From a virus, in the IMG/VR virus record IMGVR_UViG_3300050821_002165, positions 1 through 30,752 of that record: a stretch of DNA of 30,752 nt. The stretch is one strand, 5' to 3'. The position numbers and the translations under genes were made by a program. Positions 1-30,752 of this stretch are shown in pieces (within the stretch, counting starts at the first letter, position 1; each line of letters opens with the position of its first letter). The notes below the pieces were generated by a model, which searched no databases, was not told the DNA's origin, and was given only the letters and a program-made list of their open reading frames with translations.

Positions 1-170
1 TCGGCTTTATCAGAATGGAATCGATTCAACGAGCCGTTTGGAAACTCTGTATCGAATGCGCGATTCTTGATGTTGTTCGCATCGAAGTAATCAATCAACG
101 TTCGCGAAATTGTCGTTTTGCCAACGCCACCTTTGTCAGCGCCGACGATATATACGATTGGTGTGGTCAC
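1..170 (-). CDS. ParA/MinD-like partition ATPase, N-terminal part (runs off the left edge)
   Basis: The protein begins at a GTG (168-170) with a GAGGGGA ribosome site and continues beyond base 1, so only about 56 residues are visible. They read from MTTPIVYIVG into a deviant Walker A motif, GADKGGVGKTT, followed by a helix and the strand RAFDTEFPNGS, the position where ParA proteins have the second nucleotide-binding Asp. The lysine in KGGVGKTT is the ParA/MinD signature. Family members use ATP to position DNA or protein cargo; phages also carry solitary versions of unknown role. The ParB-like gene of this window is 28 kb away, not adjacent, so a true par operon is not shown. It follows the small gene ending at 181 by 10 bp. 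Confidence 0.8.
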   Translation of the reverse strand, partial: MTTPIVYIVGADKGGVGKTTISRTLIDYFDANNIKNRAFDTEFPNGSLNRFHSDKA

Positions 171-180
171 CTAATTCCCC

Positions 181-426
181 TCAATTAGCTGGTGTGAAAT
201 CTACATAGAATGTATCGCCAATGGCGAACTTTCCGTGTAGCGCTGGATTCATAATTGACATTGTCAAATATGCTGATGGCGTCCAAAGTGCAAACGAATT
301 GTTTTCGTCTGTTCCGTCTTCAGGATATGTTGAAGCGCAAACCGCGTTGAACGTCAGCGTTTCTTGCGGCGTGTTATCAAAAGTCTTCACTTCTGAAACA
401 CGCATCTTCGCACGCATCACACTCAC
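181..426 (-). CDS. Small phage protein of unknown function
   Basis: 81 residues, GTG start overlapping the stop of the preceding gene (GTGA at 423-426), so translation is probably coupled. The C-terminal part (ALWTPSAYLTMSIMNPALH, then GKFAIGDTFYVDFTPA) resembles a family of small, beta-rich proteins that recurs in tailed phages with the ending G..Y.VDFTPA. I recognise the pattern but know no function. No membrane segment or cysteine pair is seen. Confidence 0.75.
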   Translation of the reverse strand: MSVMRAKMRVSEVKTFDNTPQETLTFNAVCASTYPEDGTDENNSFALWTPSAYLTMSIMNPALHGKFAIGDTFYVDFTPAN

Positions 427-749
427 GCCGAATCTCCGTCAGTTGTCGGTTCTGATTCTAGCGTTGTCGCATCGGCAACTAGCGCCAATTGCGCTTTGCG
501 GAAATTCTTGAATTCAAGAACATTGCTTTTGTCAACAGCAACAGGCGTCGCCGGAACGTCTTCAGCAAACCGAACGCGACTCATTGGCATCGCCATTGAG
601 AGAACGCCGCCCTGAATATTGATTGCGGCAACACCAAGAACTTTTTCGTTTCCAACCCAAAGCGACAAATTGCCTTCTTGGTCACGAACAGTGGTCACAT
701 TGGAAAATAGAATCGTGTCGTTAGGTTCTGCTAATTCTGTCATCTGCAT
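423..749 (-). CDS. Hypothetical protein, 108 aa
   Basis: Starts at ATG 749 or ATG 743 (MQMTEL); a GAGAAGG site lies just upstream, 5-11 bp away. The sequence is beta-rich (SNVTTVRDQEGNLSLWVGN) and ends in an acidic, threonine-rich tail. No domain recognised. It is the second gene of a coupled series with 181-426 and 756-911. Confidence 0.75.
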   Translation of the reverse strand: MQMTELAEPNDTILFSNVTTVRDQEGNLSLWVGNEKVLGVAAINIQGGVLSMAMPMSRVRFAEDVPATPVAVDKSNVLEFKNFRKAQLALVADATTLESEPTTDGDSA

Positions 750-755
750 TCCTTC

Positions 756-911
756 TCAATGCTTTTTGAAAAATCCCGAAATAAGCTTCGCGCTGAACAG
801 CGGGTATTGGCCGATTATGAATCCTATGATTGACAAAACACAGGCTCTGTTGAACAGGCGTCTTTGAGACGCTGCAAAATCCTCTGAATCAAATTCATAA
901 GAATTCACCAT
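756..911 (-). CDS. Small predicted membrane protein, 51 aa
   Basis: ATG 911 (or the adjacent GTG 908) overlaps the last 17 bp of the upstream gene. Residues about 23-48 (ACVLSIIGFIIGQYPLF and onward) form one hydrophobic segment followed by FFKKH, a typical positively charged stop-transfer end. The reading frame is open further upstream to 974, but that part overlaps the neighbouring coding frame. A competing ATGA start at 901 would give only 24 residues and is less convincing. Function unknown. Confidence 0.5.
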   Translation of the reverse strand: MVNSYEFDSEDFAASQRRLFNRACVLSIIGFIIGQYPLFSAKLISGFFKKH

Positions 912-1083
912 CAAGTTTTGCCAAATATGCCGCGCAAGACTGGCCGTATGATGGCTCGACTCCGTCAGACTCATCTTTCAGAAATTCAATTATCGTTTTG
1001 AAATCCACTTCAAACGAATGTGGTTCTTCAATGTACCTTCTCTGCCACTCATTAAAGAGTGAAGCCAGCCTCTTACTATCCAC
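895..1083 (-). CDS. Hypothetical protein, 62 aa
   Basis: I chose GTG 1083 because AAGGGGA lies 7-8 bp upstream; an ATG at 1113 in the same frame has no such site. The product is helical and charged (MDSKRLASLFNEWQRRYIEE, then FKTIIEFLKDESDGVEPSYG). The helix-rich layout with DG and SYG is seen in small phage proteins, but I cannot name a family. The start overlaps the stop of 1076-1435 by 8 bp. Confidence 0.6.
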   Translation of the reverse strand: MDSKRLASLFNEWQRRYIEEPHSFEVDFKTIIEFLKDESDGVEPSYGQSCAAYLAKLDGEFL

Positions 1084-1435
1084 TTGTAAATCCCCTTGGC
1101 ATAATGTCTTCATACGTGGCGTATCGCCACGAAACTTCTTTGGTGTCTTCGTCAACTTCTTCCAACTCAAGAATCGTAATTTCAGTAGATAGTGAGCGGC
1201 CAAAACCGCCTTGCGTTACACTCGTGCAACGGTAACGCTCGTTGCCTGTTAGAATCCTCATTCTTTCCCCGGTAGCCGTACAAACAAATTTAAAGCCACC
1301 GGGCAGCAAACACGGCGAACGCTTGCCAATGACAAGGCAGCAGGCCGGTTGCACTTCAAATCCCGGTGGCGTCTCAACGGTGCGGAGGAGGCGCACACGT
1401 TGATTGGAATAAAATGAGCGGTGATTATGGCTCAC
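1076..1435 (-). CDS. Hypothetical protein, 119 aa (start uncertain)
   Basis: The open frame begins at GTG 1435, which has no clear ribosome site. An internal ATG at 1261 (MRILTGNERYRC) is preceded by GGGGAAAGA and may be the true start, giving 61 residues. The last third is acidic (ILELEEVDEDTKEVSWRYA). Four cysteines lie in the longer version, but not in a recognisable zinc pattern. Function unknown. Confidence 0.55.
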   Translation of the reverse strand: MSHNHRSFYSNQRVRLLRTVETPPGFEVQPACCLVIGKRSPCLLPGGFKFVCTATGERMRILTGNERYRCTSVTQGGFGRSLSTEITILELEEVDEDTKEVSWRYATYEDIMPRGFTSG

Positions 1436-1650
1436 ACGCTCAAAGCCTATATTACTCGCGTTCCGATGGTGGGTTCACCTAATACGGTGACGGACTAGCG
1501 AGGGACAATAATAAACTCAACGGGGATTGGGGTTACGCAACAGCATAGCCTTAAGGTACTGTTGATCTTCCAATCATGTCCATTGAGCTACAAGTACCGT
1601 TGCCAATCTCTACCACTCTTCAGCATGGCGAATGCAACGGGTAACGAAGA
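1436..1650. other. 215-bp gap without a convincing gene; tRNA-like hairpin fragment
   Basis: No ORF with a ribosome site was found on either strand. Read on the minus strand, 1555-1598 folds as a hairpin closed by GGTACT and AGTACC. It contains TTGTAGCTCAATGG, which looks like the acceptor/D-arm start of a tRNA, but the D stem does not close and no TpsiC arm follows. A second inverted pair, CCGTTGC and GCAACGG (about 1597-1640), lies beside it. Given the tRNA locus 700 bp away, these may be tRNA fossils; this is weak. Confidence 0.3.
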
Positions 1651-2247
1651 TCATCTTGCCAACAACGCACAAATAGTGCGCCCCGGCACAATCGTAACAA
1701 AATTTGTGTTGTTAAGCATCCCGACATTTAGACCTACAACATAACCGTACCCGTCGATTGCAGGTCCGCCGCTCATTCCAGCACCTAACGTGCCGTCAAT
1801 AATGTAGGCTTCTTTCCAATCCGCTACTGTCGTGATAGCCGACTTCGAAACTTTTCCCCAACTCGTCAGAGTGTCAAAGTTGAATGGATTCCCCTCGAAC
1901 GATAATTGTTCGCCTTGATCTAGATAGCGACACGAAAGACTTCGTGATTGAAGCTTTTTAAAATCCTTGATTCTCAACAACGCAACATCATAGGTCTTGT
2001 TCGACCACATTAGTTCTGTATCGTGTTCAACGCCCTTTGTGTCTTTGGCTTTTATGTCGTTTTCATCATCAACAACATGCCAAGCTGTGAGAACCAAACC
2101 GTTGCCGATATGGACTCCAGAACCGTGGCCACCACTACCTAATGCGATATACAGCGTTGACGACGCCATAGACTTCTTGGAAGGAACAAACGAAAGGCTA
2201 AACAGAACGGCAATGGCAATTGACAGTCCGATGAAAAGCTTTCGCAT
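1651..2247 (-). CDS. Secreted trypsin-like serine protease
   Basis: 198 residues. Residues 1-28 are a signal peptide (MRKLFIGLSIAIAVLFSLSF, then a probable MAS cleavage region). A chymotrypsin-fold protease domain follows with all three catalytic residues in order: His57 in TAWHVVDD, Asp87 in YDVALLRI, Ser159 in GAGMSGGPAI. It is short for the family and has no PDZ domain. The product should be periplasmic or, in a lysogen, act at the envelope. It starts 23 bp after the tRNA-Thr and is not part of an obvious lysis cassette. Possible roles are superinfection control, spanin-like lysis help or lysogenic conversion; none is shown. Confidence 0.8.
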   Translation of the reverse strand: MRKLFIGLSIAIAVLFSLSFVPSKKSMASSTLYIALGSGGHGSGVHIGNGLVLTAWHVVDDENDIKAKDTKGVEHDTELMWSNKTYDVALLRIKDFKKLQSRSLSCRYLDQGEQLSFEGNPFNFDTLTSWGKVSKSAITTVADWKEAYIIDGTLGAGMSGGPAIDGYGYVVGLNVGMLNNTNFVTIVPGRTICALLAR

Positions 2248-2269
2248 TTGTTTCTACCGTTTTGGAGTT

Positions 2270-2344
2270 TGGTGCCGACTGATGGGCTTGAACCACCGAC
2301 CTGATGCTTACAAGGCAACTGCTCTGCCACTGAGCTAAGAAGGC
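2270..2344 (-). tRNA. tRNA-Thr (anticodon TGT), somewhat degenerate
   Basis: Cloverleaf of 72 nt plus encoded CCA (2272-2270). D stem GCTC/GAGC; loop CTTGTAA gives anticodon TGT (Thr, ACA); T arm GGTGG TTCAAGC CCATC closes with one G-U. The acceptor stem GCCTTCT against AGTCGGC has two mismatches (positions 4-69 and 5-68), and the anticodon stem has one T-T mismatch. Ordinary bacterial tRNA-Thr would have GCCGACT here, so two adjacent changes have damaged the stem. It may be decaying or still usable. Confidence 0.8.
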
Positions 2345-2347
2345 AAT

Positions 2348-2395
2348 TGGTGCCCCCTGTCTTTCGACGCGTGCGATCATTGGGCACTCGGGGGC
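2348..2395 (-). ncRNA. CCA-ended three-way-junction element (tRNA-like)
   Basis: Reading leftward, GCCCCC (2395-2390) pairs with GGGGGC (2357-2352) and is followed by ACCA, exactly like a tRNA 3' end. Inside sit two hairpins: GTGC/GCAC with a 9-nt loop (2387-2371) and GTC/GAC with a GAAA tetraloop (2368-2359). No D or T-arm consensus remains inside. It lies between the permuted tRNA halves and tRNA-Thr with only a few bases between. It could be a shrunken tRNA or a processing element. Structure drawn by hand. Confidence 0.4.
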
Positions 2396-2397
2396 GT

Positions 2398-2467
2398 GTG
2401 ATTGCTCTACCAGACTGAGCTACACGCCGGATCAAAGCATGGCAGGATTCGAACCTGCGACCATCAC
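2398..2467 (-). tRNA. Circularly permuted tRNA or permuted tRNA fossil (3' half precedes 5' half)
   Basis: Leftward order is: anticodon-stem 3' strand GTGAT (2467-2463), variable GGTC, T arm GCAGG TTCGAAT CCTGC (2458-2442), acceptor 3' strand CATGCTT (2441-2435), linker TGATC (2434-2430), acceptor 5' strand CGGCGTG (2429-2423), TA, D arm GCTC/GAGC (2420-2404), A26, anticodon-stem 5' strand ATCAC (2402-2398). ATCAC pairs perfectly with GTGAT. The acceptor strands pair at 6 of 7 positions, two as G-U. No CCA is encoded after CATGCTT, and neither flank offers the conserved T33, so the anticodon cannot be read. A remnant of two tandem tRNA genes is the alternative. Confidence 0.5.
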
Positions 2468-2473
2468 GATTGG

Positions 2474-2770
2474 TTAGGCTGTCGGCGCAACAACCGGCGT
2501 GACAACAACAGGTGCAACAACATGTGGCGCAGACAATTTATTGATTGCGTCTGTTGCAGTCTGAATTTGAGTCTTCAGCGCCGCAATGTCTTCGTCAGCA
2601 ACGCCAACAGAAATTGTTTTTACGCCGTTCAAAAGTGAACAGAGCCAATCAAGTTTGTCTTCTACGATATCAAGCTGAGTCTTCGCCGCAGCGGGCGCTG
2701 TAGCTTTCACGGCTTGAGATAACGGCATGGCCGCTTCAAGTGCGCTTTCGGCTTTCGAAAATAACGACAT
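2474..2770 (-). CDS. Hypothetical protein, 98 aa, helical with Val/Pro/Ala tail
   Basis: ATG 2770 with AAGGAACATCA upstream. An amphipathic helical body (LDIVEDKLDWLCSLLNGVKT, then DEDIAALKTQIQTATDAINK) is followed by a low-complexity tail rich in VAPVV and VTPVV. The layout resembles small phage proteins with a coiled-coil body, function unknown. The stop (2474-2476) lies only 6 bp from the permuted tRNA element. Confidence 0.75.
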   Translation of the reverse strand: MSLFSKAESALEAAMPLSQAVKATAPAAAKTQLDIVEDKLDWLCSLLNGVKTISVGVADEDIAALKTQIQTATDAINKLSAPHVVAPVVVTPVVAPTA

Positions 2771-2926
2771 TGATGTTCCTTAAAAACTGGACTAGCTGCC
2801 ATGTCACCGCTTCTGCATCCAAAACGCATATTGCGTGGCTAGTGAAATTCAACGCCGGACACTTCACCGCAAAGCGTCCGGCTACATTACGCGTGCAGCC
2901 CTATAATCGCGGCGGCTGGTAGCTGA
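2771..2926. other. Intergenic, hairpin GCCGGAC / GTCCGGC
   Basis: A 7-bp perfect inverted repeat with a 15-nt loop lies at 2854-2882. No T run follows on either strand, so it is not a standard terminator. No ORF with a credible ribosome site was found in the gap. Confidence 0.3.
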
Positions 2927-3142
2927 TTAGTGAAGACCGTGAGTACCGATTGGACGAGCGCGGCCTGAAGCAATCGTGCGGACCATTCGCATTTCTTCAG
3001 GTGGGGGAGGAGGCGAGTTGTTGCTTTTTATGAAGTTGTCAACGCCAGATAATCCAGCTTCAAAACCCCATTCTCCCCGTTCGCTTCCGTATGGCCTTGC
3101 AAAGCGCGGGTTAGCGATTGCAGCCGCTAAAACCGCGTGCAT
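2927..3142 (-). CDS. Hypothetical protein, 71 aa, with polyproline run
   Basis: ATG 3142 preceded by TTAGAGGAA, a good ribosome site. Residues 42-48 hold a run of prolines (SPPPPPEEM). Otherwise the protein is rich in Gly and Arg (ASGRARPIGTHGLH). Polyproline runs slow ribosomes and usually need EF-P. No family recognised. Confidence 0.6.
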   Translation of the reverse strand: MHAVLAAAIANPRFARPYGSERGEWGFEAGLSGVDNFIKSNNSPPPPPEEMRMVRTIASGRARPIGTHGLH

Positions 3143-3205
3143 TTCCTCTAAGTCCTAAAATTAATGATTTTCCCCCGCAAGAGACACTTTCCGGGTATGG
3201 ATGAG

Positions 3206-3226
3206 TTGTACCGCAAATCGGTACAT
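3206..3226. promoter_or_regulatory. Palindrome TGTACCG / CGGTACA upstream of 2927-3142
   Basis: Seven-bp arms (3207-3213 and 3219-3225) flank CAAAT. The sequence lies in the 101-bp gap between two leftward genes. It resembles the element in the repressor switch region (13017-13036), where TTGTAACG and CGGTACAA are 4 bp apart, so it may be a second repressor site. It could also be a plain hairpin. Confidence 0.35.
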
Positions 3227-3243
3227 TTTGCAAGGTGGCCTGA

Positions 3244-3831
3244 CTAGGCCAAGAAACCGTAGTGTTTTGCCAGCAAATACAGGCCAGCCGTAAGCCTTTC
3301 TATGGCTACAGAACGGGCCGTATGTGGGCTAGCAGCCCCGGTGATAAGCTTGCCGACCGCGACAAGATCAGTCTGGCCTTCCAGTAAGATCAACTCTACG
3401 GGCTTCCTGTACTTGGCGGGCATGACAGCCCTAGCCGCCCTATAGTTTGCCCTAGCCTGTGCAGCCATCCGGCTAGCTGGCATAGAGCTACCAGAACCAC
3501 CCTGCCCGCCTGATACCTTGCCGTAGTCAATCGCCTGCAATCCGCCCATGCCGGAACCGTACCAATCTTCGTGGTACTTGATGCCAGCCATTTGCAGCGC
3601 TTGGTTGGTTTCCTTATCCGGCCATAGGTGGCCTTTGTCGGCAAGCCGTGTAAGCAAGTCGTCGCGAAAGACGCGAGCGCCATCCGCGTTAACCTCTGAT
3701 GGCGACATTGCAATGCGTTCGTGTGTCGCGTCCTGTCTTGGTTCGTTGTCCTGTCTGACAGGTTCTTGTACCGGAGCGAAGTCTTCAATCATCGGCATTG
3801 AAACAACGGGTGCGGTTTGTTGTGCTTTCAA
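3244..3831 (-). CDS. DUF6456-like protein
   Basis: I chose TTG 3831 because GGAG lies 8 bp upstream; GTG 3900 is in frame but poorly preceded and would add 23 residues. Residues roughly 65-195 follow a pattern seen in alphaproteobacterial DUF6456 proteins: an Arg/Leu-rich helix, a Gly/Ser stretch (SGGQGGSGSSMPASRM), an RA..R.NYRAA helix and a C-terminal helix ending LLAKHYGFLA. Those proteins are thought to be DNA-linked regulators. The N terminus is disordered and Pro/Gln-rich. The family assignment is by pattern memory only. Confidence 0.6.
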   Translation of the reverse strand: MKAQQTAPVVSMPMIEDFAPVQEPVRQDNEPRQDATHERIAMSPSEVNADGARVFRDDLLTRLADKGHLWPDKETNQALQMAGIKYHEDWYGSGMGGLQAIDYGKVSGGQGGSGSSMPASRMAAQARANYRAARAVMPAKYRKPVELILLEGQTDLVAVGKLITGAASPHTARSVAIERLTAGLYLLAKHYGFLA

Positions 3832-3918
3832 AGTTTTAACTCCAAAATCTTTTCCCTCTGATATCCCCACGAGCAGATGTTTTCGGCTGCGTCTATTCAC
3901 TTGCCAACTCGTAGCTAT

Positions 3919-4356
3919 TCACTCTGTCACCCACGCTGCCGGTTCGTCGCCAATGACCTCGAATAGTCTCTTAATTCTTTTCTTTTCAGTCAACGCTGCG
4001 GTTTTCTCTTTAATTTTTTCCGGGTGAGACAGATAGTATCTTTTATCGATTCGTTTCCTTTTATCAGGATTTTCCTTGCGCCACTTTGAAGACTTTTTTA
4101 TTTCTTTTTCTCTATTTAGATTGTAATATTTTTTGTTTAACTCCTTTGATCTTTGTTTGTTGTCTGAATGCCACTTTATGTTTTTTGCTTTTCTGATTTC
4201 TATATTTTTTTGATACCACTCTGCCTGCATTATTTTTGCGCAGTCGATACATTTATGAGTTCTGCCATACTTGCATTGTTTGTTAGCTGTGAATTCTTCT
4301 AGTTCTTTTTCCTCACTGCACTTCTTGCATGTGCGCTTCACAGCCTCACTTTCCAA
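3919..4356 (-). CDS. AT-rich zinc-ribbon protein, HNH/endonuclease VII-like N terminus
   Basis: 145 residues. Residues 10-41 carry two CxxC knuckles (CKKC and CIDC), a zinc ribbon of the type at the start of phage HNH and T4 endonuclease VII-like proteins. The rest is a long Lys/Glu/Asn-rich helix (W...N.E.RK repeated three times) without a recognisable His-Asn-His core. Nuclease activity is therefore not supported. Base composition is far more AT-rich than in neighbouring genes, which suggests recent transfer. ATG 4356 overlaps the end of the VRR-NUC gene by 19 bp. Confidence 0.7.
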   Translation of the reverse strand: MESEAVKRTCKKCSEEKELEEFTANKQCKYGRTHKCIDCAKIMQAEWYQKNIEIRKAKNIKWHSDNKQRSKELNKKYYNLNREKEIKKSSKWRKENPDKRKRIDKRYYLSHPEKIKEKTAALTEKKRIKRLFEVIGDEPAAWVTE

Positions 4357-4805
4357 TCTGTATTAGCTACCAACCAATTGCCCAACAGCTTCGCGCAAAT
4401 CGCAGCCGCTTCTTCGGGTGTCTTCGCGTAGACAACTACGATTTCAAATCCCAACGCTCGTAGCTTCTCGTGCCGTTTTATTTGGTCATCACTCAACACA
4501 CCCTTTGCCGTCTTCAACTCAATCATCTTGAGAACACCACGCGGTAAGTAAATCCTGATATCAGTTTCACCGGCTTTCAATCCGCAAATCTTCGCCCTGT
4601 TGCCTGCACGCTTGCCAGCGTTCATGTCACCGGCAAATTCAAACACCCAACCGCCGTCTTGCCACTTATGGAATTCAGAGACTACCGCCGCCTGAAGCCG
4701 CCATTCTGGTGCTGGCTTTGGTCGGCGCGGTTTCTTGGGTTTGAAGAGTGGTCGGCCTTTTAATTGTTTTTTGTGGGGTTCTATCTCCCCCTGATTTTGG
4801 AACAT
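4338..4805 (-). CDS. VRR-NUC domain nuclease
   Basis: 155 residues. A basic N terminus (KGRPLFKPKKPRRPKP) leads into a PD-(D/E)XK-type VRR-NUC domain. The visible core is GDMNAG...GLKAGETDIRIYLP (Asp82), then MIELKTAKGVLSDDQ with Glu96, Lys98 and Gln108. Stand-alone VRR-NUC proteins in phages act as structure-specific DNA nucleases, often beside replication genes, as here with the primase-helicase upstream. ATG 4805 has no ribosome site and lies a few bases from a candidate -10, so the message may be leaderless or nearly so. Confidence 0.85.
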   Translation of the reverse strand: MFQNQGEIEPHKKQLKGRPLFKPKKPRRPKPAPEWRLQAAVVSEFHKWQDGGWVFEFAGDMNAGKRAGNRAKICGLKAGETDIRIYLPRGVLKMIELKTAKGVLSDDQIKRHEKLRALGFEIVVVYAKTPEEAAAICAKLLGNWLVANTDWKVRL

Positions 4806-4813
4806 ACTATTTA

Positions 4814-4830
4814 GGGTATAAGGTATACCC
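4814..4830. promoter_or_regulatory. 17-bp palindrome GGGTATA / TATACCC, candidate operator
   Basis: Seven-bp arms separated by AGG, ending 9 bp before the VRR-NUC start codon. On the minus strand the arms supply TATACC-type -10 sequences. The 7-3-7 design is the same as in the three TAGGGCG operators on the right, but the sequence differs. Confidence 0.4.
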
Positions 4831-4833
4831 CCC

Positions 4834-4852
4834 CTTTATTGTTACAATAAAG
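4834..4852. promoter_or_regulatory. Inverted repeat CTTTATTG / CAATAAAG (copy 1)
   Basis: Perfect 8-bp arms around TTA in the 159-bp gap between primase-helicase and VRR-NUC genes. The same arms recur at 4905-4925. No T run follows on the minus strand, so this copy is better explained as a protein-binding site than as a terminator. Confidence 0.45.
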
Positions 4853-4904
4853 TATTAAGCCTGAGTCTCTAGGCCAACTTGAATTTTTCGGTCTGCAAAA
4901 AAGA

Positions 4905-4925
4905 CTTTATTGTTTTGCAATAAAG
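4905..4925 (-). terminator. Inverted repeat CTTTATTG / CAATAAAG (copy 2), possible terminator
   Basis: The same 8-bp arms as copy 1 with a 5-nt loop. Reading leftward, the hairpin is followed by TCTTTTTT, so it could end the primase-helicase transcript, although the stem is AT-rich and weak. A related half-site, TTTTGCAATTAAGTA (4957-4971), overlaps the primase stop codon, making three spaced copies of CAAT(A/T)AAGTA. Operator and terminator functions are both possible. Confidence 0.4.
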
Positions 4926-4964
4926 TACCCAACGGCATCATTACAGCCCGCAATGGTTTTGCAA

Positions 4965-7292
4965 TTAAGTATCGTTGCAAGAAAGTTTGGGCGAGTACCT
5001 GACACTTGGCCTGCCCTTACCCCCGGCAAGCTTTTTGTCTATTTGCTCTGTGTCAGTCAGAAACTTTACAGCGCCCTCGTAGTCTTGGTTTTTGGCTGAA
5101 GCGATGCCCTTCTTACGCCTAAGAACAGAGAACGGAATACCCTCTTTTCCAGACGCGTCAACGAATCCTAAAATAGTTTTGCATAGCGTTTCGAAGTCCG
5201 ACGAAGACATATGCTTGCGCACACCATCGTCTATCATGTCGATAGATCGTTGAACGATTGCCCACCCAAACTCTACATCTTCGACTTCTACGACAGGCCG
5301 ATTGGCGATACGGGAAATAGCCCGCACAGTAGCTATCTTTAGAGTCTGTTCCGCGCTTCGCCCAACAACGCCTTCATACTCTGGCTTGTCTGCCATGTAT
5401 TCAAGTTGCCAAGCCTCAATTTCTTTCCAGCGCTTTGCTGCACCTTCGCCCCACTCGCATTGGTGCATAATCGGCTTTTGCTTAGAGTCCCGCACGGCGA
5501 CATTTGAAAGATTCCCCTTGGCTGGCGCGGCTATGTAGGCTGCCTTCAACGCCTCTACCAATGCTGTTGGTGTCTTCAACAGGCTCTTGCCGTCTTGTCG
5601 CTTCGGCTGTTCTGTTGCGCCTATGATTGTGAGGCGGGCCATAAACCCGTCACCAAAATTCGATTCGGTGATACCGGCGTAGAATTCCGTTGGCGTTGAC
5701 ATTCCAAGCATTGACACGGTCGGGAACCATACGGGGTCGCCGCTGGAATCCTTCTTATCGTCTGCCTTTTCCTTGCCGGTCCATACGGATGTTGATTTGC
5801 TGTAGAGTTCCAACAACGACTTACGAATTGATCTTGCCCACGATGCTGCATTTTTGCCCGTCATTGATTGGAAGAGTACGCCGACTTCATCAAACGGCAT
5901 GACGAAGCACGGTCTACGACGCACAACCTTTTCTATCGCGCTATCGCTCGTTACGTCGTTGGGACCAATCAAATGGGACATACCCGCAGAGTGGCCCAAG
6001 ATTTCTATAGCCCTTCGCGGGTGATCTTTGCCAAATCCCGGCCCCGCTATTCCTATCATATAGATATTTAATCCAAGTTCTGTTGGTGTGACATACCTTC
6101 TCCCGAAGAAGGCCGAGAGAAATGTAATCGCGGCAATTGTCGCAAATTCCGGTACGGGCGCACGTGATGTTTCCAAAATCCATTGCGTGACTCCCTCTAA
6201 GAGTCCGCCTTGGTTTGGAAGATACCACGGGTCGGTTTTACCTCGCGGCGCTCGCACGGTTTCAAGCTTCGTCGCGCCTGCGTCATGCGCGATAGTCTCC
6301 GCTGCCATGACGGGGGCAATGAGCGGTTGGGAAACCGGCTTTGCCTTCGCCATGCTTCTAGAAATGAAACCAGCGATATCGAATCCGTCATCTGATGACT
6401 CCTCTTTGATTCCTAAGCGTTCGCACAAGAACGAAGTTGCCGCATACATATCGCAGCCCGTCGCCAACATAACCAAGTCAATCGGCGTGTGGGACTCGTT
6501 GCTGCCCCAATCCTTGATGCCTTCTGGATGAATTGAAACGTTCGCGTCTTCGACGCCGCGCCAATGAGCGATTGCACGATAGCCTTTGCCATGCTTCTTT
6601 AAGCCAGCCATTCGCAAATCAGGAACCCAAGCCGGTAGGTTCTTCAAAGCTGTGTCGTTGACTTCGCGCCAATAAGTTTCGCCCTCACCAGCAACCAGCC
6701 GGTGGTGTTCGTCATCAGGTTCGTAGCCGAACGGCGTTAGCGCAGTCGCTAGTAGCTCACCAATGTTATCCGGTAGCAGCGGCAGAGCGTCGATAGAAAC
6801 GCCTTCAAGCGTCTCGCTGCCAAGCCAATGGTAAGGTAAGCCAGTGTCGGGATGGATGGTTGGCGGAAGCACAGTTTGTCTGCCGTAGGCGAGAAGATCA
6901 ACCACCCTTGTTTTCCCAACTGAAAAGGGCGCTGAAACAACAGCCGGACTTCCTCTATAGAAAGCGGAGAAGCCTTTATTGCCACGTTTTTTTACCTCAC
7001 TGTCTGGTAACACCGCGAGCACTGCCGCCATAAGTTCGGAGTCATCGGTGTCAATGTCGATTACCTTCAGGTGGTGATCTAACGGAACGCACACACCAGC
7101 GTCCGGCCACGCAGACCACAATTCAACTTCGATGGGAGTAGGCAAGCGGTCGCAGAAGCGCTGCCACTCGCTTGTGCCCCACCACTCACGCATTCGGTAA
7201 TCACCGGGGCGCTTGGTGCCGGGCATGATGGGAATTGCAGCGTAGCCGTTGTCGATTAGTCGCGGGCCTGTTAGCGCGAAAGGTGAAGTCAA
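4965..7292 (-). CDS. Primase-helicase: Prim-Pol-like N terminus fused to DUF3987-type ATPase
   Basis: 775 residues. Residues 8-170 resemble the bifunctional primase/polymerase (AEP) domain, with the metal-binding motif DIDTDD at 79-84. The His expected in the following motif is not evident (GFSAFYRG instead), so priming activity is uncertain. Residues about 360-640 form a DUF3987-like P-loop helicase domain: Walker A GIAGPGFGKD (Lys422) and Walker B FVMPFDEVG (Asp468-Glu469). The C terminus (about 700-770) looks like a winged helix. It should prime and unwind DNA at the phage fork. It is the largest gene here and lies 3 bp after a small zinc-ribbon gene. Confidence 0.85.
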   Translation of the reverse strand: MTSPFALTGPRLIDNGYAAIPIMPGTKRPGDYRMREWWGTSEWQRFCDRLPTPIEVELWSAWPDAGVCVPLDHHLKVIDIDTDDSELMAAVLAVLPDSEVKKRGNKGFSAFYRGSPAVVSAPFSVGKTRVVDLLAYGRQTVLPPTIHPDTGLPYHWLGSETLEGVSIDALPLLPDNIGELLATALTPFGYEPDDEHHRLVAGEGETYWREVNDTALKNLPAWVPDLRMAGLKKHGKGYRAIAHWRGVEDANVSIHPEGIKDWGSNESHTPIDLVMLATGCDMYAATSFLCERLGIKEESSDDGFDIAGFISRSMAKAKPVSQPLIAPVMAAETIAHDAGATKLETVRAPRGKTDPWYLPNQGGLLEGVTQWILETSRAPVPEFATIAAITFLSAFFGRRYVTPTELGLNIYMIGIAGPGFGKDHPRRAIEILGHSAGMSHLIGPNDVTSDSAIEKVVRRRPCFVMPFDEVGVLFQSMTGKNAASWARSIRKSLLELYSKSTSVWTGKEKADDKKDSSGDPVWFPTVSMLGMSTPTEFYAGITESNFGDGFMARLTIIGATEQPKRQDGKSLLKTPTALVEALKAAYIAAPAKGNLSNVAVRDSKQKPIMHQCEWGEGAAKRWKEIEAWQLEYMADKPEYEGVVGRSAEQTLKIATVRAISRIANRPVVEVEDVEFGWAIVQRSIDMIDDGVRKHMSSSDFETLCKTILGFVDASGKEGIPFSVLRRKKGIASAKNQDYEGAVKFLTDTEQIDKKLAGGKGRPSVRYSPKLSCNDT

Positions 7293-7295
7293 CTC

Positions 7296-7697
7296 TTATT
7301 GCCTCCAACAAGGCTCGTAGTCCCTGTTTGTTATTTGGCCAATAGGTATGTGTTTTGTTTTATCCGCAAGCGCCGCTATTGATTTTCGTATGCACGAATT
7401 GCATTTAGCGGCAGAAGTGCTTTCGATTACATTTCCACAATTACAAGTTATACCAGAGCGTCTAGTGGGGTGAGATAACTCAACTTCTTTCAGTCTGATT
7501 TCGGCCCTAGAAAGTTTATTGTCGTAGTGACTAAATCCGTGCCAACTTCCGTTTCCGTATCCTCGCCTGTTTAATTCGGCTATATATCTACGCATTGTTG
7601 AAACAGCTACATCGTAGGTCATTAGATGCAGGCTTCTAAGCGTGGGCAATTCTACTGTTGGCTGAATTCCTGTTGGAAATTTGCGAGTCTGAGTCAT
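7296..7697 (-). CDS. Small protein with a C-terminal zinc ribbon
   Basis: 133 residues, ATG 7697 in an ATGA overlap with the upstream gene. The N-terminal half contains a helical segment (TYDVAVSTMRRYIAELNRRG) that could be a winged-helix DNA-recognition unit. Residues about 84-104 carry CNC and CNSC cysteine pairs (CNCGNVIE, then AAKCNSC). Together they suggest a small DNA-binding protein. Inference only; the gene precedes the primase by 3 bp. Confidence 0.7.
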   Translation of the reverse strand: MTQTRKFPTGIQPTVELPTLRSLHLMTYDVAVSTMRRYIAELNRRGYGNGSWHGFSHYDNKLSRAEIRLKEVELSHPTRRSGITCNCGNVIESTSAAKCNSCIRKSIAALADKTKHIPIGQITNRDYEPCWRQ

Positions 7698-7894
7698 AGT
7701 ATCTTCTTTATCAGGCGGGGTTTTTCCTTCGGGTCAAACTCTGCCCTGTGGATCAATCCAAATAACGCAGGGGGTGGGTACAGAAGAGACTCAAATTTTT
7801 TGTCATTGATTCTTTGTCTACCCCTGCGAAGTCCACCCATATCATTCTTGCCGTAAACAGTATTTGCACCGTTATAACTAACTCTCTTACTCAC
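7694..7894 (-). CDS. Hypothetical basic protein, 66 aa
   Basis: GTG 7894 start just downstream of the stop of 7896-8102, and ATGA overlap with the next gene. Strongly basic (MSKRVSYNGANTVYGKNDMG, then LRRGRQRIND). No domain recognised. Its place in a continuous coupled series supports it as real. Confidence 0.6.
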   Translation of the reverse strand: MSKRVSYNGANTVYGKNDMGGLRRGRQRINDKKFESLLYPPPALFGLIHRAEFDPKEKPRLIKKIL

Positions 7895-7895
7895 T

Positions 7896-8102
7896 TCACT
7901 TCACCCTAATGTCGGACATATAGACTTCCAAGTTCCGCGTGTTGCCAAGCAACGTAATCATGCCATCTGCAAGCCTGCTAGACATGCTGTTGACTTCGCC
8001 GCGTGTTAGCGAGTCGTCGTTATCTATCTTGATGACAACAGAAACCTTTGTGCCACCATCGTCTGCCAGTAGAGTCCTAGTGCGTTTCATTTTGAATCCC
8101 AT
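7896..8102 (-). CDS. Hypothetical protein, 68 aa
   Basis: ATG 8102 follows the stop of the tiny membrane gene directly (TGAATG); ATG 8090 (MKRTRTLL) is better placed after GGGA. It is a small alpha/beta protein (TKVSVVIKIDNDDSLTRGEV, then LGNTRNLEVYMSDIRVK). Function unknown. Confidence 0.65.
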   Translation of the reverse strand: MGFKMKRTRTLLADDGGTKVSVVIKIDNDDSLTRGEVNSMSSRLADGMITLLGNTRNLEVYMSDIRVK

Positions 8103-8216
8103 TCACCACATTAACGTAGAGCACGGGCACAGCACCCAAGCCGCGACGTAGAAAGTAACAAGCGCCGCAATTGTTAATTCAACACTGAATTCAATTAGCC
8201 ATTCCAACAATTTCAT
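8103..8216 (-). CDS. Tiny membrane protein, 37 aa
   Basis: ATG 8216 forms an ATGA overlap with the stop of 8213-8554. Translation begins MKLLEWLIEFSVELTIAALV and continues TFYVAAWVLCPCSTLMW: one transmembrane helix with a Cys-Pro-Cys near the C terminus. Both ends are coupled to neighbours, which supports translation despite its size. Confidence 0.6.
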   Translation of the reverse strand: MKLLEWLIEFSVELTIAALVTFYVAAWVLCPCSTLMW

Positions 8217-8554
8217 TTCGTTTCCCCCATGAAAACTTTTCGCATCGAGTCCTCGTATCCGCCCATGAACTTTGTAAAGAAGTGCAAGAACTGCAATTCA
8301 TCCAACTGCGCTAGGTCCGTCTGTCCGATGCTGTCTAGAAACTGGCCAGCTACTGCACCACCGGCTTTGATGGATTCCGTTTCGTAAATGTCGAATGTCT
8401 TTTTGGGCACGATGAATCCTATCAAGTGCGAGCACTGACGGCAGAACCATTTGATTGGGCGGGTACGGCTGGCCTGATAGCCGATGTTGTCATGACGACG
8501 CTTGCAGATATGACACGCGCCAACAGGCGAGATATCTTCGGGGCGGTGTTTCAC
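8213..8554 (-). CDS. DUF6511-like zinc-binding phage protein
   Basis: 113 residues, GTG start overlapping the upstream stop (GTGA). Two CxxC pairs (CHIC near residue 14, and FCRQC near 37) form a zinc site. The C-terminal part (GGAVAGQFLDSIGQTDLAQL, then FTKFMGGYEDSM) matches the pattern I associate with DUF6511, common in phages of Rhizobiales. Molecular role unknown. Pattern memory, not a search. Confidence 0.7.
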   Translation of the reverse strand: MKHRPEDISPVGACHICKRRHDNIGYQASRTRPIKWFCRQCSHLIGFIVPKKTFDIYETESIKAGGAVAGQFLDSIGQTDLAQLDELQFLHFFTKFMGGYEDSMRKVFMGETK

Positions 8555-8739
8555 CGCAACGGGTTCTTAGTAATGCCAAACGGCGAGCGCCGCTGCTTTT
8601 TACCATTAGGCGTGCCGCCGTAGAATTGCCTTCCGCAATCGGCTTTAGGCGCTCGCTTGCAATCCTCGTAAGGATAAGCGCCACAAGCAAAGCACTTCGA
8701 ATCATTAACAAGCTTGACTAATTCAGGAGTCACATTCAT
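8551..8739 (-). CDS. Small zinc-knuckle protein, 62 aa
   Basis: ATG 8739 lies in an ATGA overlap with the upstream tiny gene, which fixes the start over the longer open frame reaching 8805. Contains CFACGAYPYEDCKRA and another Cys (ADCGRQF), a probable zinc site. Its pattern (C.ACGA.P...C) is common in short phage proteins of unknown function. Confidence 0.65.
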   Translation of the reverse strand: MNVTPELVKLVNDSKCFACGAYPYEDCKRAPKADCGRQFYGGTPNGKKQRRSPFGITKNPLR

Positions 8740-8867
8740 TTCAGCTTCTCTAGCTTCTCGTTGAAATAATCCCACTTGGCCTTTTCCCAATTCCAAACAA
8801 CCCAACCGTCACGATACGGTTCTTGCACAATCCTATGTGTCTTTCCCTTGCGGTATGGGTCGGTCAC
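8736..8867 (-). CDS. Tiny protein, 43 aa
   Basis: GTG 8867 overlaps the stop of the methyltransferase C-half (GTGA), and its own stop overlaps the next ATG. Sequence begins MTDPYRKGKTHRIVQEPYRD and ends in a charged helix (NWEKAKWDYFNEKLEKLK). Function unknown. Confidence 0.6.
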   Translation of the reverse strand: MTDPYRKGKTHRIVQEPYRDGWVVWNWEKAKWDYFNEKLEKLK

Positions 8868-9688
8868 GCTGCCATCGCAATCGATTCTTCAAGATAAATC
8901 TGGCCATTGTCGTTGGCTGGCCCCATCGCGTTAAACCTAGCAGCAATGTCCGCGATGTATTCGGCTTCGCGTTCCATCAAGTAACAATTGAAGCCTTCAA
9001 GGTACGCGGCTTCGCCAGTCGTGCCGCTGCCTGCAAACGGGTCTAGGATCGTTCCACCGGGAGGAGTAATGAGCCGCGCCAGATATCGCATCAGAGCAAT
9101 CGGCTTTACAGTCGGATGCTTAGAACCAGCCCTATCGGTCTTGTTGGCCTTGGCTTGGTAGAAGAACCTAGCTGCAGAGCCTTCGTCACCCAGCGAGTCT
9201 TGACGCGGTTGGCGAGCGTAGTTCTTGCCGCTCATAGAAGTGTTTTCGCTTTCGTTCATTTTGTGATGCGTCAATAATTTTCCGCTTTTCGTATACGGAA
9301 ACGCCGCTACAACTTCTTCGCTGCCATCGGTGATGACGTTGGCGGGAAAGCGGCCTTTGCTTCCGTCATACTCAAAGGTGCCTGCAAGAAGGCCTGTGGT
9401 GTGGACTCCATCTGGCGCACGCGTGTAGCTACCGGACTTCAATTCATCGCCAGCAGCTACCCTACACCCATCAATATTGATAGCGCCTGTTCCCCACTTC
9501 AGCACGTTAGCTGCTACGGTCTTTTCACTGAGCGGCTTACGGGCCAATACAATCGGCTCGTTGGCGGGCTTTAGCGCGGTCCCTAGTTTATCAAATTCTT
9601 TAATGGCATCTGGAATATTGAATGATCCGTCTTCGTTTTGCGTCACGCAGCAATTATCGCCGTTGAATTTGAGATTAAACGTTTTCAT
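8864..9688 (-). CDS. DNA methyltransferase, C-terminal (SAM-binding) half of a split beta-class enzyme
   Basis: 274 residues. From residue 36 (GTALKPANEPIVLARKPLS) it matches the second half of phage N6-adenine/N4-cytosine methyltransferases: GTGAINIDGCRV, GRFPANVI, then HPTVKPIALM and the SAM-binding motif I, LDPFAGSGTTG, at 215-225. The catalytic (D/S)PPY-type motif is absent and lies instead in the ORF at 10121-10621. The first 35 residues have no obvious counterpart in intact enzymes. The gene has its own ribosome site (AGAGAAGAG) inside the end of the intervening HNH-like gene. It presumably works only with the N-half. Confidence 0.85.
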   Translation of the reverse strand: MKTFNLKFNGDNCCVTQNEDGSFNIPDAIKEFDKLGTALKPANEPIVLARKPLSEKTVAANVLKWGTGAINIDGCRVAAGDELKSGSYTRAPDGVHTTGLLAGTFEYDGSKGRFPANVITDGSEEVVAAFPYTKSGKLLTHHKMNESENTSMSGKNYARQPRQDSLGDEGSAARFFYQAKANKTDRAGSKHPTVKPIALMRYLARLITPPGGTILDPFAGSGTTGEAAYLEGFNCYLMEREAEYIADIAARFNAMGPANDNGQIYLEESIAMAA

Positions 9689-10130
9689 ATCTCTTCTCTA
9701 TCTTTGACGCGTCTCGCGCGATCAATTTCAGTTCGATTGCTGTCGCGTCGGAACGAATGCGATTTGCTCTGTTCGATATAATGCGGACATTACCCGGTAC
9801 ATATCCGAGCGCGGGAACTAAGCGGTCAAGCGATGGACTACTATCGAGCGGACCTGCAACAGAGTTGGCAATAATTCGAATTCCTAGTATCGGACATATT
9901 TTCGGTATCTCTGGAATGTCTGAAATTGTTAATGTGCATCTAACGCCGCTCTCTTTCGCTCGTTTCTTGCAGCCATCCAATATTTTGTATCGTGGAGTTC
10001 CGGCCAACCCGTGCGTAATATTTTGACACCCTCGCGAACAATAATGGTTTTTAGCTCTTCCGAAATGAACGCTACCCCCTCGCCACTCAAATTTCTTGCT
10101 GCAATGTTTGTTAGCGCAGATTATATCCAT
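9675..10130 (-). CDS. HNH-like homing endonuclease inserted in the methyltransferase
   Basis: 151 residues. A Cys-rich start (CANKHCSKKFEW, then YCSRGC) precedes the core: ICPILGIRI, then PSLDRLVPALGYVPGNVRII and SNRANRIRSDAT. This DR...GY..GNV.IIS..AN pattern is typical of phage-borne HNH-type free-standing endonucleases. It overlaps the N-half by 10 bp and the C-half by 14 bp. A self-splicing intron is therefore unlikely, because there is no room for intron ends. It has no intein block motifs. It probably moved into the methyltransferase gene as a mobile element. Confidence 0.75.
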   Translation of the reverse strand: MDIICANKHCSKKFEWRGGSVHFGRAKNHYCSRGCQNITHGLAGTPRYKILDGCKKRAKESGVRCTLTISDIPEIPKICPILGIRIIANSVAGPLDSSPSLDRLVPALGYVPGNVRIISNRANRIRSDATAIELKLIARDASKIEKRYENV

Positions 10131-10621
10131 ACAACTTCGGCTTCGAATCCCTGTTCTTTTAGTTGTCGCTCAAGATCGTTCAGCAGTGCCTTTGAAACGG
10201 AATGGCTTTTCGGAAAGCCGCTACCGTACAGCCATTGAATCATGTCGCGGATTTCAAATCCTGCATCTTCAACGGCGCAAGCCATACGGTGATACGTTCG
10301 CGTCCCGCCGAACGATAGAAGGTGTCCACCGGGCTTAAGGACACGCAAGCACTCGGCCCAAAAACCCGGATCATTGACGACTTCGCCAGTGTCCCAAGTC
10401 TTACCCATGAACCCCTTAGAGGCTCTAGCGAAGGCTTCGTTGCCCTTTGCCGGTGCAGCATTCGCGCCGCCAAACCGTTTAACAATCGACACGAGCGCAT
10501 ACGGCCCGTCAGTCAAGATCGCATCAACTGAATCATCTGGTGCGCTCGCCAAGATAGTGCGGTTGTCGCCACCGAAAAGGATCACGCGACCGTCTAGGAA
10601 TTCGTTTGTGGTGTATGTCAT
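10121..10621 (-). CDS. DNA methyltransferase, N-terminal (catalytic) half of a split beta-class enzyme
   Basis: 166 residues from ATG 10621 (a TTG at 10624 is one codon upstream). The catalytic motif IV reads AILTDGPYAL at residues 35-43, a DGPY variant. It is followed by KGFMGKTWDTG, FWAECLRVLKPGGHLLSFGG and TRTYHRMACAVEDAGFEIRD, all features of phage N6A/N4C methyltransferases. The frame stops at EAEVVWI, where intact relatives continue to GTALKP. The missing SAM-binding half is encoded at 8864-9688. The start overlaps the upstream stop (TGATG). Confidence 0.85.
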   Translation of the reverse strand: MTYTTNEFLDGRVILFGGDNRTILASAPDDSVDAILTDGPYALVSIVKRFGGANAAPAKGNEAFARASKGFMGKTWDTGEVVNDPGFWAECLRVLKPGGHLLSFGGTRTYHRMACAVEDAGFEIRDMIQWLYGSGFPKSHSVSKALLNDLERQLKEQGFEAEVVWI

Positions 10622-10764
10622 CAAACACCGGGCCGATAGTTTTTAGGATACGGAACGAACACCATTGTTTCGCGTGCGCTCGTGCTAACCAAGTAGAGCC
10701 AACCACCCGGCACAGCGGCGCGGAATGTCTTGAAGTATTCGCCTGTTACAGGTTCCCACTTCAT
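10621..10764 (-). CDS. Hypothetical protein, 47 aa
   Basis: ATG 10764 overlaps the stop of 10761-10934, and the TGA overlaps the methyltransferase start. Sequence MKWEPVTGEYFKTFRAAVPG, then GWLYLVSTSARETMVFVPYP: a small beta-rich protein of unknown function. Confidence 0.65.
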   Translation of the reverse strand: MKWEPVTGEYFKTFRAAVPGGWLYLVSTSARETMVFVPYPKNYRPGV

Positions 10765-10934
10765 CGCGGAGCTACCGCGCCGTTAATGCCAGAATACGCA
10801 GGGCTATACGTGACGCTTGCACTCTGCACCCAAGGCACAAAGCAAAGCGCACAACAGGCACCCGTTGACCTGTAAATCGTACCGCCAGCGACAACCATGT
10901 AATGCGTGTCTCGGTCTATCTTTACCCACTGCAT
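10761..10934 (-). CDS. Hypothetical protein, 57 aa
   Basis: ATG 10934 with GAGGG 10 bp upstream overlaps the stop of 10934-11113 (TGATG). Contains MQWVKIDRDTHYMVVAGGTI and a central CCALC run. It resembles other small, beta-rich phage proteins. Function unknown. Confidence 0.65.
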   Translation of the reverse strand: MQWVKIDRDTHYMVVAGGTIYRSTGACCALCFVPWVQSASVTYSPAYSGINGAVAPR

Positions 10935-11113
10935 CACATGACCCTCATTTCGCCGTCGCGGTGAACTTCGGTAAGCCCGTGCGGGTAACACGGCTTCTGC
11001 ATGATGCAGTAACCAGCAGACTCAAGCGCATCCAAAATGTTCTTAGCTTTGGTTTCGCCATCGAACACGAACGGGTCTATGGTCGCGAAAATAATTTTGT
11101 GCGGTGTCAGCAT
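10934..11113 (-). CDS. Hypothetical protein, 59 aa
   Basis: ATG 11113 overlaps the end of 11107-11235. Sequence MLTPHKIIFATIDPFVFDGE, TKAKNILDALESAGYCIM, then a short tail. An alpha/beta layout; no family recognised. Coupled at both ends. Confidence 0.65.
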   Translation of the reverse strand: MLTPHKIIFATIDPFVFDGETKAKNILDALESAGYCIMQKPCYPHGLTEVHRDGEMRVM

Positions 11114-11235
11114 TTTTTACCGTCCTTCACGATATGATATCCCCGCGCCGCTAGCGCAGCGAGGATTGACGCGGCGCTTGGAAACTCAACGGCTAACGCA
11201 TCTTGAATAACGTCTGTCGGTGTAAGTGGTGTCAT
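11107..11235 (-). CDS. Tiny protein, 42 aa
   Basis: ATG 11235 follows GGGAAGTGAA. Sequence begins MTPLTPTDVIQDALAVEFPS and ends in a basic stretch (ARGYHIVKDGKKC). Looks like a short helical protein; function unknown. Confidence 0.55.
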   Translation of the reverse strand: MTPLTPTDVIQDALAVEFPSAASILAALAARGYHIVKDGKKC

Positions 11236-11236
11236 T

Positions 11237-11338
11237 TCACTTCCCTAATATTTCGCCAGCGATGAAACACAACGCGGCAAGCTGTAGAAAATTGATAATT
11301 ACGAGCGCGTCTAACTGTCTGGTCATAGTCATTCCCAT
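11237..11338 (-). CDS. Tiny membrane protein, 33 aa
   Basis: Starts at ATG 11338, or at one of two nearby in-frame ATGs (11332, 11326). The hydrophobic core is LDALVIINFLQLAALCFIAG, one transmembrane helix. The stop lies 1 bp before the next ATG. Supported only by coupling and the membrane pattern. Confidence 0.45.
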   Translation of the reverse strand: MGMTMTRQLDALVIINFLQLAALCFIAGEILGK

Positions 11339-11497
11339 CTAAAAACAAATTTGGTAAGACGTGCGGGTGTGTCTACCGCTCTTGAGTGTGTCGCAAGGGA
11401 TATCCGGTGCGGCTTGGCGTCTCCGCTAGGTGCTTTTCACACCGTCTCTGCAATCGACGCTATTTACTCACGCCGCTTTTTACAGCCGCATCGTGAA

Positions 11498-11773
11498 TTA
11501 CGCTCTTCCCGGTGGCTCGTAGTGGCCGGGAACACACATGACGCGACCAATGCGCCAAGTGTTTTTGAAATATGTAGGATGATTCTTTTTCCAGTCGGCA
11601 AGTGCAGCCTGCCCCAACTGGCAACCCATGAAATCCAAATGTTCAGGGTCTTTATCGGTGTCGGTGACGACTTCAACGATCTTCGACTCTTCCGCCGTGC
11701 AGTCGCGGTCTGGCGCGATAGTCGCAACCGGTGTTATCAGGTGACAAAGAACAGCAACGACGGTTACAAACAT
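11498..11773 (-). CDS. Small exported protein, 91 aa
   Basis: ATG 11773 in a TAATG overlap. Residues 1-19 (MFVTVVAVLCHLITPVATI) form a signal peptide. The mature part contains DCTAEESKIVEVVTDTDKDP, EHLDFMGCQLGQ and MCVPGHY. Its three Cys residues suit a periplasmic disulfide protein. A competing frame (11464-11727) lacks this structure and is a shadow. Function unknown; the pattern recurs in small exported phage proteins. The 159 bp downstream (11339-11497) hold no ORF I can support. Confidence 0.7.
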   Translation of the reverse strand: MFVTVVAVLCHLITPVATIAPDRDCTAEESKIVEVVTDTDKDPEHLDFMGCQLGQAALADWKKNHPTYFKNTWRIGRVMCVPGHYEPPGRA

Positions 11774-11895
11774 TATTGCACCGTCCCCTGCCTGAGAGGG
11801 TCAACCGCACCCACTACGATGGGCGGCCAAGAAAAAGGCGCTGCGGGCTTTTGTTGCCCGTGCGCCTTGTCAGTCTTGGTGTTGGAGTCTGTCAC
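11773..11895 (-). CDS. Tiny protein, 40 aa, containing a strong hairpin
   Basis: GTG 11895 with a GAGGGACAGGACC ribosome site; the TAA shares its last base with the next ATG. Sequence MTDSNTKTDKAHGQQKPAAP, then FSWPPIVVGAVDPLRQGTVQ. The middle encodes a GC-rich hairpin followed by a T run (11828-11868), like a terminator inside the gene. Coding status is plausible but not certain. Confidence 0.5.
   Translation of the reverse strand: MTDSNTKTDKAHGQQKPAAPFSWPPIVVGAVDPLRQGTVQ
11828..11868 (-). terminator. Terminator-like hairpin inside 11773-11895
   Basis: Leftward, AAGGCGCACGGGC pairs with GCCCGCAGCGCCTT with one small bulge and a 7-nt loop, followed by TTTCTT. It would stop leftward transcription before the exported-protein gene, yet it lies within an ORF with a good ribosome site. 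It may act as an attenuator. Confidence 0.5.
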
Positions 11896-11899
11896 GGTC

Positions 11900-11920
11900 C
11901 TGTCCCTCAATGTGGGACAA
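11900..11920 (-). promoter_or_regulatory. Hairpin TGTCCC / GGGACA covering a ribosome site
   Basis: Six-bp arms around 7 nt. In the leftward transcript the 3' arm contains GAGGGACAGG, the ribosome site of the gene starting at 11895. The fold could therefore hide the site; alternatively it is an operator. Confidence 0.4.
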
Positions 11921-11963
11921 GCTGTAGCTAAAATAGGAACAAGTTACTAGGTGGCCCGACAAA

Positions 11964-12248
11964 CTATTTAGAGATAAGGACTCGCTTCTCGCCCGGTTGC
12001 CGCCCTAGCCAAGTGCGCCTGACGTGACGCGAGCGTATTGTTTCGCCCGGATCGGTTCTTAAAGCCCAATTGTTAAGTGCAGCAAAGCGATACGATTCGT
12101 TACGGCTATGCGTGCGAGGTAAGCACTGGTCAACCATTAGCGAGCCGCATGGCGATTGCCAGATATAATAAGCAACAGACAGCATAAGGCTTTCATTGAC
12201 GAATGTAGCGGCGTCGAAAACCTCCATATGAACACATTCTAAAGGCAT
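11964..12248 (-). CDS. Hypothetical protein, 94 aa
   Basis: ATG 12248 is preceded by AGGTTTCGGGGA; a GTG at 12281 is an alternative adding 11 residues. Begins MPLECVHMEVFDAATFVNES and contains AYYIWQSPCGSLMVDQCLP. The C terminus is Arg-rich. It is the next leftward gene after the repressor. No family recognised. Confidence 0.5.
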   Translation of the reverse strand: MPLECVHMEVFDAATFVNESLMLSVAYYIWQSPCGSLMVDQCLPRTHSRNESYRFAALNNWALRTDPGETIRSRHVRRTWLGRQPGEKRVLISK

Positions 12249-12345
12249 TCCCCGAAACCTTTCACTGTAATCAGCGGACACAATGTCCCAAAACCGTAAC
12301 AGTGTGTACCTATAATTGCCACATTGTGCAAACGGCTGTTGCTAT

Positions 12346-13002
12346 CTATTTCACGTTTCCTGTGCGCCGTCGTATTATTGCAACAATCCGAACTGTTTCA
12401 ATCTCGGTTCCCTTCTTTCGGGATGGTATTATTACGGGCTTATACACGTCGCCATTTTCACGACATGCTGCATACTCTATGTGGTCTTTGAATGTGAGAA
12501 CGCGGCGTGCTGACATTTCAATTAAGCCAGCGCGCCTTCGCTCAATGATGACCAGCGCACCGTCCAATGGCTTTTGGCTTTCGGCGCTTATACAAACGAT
12601 AACGTCACCATTCAGTATTCCAACATCAATCATCGAGTCATCCTTCAGGATGAACGCACGATGTTCACTGTCTGGAAATTCTTGATCCTTCGGAATGATG
12701 ACGCTGCCAAGATGAAGATTATTGACCGTCCCTATTTCAAACCAAGCGCCGATAGATAGCTCGCGCTCAATCGGCACTGTTATAAGATCGCCCATTGGCA
12801 AAGCCGGAATCGGTTCTTCTATATAGGATGATATCGGCGCGAGTTCGTTCAAATGAATTTCTCTAGTACCGGCTATGATTTTATAAATGGTGCCCCTGTG
12901 CATCGGCTTTTTAAGCTTCAGCGCCTTGGTAAGAGATTCGGCTAGGCCGATAGCACTCTTCCCCGGCTTGTGGATTCCCCTGTTTACCCATTTCGAATAC
13001 AT
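12346..13002 (-). CDS. CI/LexA-like phage repressor (HTH + degenerate S24 domain)
   Basis: 218 residues from ATG 13002, with AAGGA 8 bp upstream; a TTG precedes it directly. Residues 15-60 form the helix-turn-helix (KSAIGLAESLTKALKLK, then RGTIYKIIAGTREI). Residues about 75-215 form an S24 peptidase-like domain with Ser123 in LKDDSMIDVGILNGDVIVC. The usual Ala-Gly cleavage pair appears as Ile-Gly (ELSIGAWF), and the catalytic Lys seems replaced by Arg (EMSARRVLTF). It faces the rightward Cro-position gene across the switch region and should hold the lysogenic state. Confidence 0.85.
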   Translation of the reverse strand: MYSKWVNRGIHKPGKSAIGLAESLTKALKLKKPMHRGTIYKIIAGTREIHLNELAPISSYIEEPIPALPMGDLITVPIERELSIGAWFEIGTVNNLHLGSVIIPKDQEFPDSEHRAFILKDDSMIDVGILNGDVIVCISAESQKPLDGALVIIERRRAGLIEMSARRVLTFKDHIEYAACRENGDVYKPVIIPSRKKGTEIETVRIVAIIRRRTGNVK

Positions 13003-13179
13003 CAAAAAAATCCTTCTTGTAACGTACGCGGTACAAAGTATTAAAGTTTCTCATGATGCGCGTTCGGATCGTATTCGTCAAATATTTTGTCGGGCCATCT
13101 AGCAAAATGTTCCGAATCTAGCTACAACCCGTTTCACGATGTCGCCATTATCGGTACATCGCAGGCGGGGAAACGAAAT
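13003..13179. promoter_or_regulatory. Lysis-lysogeny switch region
   Basis: 177 bp between divergent repressor and Cro-position genes. A 20-bp near-palindrome, TTGTAACGTACGCGGTACAA (13017-13036), has arms TTGTAACG and CGGTACAA with one mismatched pair. It overlaps a candidate rightward promoter: -35 TTGTAA (13017-13022), 16-bp spacer, -10 TATTAA (13039-13044). A half-site ATCGGTACAT lies at about 13150-13159. The palindrome sits just upstream of the repressor ribosome site, consistent with control of both directions. Confidence 0.5.
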
Positions 13180-13656
13180 ATGAACAGCCTTATTGCTCAG
13201 GCACTTAAGCGCCAGCAAGACCGCCCTGACATTCATAAAAAAGTCATTAAGCCTAAAGGAAGGTCGGGACACCCCCAACACGTTATAGACATGGTTTTAG
13301 ACCTTCGGGACCATGTGCCGGGCTTGAGCGCTCGCCAGATATCTACCCTCACATGCGTCGGAAGGGCACAGGTAGCGGCCTTCTTGAATAATATACAGCC
13401 GGAAGAACGTTGGACAGCCGACGACAACGAAGCTTCGGCCGCCGCAGAGCTAGCCGCACTTTGCGAGCACCACGGGACACGCGAGTACGAAGACCACGAA
13501 GGCGCGGCCACTGAATATGACCCGGTCCCGGTTCACTTCACCGCCCCGCGCTATCCCGACATTCACCGCCGCGCCGACCAGTCGCACACGAGCAAGCGGG
13601 CAATCACCCTTCCCACATTTCCGTTCATCCCATTGGCAACGAGGTACGCAGCGTGA
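13180..13656 (+). CDS. Cro-position HTH protein
   Basis: 158 residues from ATG 13180, preceded by GGCGGGGAAACG; the frame is open upstream but that part is the switch region. Residues about 25-75 (HPQHVIDMVLDLRDHVPGLS, ARQISTLTCVGRAQVAAFLN) read as a helix-turn-helix with a recognition helix in VGRAQVAAFL. The C-terminal half is acidic, then Thr/Pro-rich. As the first rightward gene it probably acts as the early regulator, but no direct Cro similarity is seen. Confidence 0.6.
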   Translation: MNSLIAQALKRQQDRPDIHKKVIKPKGRSGHPQHVIDMVLDLRDHVPGLSARQISTLTCVGRAQVAAFLNNIQPEERWTADDNEASAAAELAALCEHHGTREYEDHEGAATEYDPVPVHFTAPRYPDIHRRADQSHTSKRAITLPTFPFIPLATRYAA

Positions 13657-13850
13657 CCGAACAACACGAAGAATTCAAATTCGATATTGACGAACAAGTT
13701 TTGGTTGGCTCGTTGCAGGCAATCGTGTGCGGCACGGCGTTCTTCAAGAACATGCCGGACTCCTACCAGCTTCAGTACACCGACGAAACCGGTTGCTTGG
13801 TGGAGTCGTGGTTCGCGGAGCACCTGATTTCAAAACCCACAAAGCATTGA
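13653..13850 (+). CDS. Small SH3/KOW-like protein, 65 aa
   Basis: GTG 13653 in a GTGA overlap. Pattern FDIDEQVLVGSLQAIVCGTA, then YQLQYTDETGCLVESWFAEH: strand, turn, strand with a final W..E..L, as in small SH3-barrel phage proteins. Similar layouts occur in 13858-14478, 15788-16453 and 18775-18921. Function unknown. Confidence 0.65.
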   Translation: MTEQHEEFKFDIDEQVLVGSLQAIVCGTAFFKNMPDSYQLQYTDETGCLVESWFAEHLISKPTKH

Positions 13851-13857
13851 GGGCAAC

Positions 13858-14478
13858 ATGAACACGTTCAAGCGCGGCGATACTGTCATGCGATACGGCT
13901 GCGGAAGTTCCGTCGTTGTCTCATACAGAGACGGCCCCTACGTCTACTTCATCGGCGGCGGTTGCGCTCACTATACCGAACTTGAGATTATCACGTTCAC
14001 CGGCTGCGGATTGCTTGATGGAAAGAATGCCATTGAGGCAATGGGATTCGACGGTGAAGGCCAGACACTTGGCGAGTCTGCGCTCAAGCCGAAGTTCAAA
14101 AGTGGTGACCGTGTACAGTTGATTTGCCACGATCAAGACCACGGCACTATTACCGAAATGTTCTACGATTATTTCAGGGCTGCGTGGGATAACGGAGAGG
14201 GAAATAATATTTGGTTCGATATCTCAGATATTCGCCCGTCAACCAAGCCCACCCTTGGCAAGCCGCCGAAATTTGTTTCGTCACAAAACATCGTTGTCAA
14301 GAAAGTTGGCAGCAACTACAGGCCAAGTGCATCCCCGATAGTTCACGGCAACACCGACGATGCAGAGACGGAAGCCCGTCGTCTTGCAGTGAAACACCCC
14401 GGCGTCGAATTCGCCGTGTTCATGCTCGTTAGCAATAGCAGCGCACCGGAACCTTGCGCCGTCACGGTGTCGGTATGA
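13858..14478 (+). CDS. Protein with two SH3/KOW-like repeats
   Basis: 206 residues, ATG 13858 after GAGGGCAAC. Two similar units begin FKRGDTVMRYGCGSSVVV (residue 4) and FKSGDRVQLICHDQDHGTIT (about 80). Each is followed by a strand ending near a conserved acidic/Leu position. The C-terminal 60 residues (about 140-206) end in EFAVFMLVSNSSAPEP and form a separate alpha/beta part. KOW-like units bind nucleic acid or proteins; the role here is not known. Confidence 0.65.
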   Translation: MNTFKRGDTVMRYGCGSSVVVSYRDGPYVYFIGGGCAHYTELEIITFTGCGLLDGKNAIEAMGFDGEGQTLGESALKPKFKSGDRVQLICHDQDHGTITEMFYDYFRAAWDNGEGNNIWFDISDIRPSTKPTLGKPPKFVSSQNIVVKKVGSNYRPSASPIVHGNTDDAETEARRLAVKHPGVEFAVFMLVSNSSAPEPCAVTVSV

Positions 14479-14678
14479 TGAAGCTGAAAGACGCAAGCCT
14501 TGTACCCGGTGGGGGCATTCGCGGCGCTATATACGGCGACACTCGCGGTAGGTTCAAAGACGGACAATACGTAATCACTAGTAGCGTCGTTAGCCACAAA
14601 GGCAACGTCTACAAGACTCTGTATTCGACATACGAAGTTGAGTTTGCCTACGTCGCGCCGGATACGGACGCAGCATGA
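14475..14678 (+). CDS. Hypothetical protein, 67 aa
   Basis: ATG 14475 overlaps the upstream stop (ATGA). Contains GRFKDGQYVITSSVVSHKGN, then YKTLYSTYEVEFAYVAP, a small beta-rich fold similar in style to the SH3-like neighbours. Function unknown. Confidence 0.6.
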   Translation: MMKLKDASLVPGGGIRGAIYGDTRGRFKDGQYVITSSVVSHKGNVYKTLYSTYEVEFAYVAPDTDAA

Positions 14679-14839
14679 AACGCTGTCGAGCGCCAAACTG
14701 CACAGCGAAGTTGTTAACGCAGTCAGAACACAGAACAGGACTCTGCTTCCATTGCGGCGACGGTGAGTATCACGCTGACGAAGAGGGAACGCCACGACGA
14801 ACGCCGGAGTGGCAATCATACATAGGTGAGCGGCCATGA
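14675..14839 (+). CDS. Small zinc-ribbon protein, 54 aa
   Basis: ATG 14675 in an ATGA overlap. Residues 4-27 hold CRAPNC and CFHC, a C4-N-C2 zinc arrangement (CRAPNCTAKLLT, then TGLCFHCGDGEY). The tail is charged and helical. It resembles short zinc-finger proteins scattered in phage early regions. Confidence 0.6.
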   Translation: MKRCRAPNCTAKLLTQSEHRTGLCFHCGDGEYHADEEGTPRRTPEWQSYIGERP

Positions 14840-15015
14840 TGGAATTGTCAGCCGCTATCTTGGCGGGATTGGGCGCGAGTCTGCTTACCATCTGGCTATT
14901 TTGCCTTATGGCCGCTGTACTATTCGCGTGCGCAATTTATTTCGCATTCGATCAAATTGTTCAACTCGTAAATTATTGGAGGTTTCTGAATTGGCTAAAT
15001 CAATTGCATCGCTGA
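14836..15015 (+). CDS. Small membrane protein, 59 aa
   Basis: ATGATG at 14836. Two adjoining hydrophobic segments, ELSAAILAGLGASLLTIWLF and CLMAAVLFACAIYFAF, suggest a hairpin of two transmembrane helices. The end overlaps the Sak4-like gene by 25 bp in another frame. Function unknown; could be a holin-like protein, but there is no neighbouring endolysin. Confidence 0.55.
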   Translation: MMELSAAILAGLGASLLTIWLFCLMAAVLFACAIYFAFDQIVQLVNYWRFLNWLNQLHR

Positions 15016-15788
15016 ATTCTACGAAGTCCGACAAGCCGCCTATTACGGTCATCTACGGTATCGGTGGCGTTGGCAAGACTTCACTAGCCGCAGAATGGCC
15101 AGACCCGATTTACCTGCACACGCAAGGCGAAGAACCGCCTAGCAACATTGAGCTAGCAACGCCGGGCACCATCGAGTCTTACGATGAAATGATTGAACTG
15201 ATGACAGAACTTGTTGTTGGCGAGCACCGACACAAGACCGTCATTATCGACTCAATCGACGGGTTCGAGTCTCTTGTTTGGGCGAAGACGTGCGAACGGC
15301 TTGGTGTCAACTCGATTGAAGACCCCGGCTACGGCAAGGGCTACATTGAGACGGATCAAGAGTGGCGCTACTTCATTGATGGCGCGGCTGCGCTCAAGCA
15401 ACGCGGAATGGCTGTCGTTCTGTTGGGACACTTCGAAGTCTTCCGTTTCGATTCGCCCATTACTGACCCCTATAGCCGCTACAAGCTGAAGCTTCACAAG
15501 CGAGCCGACGCGTTGTTCCGCGAGAAGTCCGACATTGTCGCCTTCGTCAATTACCGAACCACGATCAAAGAGAAGGAAGTTGCCCGGCAGAAAACAGTTG
15601 CACACGGCGAAGGCGGCGGCGACCGCGTGATTTATCTTGAGGAACGGCCCGGCTTCTTGGCGAAGAACCGATATCAAATGCCGGTTAGCATTCCTTACAA
15701 GCTTGGTAAGGGCTACGCGGAAATGTCCAAATACTTCCCACCGCCCTACGGCGTTGTGGCCACAGAGACAAAAAAGAAGGCAGCGTAA
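14991..15788 (+). CDS. Sak4-like RecA-type recombination ATPase
   Basis: 265 residues from TTG 14991, chosen for GGAGG 8 bp upstream. Walker A GIGGVGKTS (23-31) and Walker B TVIIDSIDGFE (83-93) mark an AAA_24/RecA-core ATPase. The WRYFIDGAAALKQRGMAVVL block and a following LLGHFEV strand fit phage Sak4-type proteins, which anneal single-stranded DNA with an SSB-like partner. The DUF669 gene and a Cas4-like exonuclease follow within 3 kb, a familiar arrangement. It likely serves phage DNA recombination and repair in the cytoplasm. Confidence 0.8.
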   Translation: MAKSIASLNSTKSDKPPITVIYGIGGVGKTSLAAEWPDPIYLHTQGEEPPSNIELATPGTIESYDEMIELMTELVVGEHRHKTVIIDSIDGFESLVWAKTCERLGVNSIEDPGYGKGYIETDQEWRYFIDGAAALKQRGMAVVLLGHFEVFRFDSPITDPYSRYKLKLHKRADALFREKSDIVAFVNYRTTIKEKEVARQKTVAHGEGGGDRVIYLEERPGFLAKNRYQMPVSIPYKLGKGYAEMSKYFPPPYGVVATETKKKAA

Positions 15789-16453
15789 TGGCGACGTTCA
15801 AGAATGGGGAACGTGTTGCTGATGATTTTGGCAACACCGGTATTGTTGAAGATAGCATTGAAATGGTTCGCGTGCGATGGGATTTGTTCAGCAACATTTA
15901 CGGCGTTTATCCCGTTGAGAATTTCACACCGGTAACGCGCAACTTCAAGCCCGGTGACTACGTCCGCGTTGTACCAAGCGACTCAGACTTCGCAAACGAA
16001 ATCGGTTTCGTCTTCGAAGACGACGGCGACGATGAAGAGAACATGCCATACGTGGTAGGGTTCTTTGACGAAGAGGAATCAGAAAACAGTTTTTCGGCAA
16101 GCGAGTTGATTGCTTGGGTTCCTTTGGTTGGCGACCGCGTCGTCGCGAGTGACGATGAAGACGAAGTTGGGACCGTCATCGCCGTGGTTGACAATGCGGC
16201 CCGCGTTCTTTGGGACGAATACCCGAGTCCGCAAAATTGGCCGCTTGACGATCTTGAACCGGCTGATGGGTACGAAGAAGATGACGTGTTCGAAGTCGGT
16301 GACGAAGTCGAATATACGAATCCGTTTTTGGCATCGCCAATCACGGCTGTTGTTCTTGATAGTCGCGAAAATTGCTTGGGTGTCAGCTTCCATGCCAATC
16401 CATCAATGGACGGATATTACAACAAAGATTTTTTTGAAACGAAGGCAGCATAA
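15788..16453 (+). CDS. Acidic protein with about four SH3/KOW-like repeats
   Basis: 221 residues, TAATG overlap with the ATPase. Repeat units begin FKNGERVADDFGNTGIV (4), FKPGDYVRVVPSDSD (about 53), LVGDRVVASDDEDEVGTVI (about 112) and FEVGDEVEYTNPFLAS (about 168). Each has the G(D/E)(R/Y/E)V turn. The protein is highly acidic in its middle (FEDDGDDEENM, DEEESEN). Such charge raises the possibility of DNA mimicry, but that is only a guess. Confidence 0.65.
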   Translation: MATFKNGERVADDFGNTGIVEDSIEMVRVRWDLFSNIYGVYPVENFTPVTRNFKPGDYVRVVPSDSDFANEIGFVFEDDGDDEENMPYVVGFFDEEESENSFSASELIAWVPLVGDRVVASDDEDEVGTVIAVVDNAARVLWDEYPSPQNWPLDDLEPADGYEEDDVFEVGDEVEYTNPFLASPITAVVLDSRENCLGVSFHANPSMDGYYNKDFFETKAA

Positions 16454-16458
16454 AACAC

Positions 16459-16998
16459 ATGGCGAATCTTAATGGTCAATACGATCCAGACGCAGGCGTA
16501 CCCGGCACATTCGAAATCTTTGCTGCCGGGCCGCAGTATCTGGAATTCACCGAAACCGATATTGTCGCGACCAAGGCGGGCACCGGCAAGCTTCTCAAGT
16601 TTAAGCTTCGCATTACGAAGGGCGAGCTAGAAGACCGGCTTGTGTTCGGTCAGATGAATTTGCAGAACCCGAATCCGATTGCAACCAAGATCGGACAGGA
16701 AGAGTTTCGCGCCGCCCGTGAAGTGACCGGCGTTCTTGAACCTGAAGATACCCAAGACTTGCACTTCAAAGAGTTCGTTGGGTACGTCAAGGTAACACCG
16801 GCCAAGGGTGACTACGACGCCAAGAATGAGATTGATTGGGGTAAGACCTACAAGATTCACACTGACGGCGTTGACTCTGTGAAGGCCCCGGTTGCCGCAA
16901 ACGATAATGTCGCGGCTGATACAAAAACTTCTGCGGCTACCAAGACGACGCCGCCGAAGACCGCTGCGAAGGCCCCGTGGCCAGCGAAGGCGGCGTGA
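16459..16998 (+). CDS. DUF669 protein, probable single-strand DNA-binding partner
   Basis: 179 residues. The core (YLEFTETDIVATKAGTGKLL, KFKLRITKGELEDRLVFGQM, NLQNPNPIATKIGQEEF, then GYVKVTPAKGDYDAKNEI) follows the DUF669 pattern. DUF669 proteins are linked to Sak4-type recombinases and are thought to act like SSB. The last 40 residues are a low-complexity Ala/Lys/Pro tail. The start follows a TAA by 3 bp. Confidence 0.75.
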   Translation: MANLNGQYDPDAGVPGTFEIFAAGPQYLEFTETDIVATKAGTGKLLKFKLRITKGELEDRLVFGQMNLQNPNPIATKIGQEEFRAAREVTGVLEPEDTQDLHFKEFVGYVKVTPAKGDYDAKNEIDWGKTYKIHTDGVDSVKAPVAANDNVAADTKTSAATKTTPPKTAAKAPWPAKAA

Positions 16999-17192
16999 TG
17001 TTCTATGTCCTGATTGAATCGGAGTCGGCAGAAGCGTGCTTAATTGTTGATGACGATGGCGTGCCGCAATGGTTCGACACTGAAGACGCTGCAGTCAACA
17101 GAGCAAAAGACTATAACGGAAATACTTTGGTTTTGCGTGCTGTTGGTCGCGTAGTTGATAAGACTACGCACAAGTACACCAAGATCAAGTAA
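16998..17192 (+). CDS. Hypothetical protein, 64 aa
   Basis: ATG 16998 (TGATG overlap with the DUF669 stop). Contains MFYVLIESESAEACLIVDDD, then VPQWFDTEDAAVNRAKDYNG. A beta-beta-alpha layout with W.DTE.AA, seen in many small phage proteins and in other genes of this window. Function unknown. Confidence 0.65.
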   Translation: MFYVLIESESAEACLIVDDDGVPQWFDTEDAAVNRAKDYNGNTLVLRAVGRVVDKTTHKYTKIK

Positions 17193-17200
17193 CCCGCGAC

Positions 17201-17226
17201 GGTGGCGTACAAAGTCGCACGCCACC
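17201..17226 (+). promoter_or_regulatory. Hairpin GGTGGCGT / ACGCCACC
   Basis: Perfect 8-bp arms with a 10-nt loop, between two genes. No T run follows, so it is unlikely to be a standard terminator. It may stabilise or control the message for 17254-17559. Confidence 0.4.
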
Positions 17227-17253
17227 ACCACGTTTCACAACAAGGGATAAAAA

Positions 17254-17559
17254 ATGAGTTTTGATTTATTGAACGTCAATACGCTGCGTCGAAACAACGG
17301 GCTTACTGCGCTGACCGTGCAACAGGCGTTAGACGCCGAAGGCACCAAGCCGGATGGGGCGGACTCAACTGACTTCTTGGTTGCGTTAGCGGTGACTGCC
17401 GTTGCTATCGACAACGTACACCCACTTTACGAGACGCCTTCGGCTGGTGTCGTTGTAGCCGATACCGTTGAGCCAACCGCTGTCGAGCCTGCGCCAGTAG
17501 CAACGCCGGTTGAGCCTGCGCCCGTAGCCACGCCAGACCCTAACGTTTCTTACGCTTAA
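17254..17559 (+). CDS. Hypothetical protein, 101 aa, with tandem VEPAPVATP repeats
   Basis: ATG 17254 after CAAGGGATAAAAA. An N-terminal globular part (DLLNVNTLRRNNGLTALTVQ, QALDAEGTKPDGADSTDFL) is followed by a disordered tail holding two copies of VEPAPVATP in tandem. A linker-like tail of this kind is common in phage proteins. Function unknown. Confidence 0.65.
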   Translation: MSFDLLNVNTLRRNNGLTALTVQQALDAEGTKPDGADSTDFLVALAVTAVAIDNVHPLYETPSAGVVVADTVEPTAVEPAPVATPVEPAPVATPDPNVSYA

Positions 17560-17587
17560 AGAAAAGACGTTGTGGGTGAGCACCGTG

Positions 17588-17612
17588 TGCCCCGGCGGCT
17601 CGAATACGCCGG
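17588..17612 (+). promoter_or_regulatory. Structured leader before the exonuclease
   Basis: In the 89-bp gap a hairpin CCGGCG / CGCCGG (17592-17597 with 17607-17612) follows a second short one, GCAC CGT GTGC, at about 17580-17590. No T run is adjacent. The pair lies about 40 bp before the TTG start of the exonuclease and could affect its translation. Confidence 0.3.
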
Positions 17613-17648
17613 TACGATAAACCCTCTGCAATTTTTTAGGATTCCCAA

Positions 17649-18590
17649 TTGGCCAAGATAACTGCCGAAGTTCTGGCACCCCCGACTCCGAATGTTGATG
17701 CCATTTACAAATGGTACGAAGAGACGGCAGAGAGTTGGGATTCTCTTGGCATCAACGTCGGTGACATCGGCAAACCTTGTGACAGAGAGCTTTATTTTAA
17801 TCTTCATTGGGCTTCGCTCCCTGAGAAGGTGAAGGGCCGAAACAAACGGTTGATGGAGCGCGGCAACCTTGAAGAAGCGCGGTACGAAGCTGACCTTAAG
17901 AACATCGGTGTTGAGTTCTACGGGGCACAAGACAAGATACGGCTTGTAGCTGGCCACGTTCGCGGAAAGCGAGACGGCGCGGGAATTGGATTCCTGAACG
18001 CACCGAAGACTGAAGCGTTAGTCGAATTCAAGACTGCCAACGAAAAGAATTTCAAGATTGTCGTCAAGAAGGGCGTTAAGGAAGGCAAGCCAGAGCATTA
18101 TGGTCAGTGCCAGCTAGGCATGCACCAATTTGGACTCAGTCGCTGCCTTTATTTCGTCGTCAACAAAAACGATGAAACGATTTACGAAGAATGGATTCAT
18201 TACGACGCTGAATATTGCCTGCAGCAACTGGCGCGCGCCGAACGCATTGTAAGGGCTACCACGCCACCTGCACGCATCAGTGAAGACCCCGCAAGCTTCC
18301 TGTGTATGTTCTGCAAACACAAGGCGGTTTGTCACGAAGACGCGTTGCCGCGCGTGACGTGTCGTAGCTGTCTTCATAGTACAGCCGAAATGTCCGGCGA
18401 TGCGCATTGGACGTGCTCGCGTTGGAACAAGCCGCTTTCATTTGATGAACAGAAATTAGCGTGCGGCGCCCACTTGTTTGACCCAGACTTAGTACCGGGC
18501 GAGCAAATCGACTCCGACGAAGTCGCTGAGACTGTCACGTACCGAATGAAAGACGGCGGCGTTTGGATTGATGGAAAGGTTGAAGCATGA
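17649..18590 (+). CDS. Cas4/RecB-like PD-(D/E)XK exonuclease
   Basis: 313 residues from TTG 17649, after AGGA. Catalytic residues: Asp109 in GKRDG, Glu126 and Lys128 in LVEFKTANEKNF. Cys44 and later cysteines (CMFC, CHED) fit the iron-sulfur cluster of Cas4/AddB-type nucleases. Further cysteines (CRSC, CSRW, CGAH) add a possible zinc site in the C-terminal third. It likely resects DNA ends for the Sak4-like annealing ATPase. Its position between the DUF669 protein and the helicase supports this. No CRISPR array is present, so it is a phage exonuclease, not a spacer-acquisition enzyme. Confidence 0.8.
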   Translation: MAKITAEVLAPPTPNVDAIYKWYEETAESWDSLGINVGDIGKPCDRELYFNLHWASLPEKVKGRNKRLMERGNLEEARYEADLKNIGVEFYGAQDKIRLVAGHVRGKRDGAGIGFLNAPKTEALVEFKTANEKNFKIVVKKGVKEGKPEHYGQCQLGMHQFGLSRCLYFVVNKNDETIYEEWIHYDAEYCLQQLARAERIVRATTPPARISEDPASFLCMFCKHKAVCHEDALPRVTCRSCLHSTAEMSGDAHWTCSRWNKPLSFDEQKLACGAHLFDPDLVPGEQIDSDEVAETVTYRMKDGGVWIDGKVEA

Positions 18591-18775
18591 CGATACGGCC
18601 AAGCAAACCTTGCATTTACTGCGAAGAACCTACGCGTGCCACCGATCAAGTTTGCGGTGACTGCTATCATGACGATTTTGAAGAAGAAGACACAGAGCTA
18701 ACCGCAGCCGACGAAGCGGCATATGAACGATACAAAGAACGTGCTGACTTCGACTATTGGCACAGGTTCGACTGA
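18587..18775 (+). CDS. Small zinc-ribbon protein, 62 aa
   Basis: ATG 18587 overlaps the exonuclease stop. CIYC and CGDC pairs form a short zinc ribbon; the rest is acidic and helical (HDDFEEEDTELTAADEAAYE). Common in phage early operons, function unknown. Confidence 0.65.
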   Translation: MTIRPSKPCIYCEEPTRATDQVCGDCYHDDFEEEDTELTAADEAAYERYKERADFDYWHRFD

Positions 18776-18921
18776 TGAAGTACGCAGTCGGCGACGTTGT
18801 TTGGTGCCGCACCGTTGGTAAAGCGGCAATCATCAAAGCCGTGAACAAAAATAATTACGACGTTCGCACATACGACGGCAACGTGTTGACCGTTGAAGAG
18901 TCAGCATTGGGGAAAGAATGA
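18775..18921 (+). CDS. Tiny SH3/KOW-like protein, 48 aa
   Basis: ATG 18775 (TGATG). Sequence MKYAVGDVVWCRTVGKAAII, then YDVRTYDGNVLTVEES. The G.VV...G.A.I pattern matches the other SH3-like proteins of the window. Function unknown. Confidence 0.6.
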   Translation: MKYAVGDVVWCRTVGKAAIIKAVNKNNYDVRTYDGNVLTVEESALGKE

Positions 18922-19091
18922 CCATTCTAGAAAACAATTCGTTGCGCGGACTCACGGGGCGTAGACGCTACCGCGATACGCAACACGGACTCATTCTTCA
19001 GGTTGAGCAATATTATTGGAATGCAACGCGGTGGGAATGCGATTGGTACGACGCTGCGGTTAGTGACGTGATGGCGTTTGAACTTGCATAG
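18918..19091 (+). CDS. Hypothetical protein, 57 aa
   Basis: ATG 18918 (ATGA). Sequence MTILENNSLRGLTGRRRYRD, TQHGLILQVEQYYWN, then WECDWYDAAVSDVMAFELA. The strand-rich pattern with W.WYDA is found in phage proteins of unknown role. It overlaps the helicase start by 14 bp. Confidence 0.6.
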   Translation: MTILENNSLRGLTGRRRYRDTQHGLILQVEQYYWNATRWECDWYDAAVSDVMAFELA

Positions 19092-20796
19092 TCTTCGCCC
19101 CTACCAATCCGAAGCGAACGCTGCGTTAAAGGACTACTGGCAATCTGGTGGTGAACACCCGCTTGTGGTTATGGCGACGGGTACCGGGAAAAGCTTGGTT
19201 CAAGCGTCTCTTGCCAAGGGATTGATTGACGACTTCGCGGGCTTGCGGATTCTTTCCGTTACGCACGTCAAAGAATTGATTGAACAAAACTACTTGGAAA
19301 TGTTGGGCGAGTGGCAGTTTGCACCTGCTGGCATTTACTCTGCCGGGCTTGGTCGCCGCGACTCCCGTTCGCAGATTCTATTTTGCGGGATTCAGTCGAT
19401 ACACAAGAAGGCCGCGTTAATCGGCCACGTCGATTTGTTGATGATAGACGAAGCACACTTGATTCCGAAGAACGCCGAAACGATGTACGGCAGATTCATT
19501 CAAGCTCTACTGGCTATCAATCCAGAGATGCGAATTGTTGGGTTCACTGCCACGCCTTACCGCACCGATAGTGGCAGGTTGGATGAGGGTGACGAACGAC
19601 TATTTACAGAGGTTGTTTATGAATATGGAATCGCCGACGGAATACGAGACGGTTATCTTGCTTCGCTGGTTTCGAAGGCTACAGCGACTGGATTTGATCT
19701 ATCTGGCGTTACAAGGCGGGGTGGTGAGTTTATTCCGGGTGCCCTCCAAGACGCCGTAGATAAAGAAGGAACAACCCGCGCCGCAGTTGCTGAAATCGTC
19801 GCTGCTGGAGTCAACCGTCGCTCGTGGCTGGCGTTCTGCGCTGGCGTTGCACACGCCGAACACGTCTGCAACGAGATACGTTCGCATGGGATTACGTGCG
19901 AAGTCATAACCAGCGACACGCCAAGCCACGAGCGGGCGCGACACTTGCGCGATTACAAGGCTGGCAAGATACGCTGTCTGACGAACAACAGTGTGTTAAC
20001 CACCGGCTTTAACGCTCCCGGTGTTGACCTGATAGCGGGATTGCGCCCTACCCTGTCGTGCGGCCTGTACGTTCAAATAGCGGGCCGGGGGACGCGTCCG
20101 ATCTACGCACCCGGTGCCAACATCTCTTCTATCGAAGGCCGCTTAGCGGGCATTGCAGGAGGCCCCAAGCCCAATTGCCTGTACCTAGACTTTGCGGGCA
20201 ACGTCATGCGCCACGGGCCGGTTGATGCCGTCACGCCGAAGAAGCCGGGTGAAGGAAACGGCGAAGCGCCTGTAAAGGAATGTCCGAACTGCCGTTCGCT
20301 CGTGCATATCAGCGCGAAGGTTTGCCCGGATTGCGGATTCAATTTTCCGCCCAACGAAAAGCCGAAGCACTCCGCTACGTCTGCGGCTGTTCCTATCCTG
20401 TCTACAGAAGCGCCGAAGTGGCTGAATGTCCAGAGCCGAAAATTCTACTATCACGAAAATCCAGAAGGCGCGGAGTCCGTTCGCATTGATTTTCTAGCCA
20501 ACTTTGTTTCGTACAAAATGTGGCTGTCAATCAACAAGGCCAAGAGCCGTTCGGATAAGTTCTGGCGTGACCACGTTGGCCGCGAGCCATACCCTGCAAG
20601 CGTTGAAGAATTTCTTGAACGATTCGGTGAGCTACGCGAGACAGCACAGATTCAAGTAAGACCGAAAGGGCGGTACTTTGAAATTGTCGGCATCAAACCG
20701 GCAGAGCAACACGCGGCACCGGGAATAGTGCCGCTAACTAAGCAGCTACCACCGCCGCAAGTACGCGGGTTGATTGATGACGACATACCATTTTAG
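19078..20796 (+). CDS. SF2 (DEAH-box) helicase with C-terminal zinc ribbon
   Basis: 572 residues from TTG 19078; TTG 19084 is an alternative. Motifs: Q-like RPYQ (7-10), Walker A ATGTGKS (33-39), DEAH (124-127), FTATPYR, and motif VI QIAGRGTRP. A zinc ribbon CPNCRSL...CPDCGFNFPP follows, then a C-terminal domain. Phage SF2 helicases of this build unwind or translocate on DNA or branched intermediates. It fits the Sak4/DUF669/exonuclease module directly upstream. Confidence 0.85.
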   Translation: MNLHSLRPYQSEANAALKDYWQSGGEHPLVVMATGTGKSLVQASLAKGLIDDFAGLRILSVTHVKELIEQNYLEMLGEWQFAPAGIYSAGLGRRDSRSQILFCGIQSIHKKAALIGHVDLLMIDEAHLIPKNAETMYGRFIQALLAINPEMRIVGFTATPYRTDSGRLDEGDERLFTEVVYEYGIADGIRDGYLASLVSKATATGFDLSGVTRRGGEFIPGALQDAVDKEGTTRAAVAEIVAAGVNRRSWLAFCAGVAHAEHVCNEIRSHGITCEVITSDTPSHERARHLRDYKAGKIRCLTNNSVLTTGFNAPGVDLIAGLRPTLSCGLYVQIAGRGTRPIYAPGANISSIEGRLAGIAGGPKPNCLYLDFAGNVMRHGPVDAVTPKKPGEGNGEAPVKECPNCRSLVHISAKVCPDCGFNFPPNEKPKHSATSAAVPILSTEAPKWLNVQSRKFYYHENPEGAESVRIDFLANFVSYKMWLSINKAKSRSDKFWRDHVGREPYPASVEEFLERFGELRETAQIQVRPKGRYFEIVGIKPAEQHAAPGIVPLTKQLPPPQVRGLIDDDIPF

Positions 20797-20804
20797 GAGC
20801 GAAA

Positions 20805-20828
20805 ATGATTGGCAATGTGACGAAATGA
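20805..20828 (+). CDS. Possible seven-codon leader peptide before the Nudix gene
   Basis: ATG 20805 follows TAGGAGCGAAA, a strong ribosome site, but the frame ends after MIGNVTK. Its TGA overlaps the ATG of the Nudix gene (ATGA at 20825-20828). The Nudix start itself has no site of its own, so translation of this mini-ORF may feed ribosomes to it. Confidence 0.4.
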   Translation: MIGNVTK

Positions 20829-21319
20829 AACACTACGTAGCAGGCTTCATGATGGACATCACCGGCAACGTCGCGCTTGTTCGCAAGATCAAGCCGAAGT
20901 GGCAAGCCGGAAGGTTGAACGGCATAGGTGGCGGCATTGAATCTGGCGAAACTCCGCTAGAGGCGATGTGCAGGGAATGGGCGGAAGAAACCGGCATTAT
21001 TTTTGATGATTGGACTCACTTCGCGGAGATTCGTTTCCCTGAAACTGTCGTGCATTTCTTCAAGGCTAGCGTTTTCGATCTACCAGACATGCCGCGCTTC
21101 AATGATATTGGCGAAGCCCTTGAAGTTTGGCCGGTGAATGTTGCGGCTAGCCTGTCTGAACTAAGCGTCATTCCTAACTTGAAGTGGCTGCTGCCGATGG
21201 CATTTAGTGACCCTGATGCAAAGTTCGCGCTGCTTACGCCAGTCAACGACAATTACCCCGCGAACGTAATAGCAGGAAACACGATAAAGACAGGCGAACG
21301 GTTGGAGCTAGCCGCATGA
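20825..21319 (+). CDS. Nudix hydrolase
   Basis: 164 residues from ATG 20825. The Nudix box is complete: Gly36, Glu42, Arg50-Glu51, Glu54-Glu55 and Gly57 in GGIESGETPLEAMCREWAEE. Nudix enzymes cleave nucleoside diphosphates linked to another group, such as oxidised dNTPs, ADP-ribose or capped RNA. Substrate cannot be told here; phage versions have been linked to nucleotide-pool clean-up or NAD-related roles. An upstream extension to 20774 overlaps the helicase and is unlikely. Confidence 0.85.
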   Translation: MKHYVAGFMMDITGNVALVRKIKPKWQAGRLNGIGGGIESGETPLEAMCREWAEETGIIFDDWTHFAEIRFPETVVHFFKASVFDLPDMPRFNDIGEALEVWPVNVAASLSELSVIPNLKWLLPMAFSDPDAKFALLTPVNDNYPANVIAGNTIKTGERLELAA

Positions 21320-21585
21320 CCCTTCATCACGTCAAGTCTTGGTCACATTTCTTCGACGCCATCAACACCGGCCACAAGAAGCATGACCTTCGCAAGAATG
21401 ATCGTGATTACCGCGTAGGTGATACGTTGCTGTTGCGTCGTTACGACAACATCAACGGACGCTTCACAGGTGAATCAATTTATCGAAGCGTAACCTACAT
21501 CACGAGCAATGAATTTCCTTGTGCGTATTCGTCGGCTGTTCTTCCGAACGATTATTGCATTCTAAGTTTGGGGGACGGGTTTTGA
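21316..21585 (+). CDS. DUF3850/ASCH-like protein
   Basis: 89 residues, ATGA overlap. The pattern H..KSW..FFDAI..G.K.HDLRKNDRDY.VGDTL.L..Y....GR.TG matches the DUF3850 (ASCH/PUA-like) family. ASCH domains are thought to bind RNA or modified nucleotides. Exact role unknown. Confidence 0.75.
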   Translation: MTLHHVKSWSHFFDAINTGHKKHDLRKNDRDYRVGDTLLLRRYDNINGRFTGESIYRSVTYITSNEFPCAYSSAVLPNDYCILSLGDGF

Positions 21586-21812
21586 AACCAATTCGCTTCG
21601 AAGGAATGAACAAGGTCTATACCGCGCCAAAGGGTTGGGACGCTGCGACTATGGGCGAGTGCCGCGACTTGCCTGTTAGGCAAGAGAACGGCGAAATTAC
21701 TTCGTGCTTCGAAATGAGTCCTACCGATGCTTGGAATCTTGCTAACGGCAAGAAGCTATACCTTACGATTTGCGCAGACGTTCAGCCGGTGATTGGTTGG
21801 GAAATCAAATGA
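21582..21812 (+). CDS. Hypothetical protein, 76 aa
   Basis: TTG 21582 with GGGGACGGG upstream; ATG 21606 is an alternative. Sequence NKVYTAPKGWDAATMGECRD, LPVRQENGEITSC, then KLYLTICADVQPVIGWEI. The APKGWD...C..LPV pattern recurs in alphaproteobacterial phages. Function unknown. Confidence 0.65.
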   Translation: MKPIRFEGMNKVYTAPKGWDAATMGECRDLPVRQENGEITSCFEMSPTDAWNLANGKKLYLTICADVQPVIGWEIK

Positions 21813-21994
21813 GATACGCAGGCGTTTGTTACGACGGGCCGTGTGAAGGCGAGCACAAGGTTTGCGAACTAAGCAGATTCTATATCGCGCGTTTTAACGG
21901 TATCATTGAGCAATACCCCGTCACGCGAAGTTGGGCGCACAAACATACCTACCGTTGGTCCGCTGCACTTCGTAAATGGGTGTTCGAATGGTGA
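21809..21994 (+). CDS. Hypothetical protein, 61 aa
   Basis: ATG 21809 (ATGA overlap). Contains MRYAGVCYDGPCEGEHKVCE, then YPVTRSWAHKHTYRWSAALR. Three Cys in the first 20 residues. Strand-rich with a W.W repeat; function unknown. Confidence 0.6.
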   Translation: MRYAGVCYDGPCEGEHKVCELSRFYIARFNGIIEQYPVTRSWAHKHTYRWSAALRKWVFEW

Positions 21995-22146
21995 AACTCA
22001 CATACGACGAAATCTACGGCAGACTTGAAGGGTTGGCGGCGCTTGTTGTCGCCAACCAAACGCCGTTGAAGCACACGAAGGGCGAACGCGATACGGCTTT
22101 CGTAAAACGAATTGTCGCGCATTATTTGTATACGGTGCAGGCATGA
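21988..22146 (+). CDS. Hypothetical protein, 52 aa
   Basis: ATG 21988 or GTG 21991 overlaps the upstream stop. Sequence MVKLTYDEIYGRLEGLAALV, then TPLKHTKGERDTAFVKRIVA. Helical; no family recognised. Confidence 0.6.
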   Translation: MVKLTYDEIYGRLEGLAALVVANQTPLKHTKGERDTAFVKRIVAHYLYTVQA

Positions 22147-22361
22147 AACCGATTCCTATTAGCGCCGCAAAAGACATTGCGAAGAAGTACGGCTACGATC
22201 AAATAATTATTTTAGGCCGTGTTTGTCACGACAGCCCGTTACCTCACGGCGACCATTTGACTACATACGGAAAGAATCCAGAACATTGCGGCGCGGCTGC
22301 GCAGATTGGCGACTTCTTGAAGTTCAAAGTAATGGGTTGGATTGAGGAGACGAAGCATTGA
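22143..22361 (+). CDS. Conserved phage protein, 72 aa
   Basis: ATG 22143 (ATGA). Pattern SAAKDIAKKYGYDQIIILGR, then GDHLTTYGKNPEHCGAAAQI. This HLTTYG..PEHC..AA.IGDFLK ending recurs in many phage and prophage proteins of alphaproteobacteria. Function unknown. Confidence 0.7.
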   Translation: MKPIPISAAKDIAKKYGYDQIIILGRVCHDSPLPHGDHLTTYGKNPEHCGAAAQIGDFLKFKVMGWIEETKH

Positions 22362-22564
22362 AAAACGGATGGGATGTTTTCGCCGATTGCGTAAAGAAAG
22401 AATATGAAAAAGAAGAATGGCACGACGTGACGGCCTATGGTGACGCGTGGGAAGTCGAACTTGACGCTCGCAGTAATACTTATCGGCATCGGCCGTTAAG
22501 CTTTACAGAGCGGCGCGAAGAATGGCGCAACGGCAGACCACCAAGCGGAGTCCACGCGACATGA
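22358..22564 (+). CDS. Hypothetical protein, 68 aa
   Basis: TTG 22358 (TTGA overlap). Charged and aromatic (MKNGWDVFADCVKKEYEKEE, then WEVELDARSNTYRHRPLSFT). The end RREEWRNGRPPSG overlaps the following AlpA-like start. Function unknown. Confidence 0.6.
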   Translation: MKNGWDVFADCVKKEYEKEEWHDVTAYGDAWEVELDARSNTYRHRPLSFTERREEWRNGRPPSGVHAT

Positions 22565-22809
22565 ACCCCGCTAACGACAACAGCCCCCACTGGCCACGTG
22601 GCTTGCGGCGCTCGCTCGCTGCTGCCTATATCGGCGTTTCGTTGTCGGTGTGGGATGAAATGGTTACGGCTGGCGACATGCCGAAACCGAAACGATTCTG
22701 CGAGCGCACCATATGGGACAGGCAGGCTGTAGACGCGGCGTTTGACCTGTTAGATGGTGGAATTGCTAGGGATTTGGCGGGTGTGGAAAAGCTTGAATTT
22801 GCCGCTTGA
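22561..22809 (+). CDS. AlpA/Xis-like MerR-type DNA-binding protein
   Basis: 82 residues from ATG 22561. GLRRSLAAAYIGVSLSVWDE, MVTAGDMPKPKRF, then IWDRQAVDAAFDLL is a winged-helix excisionase/AlpA pattern. AlpA/Xis proteins regulate or direct the integrase. The integrase gene lies 640 bp downstream, behind three small genes, consistent with such a role. The stop overlaps the -35 of the next promoter. Confidence 0.75.
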   Translation: MNPANDNSPHWPRGLRRSLAAAYIGVSLSVWDEMVTAGDMPKPKRFCERTIWDRQAVDAAFDLLDGGIARDLAGVEKLEFAA

Positions 22810-22834
22810 CAGGTAGGGCGGATTGCCCTAGTCT
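22806..22834 (+). promoter_or_regulatory. Promoter with TAGGGCG-type operator (copy 1)
   Basis: -35 TTGACA (22806-22811), 17-bp spacer, -10 TAGTCT (22829-22834). The spacer holds TAGGGCGGATTGCCCTA (22814-22830), a 17-bp palindrome with one mismatched pair. Related copies lie at 26333 and 27572. A repressor bound here would block RNA polymerase. It drives 22860-23102, the small genes and perhaps the integrase. Confidence 0.7.
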
Positions 22835-22859
22835 GGTTTCCAGAGAGAGGGAACACGAC

Positions 22860-23102
22860 ATGCCAAACGTTGCTCACATTGCCACCATCGCGGCATATCC
22901 CATCAAGGAAGAACTTGGTGGCGGCTTCCGTGGTGTGTTCAAGAACGTTGGCGAAGACCGCGTTCCTTCCGACCGCTTCGACACTTTGGAAGAAGCAAAG
23001 TTTTGGGCGCAAGATAGGGCTTGGAAGGCGTACAACTGTTGCTCGTTCGCTCCGTACAAGCTGAAGGGCGAATACAAAGCAAACGTTTGGGTGAATGTAT
23101 GA
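22860..23102 (+). CDS. Small beta-beta-alpha protein, 80 aa
   Basis: ATG 22860 with AGAGAGGGAACACG upstream, the first gene behind promoter copy 1. Contains GGGFRGVFKNVGEDRVPSDR, then FDTLEEAKFWAQDRAWKAYN. The layout, two strands then a helix with (T/S)..EA, is shared with 23099, 23272 and 26387. Function unknown. Confidence 0.65.
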   Translation: MPNVAHIATIAAYPIKEELGGGFRGVFKNVGEDRVPSDRFDTLEEAKFWAQDRAWKAYNCCSFAPYKLKGEYKANVWVNV

Positions 23103-23272
23103 CAAAGACAGCAACAGCGAAAACTTCAACCGGGCTTACCGTCTTCGTCAAGAAAGACTCGTACACGTGGCTGTGGAACATCGTTTATGAAGACGGCATG
23201 AAGTACGCCGGGCCATACAAGACCAAGCGCGAAGCTGTCGAGCGCATGAACAAATTGACTAAGTCAAATTGA
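23099..23272 (+). CDS. Small beta-beta-alpha protein, 57 aa
   Basis: ATG 23099 (ATGA). Contains YTWLWNIVYEDGMKYAGPYK, then TKREAVERMNKLTKSN. Same strand-strand-helix layout as its neighbours, with K(T/S).REA. Function unknown. Confidence 0.6.
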   Translation: MTKTATAKTSTGLTVFVKKDSYTWLWNIVYEDGMKYAGPYKTKREAVERMNKLTKSN

Positions 23273-23454
23273 TGACCGGACCTGCAATCAAAACCGACCG
23301 ATGGTACGACAAGCATACGCGGTCATGGGTCGTGCAGGCGAAAGATTCTGAAGACAATCAAATTGGTGAAGCTGTTTATGTCGCGTCGAAGCGCGAGGCT
23401 ATCGCGGAAGAAGCGCAAATGAAATTAGATATTGACCGGGGATTGTATCAGTGA
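23272..23454 (+). CDS. Small beta-beta-alpha protein, 60 aa
   Basis: ATG 23272 (TGATG). Contains RSWVVQAKDSEDNQIGEAVY, then VASKREAIAEEAQMKLDID. Third member of the tandem family. The stop overlaps the integrase GTG. Confidence 0.6.
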   Translation: MTGPAIKTDRWYDKHTRSWVVQAKDSEDNQIGEAVYVASKREAIAEEAQMKLDIDRGLYQ

Positions 23455-24548
23455 AAACCCCCAAGTACGTCACCACCGACGTTGGACCTGACGGCAAGGA
23501 ACGGTTTTACTTTCGCCGCCCAGGCAAGAAGGTTCGTATCAACGGCGTGCCGTGGACTCCGTCATTCATGGCAGAGTACGAAGCGGCCAAAGATGGCGAA
23601 GTTATTACACACGGCATCAAGCCGAAGATTGCAGGAACGTTTCGGTGGTTGTGCGATCAATATTTTGCATCGGCAGAATTCCGCGCCCTTGACGACGAAC
23701 TAACAAAACCAAATCGGCGCAACGCGCTCTTGAAAATCTGCAACGAGCCGATAGCGCCCAACAGCAAGACTCTATTCGGTGACGTTCAAATTTCATCTTG
23801 GAACAAGAAAGCCGTTCGCGCAGTTCGTGACCGGTACGCTGACAGGCCCGGTACATCTAATGACCGGTTGAAAGCAATCAGAACAATTTTCAAGTGGGCC
23901 GTGACTGCGGACCATATCGAAACAGACCCGGCCCGTGATGTTTCGTACATCGTGCTAACGTCACGCGGCTTTCACTCGTGGTCTATAGAAGAGGTTGAGA
24001 CGTTCGAAGCCCGTTGGCCCGTTGGCTCGCAAGAGCGGCTAGCTATGGGGCTTCTGTTGTTCGCTGCGCAACGCAAGTCAGACGTAAGGCTATTCGGACC
24101 TACCAGCATCAAAGACAGGATAACTGTTGTTGACGGAAAAGAGGTTGTCACCAAGTGGCTTGTCTTCACTCAACAGAAGAACCGGAAGCGCAAACCGGTT
24201 GATATGGAAATTCCGGTAAGGCCGGAACTGTTGGAATTGATTGACGCCACGTCCGGTGCTTGGCAACGTGCTACGTTCCTAGTCAACAGCTTTGGCCGCG
24301 CTCATACTAGCCGGGGGTTCTCCGATTGGTTCGGCAACGCCTGCATAGCCTGTGGCGTACCGGGACGTTCGCACGGGCTGCGTAAGGCCGCAGCGGCACG
24401 GTTGGGCGAGCTAGGCGCGTCCGATATGGAAATAATGAGCATTACGGGACACGCGACTTCGAAGGAAGTTAGGCGATACACCGAAGCGGCAGACAAGCGT
24501 AAGCTGGCGGTATTGGCAACGGCGCGAAGCGCGAAGGTGAATAAGTGA
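23451..24548 (+). CDS. int: Tyrosine-type phage integrase
   Basis: 365 residues from GTG 23451. Catalytic residues: the first Arg in LLLFAAQRKSDVRLF, Lys in the QQKNRKRKPVD hairpin, His308 and Arg311 in HGLRKAAAARLG, His334 in ITGHATSKEV, and the nucleophile Tyr343 in RRYTEAAD. The N-terminal 90 residues should bind arm sites and the next 100 the core. It integrates and, with a Xis factor, excises the phage. The AlpA-like gene upstream and the repeat-bearing region downstream (24807-25030) are natural partners. Transcription probably comes from promoter copy 1. Confidence 0.92.
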   Translation: MKTPKYVTTDVGPDGKERFYFRRPGKKVRINGVPWTPSFMAEYEAAKDGEVITHGIKPKIAGTFRWLCDQYFASAEFRALDDELTKPNRRNALLKICNEPIAPNSKTLFGDVQISSWNKKAVRAVRDRYADRPGTSNDRLKAIRTIFKWAVTADHIETDPARDVSYIVLTSRGFHSWSIEEVETFEARWPVGSQERLAMGLLLFAAQRKSDVRLFGPTSIKDRITVVDGKEVVTKWLVFTQQKNRKRKPVDMEIPVRPELLELIDATSGAWQRATFLVNSFGRAHTSRGFSDWFGNACIACGVPGRSHGLRKAAAARLGELGASDMEIMSITGHATSKEVRRYTEAADKRKLAVLATARSAKVNK

Positions 24549-24637
24549 TGTTGAAACGCCTATGGAAGCGGCTGCTGGTCTTACTGACGGTCAAGGCAGA
24601 AAGGACCTGCGAAGATATTGAGAACAGCAAATGGTGA
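24548..24637 (+). CDS. Tiny protein, 29 aa
   Basis: ATG 24548 overlaps the integrase stop (TGATG). Sequence MLKRLWKRLLVLLTVKAERT, then CEDIENSKW: a basic, hydrophobic helix. It ends overlapping the next ATG. Could be real or a by-product of overlap; moderate doubt. Confidence 0.4.
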   Translation: MLKRLWKRLLVLLTVKAERTCEDIENSKW

Positions 24638-24804
24638 AAATCAATTTGAGCCTAGAAGATGAAGCCGCCTGCGAACGCGACTTGTTGCTATATGGAAACT
24701 ATTTCGTCACCGTTGGCAGGTTTGCGGACGGCGAACGTGGCAGACGGATAGCGCCGCAAGACGTATCCGTAGCGATGGCCAAACACGGTCCAAAACGGGA
24801 ATAA
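24631..24804 (+). CDS. Hypothetical protein, 57 aa
   Basis: ATG 24631. Sequence MVKINLSLEDEAACERDLLL, YGNYFVTVGRFADGERG, then RRIAPQDVSVAMAKHG. A small strand-rich protein with an Arg-Arg-Ile turn. It is the last gene of the integrase operon before the terminator. Confidence 0.6.
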   Translation: MVKINLSLEDEAACERDLLLYGNYFVTVGRFADGERGRRIAPQDVSVAMAKHGPKRE

Positions 24805-24806
24805 AA

Positions 24807-25030
24807 CTGTCCAACCCAAAAATCAATTGGACAAAAACAGCCAAATTCCTCAATGATTTCGGCAGAACGTATGCGAACACCTACACCGGCATGGTGTAGG
24901 ATTTTTAAAAATAGTTCAATGTTTTCAATAAGTTAAAACCTGAAATTGTCCAAGAGCCATTTTTTGCTTTTCATGAAAACACAAAACTATTTGTTTTATT
25001 GTCCAATCGTAATTTTTAAAAATTGTCCAA
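24807..25030. repeat. TTGTCCAA repeats in an AT-rich region (attP arm or operator candidates)
   Basis: Copies at 24807-24814 (CTGTCCAA), 24827-24834 (inverted, TTGGACAA), 24946-24953, 24999-25006 and 25023-25030. The 235-bp gap also holds the palindromes TTTTCATGAAAA (24968-24979) and AATTTTTAAAAATT (25011-25024). Spaced copies beside an integrase are typical of integrase or Xis arm sites, so attP may lie here. Binding by a repressor controlling 25040 is the alternative. No tRNA-like core is visible here. Confidence 0.55.
24880..24908 (+). terminator. Rho-independent terminator after the integrase operon
   Basis: Perfect 8-bp arms CCTACACC (24880-24887) and GGTGTAGG (24893-24900) around GGCAT, followed by ATTTTTAAAA. 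It would stop rightward transcription between the integrase genes and 25040. The A-rich flank may give weaker leftward action. Confidence 0.7.
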
Positions 25031-25039
25031 GGTAAATTG

Positions 25040-25549
25040 ATGTATCGAGACACGACTGACCGTGAAAGTATTCACAAGTTCCTGCAATGCAAAGAGTGGC
25101 GTGTTGACGAGTTATTTGCCTGTGGGGCAATTGTCGAAATGCCAGATGGCATCTATTCCAAAGCCGCAGTTGCAGAAGCCTTCAACGAGGAATCGTACAT
25201 CAAGGGTGAAAAGAAACGCCCCAGACCGCCTGTAAGGTGGAACCGGCCTGAGACTGTGCGGTCTGTATATTTTGTTGAAGATGGTGACGCCATCAAGATT
25301 GGAATAGGACTGTTGCCGGAAGTTAGGGTGAATAGCCTACAGGTCGGAAACCCCCGTATGCTGACCTTACTTGGCCATTTCAAGCCTCGATGTGCCGCAG
25401 CAGACGAACGCGACCTTCACAATAGGTTTAAAGCCCACTGGATACGCGGTGAGTGGTTCCGCGACAACCCGGAGCTACGCGAGCTAATAGCTGCCAAATG
25501 TCCCTCAAACGATAACACGCCGATTGTACCGGAGTCCGAAGTCGCCTAG
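25040..25549 (+). CDS. T5orf172/Mug113-type GIY-YIG-like protein
   Basis: 169 residues from ATG 25040, preceded by CAAGGTAAATTG. Residues 70-160 follow the T5orf172/Mug113 pattern: VYFVEDGDAIKIGIGLLPEV, R...LQVGNPRMLTLLGHF, ADERDLHNRF, then GEWFRD. These domains belong to the GIY-YIG nuclease superfamily. The N-terminal 65 residues (HKFLQCKEWRVDELFACGAI) may bind DNA. The gene stands alone after the repeat region, so it may be a separately controlled accessory gene. Confidence 0.8.
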   Translation: MYRDTTDRESIHKFLQCKEWRVDELFACGAIVEMPDGIYSKAAVAEAFNEESYIKGEKKRPRPPVRWNRPETVRSVYFVEDGDAIKIGIGLLPEVRVNSLQVGNPRMLTLLGHFKPRCAAADERDLHNRFKAHWIRGEWFRDNPELRELIAAKCPSNDNTPIVPESEVA

Positions 25550-25572
25550 CGTACCTCTTTCGGGGGAATCCC

Positions 25573-25833
25573 ATGCGTATCATAGCCGCTGTTCTAGCCC
25601 TATTCCTCACGGCCTGCGCAGGCACGCCCTTTGAGTGGGAGAACGCCAAGGCAATCCGCGTAGGGTCTACGCAGGCCGAACTGGTGGCCCTGCTAGGCAA
25701 GCCCTACATGGTCAAGTCGCAGGCCGGTCAAGAAGTGTGGATTTGGTCATACAGCGGCCTCGACGGAACCAAGCTGGTATCCTACGGCCTGAAAGACGGC
25801 CTTGTGACCACTGTTCCAATCATCATCAATTAG
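25573..25833 (+). CDS. BamE/SmpA-like small lipoprotein
   Basis: 86 residues, GGGGGAATCCC then ATG 25573. Residues 1-15 are a lipoprotein signal ending at lipobox LTAC (Cys15). The mature part (IRVGSTQAELVALLGKPY, then VWIWSYSGLDGTKLVSYG) has the G.T...V..LLG.P...... W.Y pattern of the SmpA/OmlA (BamE) fold. It should be lipid-anchored in the outer membrane or inner leaflet. Phage envelope lipoproteins often block superinfection; that role is an inference. Confidence 0.75.
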   Translation: MRIIAAVLALFLTACAGTPFEWENAKAIRVGSTQAELVALLGKPYMVKSQAGQEVWIWSYSGLDGTKLVSYGLKDGLVTTVPIIIN

Positions 25834-25906
25834 AAGCCCACCAGTGCGTCCGCTAGAATGACCGTGCCATGTCGCGGCCACCCGAACGAACGCACCGCCC
25901 CAACTG

Positions 25907-26005
25907 CTAGCCCGGCCACGAGTTAAACGCAGCCTGCATTAGAATGTAGAACCCGCACCAAATAAGAACACAGGCTACGGCGACTTCAGCCAAGGTGTAC
26001 CCCAT
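25907..26005 (-). CDS. Tiny membrane protein, 32 aa
   Basis: ATG 26005 overlaps the stop of 26005-26187 (TGATG). Sequence MGYTLAEVAVACVLIWCGFY, then ILMQAAFNSWPG: one transmembrane helix. The coupled pair runs against the surrounding rightward genes. Confidence 0.5.
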   Translation of the reverse strand: MGYTLAEVAVACVLIWCGFYILMQAAFNSWPG

Positions 26006-26187
26006 CAGCCTTCAGCCGGTGGGATCGGGCCAAAACCCCTAAACCAAGCGTCAATGATTTCTTTGGCTTCGTCCGGTTCGATCAAAAACCGGCCTTCCAA
26101 ATAGATTCCTGCTGCCCTCATGTTGGCCACGCCAAGCTTGGCGAGACGGTCTAGGTAACGGAAATAAGCCTGCATTTCGGACTCCAT
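26005..26187 (-). CDS. Hypothetical protein, 60 aa (leftward island)
   Basis: ATG 26187 with GGGGAGGG 8 bp upstream. Helical sequence YFRYLDRLAKLGVANMRAAG, then IYLEGRFLIEPDEAKEIIDA. It and the tiny membrane gene are the only leftward genes within the right-hand block, placed between the lipoprotein and promoter copy 2. Function unknown. Confidence 0.6.
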   Translation of the reverse strand: MESEMQAYFRYLDRLAKLGVANMRAAGIYLEGRFLIEPDEAKEIIDAWFRGFGPIPPAEG

Positions 26188-26332
26188 CGGTCTAGCCCTC
26201 CCCTATTATCGGAACATCCTAGCAGCCAATGTCCCTACGAGTATGAGCTACATTGCTCAACTCTGTAGCTTTATTCGCTTGCGCGGTTCTAGCCGTTCCT
26301 GTACCTATTTTGGCTACATGCTAAAAAGGGTG

Positions 26333-26361
26333 TTGACTCGTAGGGCGAATCGCCCTATCAA
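26333..26361 (+). promoter_or_regulatory. Promoter with TAGGGCG-type operator (copy 2)
   Basis: -35 TTGACT (26333-26338), 17-bp spacer, -10 TATCAA (26356-26361). The palindrome TAGGGCGAATCGCCCTA (26341-26357) has perfect 7-bp arms. It lies upstream of 26387-26530 and the genes behind it. Same design as copies 1 and 3. Confidence 0.75.
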
Positions 26362-26386
26362 GAGAGGGTCAACAAGGGGACAGCAA

Positions 26387-26530
26387 ATGGCTATTACCTA
26401 CAAAGGCGCATCGATAGAGCGCGAACGCGATGGTTCTTATAGCCTGTACTTTGCGGGCAATGCCTACGCCACCCGCTGCGGGTTCAAGTCTGAATCAGAA
26501 GCTAAGGCACATCTTGACAGGGTGACGTGA
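26387..26530 (+). CDS. Small beta-beta-alpha protein, 47 aa
   Basis: ATG 26387 after GGGGACAGCAA; the frame is open upstream across promoter copy 2, so the later start is correct. Sequence MAITYKGASIERERDGSYSL, then CGFKSESEAKAHLDRV. Same layout as the three genes at 22860-23454. Function unknown. Confidence 0.7.
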   Translation: MAITYKGASIERERDGSYSLYFAGNAYATRCGFKSESEAKAHLDRVT

Positions 26531-26601
26531 TGACCAAAGCACAACGCAAACGCCTTGTAACTCTTCGAGTCCTAGCCGCGCTCCAACCGGTAAAAAAATG
26601 A
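26530..26601 (+). CDS. Tiny basic peptide, 23 aa
   Basis: ATG 26530 (TGATG overlap), stop overlapping the next ATG. Sequence MTKAQRKRLVTLRVLAALQP, then VKK, a basic amphipathic helix. It may be real or merely a coupling ORF. Confidence 0.4.
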   Translation: MTKAQRKRLVTLRVLAALQPVKK

Positions 26602-26777
26602 ACAGCCCCTACGAAGACGGCTACTACGACGGCTTGGTGAATGATCGCAGGTGCCCGCACGCCCTTTGGTCGCCGTCGTGGTTGCCTTGGCACCTTGGCA
26701 ATTCCGCTGGCGTCACTGTGCACTGTGCAGTGGTCGAAGCTGTCTACCTTCAACACGCCAATGATAAGGAATTTTGA
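26598..26777 (+). CDS. Hypothetical protein, 59 aa
   Basis: ATG 26598 in the ATGA overlap. Contains MNSPYEDGYYDGLVNDRRCP, HALWSPSWLPWHLGN, then VVEAVYLQHANDKEF. Y...GY.DG.....R..P.....S....W..G recalls a common short phage motif (ribosome modulation factor-like G...A.....NP....P.....W..G), though this version lacks it in full. Function unknown. Confidence 0.55.
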   Translation: MNSPYEDGYYDGLVNDRRCPHALWSPSWLPWHLGNSAGVTVHCAVVEAVYLQHANDKEF

Positions 26778-26778
26778 A

Positions 26779-26925
26779 ATGACTTTGGGAATCATACTAG
26801 CCGCTTGGCTTCTCGCCAGCTTCATCGGTGCTGTCATTGTCGGCAGAGCTATTGCCTTTGGTTCTGGCACGCTGCCTGAAGATGAAGGGTTCGCGCCGCC
26901 TGTTGTGGTCGTACCACAATGTTGA
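26779..26925 (+). CDS. Small membrane protein, 48 aa
   Basis: ATG 26779, one base after the upstream stop. LGIILAAWLLASFIGAVIVG is a transmembrane helix near the N terminus; the rest is acidic, then Pro/Val-rich. Function unknown. Confidence 0.6.
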   Translation: MTLGIILAAWLLASFIGAVIVGRAIAFGSGTLPEDEGFAPPVVVVPQC

Positions 26926-27311
26926 TGAAAGTCCAACAACAGGACCGCTTGCCGGTAAACTACTATCGCCAACAATACGAATTGCTTGAAGACCAGCTTA
27001 GGCAGCTACGCCACGCCATGATGCCGCGAATCTTGTTTCCAGAACGATGGAAATTGAATCGCGGCGAATCCAGCATCCTTGCATCGCTCTACGCAGCGCC
27101 TGACGGTTTTCGGTCACAACCCATGCTGCAAGTGTGCTTCGAAGTGTTCGCGCGGTCAGAGCCGGGAATAGCAATCGTCGGCACAAGAATCTGCTCCCTT
27201 CGAAAGAAGCTGAAGCAGTACGGAATCAAGATCAATACCCGCTTCGCTGAAGGCTATTACCTCTCTAAAGAATCAATTTCCATCATCAAAGCCGCGCTGG
27301 AAAGCGAATGA
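26919..27311 (+). CDS. OmpR-type winged-helix DNA-binding protein
   Basis: 130 residues; ATG 26919 or ATG 26925 (TGATG). Residues 50-125 form a winged helix: LNRGESSILASLYAAPDGF, VGTRICSLRKKLKQYGIKI, then FAEGYYLS. An N-terminal helix (QQYELLEDQLRQLRHAMMP) may dimerise. No receiver domain. This build is frequent in alphaproteobacterial phages and recalls the CtrA-type output domain. It could bind one of the operators described here; no direct link is shown. Confidence 0.75.
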   Translation: MLMKVQQQDRLPVNYYRQQYELLEDQLRQLRHAMMPRILFPERWKLNRGESSILASLYAAPDGFRSQPMLQVCFEVFARSEPGIAIVGTRICSLRKKLKQYGIKINTRFAEGYYLSKESISIIKAALESE

Positions 27312-27568
27312 TTCCTGTCTTAACCGCAGTAACAATTTCTGTTTCCGACTCCGCGCCTGCCGTTGTTGTCGGCTTCGGTGTCAACGAAATGATTCCGTTT
27401 AGAACATTCAGAATGCCTTGCTGCGGTAAAGACCTGTGTTGGGTTCAACCCAAGTACCCAACGCATTGCCCATCGTGCGGCGAGCACGTCTACCTTCGTC
27501 TTAGGTCTGGCGACTACACCCTATGCTTGGATGATGGGGCATGGATTCGGTACAAGAGCCGAAAATAG
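27308..27568 (+). CDS. Small zinc-ribbon protein, 86 aa
   Basis: ATG 27308 (ATGA). CCGKDLCW and CPSCGEHV give a zinc ribbon at residues about 38-62; strands flank it. Function unknown. It ends just before promoter copy 3. Confidence 0.65.
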   Translation: MIPVLTAVTISVSDSAPAVVVGFGVNEMIPFRTFRMPCCGKDLCWVQPKYPTHCPSCGEHVYLRLRSGDYTLCLDDGAWIRYKSRK

Positions 27569-27571
27569 GTA

Positions 27572-27601
27572 TTGACTCGATAGGGCGTTACGCCCTATGT
27601 T
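27572..27601 (+). promoter_or_regulatory. Promoter with TAGGGCG-type operator (copy 3)
   Basis: -35 TTGACT (27572-27577), 18-bp spacer, -10 TATGTT (27596-27601). The palindrome TAGGGCGTTACGCCCTA (27581-27597) has perfect 7-bp arms, 8 bp with flanking A and T. It serves 27639-27818 and probably the ParB-like and DnaA-like genes further on. Confidence 0.75.
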
Positions 27602-27638
27602 GATTCCATCGAAACAGGAAACAGAAGGACTCGAGTCT

Positions 27639-27818
27639 ATGCAAGTCAAGATCACACTACGCGGCAGCCACGGTGGCGAACTCGATTGCCGCACTGTCGG
27701 CGCGGCCGGAACCGACCCGTTCGATAATAGCAGCGTCAACGACGCGGTGAAGGATATCGCCTTGAACTGCGTCTTCGCTGACGGCGACTACATCACGATT
27801 ACAGAAATAGACGGTTGA
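27639..27818 (+). CDS. Hypothetical protein, 59 aa
   Basis: ATG 27639 with AGAAGGACTCGAGTCT upstream and promoter copy 3 before it; an open frame from 27597 would cross the promoter. Sequence MQVKITLRGSHGGELDCRTV, then CVFADGDYITITEIDG: a small beta-rich protein. Function unknown. Confidence 0.65.
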   Translation: MQVKITLRGSHGGELDCRTVGAAGTDPFDNSSVNDAVKDIALNCVFADGDYITITEIDG

Positions 27819-28015
27819 CCGTGACACCCGAAGAACTAAACCACCCCGACCCGATCATTCGCGCATTGAATCGAATCATTCAGCGCGAATTTGATGAACA
27901 ATATGCTTGCCGTGAAGAGATAAAGCAACGCGGCACCTATTGGGCAGGGCGTGAACTTTGGGAATTGCGCCGCCAAGTGAAGCAATTACGACTCTACGCA
28001 AAACGCAAACGCTAG
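27815..28015 (+). CDS. Hypothetical helical protein, 66 aa
   Basis: TTG 27815 or GTG 27821. Sequence HPDPIIRALNRIIQREFDEQ, then ELWELRRQVKQLRLYAKRK. A charged two-helix protein, probably a coiled coil. Function unknown. Confidence 0.6.
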   Translation: MTVTPEELNHPDPIIRALNRIIQREFDEQYACREEIKQRGTYWAGRELWELRRQVKQLRLYAKRKR

Positions 28016-28031
28016 ACAGAGGAAAAACCAA

Positions 28032-28823
28032 ATGCAATTCCGTGACCATCCTGCCGTTCAAGGCAAGCGCGACTCGTACCCGGTAGACCCGCGTGCGCTG
28101 AAGATTGACCCGGCCTACAACGTCCGCGACATGCAAGACCCGGAGACTATTGCGCACGTCCGTTGGCTTGCCGACTCCATCAAGGAAAACGGAGTCAAGG
28201 TTCCGCTTGAAGTGCGGCTTGACTGCGAAGATATCTATGTTGTCGCTGGCCACTGTCGGCACGCTGGCACCATGCTTGCCATCAGCGAAGGCGCTGAGAT
28301 TCCAACGGTCATGGTTATTCCAGAGCCGAAGGGCACGAACGAAGTTGAACGCACGCTGAATCTTATTACGAGCAACAGCGGTAAACCTCTTACGCCGCTC
28401 GCCGTTGCGGAAGTCGTTCGGCGTATGCTTGCCTTCGGGTGGAAAGAAGAAGCGATTGCAAAGCGTCTCGGCTGGAAGTCGGTTGCTTCCGTTGAAAATG
28501 CCGTGACGCTGTCGAGCGCACCGGAAGACGTTAAGGCGATGGTTCGCAGCGGTGCTGTGGCAGCTTCTACCGCGTCGAAGGTCATCAAGAAGGAAGGCGA
28601 CAAAGCCGGTGCCACTCTTGCGGCTGCGGCCAAGGCTAGCGGCGGCAAGGTCACAGCCAGCACCATCCGCGCCGTCAAGGGTGAGTTCAATCCGTCGCCC
28701 GGCAACGTTCGCCAGTTGATAGCCTTTGTTCAGCACGTCGCCCAACACGGTGACAGGTTGAGCACCATCAGGGCAAAGAAGCTATTGAACGACTTGGCGC
28801 TAGATTTGGACGAAGCGGCGTGA
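28032..28823 (+). CDS. ParB/Spo0J-like DNA-binding protein
   Basis: 263 residues, ATG 28032 after AGAGGAAAAACC. The N-terminal ParB domain (LKIDPAYNVRDMQDPETIAH, LADSIKENGVKVPLEVRLD, then YVVAGHCRHAGTMLAI) carries a GHCRH variant of the CTPase/DNA-contact box. A middle KorB-like HTH follows (PLAVAEVVRRMLAFGWKEEA, IAKRLGWKSVASV) and a Ala/Lys-rich linker. Phage versions act as regulators, partition factors or nucleases. The only ParA-like gene is at the left edge and is not adjacent. Confidence 0.85.
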   Translation: MQFRDHPAVQGKRDSYPVDPRALKIDPAYNVRDMQDPETIAHVRWLADSIKENGVKVPLEVRLDCEDIYVVAGHCRHAGTMLAISEGAEIPTVMVIPEPKGTNEVERTLNLITSNSGKPLTPLAVAEVVRRMLAFGWKEEAIAKRLGWKSVASVENAVTLSSAPEDVKAMVRSGAVAASTASKVIKKEGDKAGATLAAAAKASGGKVTASTIRAVKGEFNPSPGNVRQLIAFVQHVAQHGDRLSTIRAKKLLNDLALDLDEAA

Positions 28824-29152
28824 CCGTTGCGCCCCACCTACAAATTCTAATCGATCGTGGCGTAATTACGGTCGATTCCAAAACAGGGGCAGTAAGGCTT
28901 ACACGTGAAGCGTGGTTGCGTTCCACAGATGGAACAATCTATGCGGAACGAACTATGTTGCACTTCGTTGGCTTTAAGGATGACAGGTACAACAACGCGG
29001 TTAAGACCTTCGGGAAACCTGATTTCATCCACCGGCATTGGGACGTAAGAGCCACCCACGAGGTAATGCCGGGCGATGTTGTGATCTTCGCCAAGGGCAA
29101 CGAACAAACCCCGCCAACTCCCTTCGCGTTTGATGACAGCGCCAACTTTTAG
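28820..29152 (+). CDS. Hypothetical protein, 110 aa
   Basis: GTG 28820 (GTGA overlap with the ParB-like gene). An N-terminal helix-strand part (LQILIDRGVITVDSKTGAVR) precedes YAERTMLHFVGFKDDRYNNA and a C-terminal MPGDVVIFAKGNE barrel edge. Function unknown. Confidence 0.65.
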   Translation: MTVAPHLQILIDRGVITVDSKTGAVRLTREAWLRSTDGTIYAERTMLHFVGFKDDRYNNAVKTFGKPDFIHRHWDVRATHEVMPGDVVIFAKGNEQTPPTPFAFDDSANF

Positions 29153-29164
29153 AAGGGAACACGA

Positions 29165-29302
29165 ATGACGAAGGCAATCGCCGTGGGTCTGGTAGCTGGT
29201 CTAGCCGTTATATTTATTTCGTTGATGTCAAGGCCGCAGCAAGTGTGTATGGCCGGTAGCGTTGAAGCGTTGCTTACAAATTGTGAGAGGGTAGCCCAAT
29301 GA
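29165..29302 (+). CDS. Tiny exported or membrane protein, 45 aa
   Basis: ATG 29165 with GAAGGGAACACG upstream. AIAVGLVAGLAVIFISLMS is a membrane or signal helix; two Cys in the tail (VCMAG, TNCERVAQ) could form a disulfide. Function unknown. Confidence 0.6.
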   Translation: MTKAIAVGLVAGLAVIFISLMSRPQQVCMAGSVEALLTNCERVAQ

Positions 29303-29535
29303 ATTTTGTCAATTATGAAGAACGTCACAGACGGCAACAGGCCATTTCAACCGAACTGCTATTGCGTCGATTGCAGAAACACCACGGCGTGAAGACAAGG
29401 AATACGTACCCCGTTCCTGTGGTGATCGTACCAAACCCGTTAAAGGCCAACTACCGCGTTCACCGTGAACGCCAGCTACGGGACAAGCTTGAGCTATGTC
29501 GCACAAAATTTGGCAGGGTGACTATCGCGGTGTGA
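29299..29535 (+). CDS. Hypothetical basic protein, 78 aa
   Basis: ATG 29299 (ATGA). Arg/Gln-rich helices (EERHRRQQAISTELLLRRLQ, then YRVHRERQLRDKLELCRTKF) flank a strand-rich PVPVVIVPNPLKA. It resembles a small nucleic-acid-binding protein. Function unknown. Confidence 0.6.
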   Translation: MNFVNYEERHRRQQAISTELLLRRLQKHHGVKTRNTYPVPVVIVPNPLKANYRVHRERQLRDKLELCRTKFGRVTIAV

Positions 29536-29547
29536 GAAGAATTCGGA

Positions 29548-29790
29548 TTGCCGCGCGACAAAATGCTAGGCAGCGGCCTGACAAAAGAAATTGTTTTACC
29601 GCGCCAAGTCGCTATGCACCTGATGGGGAAGATTTACGAAACCGGTAACCGGCGAGTCGCTGATATGTTCAAGCGTGACCATACATGCGTGTTGCTAGCC
29701 GACAAGAAGATTCCAAAGCTTGCCGACGCCAGCCCGTCGTTCGGTCGAAGGCTTCTGACCATTGAGACGGCTATAAGGGCAGCAGCGTGA
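29548..29790 (+). CDS. DnaA domain IV-like DNA-binding protein
   Basis: 80 residues from TTG 29548. The pattern LPRQVAMHLMGKIYETGNRR, VADMFKRDHTCVLLADKKI is very close to the C-terminal DNA-binding domain of DnaA, whose signature is RQVAMYL...RDHTTVLHA..KI. The ATPase part is absent. Such a protein could bind DnaA boxes in the host origin or in the phage. Its place at the end of the ParB/DnaA-like cluster, before the terminator, suggests a replication control role; inferred. Confidence 0.75.
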   Translation: MPRDKMLGSGLTKEIVLPRQVAMHLMGKIYETGNRRVADMFKRDHTCVLLADKKIPKLADASPSFGRRLLTIETAIRAAA

Positions 29791-29903
29791 CAAAACTGTT
29801 TTTGTTCATCGTGTTGGTTGTCGCTATTGCCTTCGCGCTAGCCATTACGAATATTCCAGAACGCGACTCGCCGTGCGGCGGTCACAGGTGCGACAAATTT
29901 TGA
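29787..29903 (+). CDS. Tiny membrane or exported protein, 38 aa
   Basis: GTG 29787 (GTGA overlap). LFLFIVLVVAIAFALAI is a membrane helix; two Cys follow (SPCGGHRCDKF). Similar in build to 29165-29302. Last gene before the terminator. Confidence 0.55.
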   Translation: MTKLFLFIVLVVAIAFALAITNIPERDSPCGGHRCDKF

Positions 29904-29906
29904 TAC

Positions 29907-29944
29907 GAAAAAAGCGCCTAACCCGAAAGGGCTAGGCGCTTTTA
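29907..29944. terminator. Bidirectional terminator between convergent operons
   Basis: A strong stem, GCGCCTA against TAGGCGC with an inner CCC/GGG and a GAAA loop, is flanked by A and T runs on both sides (AAAAAA before, TTTT after). It ends the rightward block and the leftward dNMP kinase operon. Confidence 0.9.
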
Positions 29945-29954
29945 AGTTGGCGGC

Positions 29955-30503
29955 TTATGCCGCTACGTTGACGTTTATCCAACTGATATCATCGGCAAAC
30001 GTGTTGATTTGTTTTTGCAGGTCTTCAATTGTTCCGGTGTTCTCAATCACCATAGCCGGGTTCTTCGGCTTGAACTGTTCCGATATATGATCGCCGTTGA
30101 TGCCGCCCCTACCGACTAGTTGAAGCACAAGACCGCCGCGAGCTACAATCGCGGCCTCTTCGTTGTCGTATCGTAGATCGTCAAACAAAACCTTCGGCAA
30201 TCCCTCAAGCTTCCTCAACTCAACGTCAATCCAAAAGTCATCGCCTATATTTTCCCTGCCTGAGTGTCCTAACCATTGCATGACGTGACGCGGTGACTTA
30301 CCGCCAAGATACTTGCTTGGAACTTCTTTCAAGTCGCCTTCAATGTATCGGTCTATCTGTTGAACGCCCTGATAGTGCAACAGCGCTCGCAACATTTCCT
30401 TCAACGCCCCGGCGAATTTCCCCCTGATGTATCCGCGTTCTGCCAACACTTCCGCAGCCGTACCCTTGCCAGAACCCGCCTCCCCCGCAATTCCTACGAT
30501 CAT
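29955..30503 (-). CDS. Deoxynucleoside monophosphate kinase-like P-loop protein
   Basis: 182 residues from ATG 30503, chosen because it overlaps the upstream stop (ATGA) and begins MIVGIAGEAGSGKGTAAEVL; a longer frame to 30575 overlaps the DUF4406 gene. Walker A GEAGSGKGT lies at 8-15. Further patterns (GKSPRHVMQWLGHSGRENIG, then KVLFDDLRYDNEEAAIVARG) fit phage dNMP kinases of the T4/T7-type adenylate-kinase fold. It phosphorylates dNMPs for phage DNA synthesis. Its partner upstream is a nucleotide-pool-like DUF4406 protein. Confidence 0.85.
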   Translation of the reverse strand: MIVGIAGEAGSGKGTAAEVLAERGYIRGKFAGALKEMLRALLHYQGVQQIDRYIEGDLKEVPSKYLGGKSPRHVMQWLGHSGRENIGDDFWIDVELRKLEGLPKVLFDDLRYDNEEAAIVARGGLVLQLVGRGGINGDHISEQFKPKNPAMVIENTGTIEDLQKQINTFADDISWINVNVAA

Positions 30504-30752
30504 AGGAACATCACCTTCAGGCCCAAAGCATCTGCAACAGCCTTTTCGGCAATAGCGCCCTTGCTGGTTTCCCATCCGGGCAGCAAAGCAACAATGTCAG
30601 CGTGATCGCAAATGAAAGCCATATCATTTCCGAACACGACTCTAGGGTCTATGCCCGCTCTGGACTCGTCGCCCTCCGGGTTGTTCTTGTAGACGTTGTC
30701 GCCATAAATTCGTTCGCACTCCTCAACAGGGTTAAATACTTCGTGCCCCTCT
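30500..30752 (-). CDS. DUF4406 / deoxyribosyltransferase-like protein, C-terminal part (runs off the right edge)
   Basis: 84 residues visible, no start in the window. GHEVFNPVEECERIYGDNVY, RVVFGNDMAFICDHADIVAL, LPGWETSKGAIAEKAVADAL match DUF4406, a family related to nucleoside 2-deoxyribosyltransferases (LPGWE..KGA..E..A). The family is common beside phage nucleotide-metabolism genes. The stop overlaps the kinase start. The true reaction is not established. Confidence 0.75.
   Translation of the reverse strand, partial: EGHEVFNPVEECERIYGDNVYKNNPEGDESRAGIDPRVVFGNDMAFICDHADIVALLPGWETSKGAIAEKAVADALGLKVMFL

Follow-up and report, generated by a model that had tools for sequence, protein, structure and literature searches.

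The window analysed here, a stretch of viral DNA of 30,752 nt, carries on its minus strand a short sequence in which a T arm and its acceptor strand stand before, rather than after, a matching acceptor strand and D arm. Circularly permuted tRNA genes occur in red and green algae and archaea, and the initial annotation read the locus as a circularly permuted tRNA or the fossil of one, naming two tandem tRNAs that each lost a half as the main alternative. The locus raises the question of whether a tailed phage encodes a working tRNA in permuted order, carries the debris of decayed tRNA genes, or makes an RNA that has the outline of a tRNA without being one.

Layout of the permuted module

The 70-nt permuted tRNA-like (YrlA-type) module (2398..2467, minus strand) is defined by its sequence, by a match to the Rfam family RF02553 and by covariation over five modules. 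In the direction of the RNA it opens with GTGAT (2463..2467), the 5′ side of a closing stem that corresponds to tRNA positions 39-43, followed by GGTC (2459-2462) and the T arm GCAGG-TTCGAAT-CCTGC (2442..2458), which has a canonical T loop and a stem paired 5/5 in all five modules. The acceptor 3′ strand CATGCTT (2435..2441) and the acceptor 5′ strand CGGCGTG (2423..2429) enclose a five-nucleotide acceptor loop, TGATC (2430..2434), and pair at six of seven positions, two of these pairs being G-U. TA (2421-2422) leads into the D arm GCTC-AGTCTGGTA-GAGC (2404..2420), in which the D-loop GG is invariant and the D stem is paired 4/4 in all five modules, and a single A (2403) separates this arm from ATCAC (2398..2402, tRNA positions 27-31), which closes the module with five Watson-Crick pairs to GTGAT. 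Every part lies on the minus strand where the initial annotation had placed it and the pairing is as it had claimed; its remarks that no CCA follows the acceptor strand and that neither flank offers T33 likewise agree with the sequence.

Neither ARAGORN nor Rfam at gathering thresholds calls the module, the only report being tRNA-Thr(TGT) at 2344-2270. The window copy contains a competing 7-bp pairing (GGCGTGT/ACACGCC) and the folding energy of its 70 nt is unremarkable alone (z -1.0); it is the comparative evidence that bears the case.

Covariation in related phages

The window primase retrieves four viral contigs at 72-78% identity, three of which cover the module region. The same layout is present in L135 at 7709-7822, with an acceptor loop of 49 nt, and twice in L136, at 4740-4807 (5-nt loop) and 4958-5056 (36-nt loop); L138 is identical to L136 in the module region and carries both modules. 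A further relative, L194, was found via a conserved block upstream of the module and has its module at 4816-4890. These relatives were retrieved by primase or flanking-DNA homology, not by structure. The acceptor loops of 36 and 49 nt share a common sequence, TCGCGCCAAGTCGTATTT, inside a hairpin.

The covariation set comprises the modules of the window, L135 and L194 and the two of L136 (A and B), aligned after shortening the long acceptor loops to 5 nt and dropping one base from the variable loop of L194. Five sequences, two of them paralogues of one phage, are a small set, and the result still lies far outside both controls: the paired cells amount to 96.2% over the five modules as against 38-52% when the partners are slid, and the covariation score was reached by none of 500 shuffles. 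Two-sided changes are seen at 15 of the 21 pairs, including all five of the closing stem and five of the seven acceptor pairs, so that the compensatory changes across the acceptor and anticodon-position stems, which the initial annotation had named as a check, are found in the relatives. The residues of the elbow, i.e. the T- and D-loop motifs, are invariant over the five modules while the anticodon side varies, and in L136 A, L136 B and L194 the minimum-energy structure is the permuted cloverleaf. An alternative helix, of positions 1-11 with 30-41, has 7 bp in the window and 6 in L135, and is not adopted because only 2-5 bp of it exist in the remaining modules. As judged from this comparison of sequences, the permuted fold is one kept by compensatory changes in a phage lineage, and is neither chance nor decay.

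The nearest named phages by primase, Rhizobium phage RHph_TM3_3_14B and Sinorhizobium phages NV1.1.1 and AP-16-3 (about 47% primase identity), yield no module at the scan threshold over the stretches covered. Nothing was gained from blastn of the L135 region against named phages, or from searching genome contigs with the window primase alignment and the conserved block.

Relation to YrlA

The bacterial Y RNA YrlA combines a basal Ro60-binding stem with a tRNA-like domain, which is a binding partner of PNPase and a substrate of DusA and TruB (PMC8394870). It can be superposed on tRNA by circular permutation, making it a circularly permuted tRNA mimic (PMC11472068), and has been reported from several phages (PMC7765460). 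The modules described here resemble YrlA in the order T arm, acceptor hairpin, D arm, in the closing stem that takes the place of the anticodon stem, and in keeping the elbow motifs with no anticodon. They are unlike it in that the window has no detectable basal Ro60-binding stem and no rsr/Ro60 gene nearby, in the acceptor loops, which reach 36-49 nt in two relatives, in the two modules in series in one phage, and in the score of the window module, which falls under the gathering cut-off.

With permissive thresholds Rfam reports RF02553 (YrlA) at 2466-2395 with 45 bits (E 4.9e-9), the match spanning the tRNA-like effector domain (model positions 23-89 of 114). The 45 bits are below the gathering score of 69, and this cut-off does not discriminate here since the directly Ro60-linked phage copies also lie below it, the best at 50 bits; equally, the bits alone are not proof, as tandem tRNAs score up to 36 with the same model. 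Among the relatives at E <= 0.1 only the L135 module is reported, and L136 A and B are not. We do not claim membership of RF02553, as the basal stem is not detected and the gathering score is not reached. The layout is nonetheless that of an already described class, the YrlA tRNA-like domain, known in phages and present here in a lineage with no detected Ro60 stem.

We consider it likely that the element is noncoding and mimics a tRNA, following the architecture of the YrlA effector domain with its permuted T arm, acceptor hairpin and D arm, and by analogy it would work as that domain does. The RNA would fold into a tRNA-like elbow and work by attaching to proteins able to recognise the elbow or the acceptor stem of a tRNA. 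During infection its partners could include PNPase, the partner of the YrlA domain, or tRNA-modifying enzymes, as known for YrlA, and it might act as a decoy against tRNA-attacking nucleases; one paper has suggested the tRNA-like domain as a possible inhibitor of an anticodon nuclease (PMC7790460). Given that no basal stem for Ro60 is detectable, the RNA of this lineage is probably either a free mimic or one domain of a longer structured RNA running into the tRNA genes.

Selection would in this case be maintaining a permuted tRNA mimic in phages separately from the Ro60-binding stem, the usual hallmark of Y RNAs, and the function of the tRNA-like half becomes testable alone, be it PNPase recruitment, a role as decoy (anticodon nucleases and other tRNA-cutting defences being the targets in question) or a place as a domain in a larger RNA. 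Y-RNA-type modules can also be mistaken for broken tRNAs, by a reader or by an annotation pipeline.

Alternative readings

The surroundings of the module bear on a different reading, in which it belongs as a single domain to a larger structured RNA of the phage and the permuted fold is only a recruiting or processing signal. Directly 3′ of the window module lies a stable GC-rich, three-way-junction-like fold (2350..2397, minus strand; for 2350-2399, z -2.54, with 1/200 shuffles equally stable), beyond which is an intact tRNA-Thr(TGT) with encoded CCA (2270..2344, minus strand), identified by ARAGORN and Rfam and syntenic in the relatives. L135 and L136 have in common a strongly folded region of about 140 nt after the module (L135:7823-7965, z -3.7, and L136:4808-4950, z -4.6), parts of which look cloverleaf-like; in L136 and L194 a conserved hairpin precedes the module, and L136 has two modules in series. 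Against this, the flanking folds are not conserved between the window and its relatives, no sequence counterpart of 2350..2397 being seen in them, whereas the module is, and we regard the reading as possible but on balance unlikely.

Upstream, a 98-aa ORF with no family match (2474..2770, minus strand) ends 6 nt before the module and has no relative that we could find in the viral contigs. It is preceded by the conserved noncoding block of about 150 nt (2785..2935, minus strand), which is 87.5% identical to L136, contains a covarying terminator-like hairpin (2882-2854) and has counterparts at L136:4471-4617, L135:7605-7702 and L194:4690-4790 with the invariant stretch CAGCTACCAGCCGCCGCGATTATAGGGCTG. 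Elsewhere the window encodes replication and recombination genes, an integrase and a ParB-like gene, and no structural genes are recognisable among the ORFs tested; a search of viral contigs with its trypsin-like protein gave nothing.

Could the module instead belong to a canonical Ro60-bound Y RNA, with a Ro60 gene that lies in the host or beyond the sequenced part of the phage? The window is part of a genome, those of related named phages being about 60 kb, and among 49 other viral contigs with a permuted module 24 encode TROVE/Ro60 and 5 others the TROVE-like DUF2828. The basal stem was assessed from the duplex energy of the flanks outside the closing stem relative to shuffles. TROVE-linked phage copies have a median z of -2.5, with 19/25 below -2, and tandem tRNAs a z of 0.09. 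In the window no such stem is detected, pairing being weak (z -0.83), and the four relatives range from -2.3 to -0.3, so that with L135 at -2.3 the absence among them is not absolute. TROVE (PF05731) is found neither on the seven lineage fragments, i.e. the window and six related fragments that are all incomplete, nor on the three nearest named phages, which are complete and themselves without a module at the scan threshold over the stretches covered; DUF2828 (PF11443) is likewise not found on the window or the four primase-found contigs, which are incomplete fragments. On these grounds a canonical Ro60-bound Y RNA appears quite unlikely.

A true circularly permuted tRNA gene of tailed phages, yielding a decoding tRNA, would need its acceptor loop cut out by RNase P and RNase Z, and an RNA ligase of the phage or the host to join its ends in the anticodon loop. 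The modules do recall the algal and archaeal genes, with the 3′ half before the 5′ half, acceptor and anticodon-position stems that pair and covary, and, in two relatives, acceptor loops of 36 and 49 nt that resemble intervening sequences. An RNA ligase is also encoded in the wider group: L138 has a small PF09414 RNA ligase domain protein (L138:769-1350, minus strand, 193 aa), with no counterpart at the syntenic position of the window, and an RtcB is encoded by Sinorhizobium phage AP-16-3, a more distant relative. Unlike the algal and archaeal genes, however, the modules have no T33, anticodon or CCA. Four modules have C at the U33 position and L194 has G, the flanks supply no common anticodon over the five, and the loop is not conserved. 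At 1-72 there is either a G-U pair or a C-U mismatch, and in two modules, the window's among them, the acceptor loop is only 5 nt. Nor does the window fragment give any match to RtcB or PF09414 RNA ligase, and we know of no bacterial enzyme that would join the ends of a permuted tRNA. The modules share strand and neighbourhood with a phage tRNA cluster (here tRNA-Met, -Pro and -Thr), yet they are missed by ARAGORN and the Rfam tRNA family, and encoded CCA follows none of the five although these phages encode CCA in their tRNA-Thr, -Met and -Pro genes. With U33 and encoded CCA missing in every module beside intact tRNAs that have CCA, a decoding tRNA is very unlikely. Of the designation 'circularly permuted tRNA' the order of the parts stands, but a gene for a working tRNA is not supported, there being no U33, CCA or conserved anticodon in the five modules and no RNA ligase match on the window fragment.

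That the module is the decayed remains of two tandem tRNAs, each without one half, is suggested by its position in a tRNA cluster, and a 3′ half followed by a 5′ half is indeed how the middle of a tandem pair looks. The pattern 'T arm then D arm close behind', run over viral contigs, gave 98 loci that ARAGORN reads as two tandem tRNAs and 60 without any ARAGORN tRNA, which include some from named phages and the window itself. Taken together, these 60 exceed the tandem pairs in the length of the acceptor hairpin and in the quality of the closing stem. Halves of different tRNAs would not be expected to pair: when those of the 98 tandem phage tRNA pairs were re-paired, a closing stem of 5/5 with an acceptor stem of at least 6/7 arose once in 9,604 combinations (0.0104%), and it occurs in none of the 98 real pairs. 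The pairing is moreover kept in the relatives by compensatory changes, and in none of them do two complete tandem tRNAs, which the initial annotation had given as the refuting observation, occupy the module site. Both the fossil and the two half-lost tandem tRNAs of that annotation are thus rejected, and decay of this kind is highly improbable. A chance origin is rejected by the same re-pairing and by shuffling the window, 20 shuffled versions of which gave no matches in a permutation-aware scan. A remnant of an attachment site is judged unlikely, since neither half is missing, the two covary and about 21 kb separate the module from the integrase.

Permuted modules in other phages

Several phages carry the permuted RNA directly beside a TROVE/Ro60 or DUF2828 gene. 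Phages with Y-RNA-type modules but no TROVE often encode DUF2828, sometimes adjacent (L123 and L125, and the records of L007, L045, L098, L124, L157 and L175), and in L123 it occurs with DUF7788, a vWA domain. DUF2828 may be the counterpart of Ro60 in module phages without TROVE. Xanthomonas phage Olaya (L122, record 18939-19523) encodes an unannotated TROVE/vWA protein with three YrlA-like matches (50, 39.6 and 25.8 bits) immediately upstream of it. In many TROVE-linked copies (L023, L024, L059, L122, L147, L153 and others) the T arm is preceded at a short distance by a TTACTTC-like motif, which is a candidate for Ro60 binding and is absent from the window.

In L145, L146, L154, L170, L185 and L191, T-arm/D-arm units are arranged serially, with about 16-17 nt from each D arm to the next T arm, and look like tRNAs with very short anticodon arms. 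Lastly, the protein of Vibrio phage D482 annotated as 'RNA ligase' (L124:2414-2869) matches the anti-CBASS protein Acb1 (PF23474, E 9.5e-45), and its annotation therefore looks wrong.

Follow-up and report, generated by a model that had tools for sequence, protein, structure and literature searches.

The window, a 30,752-nucleotide stretch of viral DNA, carries a beta-class DNA methyltransferase gene that is divided into two coding regions by an HNH-type gene. We regard it as fairly probable that this is a phage orphan-type methylase whose variable linker was replaced by an HNH-type (homing-like) cassette, and whose two chains form a working enzyme. The record looks like a fragment of a temperate phage, as it also encodes a primase, a Sak4-like protein, a Cas4-type exonuclease, a helicase, an integrase, and a ParB-like protein. 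Rfam additionally identified a tRNA gene at 2273–2344 (minus strand), similar to phage tRNAs annotated as tRNA-Thr.

Anatomy of the divided methylase gene

All three coding regions are on the minus strand. The N-half (10621–10121; 166 aa plus stop, ATG start) extends from TDGPY, with DGPY at the position of motif IV (10499–10510), to GFPKS, after which a 27-aa tail (10124–10204) ends in EVVWI and the stop. The end of the N-half overlaps the start of the HNH-like endonuclease gene (10130–9675; 151 aa) by 10 bp (ATGGATATAA, 10121–10130). The end of the nuclease gene in turn overlaps the start of the C-half (9688–8864; 274 aa) by 14 bp (9675–9688), and the purine-rich AGAGAAGAGAT lies directly before the C-half ATG. 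The C-half begins with a 35-aa leader (MKTFNLKFNGDNCCVTQNEDGSFNIPDAIKEFDKL, 9584–9688), and the methylase resumes at the conserved strand GTALKPANEPIVLARKPL (9530–9583), which we take to be motif VIII. Besides GTALKP, the C-half contains KHPTVKP, of which HPTVKP (9101–9118) is presumably the motif X region, and DPFAGSGTTG (9014–9043), the SAM-binding motif I.

The Pfam domain N6_N4_Mtase matched the N-half (E 9e-8) over positions 1–90 of its 221 and the C-half (E 8.6e-18) over positions 104–218, so that together the halves cover one such domain, with the catalytic motif ahead of the SAM motif as in beta-class amino methyltransferases. Most other relatives have DPPY in place of DGPY; the three closest (L002, L003, and L004) also have DGPY, and this variant is therefore not a mark of decay. 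Because the three ORFs have homologues in order, and a second contig (L058) is laid out alike, the arrangement is not due to chance. The layout described in the initial annotation, with its coordinates, its overlaps of 10 and 14 bp, and an HNH-type gene between methylase halves, is real.

The two halves are in the same frame, their start codons 933 nt apart, while the HNH gene is in another. A shared frame would suit a single chain, with the HNH gene crossed by RNA splicing, translational bypass, or frameshifting, but we consider such a product very improbable. Inside the HNH gene the methylase frame contains 7 stops, against a mean of 8.1 expected from 5000 synonymous shuffles; it is thus closed and unconstrained there, as in a true split, and a bypass would have to cover about 430 nt. 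A search with Rfam cmscan at the gathering threshold, covering the window and the loci L162, L163, L083, L058, and L050, returned one tRNA and no intron, and the overlapping ORFs leave no arms for an intron. A group I or II intron was ruled out in the window on these two grounds, in agreement with the initial annotation, which had noted that there was no space for one. An intein was also ruled out, since the HNH gene lies in another frame than the methylase, whose own frame is closed there, in contrast to the loci L084 and L163 (see below).

Intact relatives and constraint on the two halves

The N-half had been said to stop where its relatives continue, and relatives without the HNH gene were indeed found. 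Among the 252 loci with a methylase match, counting all loci fetched and taking repeat views of one contig as separate loci, 233 had the methylase in one ORF, six had it in two ORFs, and 13 had one half only or were rearranged. Single-ORF loci include the closest contigs, L002, L003, and L004, with 82–88% identity over N-half residues 1–146 and 67–73% over the C-half. The methylase is therefore intact in relatives and interrupted by a nuclease gene in the window. The six two-ORF loci represent four contigs: L056 is a frameshift, L117 has overlapping ORFs, L186 has an HNH gene nested in its second ORF, and L058 alone carries an HNH gene between its two halves. Matches in the phage collection numbered 692 records for the C-half and 538 for the N-half. 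A scan of genome contigs gave 13 methylase loci, 11 of them in one ORF, one in two (L117), and one with a C-half match only (L121), and a search of 385 genomes matched two at E 1e-20, with ORFs of 607 and 511 aa.

The alignment of the window with L003 holds through GFPKS and resumes at GTALKP, which places the cut between these motifs. This interval is filled in L003 by a linker of about 65 residues, and in the window by the 27-aa tail, the HNH gene, and the 35-aa leader. An AlphaFold model of L003 (46-row alignment) had a mean pLDDT of 70.9, with values below 50 at residues 168–191, inside the linker, so that a break there should be tolerated. The model matches the fold of CcrM and M.RsrI (Foldseek E 6.5e-14 for 6pbd_A). 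Together with the domain match of the halves and the motif order, this fold bears out the beta-class assignment made at the outset. The strand EPIVLARKP of L003 (residues 214–222), presumably motif VIII, falls after the split point, and the C-half should therefore add to the catalytic sheet, besides providing target recognition and SAM binding. The initial annotation had divided the enzyme into catalytic and SAM-binding halves; the split itself was confirmed, but the cut lies in the variable linker, after GFPKS and before GTALKPANEPIVLARKP, and the C-half also holds a conserved strand and the target-recognition region.

A search for an intact form of the window linker, using a query of 45 aa with the start of the C-half, gave one weak match, to an ordinary intact methylase of Bacillus phage BSP18 (E 0.2). 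In view of the end of the BSP18 linker, DGSYKITTPATDLAKQWDGWGTALKPANEP, the latter part of the window leader may be the end of the old linker. An apparent match in MooMoo, from residue 5, is of the same weak kind.

Both halves are conserved. Between the window and L003, pN was 0.067 and pS 0.719 for the N-half. For the C-half, dN/dS of the window against L002, L003, and L004 was 0.146, 0.136, and 0.139, respectively, and 0.111–0.173 between intact pairs, with dS near saturation in several pairs and incomputable in four of the six N-half pairs. Replacements unique to one sequence where the other three agree numbered 4 (N-half) and 3 (C-half) in the window, 10 and 11 in L002, 3 and 9 in L003, and 3 and 6 in L004. 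The amino acid was identical in all four at 108 of 139 codons of the N-half and 135 of 202 of the C-half. Judged by these comparisons, the window halves are constrained like intact genes, with no sign of relaxation, although the measure takes in the entire window branch, and some of that branch may be older than the split.

This pattern bears on the function of the halves. The insertion could have inactivated the methylase, leaving halves that are translated without assembling or are heading for loss, in a gene that merely carries a selfish HNH cassette. Such an outcome would agree with the argument that the methylase is non-essential, some relatives being without it (PMC11855218, in excerpt), with the frame-broken copies in L056 and L117, and with the extra frame break in the N-half of L058. 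We nevertheless consider it unlikely, as both halves are constrained without an excess of window-only replacements, and as the joints are tidy (the two short overlaps, a new ATG, and a leader shared with L058), unlike those of a decaying gene. We give very little weight to the use of one half only, for instance a DNA-binding C-half acting alone or with a host methylase; PHROGs do contain a C-half-like family of 244 positions (phrog_3008), but it is the N-half that is better conserved, by the codon counts above. From the constraint on both halves, we infer that the two chains probably assemble into a working enzyme, like the NrdA chains of phage Aeh1.

The nuclease gene and a second split contig

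The window HNH protein has an N-terminal CxxxxC/CxxxC finger, followed by a C-P-I-L ... SPSLDR..P.LGYVPGNVRIIS..AN region. It had no match in Pfam or NCBIfam and matched PHROG endonuclease families (phrog_3322, E 1.7e-25), as well as 36 phage records, all under 60% identity. In a 14-row alignment, D102, R103, G109, Y110, V111, P112, G113, N114, V115, R116, I117, and N123 were invariant; the conserved core is without the canonical HNH histidines. Its structure model had a mean pLDDT of 79.7 (62.6–67.4 for the other four models) and had the restriction enzyme PacI as a weak top match (Foldseek prob 0.97, E 5e-3; VIA Z 6.7, rmsd 4.5, 91 residues), followed by other HNH nucleases; some unrelated rows had comparable Z. 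In L005, the closest relative (62% identity; pN 0.303, pS 0.741) immediately precedes an intact methylase. The same contig has another, different methylase ORF right behind the intact one (L005:3393–4307).

Both the first rank of PacI and the position of the L005 gene are what a restriction-modification-like pair of nuclease and methylase might show, the split being then incidental. This pairing is improbable, however, since several different HNH types occupy the methylase gene, and since nested copies move from phage to phage and degenerate, with the methylase retained. Moreover, of the 16 loci where the window HNH gene has a relative, only one (L086, which is the L005 contig) had a match to this methylase at E 1e-4 in the fetched flanks; the other 15 had none.

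The second split contig, L058 (4684 bp, with 3 Ns), has the gene order of the window: N-half, HNH gene, C-half. Its N-half ends in GDIVWR and overlaps the HNH gene by 10 bp (ATGGAGGTAA), the same length as in the window; the HNH gene has a Pfam HNH domain, and the C-half starts with MKTYYVNVDGIDVVVTQNSDGTFNIPNIFRGLGTALKPA and overlaps the HNH gene by about 32 bp. When the joining peptides of the two contigs were compared, none of 5000 shuffles scored as well for the leaders, and two of 5000 for the tails. The nucleases align over the N-terminal finger only (one of 500 shuffles did as well). The two cassettes thus have homologous edges and different nuclease cores. The initial annotation had proposed that the C-half gained a new 35-residue start. 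The leader is present, but it is not peculiar to the window, and its homology to that of L058 means that it belongs to an inherited or transferred cassette.

In L058, a 5-nt insertion ahead of GFPKS also breaks the N-half frame. Because L186, from another metagenome, has the same insertion in the same DNA, the break is not a lone sequencing error; with its 3 Ns and broken N-half frame, L058 is still not a clean witness of function. At this site (L058:2678–2689 and L186:1536–1547) both contigs read TACGGCTCTGGTTAGGTTTCCC, where relatives have TACGG..GTGGATTTCC; the 5 extra nt bring an in-frame TAG after GGT, GGT recurs 5 nt on, and the downstream frame is conserved. Could the site be a second split point, or a short translational hop? 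Further split cases were sought in two ways. The DNA pattern for TQNxDGxFNIP hit two places in viral contigs, one in the L058 contig and one in an unrelated protein. The N-terminal part of the L058 HNH protein gave four loci, L058 among them; in the other three, no methylase was recognized among the forward-frame ORFs of the part inspected.

In the account that we favor, a homing-type HNH cassette would have replaced the variable linker between GFPKS and GTALKP. With the methylase frame closed by the cassette, the first chain would end in a short, helical-looking tail, its stop codon overlapping the start of the nuclease gene; the stop of that gene would in turn overlap a new start codon, from which the 35-residue leader leads back into the methylase. 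The three proteins would probably be made from one transcript by coupled translation, and chain N (TDGPY to GFPKS) would probably associate with chain C (the GTALKP strand, target recognition, HPTVKP, and motif I). No strong Shine-Dalgarno sequence precedes the nuclease start, which fits coupled translation. A hairpin at this start, as in Aeh1 mobE, was sought, and no fold was better than shuffles (z 0.84). That HNH genes are mobile at this methylase is suggested by the L005 gene beside an intact methylase, by HNH genes nested in the methylase at 24 loci, by near-identical nested copies in 18 mycobacteriophage records, and by an empty site in the phage Kanye (next section); the distribution is patchy, and the window nuclease may itself be mobile. 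Counted against the account are the single other split contig, the missing canonical histidines, the weak fold match of the nuclease, and a nuclease start that neither a strong Shine-Dalgarno sequence nor a hairpin precedes.

HNH genes within related methylases and known systems

At 24 loci, in relatives with a long linker, an HNH gene is nested out of frame in an uninterrupted methylase ORF, at two main sites and in fixed relative frames (L004, L009, L036, L038, L041, L053, L068, L069, L082, L104, L108, L155, L168, L170–L174, L177, L181, L186, L207, L244, and L247). The methylase frame has no stops across the nested gene in any of the 24, partly by construction, as these loci were found by requiring an open methylase frame. 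In 15 of them the HNH gene is in frame +1 (14 in the linker, and that of L068 inside an intein-like insertion), where 3.0–9.4 stops were expected and P was at most 0.0214 in every case. In the remaining nine it is in frame +2, mostly close to a repeated EPI..A.KPL stretch, with 0.4–4.1 stops expected and P < 0.05 in three. For L170, the tested stretch extends too far upstream. An automatic count gave 21 nested loci, including repeat views, from 16 distinct contigs; it is lower than the 24 of the frame test for two reasons: its pattern does not catch the Molly type, L038, or L041, and L177 and L186 were placed in other classes. As a control for the open-frame requirement, an HNH gene between two ORFs occurred among the 252 loci only in the L058 contig. 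The initial annotation had considered the split alone; an out-of-frame nested HNH gene with the methylase ORF left open is the commoner outcome of HNH invasion, and the split of the window is rare.

The nested genes appear to come and go. All eight loci found for the HNH type of L053 are nested in the methylase. The Molly-type HNH gene is 97.6–100% identical in 18 mycobacteriophage records and persists as a remnant in Abrogate (two records) and Oogway (one record), where the methylase is still open after most of the HNH gene was lost. In these two phages (L106 and L107), the methylase linkers are what in-frame deletions have left of the HNH gene, read in the other frame. Kanye is the HNH-free (empty-site) counterpart of Tarkin, with a 5′ flank 99% identical. 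That the annotation of the nested HNH gene in Molly might be a false call was ruled out by the frame and shuffle tests.

It is possible, and we propose it only tentatively, that the linker is a standing docking site for HNH cassettes with two stable coding states, one hidden out of frame and the other splitting the gene with joining peptides of its own. In the hidden state, selection would keep the methylase frame open; in the other, the joining peptides would be the N-half tail and the C-half leader, common to the window and L058 despite their differing nuclease domains. If so, the window would encode a beta-class methylase that a selfish gene had turned into a natural enzyme of two chains. 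The split shows a second way, besides the hidden form, for a selfish nuclease gene to live in a phage methylase. The two states together raise the questions of what lets one insertion preserve the host frame while another disrupts it, and of whether the cassette supplies parts with which the disrupted enzyme can function. For two-part methylation reporters, a split site of natural origin would also be of use.

Other interruptions were seen in relatives. In the mycobacteriophages Daenerys, KilKor, and Bhagsy (L162:2172–2563, L163:2079–3175, and L083:4516–4970, respectively), the methylase is broken just before VKPLTLMRW, and a conserved small ORF ending in VAHPT overlaps its last part; at least five more phages look similar. 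Intein-like insertions occur at different points of the methylase N-half in EBPR siphovirus 2 gp50 (L084:1342–3702) and KilKor gp53 (L163). L050:1–1866 has an in-frame LAGLIDADG-like stretch (NWLAGFADGEGCF...) in the methylase, in which no splicing domains were seen. In L068 (2871–3728), the out-of-frame HNH gene appears to be inside an intein-like methylase insertion (WVYGCLDEETEV ... FVTGNSGFPKS), apparently an intein with a nuclease hidden in another frame.

CcrM, M.RsrI, and M1.HpyAVI are single chains, with a short loop at the place where the window gene is split. Their fold (PDB 6pbd, 1nw8, and 5hfj) was matched by the intact relative L003. In the open-licence literature, neither a beta-class methylase split by an HNH gene nor a natural two-chain example in this class was found. 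Already known, by contrast, are phage genes split by a homing endonuclease (nrdA, gene 60), C5 methylases of two chains, and HNH genes hidden in the present methylase family. The cytosine-5 methylases M.AquI and M.EcoHK31I are made as two chains; unlike the window enzyme, an amino methylase of the beta class, they belong to the C5 class, have another fold order, and in the available part of their description have no nuclease gene between the parts (PMC3404938).

In the same methylase family are the out-of-frame HNH genes hidden in mycobacteriophage methylases, including the ShiLan domain, which were published in 2025 (PMC11855218, in excerpt) and are likewise treated in PMC12613952 (in excerpt); the nested loci described above extend this record. 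An intein and a LAGLIDADG insertion are reported for the same methylase family in the accessible text of PMC9957025. The ShiLan-type insertions resemble the window in the methylase family, in the HNH gene inside it, and in being patchy, transferable, and without signs of an intron or intein (excerpts of PMC11855218 and PMC9957025). They differ in that their methylase frame is open through the insertion (PMC11855218, in excerpt), while that of the window is closed by its 7 stops, about as many as expected, and the gene is split. The word "Split" is absent from the available part of PMC11855218, and a shuffle test of the open frame, a spread over environmental contigs, and a split form were not found in the accessible portions of the literature on hidden HNH genes.

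The likeness to Aeh1 drawn in the initial annotation holds: a nuclease gene interrupts an enzyme gene that is a single gene in relatives. In Aeh1, nrdA is split by the HNH gene mobE into two chains that are active together, and in both this case and that of T4 gene 60 and mobA, an HNH gene interrupts a phage enzyme gene to give two coding regions (PMC2988022, in excerpt). In T4, free-standing nuclease ORFs commonly overlap the ORF that precedes them, and coupled translation has been discussed for T4 mobE and others (same excerpt). The window differs from both systems in that the host gene is a DNA methylase, the HNH family is apparently a different one, and the insertion lies in a variable linker instead of a critical region.
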